Shown: piece by piece, positions 1-64,000 of the stretch | Layout of the letters: each line of letters begins with the position of its first letter | Position numbering within the stretch: the stretch's first letter is position 1 | NCBI GenBank assembly: GCA_020881915.1 | Contig: JAJFPB010000003.1 | Location: 3,224,001 to 3,288,000, forward strand | From: Paramyrothecium sp. XJ0827 | Taxonomy: Eukaryota; Ascomycota; Sordariomycetes; Hypocreales; Stachybotryaceae | DNA length: 64,000 nucleotides | Reading direction: 5' to 3' | Translations under genes and position numbers: made by a program | Notes under the pieces: model-generated | Seen by the model: only the letters and a program-made list of their open reading frames with translations | The model's database searches: none | Told to the model about the DNA's origin: nothing

Positions 1-132
1 ACAGTCCCCGAACTTGCCGAGCTCACAAGCCAATTGCTGGGCAGCGAAGGCTGTGCCAGCTGTAGTACGAAGTATGGAGTGCCTTGGCTAGGTCTGGCGG
101 ACGCAGAGGTGCGAAAGGATTGGGAAGCTTAC

Positions 133-711
133 ATTGGCGAGCTGGGATATGATGTGCTCGGATTGATAATGGTCTTCGAAGCCGTGCCTGGCTCCCCATT
201 CTGGTATCTCTTCCTCAGATTGAGTCGCTTCCTCGAGCTGACGTGGTGCGTATTCGCTCTTGGAACGCTGCAATGCCGGCTTCACAGGACGCCTCGGTCT
301 GTCCGGATGCAGGTCGTCCTTGGTCTCTATGCCATTCCGCCGCGCGGAGAAGTGGCTCGGCCGCCTATCGCTGGTGGCATCGGAAGTGGTATCGGGATCG
401 GGGCTGGCATCTGCCGAGCTTCTTCTGAACCGCGACGTCTCGCCGTTGCTGGCTCTGGTGGCGGAAGCGAGGGCGGCGTTGGGGTCCGAATGCAGCGTCA
501 TTGCGCTGGGGTTTCCATGGGCCGCCACGGGGCGGTCATTGAGGAGGGCAGGATGCGACGGTGCAGGTTGCTGGAAGCGCAGCGTCGACTTGGGGGCGGA
601 TGCGGACGCGGACGCGGATGCAGATGCAGATGCGGACGTGGAGGAGCTCGCGGGCTGCCGAGCGTGGTGTCGTGGGGAGGGAGGTGTTTGTTGTGACGAC
701 ACGGCGGTCAT
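133..711 (-). CDS. kog1: Raptor/KOG1-like TORC1 scaffold subunit, 5' exon (partial)
   Basis: This is exon 1 of a gene that continues beyond the left edge. It starts at ATG 711 and encodes 193 residues before a GTAAGC donor at 132. The first ~150 residues are low-complexity (a Ser-Ala run near residues 24-39, then Ser/Pro/Arg-rich). The exon ends with RHGFEDHYQSEH and following residues (from ~175), which matches my memory of the segment just before the Raptor N-terminal conserved domain in fungal KOG1/Mip1 proteins. In that family Raptor scaffolds TOR kinase and recruits its substrates. The expected continuation (YMYFTDKR-type motif) is not in bases 1-132, so these look intronic. The assignment rests on one short motif; the rest of the protein is outside the window. 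Confidence 0.62.
598..642. repeat. GCGGAC/GCAGAT-type hexamer repeat inside the Raptor-like exon
   Basis: A short imperfect hexanucleotide tandem repeat. On the minus strand it encodes an alternating Ser-Ala run in the disordered N-terminus of the Raptor-like protein. The phase is preserved, so length changes would add or remove dipeptides without a frameshift. Confidence 0.7.
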
Positions 712-2274
712 GGTCTCGTGTACCAGCGCTACCTCTAGGTGATCATTCCCAGGAGCCCATGATTCGGAGACTCGACTGGGGAAGACCTGGGCGCTGCAAA
801 AGCAACAATCACGAACTGCACGGAGGTGGACGTGTCGCGAACAGTGAAAGGTTTAATAGTTCGGTTTGGGTTACGAGAAGGTTGAGCTGGCTACCTTACT
901 TTTACCTTACTTCACCTTACCAAGCTCAGGTACCTGAACTTTGCTGGAGTCGAGCAACGCCCGGCTGGAGAGGCTCGAGGACAAATTAGGAATTTAGGAC
1001 CTGCCTTGCCGGGACCTTACAGGTGCCGCGTGCGGTAACATTCATTCACAGTCTAACCATGGAATACCAGAGTGCAGCTGAACTCAGCCTGAACTAGCCA
1101 CATATTCTTTTTCCCCCTTTCTTTTTCCTTTCTTCTTATTTATTTTTAAAACCGAACCATGTTTGCCTTCGAAGCATTGGTCGTCATTTGCGGCCTTCCA
1201 TGGGCATGGACTCGTGCCCAAGTTGGCAGCTACTCGAGCTCCACGAGGTACTGGACTCGGTGAGTTCCCAACCTTGGAGGACAGACCCACTTTTGGTACA
1301 GGTCTTGAGCTAAGGTACCTCGGAGTGCCGCGTAACCGGAGAGCCGAGGAAGGTACCTGCTACCTTGCCTTTTGCCTTTCGCAAGGAAAAGTGCCGCAGA
1401 CTCTGGGCATGAAGTTTAAGGCACCTACCACGCCTACGAATTGGAGGTACCTTTAACCTGCCCTTCAGAGTTGCAACGTTAAAGTGCTGGCCATGAGGTA
1501 AGTTACTTGGTACCTAAGGTATACTATGATGTTCCTGGTAGGTTTCCGTCAACTACTTACTTACCCACCTACCTTACCTCGTGCAAAAATGAGAAGACAC
1601 ACGCTCGATATCGTAGAAGGTGGGCAACCCATTGCTCCAGCGGATTTTATGTATATGCACATATATCTCAAGACTCAGTCTACGCTGAGGGATGATGGTA
1701 CTCTTGGTGAGCAGATTCATCGCTTTTGAATTTCTCAAATCGAGACATTCGTCTTGACCTTCCACTCTTCAGGCCGATTCGAGGATGTTGAGATCAAGAA
1801 TGTTAGCCAATAGGTAGCAGACTGAGGGCAAAACCACCTAGCCAATTTGGACAAAGCTGCCGCCTTGCTTAGCCACTTGATACTCCAGGCCTGTGAATCA
1901 GATTTCTCTACTTTGAAATCGTATGCGTTACTGCAGACATGCTTGGGATCCACAGCAAGCCGCCCGCCACTGGGGAGTTCCTCTAGTCGGACCGAGGGAC
2001 GAGGAGTCGATGAAGGGAACTGATGCAGAATCAGACACCAAGTCTGACTGTGGCAATCCCTTATCTGATAGCGGAAGCCTGGCATGATTCCGACTCTCGA
2101 GATGAAGAGAAGGATTAACAGCTTGCGATGTAGAACGTGGCTATTGTGGACAATGTCCTTACCTTACAGGATCGCGGCCCCCATTAACTAATCATCTTTA
2201 GATCTCAATGTTGGAAGCTTTATTCCAGCAGATTGTGAAGATTCTTTGTAGTCAGGTTTGCAATGCTTTCATGT
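712..2274. other. Intergenic region with AGGTA/TACCT words
   Basis: No convincing gene is visible between the Raptor-like gene (start 711, -) and the DUF6594 gene (stop 2275, -). ORFs here are short and overlap on both strands. The stretch ~880-1580 holds many copies of TACCT, AGGTA and GGTACC, including repeated TTACCTTAC-like runs near 895-925 and 1555-1580. This word recurs in other intergenic parts of the window. The Raptor-like promoter must lie in the left part. Confidence 0.6.
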
Positions 2275-3646
2275 TCAATTTGCATCTTGACTCCCAGTAT
2301 TGAGCCCCACAAACACAACAAGTACAGCGGCGTATGCTGCAGTCCCCGACATAACCTCCTTTGGCTCCGGAAGGATAAATGACATTACTGCGCCAAAAAC
2401 AGCGACACATACAGTCGTCGCCACCAATCCAGTGTAGAGCGTGTTGTGTAGGACCATCAGCCACATTGGAGCAATCAGCAGGGTGCCACCTATGGCTGCC
2501 ATGACGAGCCGGTCTCTGAAGCCCATCATCCAAGACTTTGCCACATGCTCGTTCCGTGTACCGCCAATAGGCTCGTTATCGTCCTCCCAGGGACCTTCGA
2601 TGGGTACCTCAACTCCCAGATCACCGGTTTGCAAGCTGCCCAGTGCTTCGTGGATGACAAAGTCATCTACTTTTCTTTCTCCGGTGATGAGAAACGGATC
2701 GCGGAATGACTGGCTCCACTTGATCATGTACTCGTAGTCTTGAAGCCCTTTGACTATTTCGAGCGTCAGCCGTGTCATAGAGAAAGCCGGGAGGAGCTGA
2801 TACATACTATATGCCTGGAGGTCTTCCTCCCATCCATCAGACTCTTTATTTCGGAAGCGCATGTCGACAACATGACCCGCAAGCCTACATTGGACTTTGC
2901 GCAAATATAATCTTTGGAGCTCTGCCAAATTGATCCGGAAGCTCTTGTCCTCATCCTTCCTGGGCGAACCGTCCTCTTGTTGGGGCTTCTGTTTGCTTCC
3001 CGAAACACGCATCAGCTTTCTTAATCCTCGCGATCCGGCCCAGCTCTTCGCCTTCTTCCTCGTTATAGCTACGAACAGGCCCTCCCTGTGATGGTCAACC
3101 ACCCACCGGCCATTCCTGGCTGGCAAATCTCCCCTTCCTCTCGCGCCAAAGTCTGTAACTGAAGGTTTCCCGCCTAGACTCCTCGCAGGTTGCAGCACAG
3201 CACTGTTCCATGATGCTGTTTCACCACCATCCGAACTTCGCCTGCTGTTACTGAACTTGATCGATGCAGCCGGTTCGGCTTTCGTGCCTACGACTGATGT
3301 CGCGTCGGCCCCAATGCTACTCTTCTGGCTGCTTTCATAACGACTGGCTGGGGTCGCGCCGTCGACCTCATGCATAGAAGAAGAGGCTTTAACCTCGTCA
3401 CCAATTGAAGGACGAAGAGAGGCTAAAGATGATCTTCCCCCTAGAGGCAAATATGGCCTAGGGGTTTCATTCGATATTCTGAATCTTTCTTGAATCACGG
3501 AATTAGCTGTGTTGTCCCGTTCACGCACGCTGCTCGGTCTTACGGTCGCCACTGTGGTTTCCAAAACTCCCGTTGGCGTCTGACTGTTTCGTCTCCTCCT
3601 TTGCCGATCCGCCGTTCTCTAGATCGATTTCTATGCTGCTCCTCAT
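2275..3646 (-). CDS. DUF6594-type fungal membrane protein
   Basis: Proposed model: exon 1 3646-3544 (ATG at 3646), a 55-nt intron 3543-3489 (GTAAGA donor, GCTAATT branch, CAAG acceptor), exon 2 3488-2275, giving 438 residues. Without the intron the main reading frame opens only at a TTG, which is why the small first exon is preferred. The N-terminal ~130 residues are Ser-rich and probably disordered. A conserved helical region follows (QRLYLRKVQ, KGLQDYEYM, RDPFLITGE motifs). The C-terminal ~90 residues hold three hydrophobic segments (around LVMAAIGGTLLIAP, LVATTVCVAVFGAV and YAAVLVVFVGL). This arrangement is characteristic of the fungal DUF6594 family as I know it. Function is unknown; a membrane location is inferred from the hydrophobic segments. 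An alternative start is an internal ATG (SSSMHEV). Confidence 0.8.
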
Positions 3647-4640
3647 ATCATAGATATGGAAATATTGACTTCCACCTTATTCGTCGTATCAGCTTGGTTG
3701 TCTGCACCTGTCTGTTCATGCTGACCATCTACTTAGGCGAGCAGGGCTGCACTTTTAATGCGTGGTTCAGCTGAGAGGCCCTTGCAGGGATCTGGGGGTA
3801 GATTGTTTTCCCTTCCTTCATTGCGCAAATTGTCTTGCAGATGACTATGGCAGCTTTCTGTGAAAACTCCGAAAATGGTAATTGTTGCGCCTAGAGGAAA
3901 ATCATAGGTTGGAGGGAATAGGAGAATACGGTTAAATTACCCACCTACTTCACAGAATTCCCACAACAGTGGTTCTGTCACGTATAAATGGCAAAGGTCA
4001 GAGGATGTGCATCTCTCCAAATACTTACTACTAAATTGCCACATTTTAGCCAAGCCTTCTCGTCTTCTTTACACAGAAGATATAGTGCTGAATGAATTCA
4101 AGGGATTTCCCCTATGTATCCCCTATACATAGCCACATCGCATTATTGGAGGACTGTGTGCAACTGGATTAATCGATCCAGATTCTTTTTTGTTTGCAAC
4201 TATTCCAGACATCTATACTGATTGGCATAAGTGTTGAAGCATCGCTGGGATCATTAACTATGAGAGACAGGATTTTGCGACGCAGGCCGAAATTTAGGCC
4301 CATGTGGAAAGCATCATTGCTAGCTTCGACTATGTTTGCAGGCGATGGCAAAATGTAGTCTCCATTTATCCCATATTACTCAGAGGCGTTGTCAGCTCTG
4401 TTGTTTCTTTTCTCTTCCTGTGAGGAAGATGCACACGTGACAGTGGCTTCTATTTCGGGATGAGGTGTAGCTCCATCTGCAGAAAGCTGGAGCCTGATAA
4501 TGTGCCGGTCTGCCTCACGTCGCCCAAGTCGCTCTGTTTGGAGCACAAGCTCAGAGGTCGTGACTAACCAGAGAGCGGCTTTTGATTCCACCACATGAAA
4601 TAGCGCCTACAAAGTGTTTCACAACCCAGTCTCATCAGCC
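3647..4640. other. Intergenic region between divergent genes
   Basis: About 1 kb separates the DUF6594 gene (-) from the small ORF starting at 4641 (+). A 72-codon minus-strand ORF (4376-4594) is present, but I could not recognise it and it has no visible family features. Promoter elements for both flanking genes are expected here. I see no RNA gene. Confidence 0.5.
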
Positions 4641-5117
4641 ATGAACTCAGGGCTGATTCGGTATCTCGATGTCCAAATCGAGTTTGAGCCTCGCCGCGTC
4701 TCCATCGGATTCGAACTACAGGAACAAGCGGCCGCCTACTACGGGCTCATCGCAAAGTCACGCTTTGTCGAGGACATGAGCCTGGACGTGAAGCAGCGTG
4801 GACACTCGATATCGTATCGGCTTCCGTCCAGGGTGACAGAGATCGTTGCGAGCACCAGCGCACTTGGCTTCTACATTGTCTTCAACGATGAGGAACTGGC
4901 GCGGGAATGGTGCCGCAGCCTTCTCTTGTGGAAGCTGTTAACGAATAGCAGGAGAAAGACGTACGTTCAGCGAGACCTGAGCAAGCAGTCGTTGAATGCC
5001 ATTCTGGGGTTACGTGAGCCGGAAGCAGAGGCTGTAGGTCCAGGAAAAGCCAAGGGCAGTGCAGTGGCCTACGCATGGGCGGAGCGGAAAGGGCCTTCTC
5101 CAGGATTGATTCGATGA
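4641..5117 (+). CDS. Hypothetical protein, 158 aa
   Basis: Single-exon ORF from ATG 4641 to a TGA at 5115-5117. The frame is open a little further upstream, but only from a GTG. Composition looks protein-like rather than random: a mixed alpha/beta pattern with segments such as YLDVQIEFEP, SIGFELQEQA and FYIVFNDEELA, then a basic stretch (NSRRKT) and a more disordered tail. I do not recognise a family and see no signal peptide or membrane helix. It is flanked by gene-poor DNA on both sides. It could be a lineage-specific gene or a chance ORF; transcript evidence would decide. Confidence 0.4.
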   Translation: MNSGLIRYLDVQIEFEPRRVSIGFELQEQAAAYYGLIAKSRFVEDMSLDVKQRGHSISYRLPSRVTEIVASTSALGFYIVFNDEELAREWCRSLLLWKLLTNSRRKTYVQRDLSKQSLNAILGLREPEAEAVGPGKAKGSAVAYAWAERKGPSPGLIR

Positions 5118-6990
5118 ACTAAGAAGGGGAGCCCCTTGCCTTGAAGCTTAAAGATGTACCAGATTCATGAGGTGTTGGAAAGCCACTAGCAATAAGAATA
5201 TACCGGCTACTAACAGCACTTGCACCCTTCAATGTCTCAACCATATGATCGCGTTGCCCTCCTGTGGTTTCCGTCATCTTGTCATCCTGCCCTCACCTGG
5301 CGGCATCGTAAATAAATTGCGGGATGTTATTTTTACCTCGCTCGAGCTTGAGAGTGAGGTCTTCACGGCACTTCCTGTCACGACTTAGGTACTGCCGATA
5401 TATTACGGTAGGCAATGTGTCCCGTCTACTAGGTAACCTCTCTGACCTACCATGAACCCCAAGTAAAGTGATTGTATATAACCTGGTAGCTTTGGCGTTC
5501 TGAGTGTGCCTTGCTCTGTAAATTGAGAGGGTCTTATCGATACGGTATGAGTGGGTGCACCACGTTGTCCGTGATTGAACTGGGTGTCCACTCAAGTGCT
5601 TGGAGAGGCAACAACATCTGAAACGTGCCGATCCGGTTCCTGGTCCCATCATCTCACATCGCCCAATGTCCAATAACACTAACAATACCTTGTATGAAGA
5701 TTTACGCTTCCTTGACCTTCTGCAACGTGGGTAAACATGCTGCTGAGCATGTCGTTGAGGGAGTGAAAAGCCACCAGGCCCCATCTGAAAGTAATCAAAT
5801 GGCCATTGCCGATCCAATTTCAATGCCCCAACCCTCGACGGTGTCGAGCATTGACCGTCGCGGCTCAGAAATCTGCACGGATCCACCTTTCCGTGCTTGA
5901 CCGGTAGCGAGCTTACCGAGGTGTGTCCCAAGTGCCTGTTCGTCTCTCTCCATGACCCCTAGAAGCATATCAATGCTATCACCCAGGTTTGCGACTCCAC
6001 GTCATACTCATAGCTGTGACGTTGTGACACGAAAAAAGGTCGAGTTCGTATCATGGCCCATGTTCGACAGACTGCATTCAAGGGTACTTACTTGCGCAGC
6101 TGTTGTAAGCGCAGAACAACTGTATATCTGAGCAACGGAAGTGATTTAGCAAGGTCGTCCTCGGTAGGAGGGAGACGGATTGTTGCAGCATGCTGCATAC
6201 GACCTTGATTATAGGATTTATTTTCGGCGATATCCCCTTTCCCCTTCGAGGCAACGATAGCTACTTCGTGTACCGAAGGTACTTGACCTTACCTGCTCAA
6301 GCCGTTCCTTGTTCCCGCAGATTCCGACATCACTTCTGGGATTTTTGTAAACGGCGCACTGTCTTCAATTGCCGAGGACCCAACTTGGCAGCTCGTGCCC
6401 TTCGACAATGTTGAGATGAAGCGTGCACCAGCCTCTTCAATTCTTTGGCTACAATCCGGTGCCTTCAGGTAGTACCTCAAGAGCCTAGGACTTGAGAGGT
6501 AAAGCAGTCTGGTACAGCATCACTTTCTGCTTGAAAAGTCGGGGAATCCTTTTTCGTGAATGGCTGGTGCAGACCCTCCCCCTTGCAGGACCACGGTCCC
6601 CTTTTTTTCTGCACCGTACCCGTACCGCACGCGCACCGCACCGCCGCACACGGATCAGACATTTCAACGACATGCCAGAGCTTGGGCAGAGTGCTCTGCA
6701 GCCCCATTAGTGCTACCAAGCGTACCAAAGGCCCCTTTTGGGCCCCCTTTTAGGACGCCTTTTCTAAACTAAGTGCTATAAGGCGCCCCCACCGGGGTAG
6801 AGTGACCTCAAATCCCACCGGTGCCAGTGTCCTTTGGGCCCCTTGGCCCCCATTGATATTATTACAGGCTGCTGAAACAGCTTCTGCTATTGGCTCACCT
6901 GTCTAAGCCCCTGACCCATTAACAGCACGTACCAACACCAGACTTTCGTCAGGAACAGGAGCCCGGACGGGGGCTCCCGGCCAGCAGGTA
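5118..6990. other. Intergenic region, no gene recognised
   Basis: Only short or mutually overlapping ORFs occur here. The longest (minus strand 5293-5931) has basic, Cys/Arg-rich, family-free composition and I judge it spurious. The segment 6590-6860 is C-rich with long mononucleotide runs, and AGGTAGTACCT appears near 6470. No tRNA or rRNA was recognised. Confidence 0.55.
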
Positions 6991-7637
6991 GCTGCGTTAG
7001 TGCGCCAGGTCTCTTCGTCTTCCCCTGTTATCGCCAAGTCTACCCTGCCCCTTGCTACTGCTTGCCGCAGCAGCTTCTTTTTTTCCCCTTCTCCTCTTTT
7101 CCTCACCAACGCCTACGTCTCTCTGCCAGCGCATGCGCTTTGGGGCATTGTGCGCCAGCTGCACAGAGAGCCGTTTCTTCAACATTGTCTTCTGATCCTC
7201 ATCTTTCCGGTGGCGCGACCGTCCTGTGCGACAGATATACGTCTCCTCACGTACCAACCACCCACCCCCCTCCGGCCGTCCTCCACTCACACGGACGCCC
7301 AACCTCATCAACGACAAGGGCTAAAAAAAAAAGAGCGAGGTTGAACTTGACCCTCAACGACAAATTCCATCGAGCTTCGCCCTTCCCCGGTCTCTCCACC
7401 AATGCTTGCCCAGCCTTCGTTAAACGCGAACGCCGACTTACCCTCCTTGTACCTTGTCGCGGGCTTGTACTGCCAAATCGCATACCTGCAGGACCCCCAG
7501 CTCTCCTCCCGCTCCAACACCATCGTGTAACGATCCCGCGTCCTCTTCCGTCATCGCAATCGCCGAACCGCCGTCGCTTCCATCTACTGATCGTGTCGCC
7601 GCTGACTTCCCGCCCACGGCGCGGGCTTTAATCGACC
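6991..7637 (+). promoter_or_regulatory. Pyrimidine-rich promoter/leader of the Tea1-like gene
   Basis: About 650 bases upstream of the Tea1-like ATG are strongly C/T-rich on the plus strand (for example 7070-7100 and 7490-7560). This composition is typical of core promoters and 5' leaders of well-expressed filamentous-fungal genes. It contains overlapping short ORFs with several upstream ATGs, so translation control by upstream reading frames is possible. The transcription start is not determined. Confidence 0.45.
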
Positions 7638-10600
7638 ATGTCGTTCCTTTTCAAGTCCAAAAAGGGCCAGGACCGACAATTAGCTAGCCGTGATGGCAAC
7701 TCCGGCTCACAAGGCTCTATCCAGAGCGCCTCGTCTCGCGTCGCAAAGGACGAAAAATCCCAACTACAACACCGCGCTACGCCGACTGGCAGCATGCACT
7801 CCGTAGACAATGAAGGCAGTATGGGTAGTCCTGACCATGGGCCGGGCCCAACTATTGGCCATGGGCGCCGGGGAGGTAGTCTGGACCAGACCACCCAGCC
7901 CAGTAGCGACTTGCCGGTAAGTGGACCAACTGAGGCTTCGTCTCGCAATATTGGCCCTGCAACGGTCGGGTTGACTAATTGCTGATGATTTAGTTGCGCA
8001 ATGGCCCGCCTGTATCGGGTCCGAATGCATCCCTATTTCCTTGGTCCCAACGACGACTGACTTACACCTCCTCCCACCCGAGTCCCTTTCCGAGATACGG
8101 GGCCGCTGTCAATTCTGTGTCTTCGAAAGAAGGAGACATCTATATGATGGGCGGTCTCATCAATAGTTCGACGGTTAAAGGCGATCTCTGGATGATCGAA
8201 GCTGGTGGAAATATGGCCTGCTATCCACTTGCGACTACGGCCGAGGGCCCAGGTCCCAGAGTCGGCCATTCGAGTTTATTGGTGGGAAATGCCTTCATTG
8301 TCTATGGCGGTGATACCAAGATTGATGAGAATGATGTCTTGGATGAGACGCTGTACCTGCTGAATACTTGTGAGTTGAATGAACCCTACACATGGCGCGC
8401 GTCTTCTTTCTGACATTGTATCAGCTACACGACAGTGGTCTCGCGCACTTCCCGCGGGTCCTCGACCTTCAGGCCGATATGGACATTCCTTGAACATACT
8501 TGGTTCCAAGATCTTCATCTTTGGTGGTCAAGTCGAAGGCTACTTCATGAATGATCTCTCAGCTTTTGACCTCAACCAGCTACAGATGCCCAATAATCGT
8601 TGGGAGATCCTCCTCCATGGCGACACATCACCCAAAATCCCGGCTGCTCGTACCAACCATTCTATGATCACCTACGACGATAGGATGTATTTGTAAGCCT
8701 CCCCCCTTCGTTGCTTCGCGCTCTTGCTCCTTCCTTACTAATTTGGCTCTAGGTTTGGTGGTACAAACGGCTTCCAATGGTTCAACGATGTTTGGTGTTA
8801 TGAGGCTGCCGTCAATAAGTGGTCACAATTGGACTGCAGAGGTTACATCCCATGCCCGCGTGAAGGCCATGCGTCCGCATTGGTCGGCGATGTCATGTAT
8901 GTTTTCGGTGGTCGAACTGAGGAGGGCTCGGATCTTGGGGACCTAGCAGCTTTCAAGATCTCGACTCGCAGATGGTATACTTTCCAGAATATGGGTCCAT
9001 CACCCTCGCCTCGCTCCGGACACAGCATGACGACGGTTGGCAAGTCCATTGTCGTACTTGGCGGAGAGCCTAGTTCCGCTGCCACGGCAATCAACGATCT
9101 GGGAATTCTGTATGTGCTAGACACAACCAAGATACAGTATCCCGCTGAGGGCCCCCCTCAGCAGCAGCAACCCTCACCACCAAATGGCACCCGAGGTGCA
9201 GTCCGCCGCCCTAGCACAGCCGAGCCGCCTAGCGTGGGCCGCAATCTGTCGTCCCGTGATGGCTCGACCGGACCCCCTGAGGCGAGGAGGTTAGCAGGCA
9301 CGCCAACAAATATGAATAGTTCCCCGAACGGCCATAAATCACCCACCTCGAGTGGCACAGAGAGCCCTGCGCCTGCTAACGGTCCTGCTGGCGTTCTTGC
9401 TGCTGGCAAAGCTCCAAAGCCCGGCATAACTTCAACGCCTCCTCTCGGTTCGGCCGGCTCGCCACCCCATGATCCGGTTTCAGCAAAACCCCAGATTGAA
9501 GCCGCTGCTGTATCGCGGGTTCGAGGTGCATCTGCTGATCGAGCAGGCAGGTCCGCATCCCCTATGATCAGCACCGCGCAGCTACCAGCTACCCGAGAAG
9601 TCATTGATGAAACAGAGAGCCCGATCATCAATGGGAGGCGCACCCCCACGCAGACAGCTTCTAGGACTGGTTCGAGACAAGAGCCAGTTACTCCCGAAGC
9701 ACTAAGAAGCAAAGCAGTACGACCACCACGAGCGGAAGCCCCCGTCGAGCAGCCAACTGAACCTGCTTCCAAAGCTGCAGCTAACCGGCCAGTATCCCCA
9801 CCGCCACCGAAACAAGCAACCAATCCTCTTGCTAGACGGTCCTCCGGACGGAACTCACAGACCGTTGCTCTCCTCAAGGAGCTTGATTCCTCTCGAAACA
9901 GGAATGCTTGGTATGCATCAGAGCTGGAATTGGCGCGAAAAGCTGGCTATGTCCCAAATGCTACCCTGAGCCCCGCTCTGGACGCGAAAGCTGCCGAAAC
10001 CTTCGACGATGAAGACCGCCCGCTCATCGAAGCTCTTCTTGCCATGCGTACAGAATTGGCGAACGTTCAGAGTGCCGTGGATAAACAAGCAGTGGTCGCG
10101 GCAAGGCAAGTGGCGGAGGCAGAAAAACAACGGGATGCGGCTATTCAAGAAGCTGTTTATGCCAAAGCGAAACTGGCGGCGCAGTTAGGCGGCACCTCTC
10201 AGCTCGATGCCACCCCTGACCATCCTGGTAGATCGGATGAGATTAGCAAGAAGCTAGCCTCGGCCCTGCATCTACAGAAGGAGCTCAATTCACAACTTGA
10301 CTCTGCTAAGACAGAGCTTGAAGCCGAGCGTAAGGCAAGACAGCTAGCTGACGACACGACCAGCGCGGCGCAAAAACGTATGGCTGAGCTCGAAAACTAT
10401 AAACAAAATACATCCACCGAAGTGGAGCGCCTCAAAGCTGAGTTGCACTATGTCCAGCGCGAAGCCCGGGAGCACTCCATCACCTCATCAGAGGCTGTGG
10501 CTGCCATGGAACTACTGAGGGTAGAGAAGGAGGAGATTGCGTCAAGATTGGAAGAGGCTCTCACCTCATCAAAGGACCATGGAGAGACGTTTACCTCGTT

Positions 10601-12215
10601 GAGGGGCGCTATGTTGGCTTCAGATGAAGCCAAGGCGCATCTAGAGACTAGGCTCGAAAACGAACGTACCGAAAGGGAAAAGTTGGAGACCAAGTTTAAC
10701 ATGCTCAAGGCGGAACACGAAGCACGCACAGCGGAACTCGTTGCAGTCACGCAAAGGCTACGAGATGCCGAAGAAATCGCCGAGAAACATGCTAATGAAG
10801 CTCGAACCCATCGCCAAGCCGTCCTTTCCGGCCTCGACAAGCTTTCAGCCAGAGACGTCCCGAATTTGGGCAAGGCCGACTCTGAGCGGATAACCGTTTT
10901 GCAAAACCAAGTGGCTAGCGCCAACGCATTGGTCAAGAAGTATCAGCAAGAGGCCGACAGCACCGCTGAGAAGCTTAGGAGTGCTGAGGAGCGCATTGCT
11001 GGCTTGGAGCAGTACCAGGAGCAGTCGAGCCGTGAGGGCGTCACTATCAGAAGGCAGCTTCAGTCGGCCCTTCGAGAAACTCAAGGCTTACAAGCTGCCA
11101 ACACGGATCTCAAGAACCAATTGGCTGCGCAACAGCTGGAAACCAATGCCATGACAGTGCAGCACACCGCACTCAAGGGTATTCTGAGTGAGCGTGGCAT
11201 CAGCCCGACAGGCCCCAGCAGATCGAGAGGTCTCGCATCACCGGAACAGAGCCGTCTCAAAGAGCTTGAGGCGCAGCTCTCAAGCGCCAATGCGGCACAC
11301 GAAGAGACTAAGCAAGCATTTGCTCATCAAGCACAGGAGTCCGAGGCAGCCTACCGTGAGAAGCTCTCGCAACTGGAGAGCGACTATCAGTCTGCCGTTC
11401 ACTACGTCAAGGGAACAGAAAAGATGCTGAAGCAACTCAAGGATCAACTATCTCGCTACAAGACTGACAATGGAAGGCTGAAGGCGGAGATTGAGCAACT
11501 TGAGGATCAACTCAGGACGAATCAGGAAAGTTCTGCGGCCACAGCCGACTGGGAGAAGGAGCGTGACAGCCTGCACGCCAAGGTCGAGGCTTTAGAGACA
11601 GAACTCCGGGATTCTAGCGTCAAGCTGGAGCAAAGCCTGGAGACCTTACGGGCTGATCTTGCCGAGAGTACACGGGCGCGGGATGAGGCAGTAAGCAGTG
11701 GTGAAGAAGCTGCGAAAAAGCTTGCGTCTTCACGCAAGGAGCTCGAAGAGCTGCAGTCAGAGAACGCACTGCTTGAGCAACGTGCCAACGACGCTGAACA
11801 GAAGGTTTCTCTTCTCCTTGACCAAGTTGAACACTCGGTCGACAACTACCGCCGTCGTAGCAGACAAGTATCGGAGGCTGGTGTTGGCACCAACGGTAAC
11901 ACCATCAGCCACACCAGAAACGAGAGCTCTGACGCCGAAAGTGCTTATGGAGCGAACAGCATGGATGCTAGGAACAGTGCCGCGCTCGACAATCTCGCCA
12001 GCGAACTCGAGACACTTCGAAGCCATTGGGAAGCTACAAATAAGAACTACCGACTGAGTACGAACTTCGATTTCGAGTCTACCGGCACTGTCAAGAAGGA
12101 CGAGGATGACAGCCCTGCCGGCCTGGGGCTGAGCGAAAGCTTAGCTGACTGGAGGAAGAGACTCGACGCCGAAGAATCGCAACATAGTGACGTGGAAAAG
12201 CACAAGCAAGGCTAG
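7638..12215 (+). CDS. tea1: Tea1/KelA-like kelch-repeat, coiled-coil cell-polarity protein
   Basis: Model: exons 7638-7916, 7994-8369, 8425-8692 and 8753-12215, all joined in phase, for 1461 residues. After a ~95-residue basic/Ser-rich leader the protein has a kelch propeller at roughly residues 100-430. Successive blades show IYMMGG, FIVYGG, IFIFGG, MYLFGG, MYVFGG and IVVLGG. A Pro/Ser-rich linker follows, then a long heptad-rich coiled coil from ~650 nearly to the C-terminus. N-terminal kelch plus C-terminal coiled coil is the Tea1/TeaA/KelA architecture. In that family the protein rides microtubule plus ends to the cell tip and marks growth sites through formins and Tea4/Mod5-type anchors. 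Length agrees with filamentous-fungal orthologues. The gene converges on SMC5 with ~1.06 kb between stop codons. Confidence 0.9.
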
Positions 12216-13279
12216 TCATGGCCCGCGGCCGTTTCTGGATATTTCTACGCACTTACGACGTAATATACCCGTCCTCATCTTGTTGTTTTCAGTTGCTCTG
12301 CAAGGATTCCCTGGTGGCGTTCGAAGCCTGTATATGCTAATTTTGAGCTCTCGTCTCCTACCTGCGAGGCAGAGCGGTCTCTCCTGGACTGAGCACCGGG
12401 GGTACGCCGTTTACGAGATGACCTCATGTACGCTCTCCACGACCTTTCATCCAATCACGCACAAAATTTCCGCACAGCTTTGGTCAAATCATTCTTCTTT
12501 CTTTCTTCTTCTTCTTCTTCTTCTTCTTCTTCTTCTTCTTCGACCTATGTCATTCACTGTCTTTTAGGCTTCTATTTTTTCCCCGTGTCGTTGAGATCTA
12601 CCAGTGTTAGATATACCTTATTTCAGCCCATATTTGGACTCGGCTTGGCTGAGCAAGAGCGGCTGCCTTTGTTTCTATGCGTGTTTTCTGTTCCGAAAAA
12701 CACATGAGAAGTTATGATTGATTTGGTTGGCTGGACAAATTTTTGGAAGAGGTCGGTTCTTGACCAACTCGGAATACGCGGAAGCGAAGGGTCTTTATTT
12801 TTGGTTTTTGATGTACACCATCATGTCATTGTCGTCAAAGGATGCCTGGTGCCGGGTTGATGATTGGAAGTGGATATTTTCGTGTTGTTTCTTACCCTTT
12901 CTTCTGAATGCAGTATTCATATCCCATTTGTCCTTGGTGCCGGTGCCTCGGTGAAGAAGCCAATTCTGAAGCAAGTCTAACCTGAACATGCCTGATGAAT
13001 GATGCACAGCGACGAATAACACTTTCGCGGACGGGGGTCACTACAACTGTGGAAATAGCTGGTGGTCTCAAGCAGTATTTGCTCTCTCTACTGGTTGGTC
13101 ATCACTAGAATGAGCTTCTCCTATCGGCCAATGTACCACACGAGCAGCAAAGTCAACCGTACTCATGCGCCTCGTGTCAACGGCCCTCCGTCCCATTGAA
13201 GAAAAGAAAGGCAAATCGTAACCTCGTACAACATCTGGCTCATGAAGAGCGCAAGTTTCAACCCCTGCTGGGAGCATCG
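12216..13279. other. Convergent intergenic region between tea1-like and SMC5 genes
   Basis: This stretch holds the 3' UTRs of both genes. The only notable structure is the TTC microsatellite listed separately. Short ORFs at 12718-13022 on either strand have no recognisable features. Confidence 0.6.
12502..12541 (+). repeat. (TTC)n microsatellite in the tea1-like 3' flank
   Basis: Around twelve near-perfect TTC/CTT units sit ~290 bases after the stop codon of the Tea1-like gene, probably within its 3' UTR. The homopurine/homopyrimidine tract is expected to be length-variable among isolates. Confidence 0.9.
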
Positions 13280-16860
<3,581 letters not shown>

Positions 16861-17252
16861 GTTGGCCGCAACGCTGCAGAGTAAGGACGTACTTGAGCAG
16901 CCGTGGAAAGGGTTGATTTCGATGCTCCGTCCGACGCGTCTTGCGGCGCGTTGAGCAGTGATGGCTCTTATCAGATAAGCCCGTTAGTGCCTGGGTGTGG
17001 CTGCACTCCAAGCATAAGGCAGCGGCTGTCTTGGCCCCTCGCTACGGCAGTTGTTCCGTAACTGGGGTTAACCAGTTGTTTGTTGCATGAGACATCAACT
17101 GTACCGTCTGAATTGCAACAAACCTCAGAGATGGAAATGTCCTCCGGTTCGAGGGTGGAAAAAAAGAAAGAAACTACAATGGAACAAACCCAAGGTCAAC
17201 CCCGATTTGCCTCGACGCCAGATTGCGAAGAGTCGACTGAACCAAAAACGAA
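16861..17252. other. SMC5 promoter region
   Basis: About 390 bases lie between the SMC5 start codon and the tRNA-Gly gene. No coding potential is visible. The SMC5 promoter should lie here. Confidence 0.5.
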
Positions 17253-17334
17253 TGCGTGAACTGGGAATCGAACCCAGGGCTCCCCGACGCTGCGCGGATG
17301 GCAACGGAGAATTTTACCACTAAACCATTCACGC
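17253..17334 (-). tRNA. tRNA-Gly (anticodon GCC) with short intron
   Basis: On the minus strand the gene begins GCGTGAATGG (17334 leftward). The 7-bp acceptor stem GCGTGAA pairs perfectly with TTCACGC at 17260-17254, and the discriminator is A at 17253. The D-arm TTTAGTGGTAAAA is glycine-like, and the T-arm contains GGTTCGATTCC. The anticodon stem CTCCG pairs with CGGGG (one G-U), and the loop reads TTGCCA followed by an ~11-nt insertion just after the base next to the anticodon, the standard site of eukaryotic tRNA introns. Removing it leaves 71 nt, normal for tRNA-Gly(GCC). A-box-like and B-box (GGTTCGATTCC) internal promoter elements are intact. Confidence 0.93.
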
Positions 17335-17639
17335 TTGTGGTTCGATGAAAGAGCTGAGGCTAAAACTTAATTATATTGCACGATTTCTGTGCAGATGCTT
17401 TATCCTTGTTCATCACAACTTAATTCCAACACCATACATGGTAGATATGTGCACCGGCTGTCCGCTCCACCGACTTGCTTCACTCATATCATACATTAGC
17501 ACTTCCTTCCAGTCTTAGATACATATGGTTTGCTTGCTTGGCTTCCTCGTCGTTCCCAAAGATTGTATTTGCGCAGTTCACTCGAGTGCAGCTTAGTCCA
17601 GTAGTTGTCCTTCAAATTTCCCTCTTGCACTGATTGTGC
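17335..17639. other. Short gap between tRNA-Gly and O-methyltransferase gene
   Basis: Non-coding. It contains the 3' flank of the O-methyltransferase gene and the upstream flank of the tRNA gene. Nothing else was recognised. Confidence 0.5.
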
Positions 17640-19427
17640 TCAAGCACTTCCTTCGCCGTTTGCCTTTTCAGCCCCGTCCGCGCCTTTCTTCCCTTCAACT
17701 GGCAGTGTTGACTCGGTCTCTGTCTGGGCCTCTGTAGGCTCCCAGACGGCCTCGACCACACTCATCCTGCAACCCTTCGTCCTCGTCACACCCTAGGTGG
17801 TATATGTTAGCATCCGGCGATTGCTGCTGCGAGTAAGGGCCAGCATGCATGACATACCTTGAAAACAAATCTCTCGTCCGCAGCTTTGAAAAGCTCTCGA
17901 AACTCGGCTTCCTCGCGTTCCTGTGCGTTCAGTAGTGACAGCATGACCAAGTCCATGCCTCGCATCAGCCGCTCATCCCAGGGGTTCTCGGATCCCGCTT
18001 CGCGGAGACAATGGTCGTTGATGATAACACGAGCTCCAGGCTTCATGGCTGGAACAAGGTTCTTGAGAATTTTGACCGCGTACGGCGTTGAGTAGTTGTG
18101 AATGATCCAGCGGAAGTAGTAGACTGTGGTTGTCAGTGTAATTCATAGGAGCCGCCCCCAATCGGGTAAGACGGTGACATACCATCTGCGCCTTTCACGG
18201 GCTGCTCTGTGAAGAAGTCGTGGGCCTGGAGCTCAATCCGGTTCGCGATGCTGTCGACATCGCTAATGGGCTTCGGTGCGCTGTCCACCGTTTTTTGGAG
18301 GTCCTGCACGACAAATTTCATCTTGTCCCATTTCTTAGCCAGGTCAACGCACACGAACCCATGGCTTCCGCCAACATCGACAAAGGTCCCTTCCTTCTCG
18401 TTGATCTCTGAAAAGTCGTAGTTGTCCACGAAATAGGCGACCTCGTATCCTTCACCACCAGTCAAGCTGACCATGGCCTGACCCATGCGTTTCGCCCTTG
18501 CGGGGTCCTTACCAAAGGTTGCAAACATGGGCTCCTTATCAACAGTGTCAAAGGCAAAGTTGAATCCAGTGCGTGTCAATGACGTAGCTTCTGGGTGAGT
18601 CTTGATAGCTTTGATGACGTTTGCGGCCGCGGGGAAGATGTCTTCACTGTTGAAGCCTACCCAGGCCTGCAAAGCCTCATCTTCAGCGAGCAGACGAGAC
18701 GCTGCGGTATGAGCAATGACACCGTGGGAGGGTTCGCAGAAGATTTGTTTAGTCATGGCATAGCGCAGAACCCGGGCCAGGTTGATGGGGTCCAGGGAGG
18801 TCTTCTGTTGGAGCTCTGCGAGCGATATGGTGGCATCCACGGGCACCAATTTCGCTAGGAAGTGTTAATAATGTCCTTGTTTGTGGCCTTTCCCCTACAC
18901 GACATACCGATGCCATAATGGTTGATAAGTTGCAGGCTCAGGCTGTCCAGAAACTGCGAAGAAAGTGAGTCACGAGCAGGGACGACGTGTTTGGGTGATG
19001 TACTTACACTCCACGCTTGCCAGCGAATGCCCTCACGGGGCCCTCGAACCAGGCTCTCCAGCTCCGCAGTCGCATACATGATTTCCTGGCGGATGTTCTG
19101 GATATGCTCCGGTAGACCATGGAAATCGCTCGGGTCGTTTGGCCCGAAACCAGAGTCCGGCAATCCGTTGGCTCTCAAGTAAGACTCGAGTTTTTGCGTG
19201 TCGGCGCTGATCTTGTCCGCAAGGACGGCCATTCTCGAGGGGCCCAAGACTTTGGGCTCACCATCGGTGGCATCCTGCTTGGTCACGGTCTCTTGCTTTA
19301 GGGACAGCAGCTGCGAGAAGCCGGACATGGATCGGCGGTTTTGTTTCTTGTGCTCAGCATCAGGCTGACTTTGTGTGGTAGAAGATGGGGCCTGCTGGCC
19401 AAACCAAGAGGAAAATCTCTTCTTCAT
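17640..19427 (-). CDS. Class I SAM-dependent O-methyltransferase (sterigmatocystin 8-O-MT-like)
   Basis: Model (minus): exons 19427-19008, 18953-18908, 18854-18183, 18123-17858 and 17792-17640, in phase, 518 residues. I chose ATG 19427 because the frame further upstream opens only at TTG. Residues ~1-90 are a Ser/Gln-rich extension. An N-terminal winged-helix-like dimerisation region follows. The catalytic domain has SAM motif I VDVGGSHG (~314-321), a post-motif aspartate (QDLQKTV), IIHNY where plant and fungal O-methyltransferases carry the catalytic His (HDW), and ALKPG-like AMKPGARVIINDH. The last exon adds an acidic, low-complexity tail. Fungal members methylate hydroxyls of aromatic secondary metabolites; the substrate here cannot be inferred. 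It is tandem with a LaeA-like gene. No polyketide or peptide synthase is in the window. Confidence 0.88.
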
Positions 19428-20681
19428 TGCGAATAGCTCCAATGGCCAGGTTTAATGCAGACGGTGGCACAGAGCACGAAAAATGATGTGAGAAGTGCAA
19501 ATTGTGTTTGGGACGCAGTGCGAGCCTCCTTTAACTTAGACGAGGGCCAACACCAACCGACCCGGGGGTGCCGGGAAATCAGGAGTAAAAGGCGCCACTA
19601 GATCCCAGATGCTTGCTACGTAAGGGTGCAGCACCGCAGAGGTGAAAGCTAATGCTCAATCCCTGAATAGGGAGGTGGGGAGGTTTGGTTGACCAGGTCC
19701 TGGCATCCCGAGGCTACGGAAACAGTTTCACTGACCGGTGGGACAAGGGTGAGACCTTTTGGGGGAAAGGGGGGTGAGCATCTGAGATCCGGGATGGATG
19801 AATTTACCAGCAGTCGGGTTCCTGGGACAAGGGAGAAAGGAAGGAGAAGGGAGGGGAAGAGCTGCCGGGGAAAGAAATGAGATGGCTTGATCCATGCAAG
19901 CTCTAACTACAAGTCGAGTGTCCCCAAGGCGATACATAACATCTTGGCTGCTTCTTGCGACGCAATCATATGACGAGGGTGTGTGGACGTTCCGGCTCCT
20001 GGGACCTTTCTTGCGTTGCGGGTAAACTGCCGCGCATGGGTTGGCAATATTGGCTTGACTGATTCGCGAATGGCTGCAAGCCACGCCTCATGCAGCCATT
20101 TGATTAGCCAAGACATCCTACCTGCTAATCCTTGGTCAGGAGTCGACGTATTCGGCCATGTTGGTCGCCAACCAACAGCGGGAGACAGAGGTGGGAACGG
20201 GAACAGAGAACATGGATCTTGGTCGAGCCGTGCTGTATGTGTTGCATGTGCTTTTTGCATGGGCGAAAAGAGGCTAGTGGTAGGGGAGAACGCTAGCGGG
20301 GGGTGGTGGTGTCGTTCCGTACCGTACCGTGGTTAGAATGCCGGCGATCGCCCCCAAACGGCACCGGCCCATTCCTTGCACCTCAGCTTCTCAGCCCCTC
20401 CAAGACGTGCTGTCAGCTACCCTCGTCTCTTCAGCGCTGCTATGCCCGTAGCTAAACAAGGTACCTTATCACAGAGAATCCTCACGGGGTGTGGCATACG
20501 AGCTGTCTGTAGAACTTCATTTTAGCGCCTTTTCCTACGCCTTCTCGGCATGTGGCTTCCCTGTTATTTATTACAGCTACCGTTTCGCAGTCATTTTGCA
20601 AAAGTGCTCGTACTCGGTGCTCCCCCAACACCTTCATTAAATCTAATGTCCTAGCCCCTCCATCTGCTCTGGCCTCCTGGC
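19428..20681. other. Intergenic region between the two minus-strand methyltransferase genes
   Basis: About 1.25 kb containing the O-methyltransferase promoter and the LaeA-like gene 3' flank. It is G-rich around 19670-19880. A CCGTACCGTACCGTGG run occurs near 20318-20333 and AAGGTACCTT near 20459-20468. ORFs here are short and overlap on both strands. No RNA gene was seen. Confidence 0.5.
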
Positions 20682-22227
20682 TCACGACGAACCCACCGGC
20701 GGCTTCTGCCCATATATAATGCGCAATCGCATGTACATCTGGAGCGGGTTGCATTCCAGATATGCTTTGCGCACACTTACGAGAAACGCCTCCACGTCGG
20801 CAAAGCTCCACTTCAAGCCTCGCGTGATCGGCCCCAAAGCTATCGCCTGAATACCATCCATCAGAATCGTGCGCCAGTACAAACCTACCGTCTTCAGAAC
20901 CTTGTTCTTGGGCCAAGTCCCAATAGGAATGTGGAGTGTCCGCTCCGTGACGTTGATGAACCCAGCTTCCCGCATCATGTCACCAAGCTTACCCCCCGCC
21001 GAGATGTGGAAGTCTATGCCGAGCGCGTTGAGGCCATCAGTAACCCGAGCCCAGTACTGGGCGACGGCGTTGTCTTTGGGAATGCCGCCTGGCCGGGCCG
21101 TCAATGGGCTGTGATAGACTTCTTGCAGCTCCATCCATCCACCCGGTTTAAGGTGTCTTCAGTCGCGAGTCAGCTAACGGCGTCGTAATGGCAGTTTGAG
21201 TGTGGTACCAAACTTACTCAAAGCACCGGCGGAACAAGCGCATCCAGTTCTTGATGCCCATGACCGTATGGCGCGTATGTATGTAGTCAAAGTGGTTCCG
21301 TGGGTGCAACCATGGTGATTCCACATCGTCTACCAAGAATTGAACGTTTGGCGGAAGCCAGTCAGGCTGGATTGGCGACAGGTCGACGCCAAGGACATTG
21401 GCACTTCGGAACTGATCGCCCACTGCAAAGCGCGCAGATGCAATTAGTTGTCGGTTCCGCGTCATGTTACGTGCAGGGAAGACGGCAAACTTACTCTCAA
21501 TGGCCCAGATCCCGGTTCCTGTGCCCATATCAAGTATTTCCTGGGGGTGCTCCCCTATGGGAGCGAAATGCAGCTTCTGCTTGCACAGCAGCTTCATCAT
21601 GGCATGCTTCATGTCCTCACGCTCCTGCTCTGGGTCGTCGTTTGGGAAGTTGTATTGGCCCTCGCGGAATCTGTGGTACCGCCTCCCGTTCTCGTACATG
21701 TAGTCCCGGATAGATGACGAAATGGAGGAAGTGCCCTCGTTGTGAACATCACTTTCATACCCGCCGTCTGAGGTCGTGTCTGTGGTGGTGAGGCTAGCGT
21801 CGTCGGTATCAGCAACGATGGATGCCTCGGCTTGTAACAGAGCTTCCTGGGAGATGGTCTCTTGCTCAGATGGAGGCATAGCAGGAAAGAGTTCCGTTCC
21901 GTTGGGATGTGTTAATGGCGCTGTGATAGTAGGCTCGTTGTGACTCTCCGCATGGCTTTGCCCTTTGCCCTTGTCATACGCCGACACATTCCCACCAACC
22001 TGGTCCTGCTCTTTCATAGGCGTAACAGCTTGGCTGTATGAGGCAGAGGACTCGCCGGCTTTGCCATGCCCATGAGGTTTGTTTTCTTCCTCAACAGGAT
22101 GCATAATCAGGCCGAAGTCAAAGGCCGAATGCACCGGTTTCGTATTTTCAGGTTGCGCGGCTCCCTCGGAGGATGGAGCCTTGACGGCATTGTTGGCGGC
22201 CGCCGCCCCGTCCATAGCTTCAGGCAT
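20682..22227 (-). CDS. LaeA-like (TAM-domain) methyltransferase
   Basis: Model (minus): exons 22227-21495, 21422-21218 and 21156-20682, in phase, 470 residues. The first ~170 residues are disordered and acidic, with Ser/Thr/Asp runs. The core starts near RDYMYENGRRYH (~174), a motif shared by LaeA and related proteins. SAM motif I is DMGTGTG (~233-239) followed by IWAIEMGD across the first splice junction. VDLSPIQPDWLPPN and FDYIHTRH are also typical, as is FEHLKPGGWMELQE across the second junction. LaeA itself is a nuclear velvet-complex regulator, but genomes carry many paralogues (Llm, VipC/VapB) with other roles. This copy cannot be called LaeA proper without a phylogeny. Its 5' end faces the divergent gene at 23692. 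Confidence 0.88.
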
Positions 22228-23691
22228 TCCTCTTCACGCGTTGAATGAGATGGCTCGCAGTCCCCCTGGGAATCTGCTCGAGGTTTCCGCAACGAACGAC
22301 CTCAAGCGATCGGGCTGGTGTAGCTGAGGAATGTGGCTGCCCTTAGAAATTGAGGATGTGTAAGCGAGGCTTTGGTCTGAAAGCCCCAATTTGGCTTGTT
22401 GCCAGTGAATGGCGCTGGACCAAAGCCAGCGGGCCAGGATCGATTTTAATCCAGCGCGGAGCCTGGAGTCTCAGATTCGTCCTAACGCACCTGTGAGAGC
22501 GGGCGAATACTTACAAAGGTTGAGCTTTGTTTTCAGCCCGCGGCAACGAGGAGGGTCTTCGCCAGTAAGGGGGTGGTAGGCAGAGCGTCTCAATTGTTTG
22601 GCCACGGCCACGCAGAGGTTCAGGAAGTCAGGATCCGCTGCGAGGTTTCCATTGAAGCACCGGAGGAACTGGGGAGAGCCAGCGTTGAGGTAGGAAGGTA
22701 GGTAAGTAAGGACTGGATTGATCTTGGGGTGCATTTCGAGATGGGGACGCAATCCATTTTTTACGTCCAGTGAAAGCAGGGACTGTACTCTGTACAGTAT
22801 GTCCCGTGCAGGCATGTGATACAAAATAGGGCCGCCAAGGTCAGTTTACAGTAGGTAGGTAGCAATGAGACTCGGACCAGCACCAGCACCAGCACCACGC
22901 CCCGTCTTCTGTTCCTCACCTATCCAAATGGACCGTGCAAGCCTTGTCAAACCGCGCACGACCTCCATCACAGGCAAATGGTCATCAGAGAATGCCCGCG
23001 TGAACTGCCATTTGAAATTGAGGCGTACCCCTTACCGGAACATGCTCTGAAGCGGTCACTGCTCATACTGTACGGTGGCTTCTTGAGATGTTACCGTTGC
23101 ATAGCGCTACAGTATGGAGTTAATTGGGAGGTGCAGGCGGCACGGTACCGGCACCACTTTATGATATAGGACGAATGGAAAGGCGACTACTCTGTATGGC
23201 TGAGGGATATGTCAAGGATCCCATGCTCGCATCTGCAGCCATCGGCACTTGCGCAATGACTTTGTTCGAGACTTTGGGGTCGAGTCAAGTGACGGGCGCG
23301 GTCAACTAGACTTATCAGGGCCGAAGTCTACCTCAGACCATCTACCACGAGGAACAGATCAGACCGGGCCTCCGCATTCCTTTCGCTACTTCGTTGACAG
23401 GCAAAGCACGCCGAGAGCGGAGACACACGCGAGATCCGGGGGGGATGGGGGGGGGGTCTGAGGACTGCTGCAGGCCTAGGCTCGACCTTGGGTTCCGTTC
23501 CAGCGTCCTGCTCCACCAAACTGGCCTGCCACACAAACAGCAGGCCTCTAGTGCAGTCTCCCACGTCATTTTTGCTGCCAGTTCGGAAGCTCCAAGTGCC
23601 ACGTCTGCTTCAAGGTCTCAGTGCGAGCCCCCTGCGCTGGCCCGTGTCTTGTCTTTCTTGTTTCCTCCTGTTGCTGGTTTCGTCTTTGGCC
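22228..23691. promoter_or_regulatory. Divergent promoter region between two methyltransferase-fold genes
   Basis: About 1.46 kb separates the LaeA-like gene (-) and the gene at 23692 (+). No convincing ORF is visible. Notable sequence: a (CAGCAC)n-like run near 22878-22899, GTAGGTAGG words near 22690 and 22852-22862, and a G run near 23436-23456. The region probably contains promoters for both genes; shared control is possible but not shown. Confidence 0.45.
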
Positions 23692-24929
23692 ATGCCGCGA
23701 GAGCCACCTCGAACGACCTACTGCGTCGGCGGACCAGCCTTTATTCCGGCTGAGGCGTCCGCGGATAAGGCGCGCCACAAGCTCATCCAGGAGCTTTTGA
23801 CTCAGAACGACCTCTACAATGCGAGCCGGGCACTATTCGGGCTCCCCGAAAATGACACTTACACCTACTATGCGATGGCCGAGGTGAAACTTCGGGAAGT
23901 CCAGCATGTTGTCGAGCTAGGAGGCGTCAATGGCCTGCATGCCTGGTATCGCAATGAGGATCGCTCAGTCGTAAGTCATGAACCAGCCCTAGCGCCTGCC
24001 TGCAGTTTCGTTACCTGTTGTGGGCGGCTTATACGATAGTTGTGCAGAAAGACCCTCCTGCACAGGCAGATGTCGAGGCATACATCTCCATCTTTAGTTC
24101 CACAACAGCTACGCCGGCAGCCCTCAAGAATTTCGGCGTCAATGCAAAGAAGGCATCTATCCGCTCCGAGGTGGCCGCTCGTCTCACTGGCAAAAGGTAT
24201 CTGCACCCTGCCCTGGCCTCCAAACTGACCGTGGCCAAATCCAAATCACCGCCGTACAATCCTTACTATGACTTTTGGGCATGGTCTTGCAAGGCGCTGG
24301 AATGGTGCGGGCCATGCGAATCTTCCGAACGAGCATCCACGAGTCATCATGTCCTGCCAATCTTCATGCATCACTTTGGTTGCGCAACACCGTCTCACGA
24401 GAGCCTGCAAATCCTGAAGGTTCTGGCAGATGGGCGACCATTCGTTGACATGGGTTCTGGAGGAGCGTACTGGACTTATATGCTCCGTTGTTATGGTCTG
24501 ACCGTGCACGCCGTGGACAACATGCAGAGCGAGTGGCGCGTGGTCTGGGTAAATGATACTGTCATTGAGGATGGCGCGCAGTGGCTCAAGAAGCACCAAT
24601 ATGGCAAGGACATGGTGCTTCTCATGGTGTATCCTGTGGTAGGAGGCGGACCAGGGACTGGAGCTGAGGGTGCCTTCACGCGAAACCTGGTCAATAACTA
24701 CCAGGGAGATACCATTGCGGTGGTGGGCACACAAAACAGGAACGGATACACAGGGTTCAAGAGCATGACCATGGATGAGTATATGGAAAGGGAACACAAG
24801 CAGTGGACGAGGGTGGTACAAATACCATTGCCCAGTTTTGCCGGGAAGGACGAGGCCCTATACGTCTTCCAACGAGGCGAAAGGGCGCCCAAGAGGATCG
24901 AGGGCTCTGCGGAGCCTCAAGCATCGTGA
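23692..24929 (+). CDS. SAM-dependent methyltransferase-like protein of unknown substrate
   Basis: Model: exon 1 23692-23970, intron 23971-24047 (GTAAGT...GTGCAG), exon 2 24048-24929, 386 residues. ATG 23692 was chosen because the in-frame sequence upstream lacks protein-like character. The N-terminal half is helical (KARHKLIQELLTQ, NASRALFGLPEN). Residues ~240-350 look like a Rossmann methyltransferase core: FVDMGSGGAYWTYML resembles SAM motif I (D-x-G-x-G) and is followed by a strand ending in HAVDN, whose acidic residue would hold the ribose. MVLLMVYPVVGGG and GDTIAVVGTQNRNGYTGF would be later strands. No catalytic-class motif is recognised, so the reaction is unknown. Context: divergent from a LaeA-like methyltransferase, two genes from an O-methyltransferase. 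Confidence 0.72.
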
Positions 24930-26751
24930 TGAGTGACCCCAAGGTACAGGGGGGATCTCATGAAGAAAGTCTTTGGACTGCAGCACGCGAAACCCCGAGG
25001 CTACCCAAGGGCCTGCCCAAGTTTTGCTCGTGTCACAGCGTATCAGCAGTGAGTGACATCCATGGTGCTCCAGGGGAGAAGCGATGGTACAAGGTTGTTG
25101 CCAAAGAATACATGCGTACTCAACAGCCTCCCTGCAATCGGAAAAAAAAAAAATGTTTCCGCAGCCTTTTGTACGCCCCGGGCTGCAGAGCCGCAATTCT
25201 GCTTTGAACCCCGTCGGTTAAACGAGTGAACAGCCAAGGCTTATGTGGAATATTCGTTTCGACACGCAACGTAATGGCTCTTTCCGCTGTCGGCCAAGAA
25301 ATAAAGGCAATGCGGCACCGCGCCATGGCCGGACTCGTTTGCATGAAGCGTCGTCGGTCTTTCAGACGATGGCGGATTTGTGAGCGGAGGACGGTATGCA
25401 GGTCAGACATGGACACTTCCCTCATCTCCACCAGCACATGGATGATCGTCCTAGTCACTGCTTCGGTCAGGCCGGGAAGTCCCACCACCACGCATTCTCA
25501 ACAGTCCGTAGGCGGGACCAGAGACATCCAGGGCGAATAAGAGGAGGCTGAAGTCTCCGGAAGGAGAGTTGCCAATGCAGGCTTGCGTGCGCACATCCAA
25601 CTCAGCCTGTTGAAACTCGACAGTCAATTGTGACAAATGACAACTGTATGAGAGATGCCGTGGGAAGCAGTGGTTACTCGAGCCCGCTCCAGAGCCTCCG
25701 CGCAGCTCGGTGAGATGAAATGGAAGATGGATGCCTACAATTCCTTAGTTCGAGGTACTATATTACAGCTGGGTGCATCGACGCATCAAGAGGTACCTTA
25801 TGGTAAGGCAAGGTCCGTAGTCTATGGATTGCTACCAAAGCCACTATCCGCCCAGTTGGATGAGACATGCCAGCGATTGGCTCCGCTGCAGGCCAGCAAG
25901 CCACCAACAGAGACAATTAGCTACCACACCGCGTCTCAATGCGATTGGTCGGAACTTGCCTACAGCTCATCGCCATCGCCTTTGGTATGCCGCTTGCCAC
26001 AAGACGCTCGGGTGCGTGCCGCACGCAACTTGCCGTGTGTTTGTGAGCCAAGCTGTGCTGCCCTGCAGAGGCAAGCGTCATCGACTGATTGATGGACAGG
26101 CAATCATTGAATGATGTGCATTGTTCTGAGACCTGGCCGCTTTTCGGTGGCTTGTTCTGTGGACAAGGATCTCCGATCAGCCCACTCCCTCACGCACCCA
26201 CCCCCAGCACCCAGCCCACCCGTGAAGAATGGGCTCCAGCCTCCAGCTGCTGGTCCTGGTCCTGGTCCTGGCCCTGGTCCACAGTGGGTTTACTTTCCCA
26301 TGGCTATGGCCGTTGCCAATGCCCATTGCCTGGCCTACCCCTCCTAGACGCTGATGCTAATTCAGGTACTGGCCGAGAGCCTCCTCGACGACCCCTCCCC
26401 GCCCCTCCATTGCACTGCATGTGAGGGTTGGGTTGGTAGGTAGACTATACCTCGAGTGTAAGGCAAGGTATAGGTGAGGTAAGGCAAGGAAGCGGACATG
26501 GGAAAGGTACCGTAAGCTACAGGCACAAGGTCGAATCAGGTGCACGCTGAGGGCCCCTGCACTTCTTGCTATTCTTCATCCTTCTTCGCCCTCTCTTCAT
26601 CCTCCATCCTTCTCTTTTTCTTCATTTCTTCTGTGCGCATGGCATCCTTCCCGCCATCGTCTTGCGCCTGAAGCCGTCAACCAAGGCCCCCATTTGTTTT
26701 GCTACTCGAAATCGCCCCGCAGCAGCATCTTAATCAGCTCCCCACCTCACA
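24930..26751. other. Intergenic region upstream of the annexin gene
   Basis: No gene recognised. An ORF at 25655-26092 (145 codons) has no family features. A poly-A run lies near 25141-25153, GAGGTACCTTA near 25789-25799, and a (GGTCCT)n hexamer run at ~26251-26281. Another patch of AGGTA/TAGGT words is at ~26440-26515. From ~26565 to 26660 the sequence is strongly C/T-rich, as expected for the leader of the annexin gene. Confidence 0.55.
26251..26281 (+). repeat. (TGGTCC)n hexanucleotide repeat
   Basis: About five imperfect units of TGGTCC/TGGCCC in the intergenic region before the annexin gene. A similar CCTGGT run occurs at ~57920-57945. Not part of a supported gene. Confidence 0.8.
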
Positions 26752-29243
26752 ATGTCCTTGAAAGTCGACGACGGCCGCCAGGGCCGGTCGAGGTCGAGGT
26801 CTCGTGACCGACGTGACAGGGACGAGCCCCCTTCCGACTACGCCGACGTACGCGAACCGAGCTATGTCTATCCCGAGGACGACCTGGACGATCGCTCTCG
26901 ACCCAGCCGGCGCGCCGAGGCATCCAGCGCAGGTAGCCTTCCTTACCCCGTTGACGCTTCGTCAGGCTATGGTATGCCGGGGTCCCAGTCGTTGTATGGT
27001 TATGATACTGCACGGCCCGTTTACAAAACTGCCTCACCTCCGCATGAATCACCATACCGCAGCTCCAAGGAAAAGGTGGAGGCTCAGGTGCCTGGGTCGT
27101 TCCCCACCGATGACCGGCGGGCAAACGATGATGAAGAGGGACGCTCCCGCTACACAGACCCCCGTAGCTCACGTTACGGCAGAAGTGATCGAGACGACGA
27201 TGCTGACCGTCGCGACCGTTATGGTAGACCTTCGGGGAGCAGGCAGGATTCCCAAGGTTTAGATGACGACAAGCTCAAGTTCCTTCCCCAGAAGTACAGT
27301 CGGTCTTACACAGATGAAGACAACAGTAAGAAAGACAAACACAGTCGTAGGTACGATGATGGGAAGCCCTCGGACTATGAAAAGGATGCGAAAGATCGAC
27401 AACGCCGGAGGTACGAGGACGAAGATCCCAAGTATCCCGATCGGGACAGAGATAGGGAGAGCAAGAAAGAGCGTCGCAAGAGGCAAGATGAGGAAGATCT
27501 AGCTTACGGACGTCCTCCCCCATCACCCGCCCCACCTCCGCAGCGTCCCGGGATGCCCGAGACCTATGGGAGCTACATATCGAGCTCACAGGCAGCCGAC
27601 AAGCGCTCGTCTCGATACGGCGAAAATACCACCGGTTACGGCAATGCCTACAATGAAGGGGCCGTGGTTCATACCGTGCAGCCCGGGGGTTCAGCCGGCG
27701 AAGCATATGCTTATGGAGACAAGCGAGATTCCTATCTTCAAGACCCCCGAAGCTCCCAGCTCAGCGTTGAGCCGCAAGGTCGTGAGCGCGACAGATCGAG
27801 AGATCGCCGTCGAGACAAGTCACCACGACCTGAAGGCCTTACCGTGGACACTAGTTCGCGCGATCGAGATAGATCTCGAGACAGGCGCAGCAGCGGCCGT
27901 GACAAGTCACCACAACCACCCACTGCCCGCATGTCCAATCTCTCCGTCGACGGGCCTAGGCCCTCCAATCTCACAGTTGCAGCTGCCCCAGCTTCGCCGC
28001 TCCTTGAGTCTTACCGCGGCACGTATCAGGATATCTCGCCAATGCCGTCACCCCTCCTCATGCCGAGCACAGGAAACCTCGAGCCTCTTTCTCCATTAAG
28101 CTCGGATGCCGAGGGCGATGGAAGAAAGCGTAACCGCCGGGCTCGCTTCCACGACCCAGAGGATATTGCCAGTCGCCTAGCTCAGGCGCTTACTGGTAGC
28201 AAGCAGCCTAGCATTGAGCCCTTGATAGACATCCTACCCAGCCTCACCCACGACCAGGTCATGGAGCTGCGAACCGAGTACAAGCGCTTGGTCAAGACGC
28301 CGGATCGCAAGGGCGTTAACATTGCTAAACACATACGCGCACGACTTAAGGATGAGGATCCTAGTCTCAGAAAGGCGTGTTATTCAGTTGCACTAGGCAT
28401 GTGGGAAAGCGAAGCCTACTGGGCGAACTTTTGGTATCAAGGAGACAAGACCCGCCGTGAGCTGCTCATCGAGTCCCTCATGGGGCGTACAAACGACGAA
28501 ATACGACGCATTAAGGACGCGTTTACCGATAAGAAATATGACAACAGCCTGACCAAGTGCATGAAAACAGAGCTGAAGGAGGACAAATTCAAGAAAGCCG
28601 TGTTAATGGTGCTGGAGGAGCGACGTATGGAGGAATACGACAGCACCGGCAGGAGATTGGCCCTTGATTATGGACTCGTTGACCGCGACGTGGAGGACTT
28701 ACGAAAAGCTTTGAAGGCTGAAAAGGGCGGAGAGACTCTGATGATCAGCATTATCATACAGAGGAGTGATTCGCACCTTCGTGCCATCTACGAAGAATAT
28801 GAGCGTATCTATCGCGCCAACTTCGCCCGCGAATCTCTCAAGAAGAGTGGCAACCTTGTTGTAAGTGATGACCCATTACCTGGCGTGCTCAGATCTGTCA
28901 ACTCTAACCCAAATCGCCGGATCAGGGCGAGCTTCTCGCGCATATTCTCAACGGCGTTATCAACCGGCCTCTTCGCGACACTCTCCTCCTCCACCATGCC
29001 ATTACCGCAACACGCAAGGACCATCTGCGCCGCGAACTTCTCATCTCGCGCCTCGTGCGCTTCCACTGGGACCCACGCCACATGCACGACATCAGGAAGG
29101 CCTACCGCGAGCGCTATGGGCGCGAGCTGCAGGAGGCGGTGCGTGAGGCGACAAGCGGCGAGTGGGGTCTGTTCTGCACAGAGTTGTGCATTGCGCGCAT
29201 GCCGAATGACGTGAGGAGGGTGGAAAGGATTGAAAAGCGATGA
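26752..29243 (+). CDS. Fungal annexin with long disordered Arg/Asp/Ser-rich N-terminus
   Basis: Model: exon 1 26752-28860, intron 28861-28925 (GTAAGT...ATCAG), exon 2 28926-29243, 808 residues. Residues 1 to ~460 are low-complexity, rich in RS, RD, SRYG and proline, with SRSRSRDRRD-like runs. The conserved core starts at about 463 (HDPEDIASRLAQAL). It shows four degenerate annexin repeats: VMELRTEYKRL; LRKACYSVALGMWESEAYW; DNSLTKCMKTEL with FKKAVLMVLEERRMEEYD; and the last repeat spanning the splice junction. Annexins bind acidic phospholipids through Ca2+. The canonical GxGT loop is not visible here, as in other filamentous-fungal annexins, so Ca2+ dependence is uncertain. Only ~200 bases separate its stop codon from that of the convergent RQC2 gene. 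Confidence 0.85.
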
Positions 29244-29441
29244 GTTACCGCCTGTATTTTGTACGTGTGAGTGAATTTGGGAAGTAGGTGAGGGAGATTC
29301 GGAAAATGGCAGGTTTTGGTCGCATGGAGGTTTCAGATTACGGTTCGTTTACCCGGCTTGGCCATGATTTATCAAAGAGTTGGAACAGTAGGCTTGCTTG
29401 TGTCCTCCACAATGTGATCATTACATGTGACAAGACATACA

Positions 29442-32400
29442 TCACGACCGCTTGGAGCCCTTGCCGCCTCTGCCGCCCTTGCCCTGGCCCTTGCCACGTC
29501 CCTTGCCGTCGCCGCCGCCTCCGCCGCCGCCCGCGGTGCCGCCGGCCATCATGACCCTCACCTTGCCGACGGGCACGCTGTTGACGACCTCCTCGGGCTT
29601 CAGCGCCTTGAGCAGCTCCACCTCGCGCGGCCACATCCTCTCCGCGTCCCTGGCGCCGTCGTCGACGACGCCCTTCTTGGCCGACGCCGCCTTGGTCCTC
29701 TCCAGGATCTCCTTGACGGCCTTGCCCTTCTTGGTGGCGCCGGGCTGCAGCTTCACCTTGTACTTGAAGCGGCCGAGGGCGTTCCACGGCGCGCACACGG
29801 GGATCACCTCGAGGATCTCGTCGCCGGGGAGGGGCGTGCCGACGAGGGCGTCGAGGGCCGTCGCCTGCTCCGCCTCGTCGTTGTCGAGCACGTCGACGCC
29901 CTCGTCCATCATGACGCGGCGCACCTCCTCGTGCTCCGCCGTCTGCCGCTGCTGCCGCTGGTGCTGCGCTCGCCGGCGCTCCTTGGCGGCGGCCAGCTCG
30001 GCCTCGCGCTCTGCCTTGGCCCTGGCTTCCGCTTCGGCTCGCTGCTTGCCCCGGTTGGCTCCGATGAGGGCCTCGGCGGCAGCCCGGTCCTCCTCGTCCT
30101 GCTCCTTGTACTTGTTGGCAATCTTCTTGGCCTTCCCCTTTTGTCCTCGCTTCGTGGCCTTTGGTCGTGCTGCCACCGAAGGTGTGTTTGTGGTCGAGCC
30201 AGCACCCGAGGGCTTTGCTGAGGCTTCGGAAACGCCCACGGTGGACTGCACCGCATCAGAGTCCCCTTCCTTGTCTTCATTGTCCTTCCCTGAGCTGTCT
30301 TCCTCCTGGGCGTCGTCCTTGATGGCAAGGGCTTTTTCAGACTTCTCGGCGAGAGCTTCATCGACCTCATCTCCATCTGAATCCTCTTCAACGTTCGCAT
30401 TTGGTTGGAGTGGGTTGTCTCGGGCCCTTTCTTCTGGCTGGTCATCATCCTCCGATTCGGACTGGTCGTTCTCTTGAGCATCAGGATCCTCCTGCGTCTC
30501 ATTGAAGGCATCGTCTTCATCAGCATTAGATCTTGTGGCTTCTGCGTCTTCTTGTTCTTCGGTTTGACCCAGCTCGGGGGTGGCCCCTGAGGCTCCGTCG
30601 TATAATCGATGCTTGACATGCTTCGCTTTACTTTCCTCGCTGATTCGGAACATGAAGCCCAGTCCTAGTAGAAGTGGAGCTGGGGGCAGAAAGTTCTTCT
30701 TCCCACGTACCATGAAGCTTCCACTAGGTAAGAACTCACCCGTTGGTGCCGATTTGGATACCTGGTCCGCATTTACCCACCATGCTCCCATGCCCGCTTT
30801 AGAATCCCAGGCGCTCGAGGAACAGACGGAAAGGGACCCAGCCTGAGCCAAAGTAGACGGCGGAATTGGGGCATCTGGCGTTTTGGGGTTGTTTTTAATA
30901 ATGACAGATGACGCACCATGCAGATCGGCATGGCAGTACACGTCGCCTTTTCGCAGATACCTCTTATAAAGAATCTCATTTTGCGGAGCATCCTTCCCTC
31001 CCAGTACGAGATACCCATCTGAGGAGATGAACCACATGAACTTCTCGAACCACATCTGCCTACGGATTGGCTGCAGAAGTGCCTTCTCTTGCTTCAAGCC
31101 TTTTTTCAGGTCTTCGCTTATTTTCTGTTCCGCGTTCTTCAGGGCTCTCACGGCTTGCATTTGTGTCTTTTCGGTTTTGACAGCTGCCGACCGTTTTTGC
31201 TCGTAATACTCCCGTGCGTTGCCCCACGGGCTTAGTCCCAGGTTGATATCGACAGTGAGCCCACTCTCAGGAGTATTGCCCTTCTTCTCGTCTGCTTCGG
31301 AGCCATCATTTTCAGCCTCGCTTTCGTCGGTCTCGTAAGGGTCGTCTTGTTCCTCTTCCTCTGCTTCTTCTTCAGCAAGAGTAAGTGTAATAATGTTCTC
31401 GGCCAAGTTGAGGGGAAGCTTGATGGTCTGAGCAACAGGATTCTGCCGCTTCTTCTCGCGCTCGACCAGTTTGCCAATGTCGATCCAATCCATCCCCTGT
31501 GCAATAAGACCATTGACAGCATTCATCGCTTCTTGGACGCGTTCGACATTTGCTTCGATAGCCGCAGCTTTTCGTGAATTCAATGTCTGGACTTCCTGAA
31601 GCCCCTCGAGTCTCTTGGCTTGATCTTGTTTGGCTGCCTCGAGTTTCTTCTTCGCTGCTGCTTCCCTTTCGTTAAGTCGCGACTCAAGTTTCTGGCCCTC
31701 TAATGAGGAAAAGAATTCATCCACCGTCTTATTGTATCCTTGAAATTCGAGGACCTCCAAAGAGGGGTCCTTCTGCAGCTTGGCGGGAAGAAAAGGATGG
31801 AAGTCCTCGTACAAAAGATCATTCCGATTCGAGGTTTCGTCACTCTCAGATCGTTCGGCGGAGCTTGCCGGTTTCCGCTTGGCGAATATGTAGCCAGTGC
31901 AAACTGCCGTGGAAGTAATATCGTCTACGATTTTCCGAGCCTCGACGAGAGCTTTGACGAGATCATCCAGAAGTGATTCATTCTGCAGAATCTCGGCGGG
32001 CTTAATCGTGGCATCGAAGTTGCTTGTTTGCAGAGCATGATCCACTACGACAGGAGGAAGCTCGGTGATAGAGACGGCCAGACTCTTGCGCAGGTCGCCC
32101 CCTGGCTTCCCTTTCATCTTTTTGGTGGAAGTTTCGTTTGCGGCAGCCTTTGCAACCGCCGTGGTAAGAGCATCTTTAACCCTGTCCAGCGTCAAAGCCG
32201 GAACACCGCCAAAGTTTTGCCTGTTCTCAAGCGAGTATTGAAGGCCGACTCTTTGTGGCTCCTGCGCTTCTCCCTCAGAAACATTGCGCGCAATGGTCAA
32301 AATCTTCAGTTCGGCATCGGTGAGGATTATGTTACCGCTCTGCCATTACTGAGTCAGCGACAGGCTCTCGCACAAGGCGGTGGACAGGACGTAGTAACAT

Positions 32401-32828
32401 ACGGCAAAAAATTCTAGGAACAACCTGTACTGGCCATCGCTGAACTGGAACTCGAGAATTCTGTCGGTGCCGACCTGTGAGACTGACGTCAAGCGCCTGG
32501 TCTTGAGGAATTTGCGGAGTCTGGCGACAAAGGCCGAAGGAGCCGCCGCGGTAGTGCGGGCAAAGTCGGTCAGGTGGCAACGGAACCCGGTGTCGATCAA
32601 GAGCTGCTTCTTGTTGTCGGGCTTTGCAAATTTGAGGAGGATGATCTTGGACGAGAGGTCGTGGACGTTGGCGAGTCGAAGGCTCACCAAGCTCTCTTGG
32701 AGCTCGTGAGCTATGACCTGCGATTTGTGTTAGTCGAAGACACATGCGCGGGAGTTCTGGGTTGAACGGGTGCGGCACGGAGAGTATTGGCTGACCTTGA
32801 CATCCAGAGACGAAAATCTTTGTTTCAT
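29442..32828 (-). CDS. rqc2: RQC2/Tae2 (NEMF family) ribosome-associated quality control subunit
   Basis: Model (minus): exons 32828-32796, 32717-32403 and 32339-29442, in phase, 1081 residues. The tiny first exon encodes MKQRFSSLDVK, the invariant NEMF start. The NFACT-N region follows, then a coiled coil, then the NFACT-R domain (MWFISSDGYLVLGGKD, YCHADLHGASS) around residues 520-600. An acidic, Asp/Glu/Ser-rich region comes next, then a basic coiled segment and the NFACT-C region (EVIPVCAPWNALGRFKYKVK). The tail is Gly/Lys/Arg-rich. The protein binds 60S subunits with stalled nascent chains, helps recruit the Ltn1 ubiquitin ligase and adds C-terminal Ala/Thr tails. Asp9 and Asp96-Arg97 match the positions I recall as needed for tailing in yeast (D9, D98, R99). 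Confidence 0.92.
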
Positions 32829-34900
32829 CTTCAGAACAATGTCCTTTGCAAGAATGATGTCTAAGACAGCTCCCGGGCTAGGGTTGAGACTTTGATATGG
32901 ACTCGGGCCAGCCCACGGCAAAACGTGGGGCAATCACCACTGATGGTGGGGTTGACTCAGCGTTTTCGCAATGTGACGACATTGTGTCACGTGGAGAGCA
33001 GCGGCTCAGCTTTCCTACCGTAAGGTACCGTACCTAAAATCTTGTAAATTGAGACTGGAGAGGATGTAAACAACCGCCAACCATGAGCAAAGAAGCAGTT
33101 CATGTAGGTTAGGTAAGTTAAGGTAAGGTATGCTATGCTATGCTACGCTATGCAATTTCTTGAACCCGTAGGTTTTCGGCTTGGGTCTAAAAGAACGATT
33201 GAACCACCGATATTGTGAATGACCTGCAAGACAACCGACATAATTTTCCTTGCATCCAGAGATTAGCCAATAGGGAAATGAAGGATTGTTAAGGTAATGG
33301 TATGCGAATCGGTACCAGCGAAGATAAAATACTGTGCCTCGAGCCACACGCAACCGCCTCAACATAGACCCTTAAATTGCTGGACAAGTTGACGAATCAA
33401 TAGCAATGATATAATGGAAGACAGCACAGACCGTCTTACGAGCGAGTCCATCTCCGAGTATGTTGATCATAACAGAACATCGCCTAGTTTCATCCCATTC
33501 TTGACCAGGGTTCCGTCAACCATTTTCAAGGCTTGCTGACACAAATCCACATACTCCTTGGGGCTTTGATTCTGAATCACACTCCCGGCAGTCCAGTGAC
33601 TTCTATTAGTGGCCTTTCTTCATCCGGCTGGCTACTCGCAGCTCTCATCCGACGCGTCCTCCGGAGCCCTAGAACGCGATCCGTGCGCAAGAGACGCGAC
33701 CCTGGAAAGCTTGTGATTGTCACAGCCGGAAACGAGGTTCCAGACCCACACTTGGCGCTGGCGACCAATGACAGCTTGTCGGGCGGATCCAGGAGGGCTA
33801 CGTTGTCACAGCAACAAGGGGGAGGGACCCCGGGCGGCAAGCTTCTTGAGCTGATCAGGGGCTAGCCTGTTACTGTGAATTCGCGGCTTCAGACAAGAGG
33901 TCTCCAGTGAATTGGAGAGATTCAGCAAGGTACAGCCCGAGGGTGAGAATGAGATAGCAAGGTTAGGTCTATGAGAATTGGCCGATTGGGCACTGTTCCC
34001 ATATGACGAGCTAATTGATCTGATTGCACTTTGTGATGGAACTGTGCTCCGGTTGCACACCAAGCCAAAAGCAATTACCAATTCGTGGATACGAGGTGCG
34101 TCAGTCATCAAAGGCGTGAGGAGGGAGCAATTGCTGCATGACGACCTCAGCCAGCCTTTCTCTAGATCGATCCAATGACGGCCGTCCACGGTATCACTCA
34201 ACGTCCAAGTTGCCTCGATGGGGAGGTTGGGACGGGCTTTGACACCCAATTGCCGGTGTTCTTGCATAACCAGCCATCAGTTGTCCAGCCACTATATGCA
34301 TCTACAAAGGATCAGCACTTAGGCGCCGCCCCAGCCTCTTCAATGTCATAGTAGGATGCACGGGGGTTCCAGTAGGGCAGAGTAGCAGTGGTCGCGGCCG
34401 GTCTTGCCTCGCTCTGAGCACCAATTGTCACGCCATGTATGGCGCAAAGTACGCCCGTTGAAGCGCAGAGAGTGCACAACCGTGAGGCTAGCTACCTTAT
34501 GAAGATGGGTTAGGCAACCAGCTTCTTCACCACCCAATTCGACCTGACGGCATTGACATGACAGGATACGGGGACCTCGGCTCATCTCGCCAGTGGAGTG
34601 AGCGAGAGAGGGAGACAGAAAGAAAGATTGGGCACGGCCTTTCCCTCGAATCTTGCCGAGACAAGTCAGTACCTGAAAAGTAAGGTAACGACAGCCATTG
34701 TTGCAGGGCACAGGGAAGGGGGCTGGAATTGGACTGCCCATGGGATCCCGCGGACGGGCTTGATACGCCAATTGGCGCTGACGAGACGCACGATGGTGGC
34801 CGGGGTGGGGCGGCTGCGCAGGCGGCTGCACGCGCTATGCTTCTTTGGTCGCCAATAAACAACAAAGCCCTTGTATTGTACCCGTAAACACAACAGAGTT
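32829..34900. other. Intergenic region, no gene recognised
   Basis: Contains the RQC2 promoter on the left. The segment 33010-33155 carries CCGTAAGGTACCGTACCT and GGTTAGGTAAG words followed by a TATGC pentamer run. ORFs at 33806-34267 (-) and 34346-34831 (-) have no recognisable family and no supporting introns; I treat them as chance. No RNA gene was identified. Confidence 0.55.
33128..33154 (+). repeat. (TATGC)n pentamer repeat
   Basis: About five units of TATGC/TACGC adjoining AGGTAAGGTA words in the RQC2 upstream region. Probably a simple-sequence expansion. Confidence 0.8.
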
Positions 34901-35324
34901 CTTTGTGCTCACACCCTGCTCTGCTCTGCTTTGGTCTGCTCTGCTCTGCTCAGCAACGGATTGCGTGTGTACTGTGTCCCTCGCTCTCACTCTCTCCCCC
35001 GTCCCGTCCACTGTCCACGCAACCGGCCCCCGGTCCGTTTCCCACGCCCCAAACAATCCTCGGCTCCCCCCAGTCTTCAAAAGCCCAACTCGCGTCTGCC
35101 GCTCGTTCATTCTTCTCCTCTTCTCTTCCCTCTCCCTCCAATTATCACCAACCACATTTCACACTCCCAAACCCCCTCATACCAAGACAAGAAAGAAAAG
35201 ACACAAAGAGGTCCTCGTAGCCTCCGTTCTTTTCTTATCTCTCTTCGACTTTTGTTTCCCGGAACAAAAGCTAGAGGATCCTTCTTGTCTTCCTTTCGTT
35301 GCCTCGCTACGGAAGGTTGTATGA
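34901..35324 (+). promoter_or_regulatory. Pyrimidine-rich leader of HEX1 with TCTGC repeat
   Basis: Strong C/T enrichment on the plus strand over ~400 bases ahead of the HEX1 exons, including a TCTGC/CTGCT tandem run at ~34916-34952. This is typical of highly expressed fungal genes. ATG is absent from ~34845 until 35320; the ATG at 35320 opens a 15-codon reading frame ending at 35367 that is out of frame with HEX1. This makes the region a plausible ATG-poor 5' leader. Confidence 0.55.
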
Positions 35325-36265
35325 GAAGATTCTCTCGCGCCAGCAAAAGTCGCCAACCTGGACTTTGAAGCCCGCGTCCCCGTGCCCTTCAGCATCTTCC
35401 CATCCACCTATCGGGACAGCGAAGTGCAGACGCAAACCTCTACCCACACTCACGAAGAGCTTGAGATCAAACTCCCCGCCAAGCAGCCAGCCGGACGGGA
35501 AGGTCAATACTCTTCTTCTTCCTACGCCGCCAACGCTGAGCTTCCTCCCCGCAAGGAATACCGGGAAGAAGAGGTCCGCATTACGCGTGAAGAAGAACAT
35601 TACCGCCGTCCCGGTTCCCAGTACGAGCACCACGAGCACCACCACATCCACGCCGAACACCGGTAAGTCATTGAACATTTCCTGCTCTGCGAGCAAATGT
35701 CTGCCCAATTGGGCTCTGGCGAGCTCGCGAAACCCTCCTGCCTCCAAAATCGCCCAGCGGTTGCGCTTCAATGGCTTGGAATTTCTCCCAGCCGATTCGC
35801 GGCGCTGGCGATTTCCTTCCCCGTTTACCCCTGGATAATCTGCCAGCAGACCCCTGCTCCGGCTCAGGGGTGCAGGGACCCCAGCTCCATATTCGCGTTG
35901 ACCCAGAAACACGAAAAGCAAAAGGTCGGTCAGCTTGCTAACATTGTTTTCTCCCCAGGCCTGCTGCTGCTCCTGCCACTCAGTACCACGACACTCACAT
36001 CGACATCGACGTTCACCCTCACCCCCAGCCCTACTCAAGCCCCATTGACGTCGCTGAGCGTGAATACCGAGAGCGTTTCCGCCCTACCTACAACACAACC
36101 GTAGACGCCGCCGCCCCTCAGCCTCAGTACCGGGCCGAGACCACCTACGCCAACGAGTTCACCGTTGACGCTTCCATCCCTCGCTCTGCTGCCCAGGGCG
36201 AAGTAAGAATCTCCGAGGAGACTGTTGAGCCCGCTCGCTACACGCGCGCCGACCAGAAATCCAAG
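35325..36265 (+). other. ATG-less in-frame N-terminal extension of HEX1 (possible long isoform)
   Basis: The frame that joins HEX1 is open from just after a TGA at 35322-35324 through exon A (to 35662). A good intron follows (35663-35958, GTAAGT...CCCCAG), then exon B (35959 onward), which runs into the HEX1 ATG without a stop. The encoded sequence is protein-like: FEARVPVPFSIFPSTYRD, then charged EELEIKLP, EYREEEVRITREEEHY and His-rich segments, then ETTYANEFTVDASIPRS. No ATG lies in either exon. The best visible start is CTG 35358 (A at -3, G at +4); GTG 35382 has a poorer context. Longer HEX1 forms through alternative splicing are known in some fungi. Alternatives are an unseen upstream ATG exon or an untranslated leader. 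Confidence 0.55.
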
Positions 36266-36956
36266 ATGGGTTACTACGACGAGGACGGTACGTTGTCGAG
36301 CTTCCCTTCACCATGCGTGCCACATACTAATTTGGTGATCAACAGGTCACTACCACTCCTTCCGCCAGGGTGTTCACAAGCTCGCTGACAAGATCACCAA
36401 CCCCCGCGGCTATGAGACTCACGTCGACATCGACATCCACCGCGAGAAGGCCCCTGCTCCCGGCCCTGCTCCCCGTGGCCCCGTCAGCGGTGGCTCCGGT
36501 GCCGGCTATGTCCCCAACACCGTCACCATTCCCTGCCACCACATCCGCCTCGGTGACTTCCTGATCCTCCAGGGCCGTCCCTGCCAGGTCATCCGCATCT
36601 CCACCTCGTCTGCCACCGGCCAGTACCGCTACCTCGGTGTCGACCTCTTCACCAAGCAGCTGCACGAGGAGTCCTCCTTCATCTCCAACCCTGCCCCCAG
36701 CGTTGTTGTCCAGACCATGCTCGGCCCCATCTTCAAGCAGTACCGCGTCCTTGACATGCAGGACGGCTACGTCGTCGCCATGACCGAGACCGGTGACGTC
36801 AAGCCCAACCTGACCGTCATTGACCAGTCCAACCTCTGGTCTCGTCTGTCCAACGCCTTCGAGTCCGGCCGCGGCAGCGTCCGCATCCTGGTCCTGAACG
36901 ACCAGGGCCGCGAGCTCGCCGTTGACATGAAGGTCATCCACGGCTCCCGCCTGTAG
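36266..36956 (+). CDS. hex1: Woronin body major protein HEX1
   Basis: Model from the conserved start MGYYDED: exon 36266-36287, intron 36288-36345 (GTACGT...AACAG), exon 36346-36956, 210 residues. From ~65 the protein follows the HEX1/eIF5A-like fold: TIPCHHIRLGDFLILQGRPCQVIRIS, QYRYLGVDLFTKQLHEE, SVVVQTMLGP, then RILVLNDQGRELAVDMKV. It ends in SRL, a type 1 peroxisomal targeting signal. HEX1 self-assembles into the dense core of Woronin bodies, which plug septal pores after wounding; it is restricted to Pezizomycotina. Highly biased, C-ending codons in the last exon suggest strong expression. An in-frame upstream extension without ATG is listed separately; if used, it would give a protein of ~415 residues from CTG 35358. 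Confidence 0.95.
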
Positions 36957-37904
36957 ACGGCGTTCGTTCTCTTTTCATTAGGAAATGAGTCCGCCTGTTG
37001 AGCAAATCCCCCTTTGACAAGCCGAGAGCAACGACGATCCTCCAAGCCATCCGATACGCAGGCTAGAGTTACCTTGTCGTCTGTGCAACCACTCACACTG
37101 TCATTGGGTTTTCGTGTAAATCAGCGGTCACATGGGTTCGGTTAAGATTGGACACAGTACAATTTTTGTGGGTCTTGATTCAATAGGAATGTTCTTGTAT
37201 ATCGAATATAATGCGAGAGCAATCTTTGCCTCATAAGTAAACCCTGTCAGTCTTGTACAGTAAACTCGCCTTGCGTGATAGCAGCCGTGCATGTTCTCAC
37301 TGTGAAGCGGCGCGTACGTGCGGTCATTGGCCATGTATGACCCTCGATGAAAGCCATCCGGGTCCTCAAGGCGCAGCACCTGAGATAAACGCGGCTTTGC
37401 ATAATCAGGAAACTCAGAGGTTCTGCCGGTCCTACCGAAGCTGAGACGAGAGCCAGAACAATTCCATTTCTTTTGGTAGTTGACTACGAAGCTGGATGGG
37501 GTTCTGGAGTGAAAAGGAAGAAGGAGGGGGGCTGGGATACTTGAGGGAGAACCACCTTATCATCAGTAGCAAACGCGCAAGCCGATATAGACATAGTCTA
37601 CTCGTTGTTACAGAAGTTCCGCCAAAGTTGGGGCAGAGGAGGGGTCCTGGAGGACAAGGTAAGACGGGCCTCGGGCCCCCTGGTGTGACTGATAAGGGAA
37701 TCATGTGCCACACGCACGCGATCAAAGGTGCCATCTCTGAACTTACTTTTACTTTGTCCTATTTGATCCCGCCTTGCTGTCGCTCTTCACTTGCATTTAT
37801 AATAACCCAGCGAGCGACAGTTCTTTCGCAGCCTGGCAGGTTTCGATTACATCCTCCATCCGCCCTCACCAGTCCTTGCTCTACGTCTACTACCCTAGAC
37901 CACG
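36957..37904. other. Intergenic region between hex1 and bleomycin hydrolase genes
   Basis: HEX1 3' flank and the promoter of the bleomycin hydrolase gene. No credible ORF or RNA gene. C/T-rich sequence close to 37840-37900 probably represents the leader of the next gene. Confidence 0.55.
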
Positions 37905-39489
37905 ATGGGTGGGAATCAGTCCAAGCCAGAGCTGGCGGCGGCAGCGCATGAGAAGGCGGTCCTAAGCCGTATCCAGGACTTGTCGCTGGATAAGCAGCAG
38001 CAAGAAGAGAGCAGCGTCTACGGCGATGAGAAGACCTCTGTTGGGCAGCTGCTTCGCGAGCCTGAGGGTTTGCCCGTTCATACATTGGAGTCGTGGCAGT
38101 CTGCCATCCTCCGAGACCCCAAGAACAAGTAAGCGGCTGGCATCTCGGAGCTCGTTCATGTGGAAAGCTAACCCAAGACACTACAGACTCGCCCTAACGG
38201 CACTTGGTACTGCGAACCCAAGAGACGTACTCACCTCACTGCCTGCTGTGATTGCCGATAAGCAGATCTTCAACGTCAAGATACCCTTCGAAGGTGGCCC
38301 CATCACCAACCAGCGCTCAAGCGGCCGTTGCTGGCTCTTTGCTTCCACCAATGTTTTCCGTGTCGCCCTCATGAAACGCTACGGACTGGAGAGCTTCGAG
38401 CTTTCGCAGGCCTACCTGTTCTTCTGGGACAAGCTGGAAAAATCCAACTGGTTCCTGGAACAGATCATCGATACTGCTGGCGAAGACATCGATGGACGAC
38501 TCGTCCAGGCGCTGCTCGGTGACATCGTGTCCGACGGCGGCCAATGGGACATGGTATTTAATCTCGTGGAGAAGTATGGCCTAGTTCCCCAAGCGCTTTA
38601 CCCAGATAGCTGGAGCGCCATGAACTCGGGTGTCCTCAACAGCATTGTCAAGACCAAGCTCCGCGAGTATGCCATCAAGCTGCGAGGCTTGTGCCGCTCC
38701 AAGAACGGCGTCTCGACCACTGCTCTTTCGGCAGCCAAGGACAAGATGCTGCAGGAAATCACACTCATCTTGACCCTCCTCCTTGGCCCGCCTCCAAGCC
38801 CGGACAATGAATTCACATGGCAATACTTGGACAAGGATGGAAAGGCTCACCAGCTTACAACCACACCAAAGAGTTTTGCGAAGGACATCTCGAGCTCCGA
38901 CTTCAAGGTCAGCTCGGCCGTGATTGCGGGCATGATCTCCCTTGTGCACGATCCTCGCCATGACCCGATGACACTCTTGACAGTGTCCCGGCTTGGCAAT
39001 ATCGTCGGTGGGCGCGGCATCAGCTACGTCAACGTCGAGATGGACACTCTCAAGTCTGTGTGCATCAAGATGTTGAAGGCCGGCCTGCCCATCTTCTTTG
39101 GCAGCGACGTTGGCAAGTTCAGCGACAGTGTTTCGGGCATCATGGATCTGGAACTCTTCGACTACGCGCTCGGCTTCAACACCAGTCTGCTTGGCATGTC
39201 CAAAGCGGAGCGCCTGACAACAGGCGAGTCACAGATGACCCACGCCATGGTCCTCACGGCGGTGCACATCGACGAGAAGACGGGGTCGCCGGTGCGTTGG
39301 AGGGTGCAGAATAGCTGGGGCACCAGCAGAGGAGACAAGGGCTGGTTTGTCGCCAGCGACCGTTGGTTCGACGAGTTTGTCTACCAAGCAGTGGTCGACC
39401 CCAAATTCTGCAGCAAGGCAGTGACAGATGTCTTGAAACAGGAACCGACCGTCCTGCCCCTTTGGGATCCCATGGGCTCCCTGGCCTGA
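37905..39489 (+). CDS. blh1: Bleomycin hydrolase family cysteine peptidase (C1B)
   Basis: Model: exon 1 37905-38128, intron 38129-38186 (GTAAGC...CTACAG with GCTAACC branch), exon 2 38187-39489, 508 residues. Catalytic features: Gln117 (oxyanion) and Cys123 in NQRSSGRCWLF, His427 in THAMVLTAV, and Asn450 in VQNSWG. The C-terminus ends DPMGSLA, like the conserved tail that occupies the active-site cleft in this family and gives aminopeptidase or carboxypeptidase-like trimming. The enzyme forms a hexameric, proteasome-like barrel in the cytosol and degrades small peptides and homocysteine thiolactone. The ~70-residue N-terminus (MGGNQSKPE) starts with MGG, reminiscent of an N-myristoylation site; that is inference. 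Length is usual for the fungal family. Confidence 0.94.
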
Positions 39490-42400
39490 TCACTCTCCGT
39501 TAGTCGTCCGGGTGGGTTATCAAATCCATGTAGTGAAGCGGGCGACCGGGATCTGTAGTGATCCAGATCCATGATCAAGAGTTGGGATCAAGGGTTATTG
39601 GATGTAGTGGGGTTAGAGCAAGGTTGCTTGACGGGACTATCTACGCGAAGAATAGTTAACCACGGATGAATTCGCTCAATCAGGTCTTTCAGCAAAGCTT
39701 GTAAACACGGACATCCGCTCAATCCAAGAGCTTGTCTCTAGACTGGGACTAAGTGGCGACCGGCCCAACGGATATGAGTGGTCCTACTAGGCTTCTCGTG
39801 ATCGTAAGATTCTCAATAATTGCCGCATCGGGGCTTTAATGACTACCTGTCCGTATTCAAGGGGCCGAGTACCATAGTTTCTAAGTTGGTTCTGGTGTAT
39901 CGGGTCAGGTGAGGAATGAGTTTGCTCCCCCAATCAGTGCCCAACGCATCTTCCTTGTCGATCATCTTGAATCTCACAGACTGCATCCCATGGTCGTGGC
40001 CCGTGGCGAATTGGGCGCAAAGTCGATCGGGACAATTTGACATAGGATGGACATGTGTATCATTTCCAGAGAGACCCAACTCAATTACAAATGCGAGGTT
40101 TGTTACGGTACGTTGCATTGATAAGAACGTGTTTTAGAGTGTACATGTTGAGGAGCCAGCAATCACCGAGGTTCGAGAGCGGACAGGCGCGGTCAGGTCC
40201 AACAAACAAGAGCAAGGAGCCAGGAGCCAAGAGAGCTGGGGCAGACCCGGTCTACGCTATGGACGGAGCTCCTTTGGCCCCGCCTTAGCGGACGACGGCC
40301 GGGGCAGCGACTCGGGATGGAAGTCGTTGTGTGTCATATGCCCGAGCTTTTTTAGATGCATGGCGGACATGGAGGACCTTGTCATGCACAACGAGTGGGC
40401 CATGTTCAACGCATGTTTCCGGTAGAGTTCCTTTAAGTTCTTCTGGCAGGGTTGGCCGACGAAGATGCCAGTTTGGGCTCCCTTGGGCTTCAATGTCCGC
40501 AGGTTCCCGTGAGCCCCTCTGGAGGCGCTTGATTTTCTGGGACAGGATATGACGCGTAATTAAGGAAATCTCACTGCAACAAATGCGCAGAGTGGCAGAG
40601 TGGCGACTGACCGAAGTCCCAGAGTGACACCAGGCGACAGGAGTCTTGGCTTTTGAGTCAGGCTGTGTGCGATGGTATGGATAAGACATGCAACATAGTC
40701 CGGCCAGTCATGATGCTGCTGATCACGGTCAAAAGGCCTAAGATGCTGCACAACACGCATTGAGGTGTGGAAATGTCCGTCGAATCATGGGCCGGGTGGG
40801 CCGATTACTAAGACTGGCACTGAAGCACGGGCAAGCGCTCGCAAAACAATGATGCATCTGTTTTGAGGACTCGGAGAGGCGGATGATGGATGGGCGGGTT
40901 TCGTAATCGATGCGTGGAGTTCATGCTTCCACTGGCCCCGGTTGGGTAGAATTGCAAGAAGCCCAAGGCGGGACGGAGAGGTGAAAGCGGGGATCGCACA
41001 TCGCTGTTTCGGGCAAAGCCATTCGCCTAGTTCCCAGAGCCGAGATGGCGATGGCCGCTGTTGTGGTGTTGACGGGCAGGTTGCGTCAAGGGTCTCGCCC
41101 AGTAGCGGGTGGAATGGTGGGGTCGAGCAGGGCAAGGCACATGGTGTGCGTGTGGTTGTGTCGAGAAGAAACAGGGTTGCTGTAGCAGTTGGGGCGCGAT
41201 CCAGTAGGTTTCAATTGTCAAGGCCGAGAAGGAGTGCGTCTCTATCCTGTACCTAGGACTTCCGGCTGGGACTGGGAGTGCAGCGTTGAGTTGGGTTGAA
41301 TTTCTTGTCCAAGTTTTGGGTAGCTGTGGCTGCTTGGGGGTGGGTTGGATAATGCCCGTTGCCCTCCGCCCCTTCCCACGACGACGACGACGGTCTCGTC
41401 TTGTTGTTTCCCAGCTCTTAAGATCAAGACTTTCCATTTCTCATCACCCAACCTTCCTTACCTTTGCTCACGCTTCCTTTCTCTCTTGTCACACCCCCGC
41501 ACTACCACCCAACCGCCGCCTCTTCTCTTTGCCCGCGCCTCCGCCTAGGACTAGCCGGAATCCCAGGATCGCCTCCACTGGTCAGCACGCTCAAGTGAGC
41601 AAGCTCACGTGGCCTCAAATCGAAGCTTCCACTTGGAACTATTACCATTCTCGCCGTCTTTCACTGTTAAGCCGAGCCGAGTACGGACTTGGCGCACCGA
41701 TCTAGCCGGCTTGGACTCCCCTCAGGACCGAAGGACGAAAACGCCCAACTCTAGGCAGCTCACAATTGTGCAGCGCCTTCTTACGGCAAGTTATTCAGGC
41801 TCGGACAATTGGACTCGAGCGGCCCTTTCCGGGGTCTATTTTCTGTGCCTCTGGCTTTACCCAGTGTGACATCCCTGGCGGTGCGAAGCTGCCATCCCAC
41901 TAAAACGTCATTGCCTGTCGAGGTCTGCCAAATTTATCGACGATTTACCTCCCCCTTGTTTTCCGGTCCCTGGAGAGGTGGTCTCCACGACAGACCCTTG
42001 GCACCGCGGCGAAGGTGAAACGGGGACGTCAGAGACCTTGGGTTGGTCAGGGTCTTGCCTTGTTGGCCTAGTACAGTACCATTGGAACCACGGAGAGAAG
42101 CATTGTTCTTCGAGCCGAGGACCTGGTGGCCACAACGACTCAGGATCCCTGTCCTTGACTCTACCGGAATCCCGGGCACTACTACGCTACGAGCTTCCTG
42201 ACGTAGTGGTCCGGTTCGTTTCGTTTAGCTTGGCAGCCTTGTGGCTGTAGTCAGTCCACGGTGTCTGTCCTGCTCTCCTCTATCCGCTCTGGTAGCTGGA
42301 CCATCCAATTCCTACCCTTCTGTTACGGAGCCAGGGCCTATTATTAGCAGGGATCTTTACCGTACGGCTTTCCTTAGCTACGTCTACGTTATCCCTTGGC

Positions 42401-43122
42401 TGTGCCAGCCTGTCAGAGGGGCCAAAGAAGCGTCAAAGAGGGGCTGACGCCACTGGGTTACGCCCTGCTGACCCCTACCGATTGCTTTGGACAGGACCTT
42501 GGACCATCGTCATCTTCCAGCGCTCCGCTGCTAATTCTGATCAGACGGCCCTGCTGCAAGTCCTCCACATCGGAACGATTAATTATTTTCTTCCTTTTTA
42601 CACTTCATCTCTTGCGCGCGACCTGTACTATCAGTTCACCCTTCGTTTTTTCAAGGACTGAACTGCGATCCAGCTCGCCTTCACCAATCAGCGAACTCGG
42701 CTTACTGTGGCAGCCGGAAACCGTTTCTAGGCGAGGCGGCACCCCTACCGTCTTCTACACAGTACGTCAATTTCTGGATCGTCTCGGAAGCATTACCAAG
42801 ACGCAAAACCCCCGCCTCGACTCCATCCTCATGCAGCTCATTGTTCATGCTGACTTGCAGTTGCAGAATCGACTCTGCGAGCTTCGAAATACCGCGATCG
42901 CCTCCGCTTAAGAATGCTCATTTGGTCCGCAATTTAATTCTTCGCGACCCAGCACATACGAAAAGCATCTTGTCTGCAGGAGTGGACTGCTCAATCAGCC
43001 ATTACTACAAGACTCGAGCCTTATTCAACAGCAGCTTGCACTTGCCACTTAAAACCGACTGCCCTCGAATTTCGCTCTCCGTCACCTTCTGGCATTGAAA
43101 TTGTTGGAAGCATAATTTCATC
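39490..43122. other. Gene-free upstream region of the DUF8035 gene
   Basis: About 3.6 kb with no recognisable coding gene. ORFs such as 40285-40689 (-) and 41286-41705 (+) are featureless. The segment 41380-41570 is strongly C/T-rich and may contain a promoter/transcription start. If so, the DUF8035 leader would be up to ~1.5 kb long and would contain several upstream ATGs. One upstream ORF (ATG 42847 to 43098) ends 24 bases before the main start codon. Confidence 0.5.
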
Positions 43123-45727
43123 ATGACAGACAGATACCGCGGGTATGCCCCCGTTGGTCGGTCGGCTACCTTCAACCCGGCAAGGGCTTCTATGCCCAAC
43201 GGCATTGGATACAGCTCGCTTTATGCCGGTGATACGCATATTTTGCCTTCCTCGTCCTCTGCATCCTCGTCGAGGCAACAAATGACTACTCCGAGAGCCT
43301 ACTGGACTACGACGACAGCCAGTGGTGGCCCATCGACGACCAGAACCTATGCTGTCACCCATGATCCCCGATCAAGGCATGGGGCCCGTGAGCAAAGTCG
43401 TACGCGGCGATCTACCCTCGACTCCGCTCCCCGTCCTCCAGTCATTGTCACCACCACGCAAAAGGACCGCCCTCATGCCGCCGCTTCTTCCTCACATTCC
43501 ACCACTGCCCGCGCCGGAAGCCCAGTCCGTGATGATTATCGCTCGAGCGACGGACACCTTTACACTCAGCCTGCCTCGTCCATTCGATCTCGCAGTGCTG
43601 TTCGCTCCTACAATGCGACAGCAGATGACGAAGACTACGCTCGTCTTCGAGAGCGTGGTGATAGTTTGATGGCGGCTGACGCTTATCGCCACTCTCGGCC
43701 GTCTGTCCTATACCCGAGCGACGCGAGGGAAAGCAGACACACTCCTGCTGCCGTCGAATTCGGCGACGATGGTTACCAGTATACGAATGCTGGAGAGCTG
43801 CTCAAGTATGATTTAGATCATTCCAGACCAGCTCGATCAAGGAGACGCGAGAGCTTGGACAGGGGCTACTATCGTCCCAACGTAAACTATAACGCTGATC
43901 AGCGTAGTCTCAATGTCAATACCAGCCAGGATCTCAGCCGTAACTATAACATGAATACAAGCCGACCCTACGAAGGCGGCCGTGGCGGCCCGCCACCGTC
44001 TACTCGTGGTTTCGACAAGATTAACCGAGCCTACGATGCACCCCGAGACCTACCACCTGCAGCCCCCGCCCCTCCAGCCCCTTCAAACACAGCCCAAGCA
44101 GATACGTTGGGGTCCGCTGTGGACCGTTACGACAGTCGACGCACTAGGCCTGTGTCTCTCTACCAGGAGAGCCCGCCTAGGCCATCACATCATGAGGATT
44201 ACTATCGCACTCGTGAAGATGAGCGCAATCTGCGGGAGCTTCGGGACCGTGACCGCGAGTCTGAGCGAACCTATGACGCCTCACAGCAGTTCCGTGACGA
44301 TAACGTAATGACGCGTGGCTTTGGGATCCGAGCAGATCTTCTTGATCGAGATGATGGTCGAGACCGGCGGCGAGACGTTCGACGAGATGATCCGAAGGAA
44401 CTCTCCGATGGTTTAAGCCTTCCACGCCCAGCGGATGCGGATCGTGATGATCGGAGAGGGGCACGGCTAGAGCCCAAAGACGAGCGCCGGGAAAGACGTG
44501 AGAGCAGGAGAGGTAGCGAAGAGGATGAGAAGGAACGGACACGCTTCAGGGATAAGGTGGCGTCGGGTCTCGGTGTCGCTGCAGCAGCAGTTGGACTTGC
44601 ACCTCTTGCGAAGGATGCCGATAAGGAAGATAAAGAATCACCTAGACGTCGCCGAAGCCCTGAAGAAGACAAAAACCGTCGCAAAGATATCGTTGATGAT
44701 GTCGACAGGTCGAAAATCGGGGAACGGGGAAAGGATAGAGCCAGTCCCCGAGACGACACTGACCTTCGAGATCGACATAGAAGGGATGCTGAAGCGAGGC
44801 TTGCAGGTGAAGCCGTAGCATCGGCTTCGGACTCGGACGAAGGAAGACGACAAGGGAGACGGCACCGAGCGTCGAATTCTTTCAACCCTAATGATCCCGG
44901 TGACCTCAAGCAACTCCAGGAGGAGCTTGCGACTCTCAACGCATCAGAAAAAGGCAAAGAGAGGGAGGTGGTGGCTGCTGAAGACATGAGGAAATCCCGT
45001 TCCTCCTCTTTAACGCGGGGATACAGGCCTTCAGAGTCCCCCAAGGATGAAGTACGTGGGCGTCAGCCAGGAGGATCAGCCTCGGAAGACAAGCAAGTTC
45101 GTCTCGTGTCCCCACCGCGTGACAAGAGCCGCGAAAAGCCCCTCAAGGGCATTTTGAAACAACCCAAGGTCAGCTTCCCGGAGGAACCAAACCCTATTCG
45201 AGAGGGGGTCGCTCCCCACAAGGAGGACAAAAAGGTTAAAGAGGCGCCACCGGGCGCAAAATGGACCAAGATTAGTCGCAAGGTCGTGAATCCGGAAGCC
45301 TTGACTATCGGGAAAGAAAGATTCGAGGTGAGGGATGACTTTGTCATCGTGCTTCGAGTATTAAGCAAGGAGGAGATCCAAGCTTACGCTTCCGCCACGC
45401 AGGTGTTGCGAGGTAGGCTTGTTCCTTTTTAGACTATTTGGCCTCAAGCTAACAGAAAATTCAGAGCGCAGACGCAACGGAGAGGACGGGCACAAGAGTC
45501 GCGAGCGAGACCAGGATCGTGATGAGGATCGTGACTACGATGATGAGGATGGACGAAGACACCAACGTCACCATCGACACAAGGATGAAGATGACGGCGA
45601 TGCAGCTGATCGCGAGCAAGATCGCGACAGACGCAGGCGCTATAGGAGGGATGATGATGATGAATATGACTCACGGTCACGAGAGGCAGACCACCACCAT
45701 CATCATCATCGGTCTCACAGAGACTAA
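43123..45727 (+). CDS. DUF8035-containing disordered fungal protein
   Basis: Model: exon 1 43123-45412, intron 45413-45464 (GTAGGC...TTCAG with GCTAACA branch), exon 2 45465-45727, 850 residues. Nearly the whole chain is low-complexity, rich in Arg, Asp, Ser and Tyr, with many RDR/DRD and SRR segments. The one conserved patch is near residues 705-765: GAKWTKISRKVVNPEAL, ERFEVRDDFVIVLRVLSKEEIQ. I associate this with the fungal DUF8035 domain. Downstream, exon 2 encodes a charged tail with a long His run and ends RSHRD. A short hydrophobic patch (GLGVAAAAVGLAPLA, ~484-498) sits in the middle. Function is unknown; the composition suggests an RNA- or membrane-associated scaffold, but that is only inference. 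Confidence 0.85.
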
Positions 45728-46050
45728 GAACTGGGTTTGGGGGATCGGAGGATGGTCTCATTCAGTGATTGGGTAGGGCTTGATTATTTGTACAAATATG
45801 TTACCGGCGATGTTGGGCATTATCTTGGAAAGCGACAACTGATCACGAGTTCTTGTTCTTTTGTTTCTGTACGACTTTGGGGTTTGGCTTTTTAGCAATG
45901 CTATACCATCGACCCTAAATTTGAGAGCGTTGTAGGGTTCAAATTTCGTGTACAACCATTGGACACTGATGTGCTTGGCTGACTTTAGACTTCTCTGGAG
46001 GCAACTATATCTATTAGTTGTGTGGCAACTTTGCTCTTGACTATCTATGT
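45728..46050. other. Short intergenic gap after the DUF8035 gene
   Basis: 3' flank of the DUF8035 gene, relatively AT-rich. A minus-strand ORF overlapping 45758-46084 has no family features. Confidence 0.4.
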
Positions 46051-46317
46051 CTAAGCGGCGGGACGACCCGTTGCGACAGAACAAAGAATTTGCGAGACTT
46101 GAGTCATGATATTGAGGGAGCTACCGAAAGATGCGGATGCCAAGCGTGGGAAAGGGACGTGCTTTATGAGGGTTTTGACTGTGACGTCTAGCAACAGAAG
46201 CCTCGTAGGCTGAGTTGCGAGCACCGCAAGGATTACATATTGCATGCGTGGTGGAGGAGGCAGATTTTCGTGTCCATCGTTCGCCTTTGCAGGAGAATCC
46301 TCACTTCTTGCGCTCAT
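46051..46317 (-). CDS. Small hypothetical ORF, 88 aa (doubtful)
   Basis: A single open frame begins at ATG 46317. It encodes a polar start (MSARSEDSPAKANDGHE) and then a run of hydrophobic and basic segments (MQYVILAVLATQ, RLLLLDVTVKTLIKHV, SLNIMTQVSQILCSV) that could form helices. I recognise no family. It is divergent from the small gene at 46549, and the TATATAAAG at 46419-46427 faces that gene. Could be a chance ORF. Confidence 0.25.
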   Translation of the reverse strand: MSARSEDSPAKANDGHENLPPPPRMQYVILAVLATQPTRLLLLDVTVKTLIKHVPFPRLASASFGSSLNIMTQVSQILCSVATGRPAA

Positions 46318-46418
46318 GGTGCATGTCTGCCTGGGATGTAACAGGGGTTTCTGCCTATGTGATGTGAGATCTGCTACTCGTTGGCCGATGACACTATGTG
46401 ATATGTCTCCGAGAAGTC

Positions 46419-46427
46419 TATATAAAG
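46419..46427 (+). promoter_or_regulatory. TATA box-like element (TATATAAAG)
   Basis: A consensus-grade TATA element 122 bases upstream of the ATG at 46549. It is one of the few clear TATA boxes seen near a start codon in this window and is the main support for the small downstream gene being transcribed. Confidence 0.55.
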
Positions 46428-46548
46428 GGAACGGCTACGGATGAGCAGAGTTGAAAGCATCAACGAAACCCCCTCACTCCCTGGGACCAAAATCGCACCT
46501 TCTGCTCTGTAGCTAGAACAAATCGACTGAGAACAGCGGTAGGCAGAC

Positions 46549-46935
46549 ATGGCCTCCTTTTCTTTCTCGGCTGTCTCGGCGGAGGCCCCGGACGGAGGCC
46601 CTCTCACCATCTCCCTGACGCCGTCCTCGACCAGGCCCGACAAGCCTCTGCACCCGGTGACGCATCTGCAGCTGCGCTGGGTCTTCCCCGAGGCTAGGGG
46701 CGCCGAAATCTTCACCGACGAGATCCCAGTCAGGTCCCTCGCCGTCCTGCCCGGTGCCAGCGACACCCGTCCGACTTACACGACGATCGTCCAGCGGAGC
46801 GAGATGCCTTCGGCGCGCACGGCGCCAGGCGCTGATGGCCGCGCGGTGGTCACGCTGCTGGCATGGCACGGCGAAAAGCTTCTAGGTCAATGGCCTGCGG
46901 GAGAGGTTCGAGGTTTGAGGCAGTGGAAGGACTGA
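46549..46935 (+). CDS. Hypothetical protein, 128 aa
   Basis: Single-exon ORF starting at ATG 46549 and ending with WKD before TGA. Codon composition is GC-rich with C/G third positions, as in neighbouring real genes. The protein has a beta-like pattern: GGPLTISLTPSSTRPD, HLQLRWVFPEARGAEIFTDE, AVVTLLAWHGEKLLGQW. No signal peptide or membrane segment. A TATA box lies at a sensible distance upstream and the leader between them is ATG-poor. I do not recognise a family. It is the last plausible gene before a long gene-free stretch. Confidence 0.5.
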   Translation: MASFSFSAVSAEAPDGGPLTISLTPSSTRPDKPLHPVTHLQLRWVFPEARGAEIFTDEIPVRSLAVLPGASDTRPTYTTIVQRSEMPSARTAPGADGRAVVTLLAWHGEKLLGQWPAGEVRGLRQWKD

Positions 46936-49900
46936 GTAGAAGGTGGCGTGGTTGTTCGGAGCATCATCTCTAGGGTAGGCTCGCGAGGTCGCACGCTTGG
47001 CCCGACGGAAACGACGGGAGGCAGGGGGCTTGTCTGTAGGCGAACTAAACAAATATCACAATTGGCCAACCCACAATCAGATTTCCGGAACACACCCGGG
47101 TAGAACTCAAAACGTCTTGGGAATGCGCGTCGCGTTGTTGCTGTTCCTGCTCCTGTTCCTGCCGCTCTCTTGAAACACGACGCGCACACCGGTAAATAGG
47201 GGAACCACATCCCACGATTGCAGCAATCTAAGCGAGGCATACCCTCCTGTGCCGTCCAAACTTGTCGAGGCGGCTCTTAATACGCTGAGCTATAGGGCTG
47301 GTCCCTCAAACAACCCGTGTTTCAACATAGGATGCTCCTTGCGACCCGGCTGCTAAACCTTCATTCTGCTTCCCCTCACTGTATCGGCCGCCGTCTCATC
47401 TCTTCTCCCCACGAGCCTCATGTCTCTCGAACACTTCTACATGAAACGCCCATTGCTCTAGGCACCCGGCGCCTGGAACTCCTCCGCTTCTGGGTCAGAT
47501 GACACGGCTTCTGCCCACTCCTAACCCCACCGTGTTGCGCAAGACATTGAAAGCATACTGCATGAAACATGTTGAGCTCTCAAAGTGATCCGGTCTGACC
47601 GGAACTTGTCGAACAAGCACATGGCCACTGCACGCCGGAGGGGTTTGGCTTTCTCCAAGAGCTTTTCGGAGCTCATCAGACTCGGTTGGAACACGCCAGA
47701 CATTCCAGACATTCTCTGCGCCATCTTACAGAGTAGGCTATCGTCGTCAAGCCCAGATTGGTGCCTGTAGAGATCAGGGGCTGTTTCGTACCTACACACG
47801 CCCACAGGGGAGTATCGTAGAGAAGGCGCCCGCCAACCGCTACCTATTTGGCGACGATCTAGTCTCCAAACAATACTCGATTTTTGTATTTGGCTTACTA
47901 GTCAAGCCAAAGAGGTTCGGGCGGTTGACAAGCCCTGGCATTGCTCCTGACAAGCACAAAGTCGCAGCCATGATGTCGCTTGACTCACTCGCTGATTTTG
48001 CTGCCCTTGCAAAGGGTAGTCTGATATCGTCACCGCAAGTCCCCCTTCGTTGAATCGGCGAGCATCGCACGTCAGGATTGAAGCTTCTTAGCTGAATTGT
48101 ACGATTGACTTCTCACAAAAGTCTAGTTGTGCATTGATAGATCCTCCTCTCTCTCGGCAGGATGTCTTGGAAAATTTCCACGCCAGAATCGCCCGCTCTA
48201 GAACGTCTAGCCTTCACCGGTCTGAAGTCAACCGCGGCTGGCGTAACCACAAAGACGTGACCAATCGAGCCGACGGTCGCTAGGTGAGACTTGCCACATG
48301 GCCGAAGACTTCTTTTCTCCCCTATTTGCTTTTTCTTTTCCCCCACACGTACAACAAACGAGACATCCACGGTGGCTAGCTCGGGTGCACACCCCTAACT
48401 TTCGAAAGACATGAAATCGATAGACCAAAGGAAGACACGGCTGAAGATTCAGTTGCGCACCTGACCCGTACTACTGGTCCCGCAAAGGCAGAAACAAATG
48501 ACGAAGCGATAGCCCCGGCTGAGCAGGCGTCAACAAACCGAGACAACCATATAATCACATCTGTGACCGGTGCTTTGCGTCTACGCTCCACAATGCCCGG
48601 AACCTCCATAAAACATGCTGTAAGCAGTCATTATGGTTTTGTTATTGGCACTTATATTCAGCCTTCGAGCACGAGCTGTGTAAGCAGACTCGGGCTGCCA
48701 CTTCTTCTTGTCAGTACAACCTAAGCCAAGCTTCATTCTCCCCTTGATGTGCCTCGCACAAGCCGAGGAATCACCTAGCATAGGCTCTTCTTAATTGTGC
48801 TCAGAACACCTCTAGCGAACGAAGTGCGGCGGCGAACACGGTTGTGGAAGGCTTGAGAGCGTCAATGCCTCAGGGATCGCTCCGTAGATATATAAACCAG
48901 CAAGGAATCACATTCAGGCAAGGGTTGGCGGAGACTATGTTCGCCAGGGTGAGGCCTCCGCTGTGCAGAGCACTTCCTCGTGTGAGGCTAGCATCGAACT
49001 GTTCTCCGTTTGTAAGAACCGACATGAAGAGCTGAAATCGCCTCACCCGTCGCAATGTACAGTTGGAAGGATTCACAGGTACTTTGCCCCAGGCCCAGAC
49101 CGATAATTGGATACAAATCCTTCCTCGTCAGCCAGAGATCGTCACGATTTGCCCTGGCTTGGGTGCGCACCAGCTGCCAAGGATGGTGGGCTCTTGACCC
49201 TGCAAGCCGTCCTGTCAAATATACCCACCCTAGCTAATATTAGAAGGGGTCAGGCGGCCAACGGAGTGGGTCGTTAGAAACGAGGGTTTGGACCAAACCC
49301 TCCCATCCCCCAAACCGAGACACTCTCGCCCTTGTCAGTATGGCAGTCTTGAAGAAAGCTCTGAGCCAAAGAGGGCATGTCGTTTTGAGGCTCTTATGCG
49401 TCTCAAGAGATTTCACGGCCAGGTTCTTCCGATGTAGTAACTTACTTCGTATAGGACACCATATGGTTCCACAGGCGGGAAACTTCAGGCGCTTGCCAAG
49501 ACCTCTCATCATCCTGACATGTGCCAAAACTCTGTGGTTCTAGACGCGGTGGGTTCTGCCGGAGCAGAACCACTGCATATCCGTTAGTACCTCGAGCAGA
49601 GCGCGAACTTTTGTTTGTGGGATGAGCGGGTATAGACTAATAAAGTTGGTGCCAGACATGAGCCCGGGGAACGCTTCCGCCAGGTGGTGAATACATTGCG
49701 CCTCGTACGAGGTCGGTTGCACCTGGTTGGCCTCTGTAGGAAATCCGAGCTTTCGGACGACTTCAGGGTTGTTCGATGTTTTTGACTGTCTTTACTTCCA
49801 GATCGCGCTTATACGTGAAACCACGTCGTGTCCTTCTCGGTATGGCGCAGATAACATTGCCAGGGGAAGAACAAGGATTAGGTGCGGATGGCAGACGGAG

Positions 49901-52900
49901 AGGTTGGGGCCCCTGGTGGCATGGGCGAGCTTGCAAGGGACTCAGCCTGGTTGCCTGTGCACGGAATTTATTCCAGAAGGGTATCGCCATCGCCAGTGTC
50001 GCGTTTGTCGCGAGCGAGAGCCGAAAGGTCTTGAGCATGAGAAGGAGAAGCCATGTAGATTAATTTTAAAGACGCTCGACTCTTCAGGAAGATCCGGATT
50101 GCTGAACTCCCTCCAACCACATTTGCAATGGTTCTAACGCAATGTCCGAAGTTGGTCGTTAGGTTTGACTGTTGCACTTCTGCCCGGCTCGTTAGCAAGT
50201 CCCATGTGCCGGTAAACGTCAGTCGGTGTACTGTCACTAGAGAGGCACAGTCCTGAAATCATTTCATGGCGTTCGGGGTGAGCTAGGGGGACAACGAGCC
50301 TGGGACTTTGACAAATAGGGCTCGATCGTGCAAGCCGCTGCCAGGTTTACGCACCCTGGGCGCAAAAGTGACGCATGTGGCATCAAGCCTCTGTCTTTCT
50401 CAGCTTCCAAAAACTACAACGTGGTATTGCGGCAACACTCATCGCGTTGGTTTCATGTAGCCGTGGCCGCGGGACTGAAAGTGATTCCCCGGGATTCTGC
50501 TTTGAGGTACGTCGCAGGGCGTCTGCTTGACGTCTCGGTAGCGGAGGAAAAGTCTTGGAGGAGGTGTGCGCCATGACAAAAGGGGTGGGGTGAATGAAGG
50601 AAACGGGCGCCTCCCCCCCCCTGACCGACATTTTCCTGCACCAAGTGGACCGGAGGAGACCGGCGAAGGATGCCGCTGCAGGAGGGGAAATTAGAGATCC
50701 ATCACCTTAGATATCAGCTCATTACCGGTCTAATCCAGTCTGATTGGACTAGTTGCAAAAGCGCAGCCGTTATTGCGCCTATGCAGGTGCTAAACCGCTT
50801 GAGGCATTGCTCGCGGGGACGAAGGAGCATGGAAATTTTGCTGCAATTAGTCTCCATCCGTAATGTACCTTATCACTCGACATTTGCGTCTCGATGCTCC
50901 TCAGGGCAAGAGAGTTTTCAGTTCATTCATGCATGCATGCAACAAGGGTGTCGAGGTCGATCTTGGAGGGTTGTCCCGCTCTAGGGTGGAAGAGAAACCA
51001 GGAGGGTTGGCCCCCCCGGACCAGGTATGGCTGCTTGATGCTACCACATCCATTGGCGTCAAGATGCCGCTGCAAGACTCGGTTTTCTTGGATTTGACGA
51101 GGATGCTGGTAGACAACGGGGCAGCACCGAGGGACTGGAAACGCAGCACCCAAGCATGGCGCGGTAGGGCTGGGCCCCAATCTAATGTCAGGATGCGAAG
51201 AGGGGTTTCGTGATACCAGGCCGCCCGGTGCCTGCTGTCAATCCAGTCATGGGGGGGGGGGCCCATCTGCCGGTCCAGGATCACTGCAGTCTTGTGCAGG
51301 AAGCCAGGTCGCAGCTGTCGGAAACGTGGAGTGCTAATTCGATGGTAGTATAGTTGGTGTGTTGAACCATCGAAAAGCGTACCAACTTGAACTCGCCAGG
51401 CCAAGATCCGAGTATATTTGAATTCGGCCGGCTTAATTGATGATAATGCACACTACCTTAGTCGCGTAGAAGGCATTGCTCAGCAGATAGTGACAGTGAC
51501 AACGCGCTAACACTCTCCAGGAAGTAGCGTTACTTCGCAATCAGAGGTGGGCAACCTGCCCGTCCGTACTTGAAGCACCTGATTACTACGTGCTCCATAC
51601 CACCACATGGACTATTTGCTCTGCGGCCCAGTTGACAGCGAATCGGCCTCGGTATTGGGTGCTACGGCGCCCAAGATGGTGGTGTCCTGAGGTGGCATCA
51701 TGCACCTACAACCACACAGTGGCGCCGTTGGTCCGTCCTGGGTTATGACGGTGGCGGTGGCAGATGGGCTCCCATTCCGTCCCTATGGATGGCTCCTGTG
51801 CGCCGTCCGTCAAATCCGCCGGCTGAGCCTTAAGTCGGCTTGGAATTTGAGCCCTGCTGGTTGGCGTGGCTGAAGGCCTGTCAGTTTACCCGTCGCCGGA
51901 CTCGGGAAATTTTAGCGCAAACATGTGCAGCTTCCCAGCCACTATACCACCAGCATAGTCCAATATTCGGATCCAATTCAAGGTCGGATATAGGCTGCGG
52001 TATGTGAAAACCCAAGTCACGGGCTCTGAATTGTGGACGCCGTGATGTACAAAAGTGACTACCTGAGAGAAATGACTTGTTCACCGCTGAATTTTCGCTG
52101 TACGTCGGTTGCTGAGTGCACCTCTTGGCCGAGACAACATTGTCTTGGCGCAGGGCGCTTACGATGTGGATTTCCCAATTGAATCATCAATCGGGCTTAA
52201 AGCACATTGGGGTCATCCGAGGGCAGCTAGATGAACACGTGCGCATCCTTTCCTCGAGACGAACTGTGTACTTAGTCCATGTCCCGTCTTTGAATGTCTA
52301 TGCAGAGTACTCAATCAGGTTTCTGTAAGTTCCTGGCCTGCGTGTGCCCGCCAGCAGTATGGTTCGTGGATAGATTGAGATATTCGCGGGCGGGAATGTG
52401 TCGTTAGTGGGTACCTAGAAGACGGCGCTGATATAACCCATAGCTGCGTCTCGGTTGGGTCATCTCTTCTATCCAGCCAAGAGTGCGGGATCGCAGCGTA
52501 AAGAATGAGACGTTGAATCGTGACTGGCAGTTTGTGAAGCAGATCATTCGTTGAGCTATTGGGAAGGTTTGCAGCACAACCCTGGTTCAGCAGTACCCCC
52601 TTGGCTCGCGGCGCACAGGGAAGAGCCCGCCCGTCCGGGAGGTTGCGGGTTTAGCATGGTGAGCCTGTCATTGTCAAGCTGCCAGGGCGGTTCTGCACAA
52701 TGTTGCAAGGATCCTCGTTACCCACTACCCGAGTTGGCGGTCTCGCCATCCTTGTTAACCGTGCCGCTGCTGGCTAGCCGTTGACACTGGCCGTTGCGAG
52801 CCTGGACGTTGGACTAGCTCGGGACTGGGAGGGGTAACCCGGTGTGTGCATTAGCGTGTGGAAGCATGAAAGTGAGGGCCGCATTCGACTTCTCGAACGT

Positions 52901-53138
52901 GCGCCATGCGTCGGGCGGACGGTTACAGTAGATGCCTTGTGAAGTACCTCACAGCCCGGTGTGGGCGCTTGTGTGTGTGTGTGTGTTGCAAATTATGCGA
53001 GTTCATCAACCGAAGGGCCACCTGCGTCGGCGCTTGTGTGTTTTTAGACGGATCGAGGAAGGCGGTAAGGGGGATGCACTTGGTTCGAATCTCATCTTGC
53101 ATGGCATTCCCAGCGGTGTGCCTGCAAGTGTAGAGGCG

Positions 53139-53159
53139 AGGTGAGGTGAGGTGAGGTGA
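53139..53159 (+). repeat. (GAGGT)n pentamer repeat
   Basis: About four tandem GAGGT units inside the long gene-poor region, immediately followed by AAGGTAGGTACCTTA and TACCTACC words. The pentamer resembles the core of the dispersed AGGTA word. Confidence 0.8.
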
Positions 53160-53876
53160 ATTGAGCTAAGGTAGGTACCTTATCTTGCCACTCTGACCCA
53201 GTACCTACCTTCAGGTAGCACCGGAGCGGAAGACGCTCTGCTCACTGGCTTACCTCAGGCATCAGTTTGGCCGAAATAGGAAAACCCCGACGAACGCGCA
53301 GCAATACCCAGGTTAAGGTATTTGACCCGAGACCGGGGCGGAAACTTTACAGCGAATTACAAGTCATCTGGTGCAATTGAAATGGTGGCATGCACTCGCT
53401 GTACAGTACAAGAGTACAATTGTAGCTGTATCTTGCGCTGCCACCAATCAAAGTGTCGCCGACCATCGTAAGTCGCGACCCCCATCCACTACATCGGACG
53501 TCATGTATTGTGAAGGAGAGGGCGATGCGGCGATTGAGAGGTGATCTTCCCCATAATGATGCAATGTTCTTGGTGGCAGAAGCGAATGTTGCCAGCTCCT
53601 GCATACTATGACGAAGGATCCTAGGCCGAGCCTCTTCCATTGACATACGGTACGCAACAAGCCTGTCTCAATCCCACATGGCAGACCTGGGCGTTCCATG
53701 TTGACGCTAGCATTTGGAGTCTCAGGGTCTCCCTGGGTGCAAGTGCGAGACATCGGCTCAGCGCATGTATTATTGCGTGACCTTTGGAGGCGGACCGGTC
53801 AAGTCAAGAACGATAATAGTAGCAAACACTAACCAAACACTCACCATTCCCTGCTTCACGCCTCCCACATTGAAGA

Positions 53877-53935
53877 ATTTTATTTTATTTTATTTTTAGG
53901 GGTGGAACAAATAAATTATTATTTTAAATTGTCCA
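53877..53935. repeat. AT-rich TTTTA tract
   Basis: A local AT-rich island with three TTTTA units and further A/T runs, within otherwise GC-balanced DNA. No coding potential. Confidence 0.65.
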
Positions 53936-56900
53936 AGTCATCGGATCCACGCCCAAATGCGATTCCGAGGTACTTGACGGGTGAGAAGAGGTCGTCCGCG
54001 TCTTAATCCTACAACTATAATGCCTCCACCCAAAGGACATTAGGTGCGGTATGCACTTTGGGTACCCGCTTGGGTACCAAGTAGCTCTAGGCGGAAAAGC
54101 CTAGAGGTACGTGGATGTAGCCACCACAAGGGGTGCCGTAGGGTATGTACCTCGCATCAAACTGATTGGGATTCCCAATAATTGTCACGTTCGGTTGGTG
54201 AGGTACCCGAGTGCTGGCTGTGAAGATGTCATGTCTGTCGTGACGTTGGCAGTCTTCAGCCATTACGCGCCCTACTTCAAGTGCAGCTGACTGGGATGAT
54301 ACAATCAAGCTTTCGCGTCTCCAAGTGGCTGAATCCCTCCCATTTTCAACCTAGCTTATTGTTGGTTCCCGCCCGTCCTCAACGGTCACGCTGCCACAAG
54401 AAAGCCAAACGCCCCCCCTCAGTCCCAAAAGGGAAAACCCCCCAATCCGCCCAGCTTGATGCGCCACGACGGGATGAGCCACCTGACTTGGGTCTTAGTC
54501 TCAGGAACCAAAAGTTTAGGCAAGTAACTTACTTGGTAAACAGTCGAGCTAGTGCGGGCCTTGGCTACGAGAATGAAAAGAACCCAAACCTCCCGATAAT
54601 GGCCGCATGGAGCCTTCTCGACCCGGGATTGCGAGGGACTGGGCCTGCACTGGAATTTGATCGAACTCTCGTCCGCCCCCCAGTACCGTGGTTCGCGGCC
54701 AAATCACACACGAGTCTGCGGGTACTTTGTACTGGTGCGTAATTTATAGGATGAACGTGCTCCCCGTGGTTCGGAGTTGACGGAAAGCCCGTGCAGCCAT
54801 CTGAAATGGTGACCCCATCCCAGGCTGGCCGCTAGATCCTCTTGATTAGCCAAGATCCCTGCTGTGTCAGCTCTAACTCTTTTTGACCTAGGGTGAAGAA
54901 AATAGCAATCTCGTTGTGACCGGCAAAAGGGGCGACGTTCACTACCAACACTCTGGTTTGTCCATGGGACCGACATGTACCGATTCGGGTATGGTTACAA
55001 CACGAACCGTGCCACTTGGCCCTCATCTGACGTTACCTCACCCTCCTCCTGCTCCCATGCCGTAGGTAGGTAGTTCGCACACTACGTCCATTGGCAGGCA
55101 AAACGGAAGGACCTGATTTATCTACCGAGCAGGTACTTGATCGTCCATGGATAAGTGATAGGAGTGGGCAGTAGGGACAGGTACTCCTTAGCCGACCTCA
55201 GAAGCACTCTGGGCCAAGTGTACCGCTTGTACGGGGGTGCTAATATCTTGATCAGACGCGCTCGCGACGGCCACCCATCCGCCGCCTGCTTCAATCATGC
55301 TTTCGCGCATCCACTTATATATCGTCATTGCAACTCATTTCCCTGATCGTATTCTCCCACTTGCGACGCGCAGATGTCCTTTCTTGCTGATAATCGTTCT
55401 TCGTTCCATATCCTCTTAGCCTCGGCCACGTTGTAAGCAGACCGGCTGACAGAGACATGCAACGTTGTTGAGACCATAATCACCTAAACATCCCACAGCC
55501 TGGGTCTTCCCGTTTCGACTTGAGTCAAGGTATGCAGTTCAAGTTCCAGCCACAATGACCCCCATCCTGTTCCAATACATTGCCTATAGCATTTGCACCA
55601 GACGTTGTTAGGCGGACCCTCACCACACCAAATGGCTTGCCTATTGATGCTTGCGTGAATTGCATGAACTAATCTGCAGCTCAGGACGCACGTCCAGCCT
55701 TCCAGGGACCGCCAGTATACCCTCGAGCATCGCTTGAACGCGCCTTAAATTTTTTCTCGTTAAGCAGTTCAGTCCTTGGGGAGCCATTAGGCCAAACTTT
55801 TATTGACCACCGATCTTGTCGTCCCGCGTCGGTCAACTCTCAACGCCGCACTTACTTGCCCTGATTCACGCCAGAGTGCTGAACGTCTCCAAGCACGACT
55901 CTGCAGAGCCGCACCGACGCTCATTCATTTGTCGCCAAAAGGTACGTGTCCATGGGTGCAATCTACTCAAATACGGCATTTGGTGTTGTCCGTTCCCCTT
56001 CTCGATATTGTCCATGGTGCTCTTTCCTATTGTGCCAGTGTCTCGTCACAGCAGTGTTGAGCCTGGAATGGAAGATGCGATCATCTCAAGCACTTTGCCT
56101 ACTGTGTTGTCAAAGTGCAGTGGCGGAACCTCCATGTGCTACCACACTGGTTGTGAATCAAAGCCAATCTGAACATTCAACACCGTGACGGCGGGTGTAA
56201 CAGAGCTAACACAAGCCCAATAGCTCAAATTACACACTACTTCATCCCGCGTACCCAGCTTGACGCCGCAGGTGACTCCAATATCCGAACCATTCCTGCT
56301 TAAGCTCGCAAGGGATCGGCAGCTTTGGACTAAGCTCTCGAAAAGTAAGTTGACAGTCGTCAGACGCCTTCGTGCTCGGGGTTTCAACCAGCGTCCACCT
56401 CAGCGACGGTCAGACGGGCAGGGCAGAACAGGCCAATCCGGCAATATGTGGCAATTCGAGGTGAAATTACAACGATCATGCTGGCAGGCGCGCCGTGGGT
56501 GCCATCCAATGTCGCTCAGATCTAGATCAGTTGAGTCCGTGCTGCAGAAATGGCTAACGAGGTGGTTCACCAGCATCAACCCCGAAACGCTTCCGCAGAA
56601 CCCTGCTGTGTAACAGTCACAATGGCAACACATCGACAGCTTGCTGGGCATTACAAAGAAGACCCAATGTCTGAACACGTAGGTATCAGCTTTTCTTACC
56701 CTCCTCTTGCGAAGTTTCTGGCAACCCTCGGTGCCACGCCGTCTGTTCAAGTGAACCTACTTGGCCGAGTTTTATGAAGATCAACCTTGTCCAAGCGGCG
56801 TGGCACGTCTCAATCTGGTTAGTTCCAACGAATCGGTTGTACTCGATGACGGGAGCGACTCGACCTTGTCGAACTTAGAAGGCAAGCCCATCGCAAGCTT

Positions 56901-59353
56901 GCCCGGGACTGGACTCAAGGGTGGGCTTAGCCTAACTGCCGTTTCACCAGTGGCCGGGGGCGCTCGCATGGATAGGGGGTAGGGTGTCTTACCCAGCGGT
57001 AACGACGCCTCTGAGGGGGGCGTGCAGGCTGAGGCGGAACACCGCAGCCTTCTAGGCTCAGCTTTGTAGCCTTCTCCCAGGCCCACACCAGGCGAGCGCA
57101 GCGCAAGGCGCGCAAGATGCATCCGCTCTCAAATCAAAGTCTCCCCGAACGCAACAGTCCTTTCGTGTGGCGGAACCTCCACGCGCTCAAGTGGCGAGTG
57201 CGACCCGGCGAATACGATCGATGCCCACGGGCTCTCAATAACGCTCGACTGCGGGGCGTGCTGAGAAAGCGCGGAAGACGACCTTTTTCTCTTCACCTCT
57301 GGGGTACCGGCCTTCATCGGCCTCTGGCGGACGGGTTGGTGGAGAGGCGTGCAGTACGAAAGTCCCCTCGCCTCAAAGACGAGCCCGGCTCATTTCGCCT
57401 TTAGACGCGCTTAACTAAGGTGAATGCGTTTGCCTCCGGACCAGGCTTAAATCACCGAGCTAGTGGATCTCTCGCACTCGTCCAGCAAATAAGGCCATGC
57501 AAGCGGTGGGGACTCATCGCGGCCTTCTCCAATGATGGAGATTGCCCAAAAGTCGTCAGGACACCGACGCATCTGATTCACCTTTTTGGGCATCGCATCG
57601 ACCCGAGTTGGGGAATTACGAACTGTCTCCCCTATGCCTTCTCGAGCTTAGGCGCATCCTGCAGAGCGTCCTGCGTATCTATGCTATTCCCTTCGCCGTC
57701 AGAATGGCTCGAGTGAGCGTGTGCCGTATCCCTGATATGGGTCCTTTCGACTCGGGCGTCGTGTTCACCCGTTCTCGTCGTATCCGAGCCTTGGCCATTT
57801 CCATGCGGTCAACCAACCTTTTCTGGCTTTGACGAGCGCTCATCACACCACCCGAGGCTGCCCTTTTCCATGTGGCTATTTCGGAAGTTGACTTCGTCAT
57901 TGAAGACCTTTGGGCCCCGTCCTCGTCCTGGTCCTGGTCCTTCCGCAAGACGCGTTCCGACTCCCTTGTCCCTCGCGTCTGTCGAAGCCCGAATCCCTGG
58001 GTCTGGAGACAGCAGATACACGCGGGCGTTATGGCTGCCCACACCGCTCTGTGGGTCATTGGCCGACGCAAGGTGGTCACCATCCTGGCGCCATGCTGGC
58101 CTGATGGCTAGCCCCGGTCGTCTAGCCCCCCATTGGGCAGCTGCTCCTAGTCTGCGACCCCTGCTGATGAATCCATCGGTCATGTAATCAAACGCGACAA
58201 ACCCCTGTCACGTTTCTACCATGCGCCTGTCCCTTCCCAGCTATCGAGCTGCTCACCCCCGTCTCAACTTTTTTTTTTCTTTCCTTCTTCTCTTCTACTT
58301 GGAGCATGGATGCTCAATTTCATACTCCACACCCCACCCCCTTCATATCCCCTGCCTGCGAGTTGCAGTAGCGTGGTTTGGGAGGCACATGGAGGAGTGG
58401 TTGCGCACGTCTTACTGGGGACTTCTTTGGTCTCGTCTGGTTGCGTTTGCGCTTGGCCCCCTGACACTCATGCTTCCCCGAGATTCAAGGAACAGGGTAT
58501 AAGCAGTCCGACTGGCCAGGGGGGCTTGTCAACAGGCCAGCATGTCGTTCGACACTTCCTATCCCTATCCAAGTTGGATTGGGGCAGTCCAACCCTCCCC
58601 CATCCCGTCTCCCGCTGATGCTTCCCCCCACTGATGGTGGCATAGACTGGCGTACAACCATCGGTACGAGGCTGGACAGCTGCCAAACACCATCCGCCAG
58701 TCCCCACGAAGGCAAAGCACACGCCCCCCTTTCCCATATTATCCCACTTTCCATACCCACTTCGAATCCTACCATGGTCAATCCCATAATCTTGGTTCAA
58801 ATACCTGCTTCCCCTGCTCTCCTTCGCTTGCCCCCCCCCCCTTCATTGTCCGTCTGGCGCACCCACGCTCCGATCTTCATTGGGTTTTCAGTCCCCCGTC
58901 TCCCGCTGTCCCATATCTCATTGTACCTTTTCTGCTGTGCTCGTCCTAGCATAGATAGGGGAGATATAACGTGAGGGCCAAAAGGAAAACGAAGTAATTG
59001 CTTGGTGTTCCTGAACACTTTTCGTTCTTTTTTCCCCGGCATCCAACACAGTGGCTCCGTTTAGGCAGCACATATCAAAAGTCGAAGCGGTACCTCTCCC
59101 CCTTGCACTTCCATTTCTGATTGCCTTCAAGCCTCCGCTGCAGTACGCGAGAGCAAGGTTGCTGGTATCGGCATGGTCATTCTGGGCCTAGCACGCCTCA
59201 TCCTGGCAAGTCCAGTCATCACCAGGGGAGGTTGGCCCACTCCGCTGGAGCTCCCCCAACCTTGACAAGGAGAAAAATAAAACACCAACGCGTCCTGCCT
59301 CGAACTGTTTTCTTTGTCCAACTATAGAATTCATTCATGTTGATGTCTTACTG

Positions 59354-62300
59354 ATGGGTGTCCTCTCTATGCAGCATCATCCGCACCACCAGCAACAGGG
59401 TCCTCCGGCTTCCCAGCACTTGCACCACTCGCGACCCCCGAGTATTGTTCACCAGCAACATCACTCGCAAGCCCACCCGCCGCCGACCCAGCATCAGAGC
59501 GCGTACTCGTCAACGCACTCTCTTCCGCAAGCATATCAGTCTGGTAGTCAAACCACTGGTACGCAGGACAACCTCAACTACTACAACCACCCAAGCCCTT
59601 ACAGCACTCCCGGAAACACCAGCGGATACACATCCGCAGGTATGTTGGAACCTCCACTTGTGTTGCTCAAGGGTATACACCATGGTGCCTCGGATTCACT
59701 AACATGGATTGCCTAGAAGCCTCCGACATGATGGCCGCAATGCCGAGACCGCCTTACCCCCCAATGTCGTACCATACGCCGCAATCAAACTCACCCGCCT
59801 CTGTTGCCTCTCCCTCCCAGCATGACCAGCACAGGAGCATATACGGGCAACCGCCTTCGCAGCACATGCAGCAGTCCATGTACTACCAGCCCCCCCCTCA
59901 GTATCAGTCTATGCAGCACCAGCCGACGGCGTCGCCGTACGCCCAGCATGCGCAGCACCCTCAGCAAACGATGACATCTCAGCCGAACATGATGATGTCG
60001 CATGCCGGCCCTCAGAACCAGATGACGCAGCATGCGACCCAGCATGCGCAGGCTGGCATGACCGGCAGCCCTCGACCCAAGATTGAGCCTCAGGTGCCGC
60101 TACAGCTGCAGAAGCAACAACAGTCATCTCCCATGCCTCAAGGGCACCACCCACAGAACGGAAACCAGCTCCACAGCCCCGGCAGCGCAGCAGCCGCTGT
60201 CAACCCCAACGCGGCGCCTGGGCCGATTCCTGCTACCACTCCTTTAATAGTGAGACAGGATGGCAACGGCGTGCAGTGGATCGCTTTCGAGTACTCGAGG
60301 GACCGTGTCAAGATGGAGTACACCATCCGCTGCGATGTTGAATCCGTCAACATTGAGGAGCTGAGCCCCGAGTTCAAGCAGGAGAACTGTGTCTACCCCC
60401 GCGCTTGCTGCCCGAAGGAGCAGTACCGTGGAAACCGCTTAATGTACGAGACTGACTGCAACCGCGTGGGATGGGCTTTGGCACAGCTGAATCTGCCGCT
60501 GCGGGGCAAGCGCGGATTGATTCAGCGGGCTGTCGATAGTTGGCGCAACAGCAACCAAGATCCTCGCCTACGCAGCCGCAGGGTGCGCCGTTTGGCTAAG
60601 ATCAACAACCGCAAGTCTACTCCAGGACCTCATCCCGGCGCTCCTCACATGGCTGGTCCTGGCGGCCCACCAGGAATGCCTACTGGCCCAGGATCCATGG
60701 GTCCGGGGGCCGGAGCCCCCATGGGCAAACCTGCCCTGAGCAACATGGGTCAACCGCTGCACCACCACCACCCCGGAGCCCATCCTGATGGCAACAATCA
60801 GGGTGGCGACGAAGTCGGTATGTTCCACCAGATGTGATGAAGCTTCCTCGCATTTGCACTTGCAGCACCTCCCAGCACTTGCACTGCCCTTCGTTGCACC
60901 TACACATCACCGTACTTTGGACAACCACTGCTTTGTTTCGGCGAATGCTGTGTTTGAGTTTCCGATTTGATACCATCTGTCTCTGTTCTGCTCTCCTGTT
61001 TTCCTTTTCTCTTGCTTTGTCCCTCAAAAGCACTCTGCATCTTTGGACGCGCGCCTCTACACGTCTGTTGCGCACTTCTATGTTTGGGAATGGATTTGTA
61101 ACATTGTTCTTCCTGCTTCATGTTACCTAATTCGCACGCGTCTATCGTTGACCGGCGCAACTACACTGTCATCTGCACTACATGCCTTAATGGCGAAGAG
61201 GCAGAGTTTTTTTGGAACCTCTGGCGTCGCCCTCAATATCACTGCTAGCACAGTCATGTACAATATGATGAAGTCGCACGCACGCACACTTTTGTCCTCG
61301 CTCCTTGAGTTTTTCGTTTGGCTTCTTGATCCCCAGCCCAGCGCGCACGCCTTCTAGACGAATCCAATCCAATCTGCCCTGTGGGCTCTTCAAAGAGTTG
61401 GATTCGGCCATCAGGGGCTCCTTTTTCGGCCTCGCCAAGCGACATCCTTGCCAACCCCTCATCCCCCCTGCATCGTTCATTCCAGTACCTGGATGACACC
61501 CCTTGCTGCACGTGTTACCCCTGCTTGCGTCACTTGTCATCTCCACATACGGCTCACCCATGCCTCTCATGATCCCGGTCGATATCTCGAACTGCAGCTA
61601 ACCTGCCTCTCATGTAGCCGATGGTGACTCCTACGATGGCCATCACCACCACCACCCGGGTTCGGCCACCCAGCCTACCGCCTCGGGTGGTGACGACGTA
61701 AGACAAGCCCAGGTCTTCGCGGGGTACGGAGGCCATGCCTATCCCCCCCACGGTCCGGGAGGATCCATGTCTCATATGTCTCCTCACGCGGGAGGCGCCG
61801 TTCCCGCAAGACGCCACAGCCGAACCAACACTAATGAACCCCGTGACCTCTTCCCCGAGATCCCTGAGCCCAAGCGCCGCAAGTTTATCGTTGTAGAAGA
61901 TCAGGCCCGAGGTTCCCGCCTCCGCGTGCGAGCAACGCTCGAGGGTGCCAATACCGATGAGATCCCCGATAGCTTCCGTAAGGGTGCCAGTGTTTTCCCG
62001 CGCAGCTACTTCCCCCGGGAGATGCAGAGTCCGCCTCCCAGCCCCACGGGCTCGCGATTCTTTGGAGGCGATGACTCGGATGATGGCACTCAGGAAACGG
62101 AAGGTCGAGATGCCAGCCGTCGTGGCGCGAAACGGTTCCGAGCACAGATGGTCAAGGTCCCCATGGCAGAGTCCCAAGAAGTCGAAATCGCCATTCCCCG
62201 GACGAACAAGGCGACCCGAGGCAAGGAGGTTCGCCTGAACGAGCTCGGATATAGGATGGCTTGGCTCCAAAGTCGAGTCTTTGCTGGCAGGACTGTCTTC

Positions 62301-62514
62301 CTCCAGCGGGCCTGTAAGACTCCCATGAAACATTGAACCACATCAAGACACTGACGAGACATTTACAGTGGATAACTACCGCAGCAAGTATCGTGCCGCC
62401 CTTGAGAGCACGATGCAGGATGTTAAGACAGTCGCACCTCACTACGAGGCGCGACCCGGCAAGAGACGTTGGACCGACCGCCTGAAGCGAGACGACACTG
62501 GCGCGGAAGACTAA
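59354..62514 (+). CDS. Putative fungal regulatory protein with two related copies of a conserved (DUF8032-like) domain
   Basis: Model: exons 59354-59639, 59717-60817, 61618-62313 and 62369-62514, in phase, 742 residues. The N-terminal ~270 residues are His/Gln/Pro/Ser-rich, as in transcriptional regulators. Domain copy 1 (~276-392): GVQWIAFEYSRDRVKMEYTI, ENCVYPRACCPKEQY, GWALAQLNLPLRGKRGLIQR. A Pro/Gly/His linker follows. Copy 2 (~549-735): KRRKFIVVEDQARGSRLRVR, ASVFPRSYFPREM, YRMAWLQSRVFAGRTVFLQR, then RPGKRRWTDR. I recall this as a DUF8032-type fungal family but am unsure of the accession. A transcriptional or developmental role is inference. The intron between the copies is 800 nt. Sequence just before 59375 resembles an intron end (TACTGAT...TATGCAG), so the true first exon may lie upstream. 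Confidence 0.78.
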
Positions 62515-64000
62515 ATCGAGTTGACAGTACCAGAACCAACACGACCATCATCTGTCGGAGCTGTGGCACTGTCGATCTCGCTTCCTTGCGTCTCTCGTCC
62601 AGCTCTCACCATCACGCACAAGTATATTCGAACCCTGATAAGCGATTCGTCAGCCTTTGAAAGATACCTTTGTGTAACGACATCTTTTGTGCATTAATAT
62701 TCTGATTAGATCCGATGTTCACTGCATTTGGTCAAGACCTCCTGAGCGAATACATACCTTGCCGCAACCTTATCTTACGCTCGTACCTTGTTGTCTTCCT
62801 CTTTTCTACTCCCTTCATCTCGCTGCTAGATTTGGCCCCACTATTCTTGTTCTTTCTCATCTTGGAACGTCAGGCATTGTCCATATTGCGAATATACGAG
62901 GTCGAGAAACTCGTTGATTTTTTTTGCTCCTAAGAAGAATTGGATCTGTTGTTGGACAGAAACATTCAGGTCAGGGATTAGGGGCTATAATTTCAGGGAC
63001 AAAGCTTTTTTCTTTCTTCTTTTTTGACATGTCATGGTATATACTACTGATACGAGAGATATTTACGCCCGTATGGATGTGCTTAGTCCGGCTTATGTGT
63101 TCTGCTGTGCCTATGTGTGATTGACAGCTTCCATTCGAGAACGATGCTGCCATGTGCATTCCGGATGTAGACGGATACGACCGTTTCTTAGGAGATCACC
63201 AACGGAGGCGCAGTCTGACGTGCAGATCTGTGCCCGGGCTAGGATTTCGTCGCAAGTATCACCCGGCAGAGGAGCATAGTGGCGTTACTGGTCGTCAGGG
63301 CACTAAGCGAGGGGATACCGGTCCAAGCCACGAGAGTGCAGGGCAGACGTCAACAGCACCTAAGCTATTTTTACCGGCATCTAGCACTAGCAGGTTTTCG
63401 TAGCGTACGGTGGGAGCAGGGCATGCCAGGCATGAGTTTTGGTTGGAGGCGGCTGTGCTGACAAGGATCAGGCTTTCCTTCCTAGTCTTACATATGTGGT
63501 GCCGGATTATACGATAATTGAGCTCCCGGAGTGTAAGGTACAGTAAGGCGAATCACCTCAGGTGGAAAATGGACTAGCAAGGTATTTACCTAGGTACCTA
63601 GTAGTAATCAATCGAGGTAGAGCACCTGTTAGTAGCTGAATCTACATATTACAGTAATTGGAAGGTAGTGAGAATGTCTTATTATTTTGCTTGTCACAAA
63701 CATGAGGTGAAGTAAAATAATCTCAGGTAAGGTTGTGTACCCAAAGATACAGACTACTAGTACCCTACCTTAAGGAACTCTGTATTGGGCACGGGGATTT
63801 ACTACCTTACCTTACTTAGTATTAACCTACAACAGGGGAGCACATGCACCGCGGGCACGGTACAGTACCGTACAGGCAAGGTATAATGTAGTAGGTGTCC
63901 AAGCACAGGGATTCTGAATGCAAGGAAAGCTTCTTCATCCGTTCCCGCACGACCACTACCATTACCGACCCATTCCATGCTTGGCATCTACCTACGGTAC
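62515..64000. other. 3' flank and right-edge intergenic region
   Basis: No coding gene recognised. The left part is the 3' UTR of the duplicated-domain regulator. From ~63530 to the right edge the sequence is dense in AGGTA/TACCT words, including TTTACCTAGGTACCTAG at ~63585-63602 and ACGGTACAGTACCGTAC at ~63858-63874. Confidence 0.6.
63530..64000. repeat. Dense AGGTA/TACCT word cluster
   Basis: Repeated short words AGGTA, TACCT, GGTACC and GTACCG on both strands, several forming short palindromes. The same words appear in many intergenic stretches of this window but rarely in the coding exons. Origin unknown; the pattern looks like low-copy simple-sequence expansion rather than an array with fixed spacing. 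Confidence 0.6.

Follow-up and report, generated by a model that had tools for sequence, protein, structure and literature searches.

The HEX1 gene in the analysed stretch of Paramyrothecium sp. XJ0827 (64,000 nucleotides of contig JAJFPB010000003.1; hereafter, the window) probably makes a second protein, twice as long as the canonical one, that begins at a CUG codon, and this arrangement has probably been kept in related fungi. HEX1 forms the crystals that moulds use to seal wounded cells, and work on it has treated it as the sole protein of the Woronin-body crystal. Here, one HEX1 mRNA is likely to carry two in-frame starts: CUG 35358, leading to a product of 414 amino acids, and AUG 36266, leading to one of 210 amino acids. 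Such dual-start production of a short and a long HEX1 had been put forward in the original prediction, and it gains support from the conservation of the encoded sequence.

The canonical gene lies on the plus strand, as do all features of the locus described below, and runs from ATG 36266 to a stop codon at 36954-36956, encoding 210 residues that end in SRL. Its first coding exon (36266-36287, MGYYDED) opens with an AUG that has A at -3 and G at +4, and is followed directly by a 58-nt intron (36288-36345); the remaining exon (36346-36956) encodes the IF5A-like domains, with SRL at 36945-36953. In a search of solved structures, the core matched Hex1 structures with E values down to 1.1e-105, its closest solved relatives being Woronin body major proteins. 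Pfam found only IF5A-like_N and eIF-5a on the long form, both within the core. The two-domain eIF5A-like core that marks HEX1, the Woronin body major protein, is thereby present, as is a PTS1 (SRL) at the C-terminus. By similarity to 1khi and other structures, the core would self-assemble into a lattice. Elsewhere in the window, the next gene downstream of HEX1 is a Peptidase C1-like open frame of 487 residues (38026-39489, plus strand; PF03051, E 6e-146), and two further open frames encode 891 residues with NFACT-R and NFACT-C domains (29442-32117, minus strand) and 769 residues without a Pfam match at E<=0.001 (43123-45432, plus strand).

Upstream of the canonical start, the HEX1 frame is open at 35325-35662 and 35959-36265, as originally described, and is bounded by an in-frame TGA at 35322-35324. 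The two open parts are joined across a 296-nt GT-AG intron (35663-35958, GTAAGT...CCCCAG) in phase 2, which matches both exons, and the intron itself holds ATGs at 35697 and 35771 together with an in-frame stop. Protein P0002 crosses the corresponding junction (EYR|PAAA) without intron sequence. The extension is shorter than the roughly 300 codons first claimed, amounting to 215 codons from 35325 and 204 from CTG 35358; counted from this CTG, it consists of a first exon at 35358-35662 and a second at 35959-36265, the latter with three TV[DE] repeats at 36098-36265. A donor-like GTAAGA at 36203 in the second extension exon was considered and rejected, as joining it to 36346 breaks the HEX1 frame. 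Neither extension exon contains an ATG in any frame, just as had been stated, and the leader from about 34845 to the HEX1 start, intron excluded, has a single one. This lone ATG had been called correctly as out of frame and followed by a stop after 15 codons, but it lies at 35321 rather than at 35320. It opens a uORF (35321-35368, MRRFSRASKSRQPGL) that overlaps the CTG, and its context is weak (T at -3, A at +4). The overlapping uORF may itself be conserved. The start of its peptide, MRRFSRASKS, resembles MRRFSCARKS, the start of the Ophiocordyceps australis model P0076.

An open leader free of ATGs had been regarded as unlikely by chance. When the 612-nt stretch was simulated 20,000 times with a first-order Markov model, 4.3% of the sequences were ATG-free, 0.67% were open and 0.035% were both, which taken alone is modest evidence. 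It is the comparison with other species that shows the open, ATG-free frame to exceed chance. Codon usage was scored as log-odds trained on ten window ORFs (a crude training set, perhaps with some antisense frames among them) and came to 0.236 per codon in the extension frame versus -0.091 and -0.527 in the other two, with 0.22 for the HEX1 core and negative values in all three frames of the 300 nt before the extension.

The extension is conserved as a protein. With the joined long form as query, 998 proteins among 7,996 scored candidates matched at E<=0.001 with the extension aligned, the best 120 of these 998 being those listed; among the matches listed, the nearest relative is Paramyrothecium foliicola (Sordariomycetes, Hypocreales, Stachybotryaceae), which is 92% identical. 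The extension alone retrieved 54 more proteins, and a Leotiomycete-type extension retrieved 79, partly overlapping the others, with Cadophora (Leotiomycetes) at the top. The named sources of proteins bearing the conserved N-terminal block described below belong to the Sordariomycetes and Leotiomycetes, where the classes and orders of relatives other than P. foliicola and Cadophora are those we take the printed names to imply. In 13 relatives compared with the window, identity was 50.5-93.1% in the extension, 42.9-92.2% in the variable first part of canonical HEX1 and 82.2-97.3% in the core. Frame-breaking indels in relatives, which had been named as evidence that would speak against the prediction, were not found inside the extension at the protein level, and frame shifts occur only upstream of the CTG. 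There, the sequence RRFSRASKS, which the window carries in the uORF frame, stands in the HEX1 frame in P0004, P0027, P0125 and P0158, while the HEX1 frame of the window reads DSLAPAK at that place; a DSLAP-like pattern is in frame in twelve proteins, of which P0089 looks unrelated. Judged from these sequences, the frame upstream of the block is not kept between species. One metagenomic relative of the extension, P0155, ends in MPLYDDVGK instead of MGYYDEDG.

The proposed start of the long form, CTG 35358-35360 (gccaacCTGg), has A at -3 and G at +4, as originally reported. Eighteen in-frame near-cognate codons are listed, of which it is the first past the stop at 35322 and the only one with both bases, so that the extension opens with a near-cognate codon in strong context. 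It is followed by the conserved N-terminal block of the long form (DFEARVPVPFSIFPSTYR, 35361-35414). It is at the leucine of this CTG, the very codon named earlier, that conservation abruptly sets in. In an alignment of 107 anchored sequences including the window (14 of 121 had no anchor and were left out), the columns from residue 0, the leucine, to +11 have entropies no higher than 0.38 bits; values are intermediate (0.9) at -2 and -3 and rise to 2.99 bits at -4 and 3.3-4.0 bits farther upstream. The block is present in 167 proteins of an enlarged set of 225 (224 database matches plus the window protein); the other 58 begin inside the extension, skip the block, hold later exons only or differ within the block, and P0200 and P0207, which lack the standard block, read RVPIPVS there.

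Around the leucine, the block-bearing proteins also retain what a start codon would need. Residue +1 is D in 167/167, giving G at +4; residue -1 is N in 154, T in 6 and K in 3 of 163, each with a codon beginning with A, which places A at -3 in all of them; and residue -2 is A in 99, V in 57, G in 6 and L in 1 (P0199), which implies G at -6 in 162 of 163, all of these being counts over related, non-independent sequences rather than counts of events. The residues before the leucine thus vary while the implied Kozak bases stay, the pattern that a start context outside the translated region should show. At residue 0, 163 of the 167 have L and 4 have M, where the codon is read as CTG from DNA in the window and as a residue only in the relatives, which may use other leucine codons. 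The four proteins with M are those of Clonostachys rosea (P0018), Cordyceps sp. RAO-2017 (P0024) and Colletotrichum karsti (P0082), which in the database begin M-DFEAR, and the metagenomic P0143. That leucine gives way to methionine but never to isoleucine or valine is consistent with an NTG codon. This M could be a genuine AUG, or a CTG or TTG start displayed as M, and if it is a genuine AUG, leaky scanning would be poor in those four. About ten metagenomic exon-1 frames (P0147-P0161) of the MRPYKAVNL type begin M-R-[PR]-[YHP]-K-A-V-[NK]-L, with M just upstream of the leucine, and P0126 and P0125 likewise have M shortly upstream of it; in the metagenomic frames, this M may reflect GTG or TTG starts chosen by prokaryotic callers or real AUGs. 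For DNA of relatives, a HEX1 core search of genome_contigs gave 29 pattern matches, none confirmed as a relative, and a degenerate DNA pattern for the block had no match in viral_contigs or genome_contigs.

The extension could also start in frame at another near-cognate codon, such as GTG 35382 or ATC 35394, or at several of them. The 18 in-frame candidates leave room for this, and cpc-1 is described as using multiple near-cognate starts in the available text of PMC5487733. However, the residues from the leucine onward are nearly invariant, which would not be needed if they lay upstream of the true start, and the combination of A at -3 and G at +4 is confined to CTG 35358 among the listed codons. 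We therefore consider a different near-cognate start unlikely, and CUG 35358 remains the preferred one.

If AUG 36266 is to be reached from the same leader, AUGs should be scarce before it, and the extension is almost free of methionine. Between the block and the HEX1 AUG, 134 proteins contain 1 Met in 32,028 residues, versus 635 in 26,953 residues downstream of the start Met in the same proteins. The extension is also poor in Leu (1.5%), Cys (0.06%) and Trp (0.02%), but not in Val (7.1%) or Ile (3.6%), so that part of this deficit is a matter of composition. The sole Met belongs to P0119, where the segment around it departs from the two nearest relatives used for comparison and looks mis-spliced. 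Gene finders that begin at an internal ATG could conceal proteins with Met, and two extra sets were therefore counted: 18 transcript-like proteins have 0 Met in 4,124 extension residues versus 74 in 3,221 core residues, and 159 proteins taken from the GREG motif to MGYY have 3 Met in 30,840 residues, of which P0119 has one and P0130, whose sequence seems to run on through an intron, has two. The HEX1 start Met, in turn, is kept in 179/179 proteins reaching the core, with MGYY in 175 and MGYF, MGYD, MGYF and MGFY in the other four. A near Met-free extension combined with a kept start Met agrees with a leader through which ribosomes have to scan before they arrive at the AUG.

A less likely alternative is that the long HEX1 is real but begins at a conventional AUG, supplied by an upstream exon that splicing joins to the frame, an outcome that the original prediction had named as contrary to it. 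Most named database models, among the matches listed, do begin with M far upstream of the block, and the window offers 12 combinations of ATG exon, donor and acceptor (three exons with four acceptors) whose donors match at least 5/6 of the consensus, and 36 at a threshold of at least 4/6. However, the first exons of the models differ between genera, with likeness among several related Fusarium models, and at E<=1 no part of the window matches residues 1-101 of the P. foliicola model. The models P0115, P0033 and P0005 translate a leader that carries stops in the window; by translation, they match the window leader, and part of the leader is therefore similar between species. No exon combination in the window has a perfect donor (ATG from 33400, introns up to 1500 nt), and none with an ATG at or beyond 34400 and a donor at or beyond 34700 reaches a match of at least 5/6; the combinations present are probably chance, because no such exon is conserved. 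Entries P0034, P0072 and P0101, annotated as "partial", begin at KVANL or ANL. In addition, 18 matches from contigs of about 1.4-2.4 kb cross both intron positions uninterrupted, from which we infer that these contigs are cDNA-like and were annotated with prokaryotic gene callers. Seven proteins from transcript-like contigs (P0004, P0091, P0181, P0194, P0195, P0211 and P0212) extend upstream of the block, for example as RKVVEERTLAPFKVANL, and are colinear through the start without a junction. Upstream ATG exons in frame thus exist in most database models, yet they differ between genera and are absent as a junction from the seven transcript-like contigs, and we doubt that an AUG of this kind supplies the start. 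In our reading, the long Hex1 entries have the frame right and the start wrong, and the differing first exons that supply an AUG in many of them are probably false, a systematic annotation problem.

It is very improbable that the conserved leader acts only as RNA or as a regulatory translated leader with a functionless peptide: a structured hexA motif is placed in putative 5' UTRs or introns in the accessible part of PMC5640933, and the leader upstream of the CTG is partly similar between species, but the conserved 3' tail of that motif varies at every third base, as if coding (same source, same part), the extension is conserved at the protein level (50-93% identity in 13 relatives), Rfam, which may or may not include the hexA motif, gave no match at E<=1 in 34000-37500, and a 71-nt fold just past the CTG does not outscore shuffled sequence (z -1.0).

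A CUG-initiated HEX1 has its nearest published mechanism in these fungi in Neurospora cpc-1, for which the available text of PMC5487733 describes a long non-AUG N-terminal extension that is conserved across Pezizomycotina under purifying selection. On the reading proposed here, both genes have a long in-frame extension independent of AUG, together with near-cognate codons that carry A at -3 and G at +4. The cpc-1 extension, however, overlaps regulatory uORFs and has several near-cognate starts according to the same text, whereas that of HEX1 has one sharply bounded codon, and HEX1 differs further in its near Met-free leader and in being a self-assembling structural protein. The words hex and Woronin have 0 occurrences in this text of PMC5487733. 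Two N-terminal HEX1 forms from one gene are also described for Verticillium in the excerpted text of PMC7762394, where an alternative 3' splice site after MGYYDD yields forms of 188 and 209 amino acids; these differ by about 21 residues after MGYYDD, while 204 residues are added before the Met here. The same excerpt places the Verticillium start at MGYYDD and suspects an annotation error in long N-termini. Among 460 Hex1 entries, 123 have 470-534 amino acids and 112 have 405-469, together 235 at 405-534, in the part of PMC7559983 at hand. Long entries of this kind contain an extension like that of the window or have lengths fitting one, and they are annotated from diverse upstream AUG exons; that part of PMC7559983 treats them as length variation or possible misannotation and proposes no non-AUG start. 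The hexA RNA motif, finally, is described in the accessible text of PMC5640933 as a long hairpin that ends at a 3' splice site and is followed by a conserved tail. Like the locus in the window, it is a conserved sequence that precedes Woronin-body genes and has a 3' splice site and a tail that looks coding, a likeness by description only, and the motif is read there as structured RNA whereas the window extension is read here as coding; its coding-like tail is perhaps the same extension in other species. In full-text literature open without subscription, no paper among the matches listed links HEX1 to a non-AUG start, and the available portions of PMC9882315, PMC8171066 and PMC12077801 hold nothing on a non-AUG HEX1 start.

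Under the proposed initiation at both CUG and AUG, ribosomes scanning the leader would mostly bypass the weak uORF AUG at 35321. A fraction of them would initiate at CUG 35358, in its near-ideal context, and produce the 414-residue HEX1, and the others would continue through some 600 nucleotides free of AUG, initiate at the strong AUG 36266 and produce the 210-residue, lattice-forming HEX1. The use of the CUG in cells, the co-production of the two forms and their ratio are inferred. Both products would keep the SRL peroxisomal signal and could co-assemble.

The tail that the long form adds comprises 204 residues, is charged and predicted to be disordered, and consists partly of TV[DE] repeats of about 20 residues, the three in the window being 20-21 residues each. 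An AlphaFold2 model of P0018 (50-sequence alignment) has a mean pLDDT of 54.8; the tail scores about 30-47, apart from one short helix (127-138), and most blocks of the core score 84-92. Fusarium and Leotiomycete relatives (P0119, P0071, P0077, P0194 and others) have more copies of the TVD repeat, and copy number would explain some of the length variation. In adeno-associated virus, VP2 is a minor, N-terminally extended lattice subunit made from a non-AUG codon, and the major subunit is made from a downstream AUG. The scheme of a minor extended and a major subunit is alike, although the proteins are unrelated and co-assembly is an assumption for HEX1. By analogy with such extended minor capsid proteins, the tail would sit on the assembly surface and bind partners, and as a minority multivalent surface on Woronin-body assemblies it might serve nucleation, envelope contact or tethering. 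This role is the most tentative element of the proposal, possible rather than probable.

The Woronin body, regarded as an organelle made of a single protein, may therefore contain two forms of HEX1. Should the long form exist, constructs for complementation or tagging that start from the MGYY AUG miss a conserved form of the protein. A CUG start would also explain why many long Hex1 entries have differing first exons, as gene finders would be seeking an AUG that is absent. If true, HEX1 would be a directly testable example of non-AUG initiation that mixes two types of subunit in a self-assembling structure.
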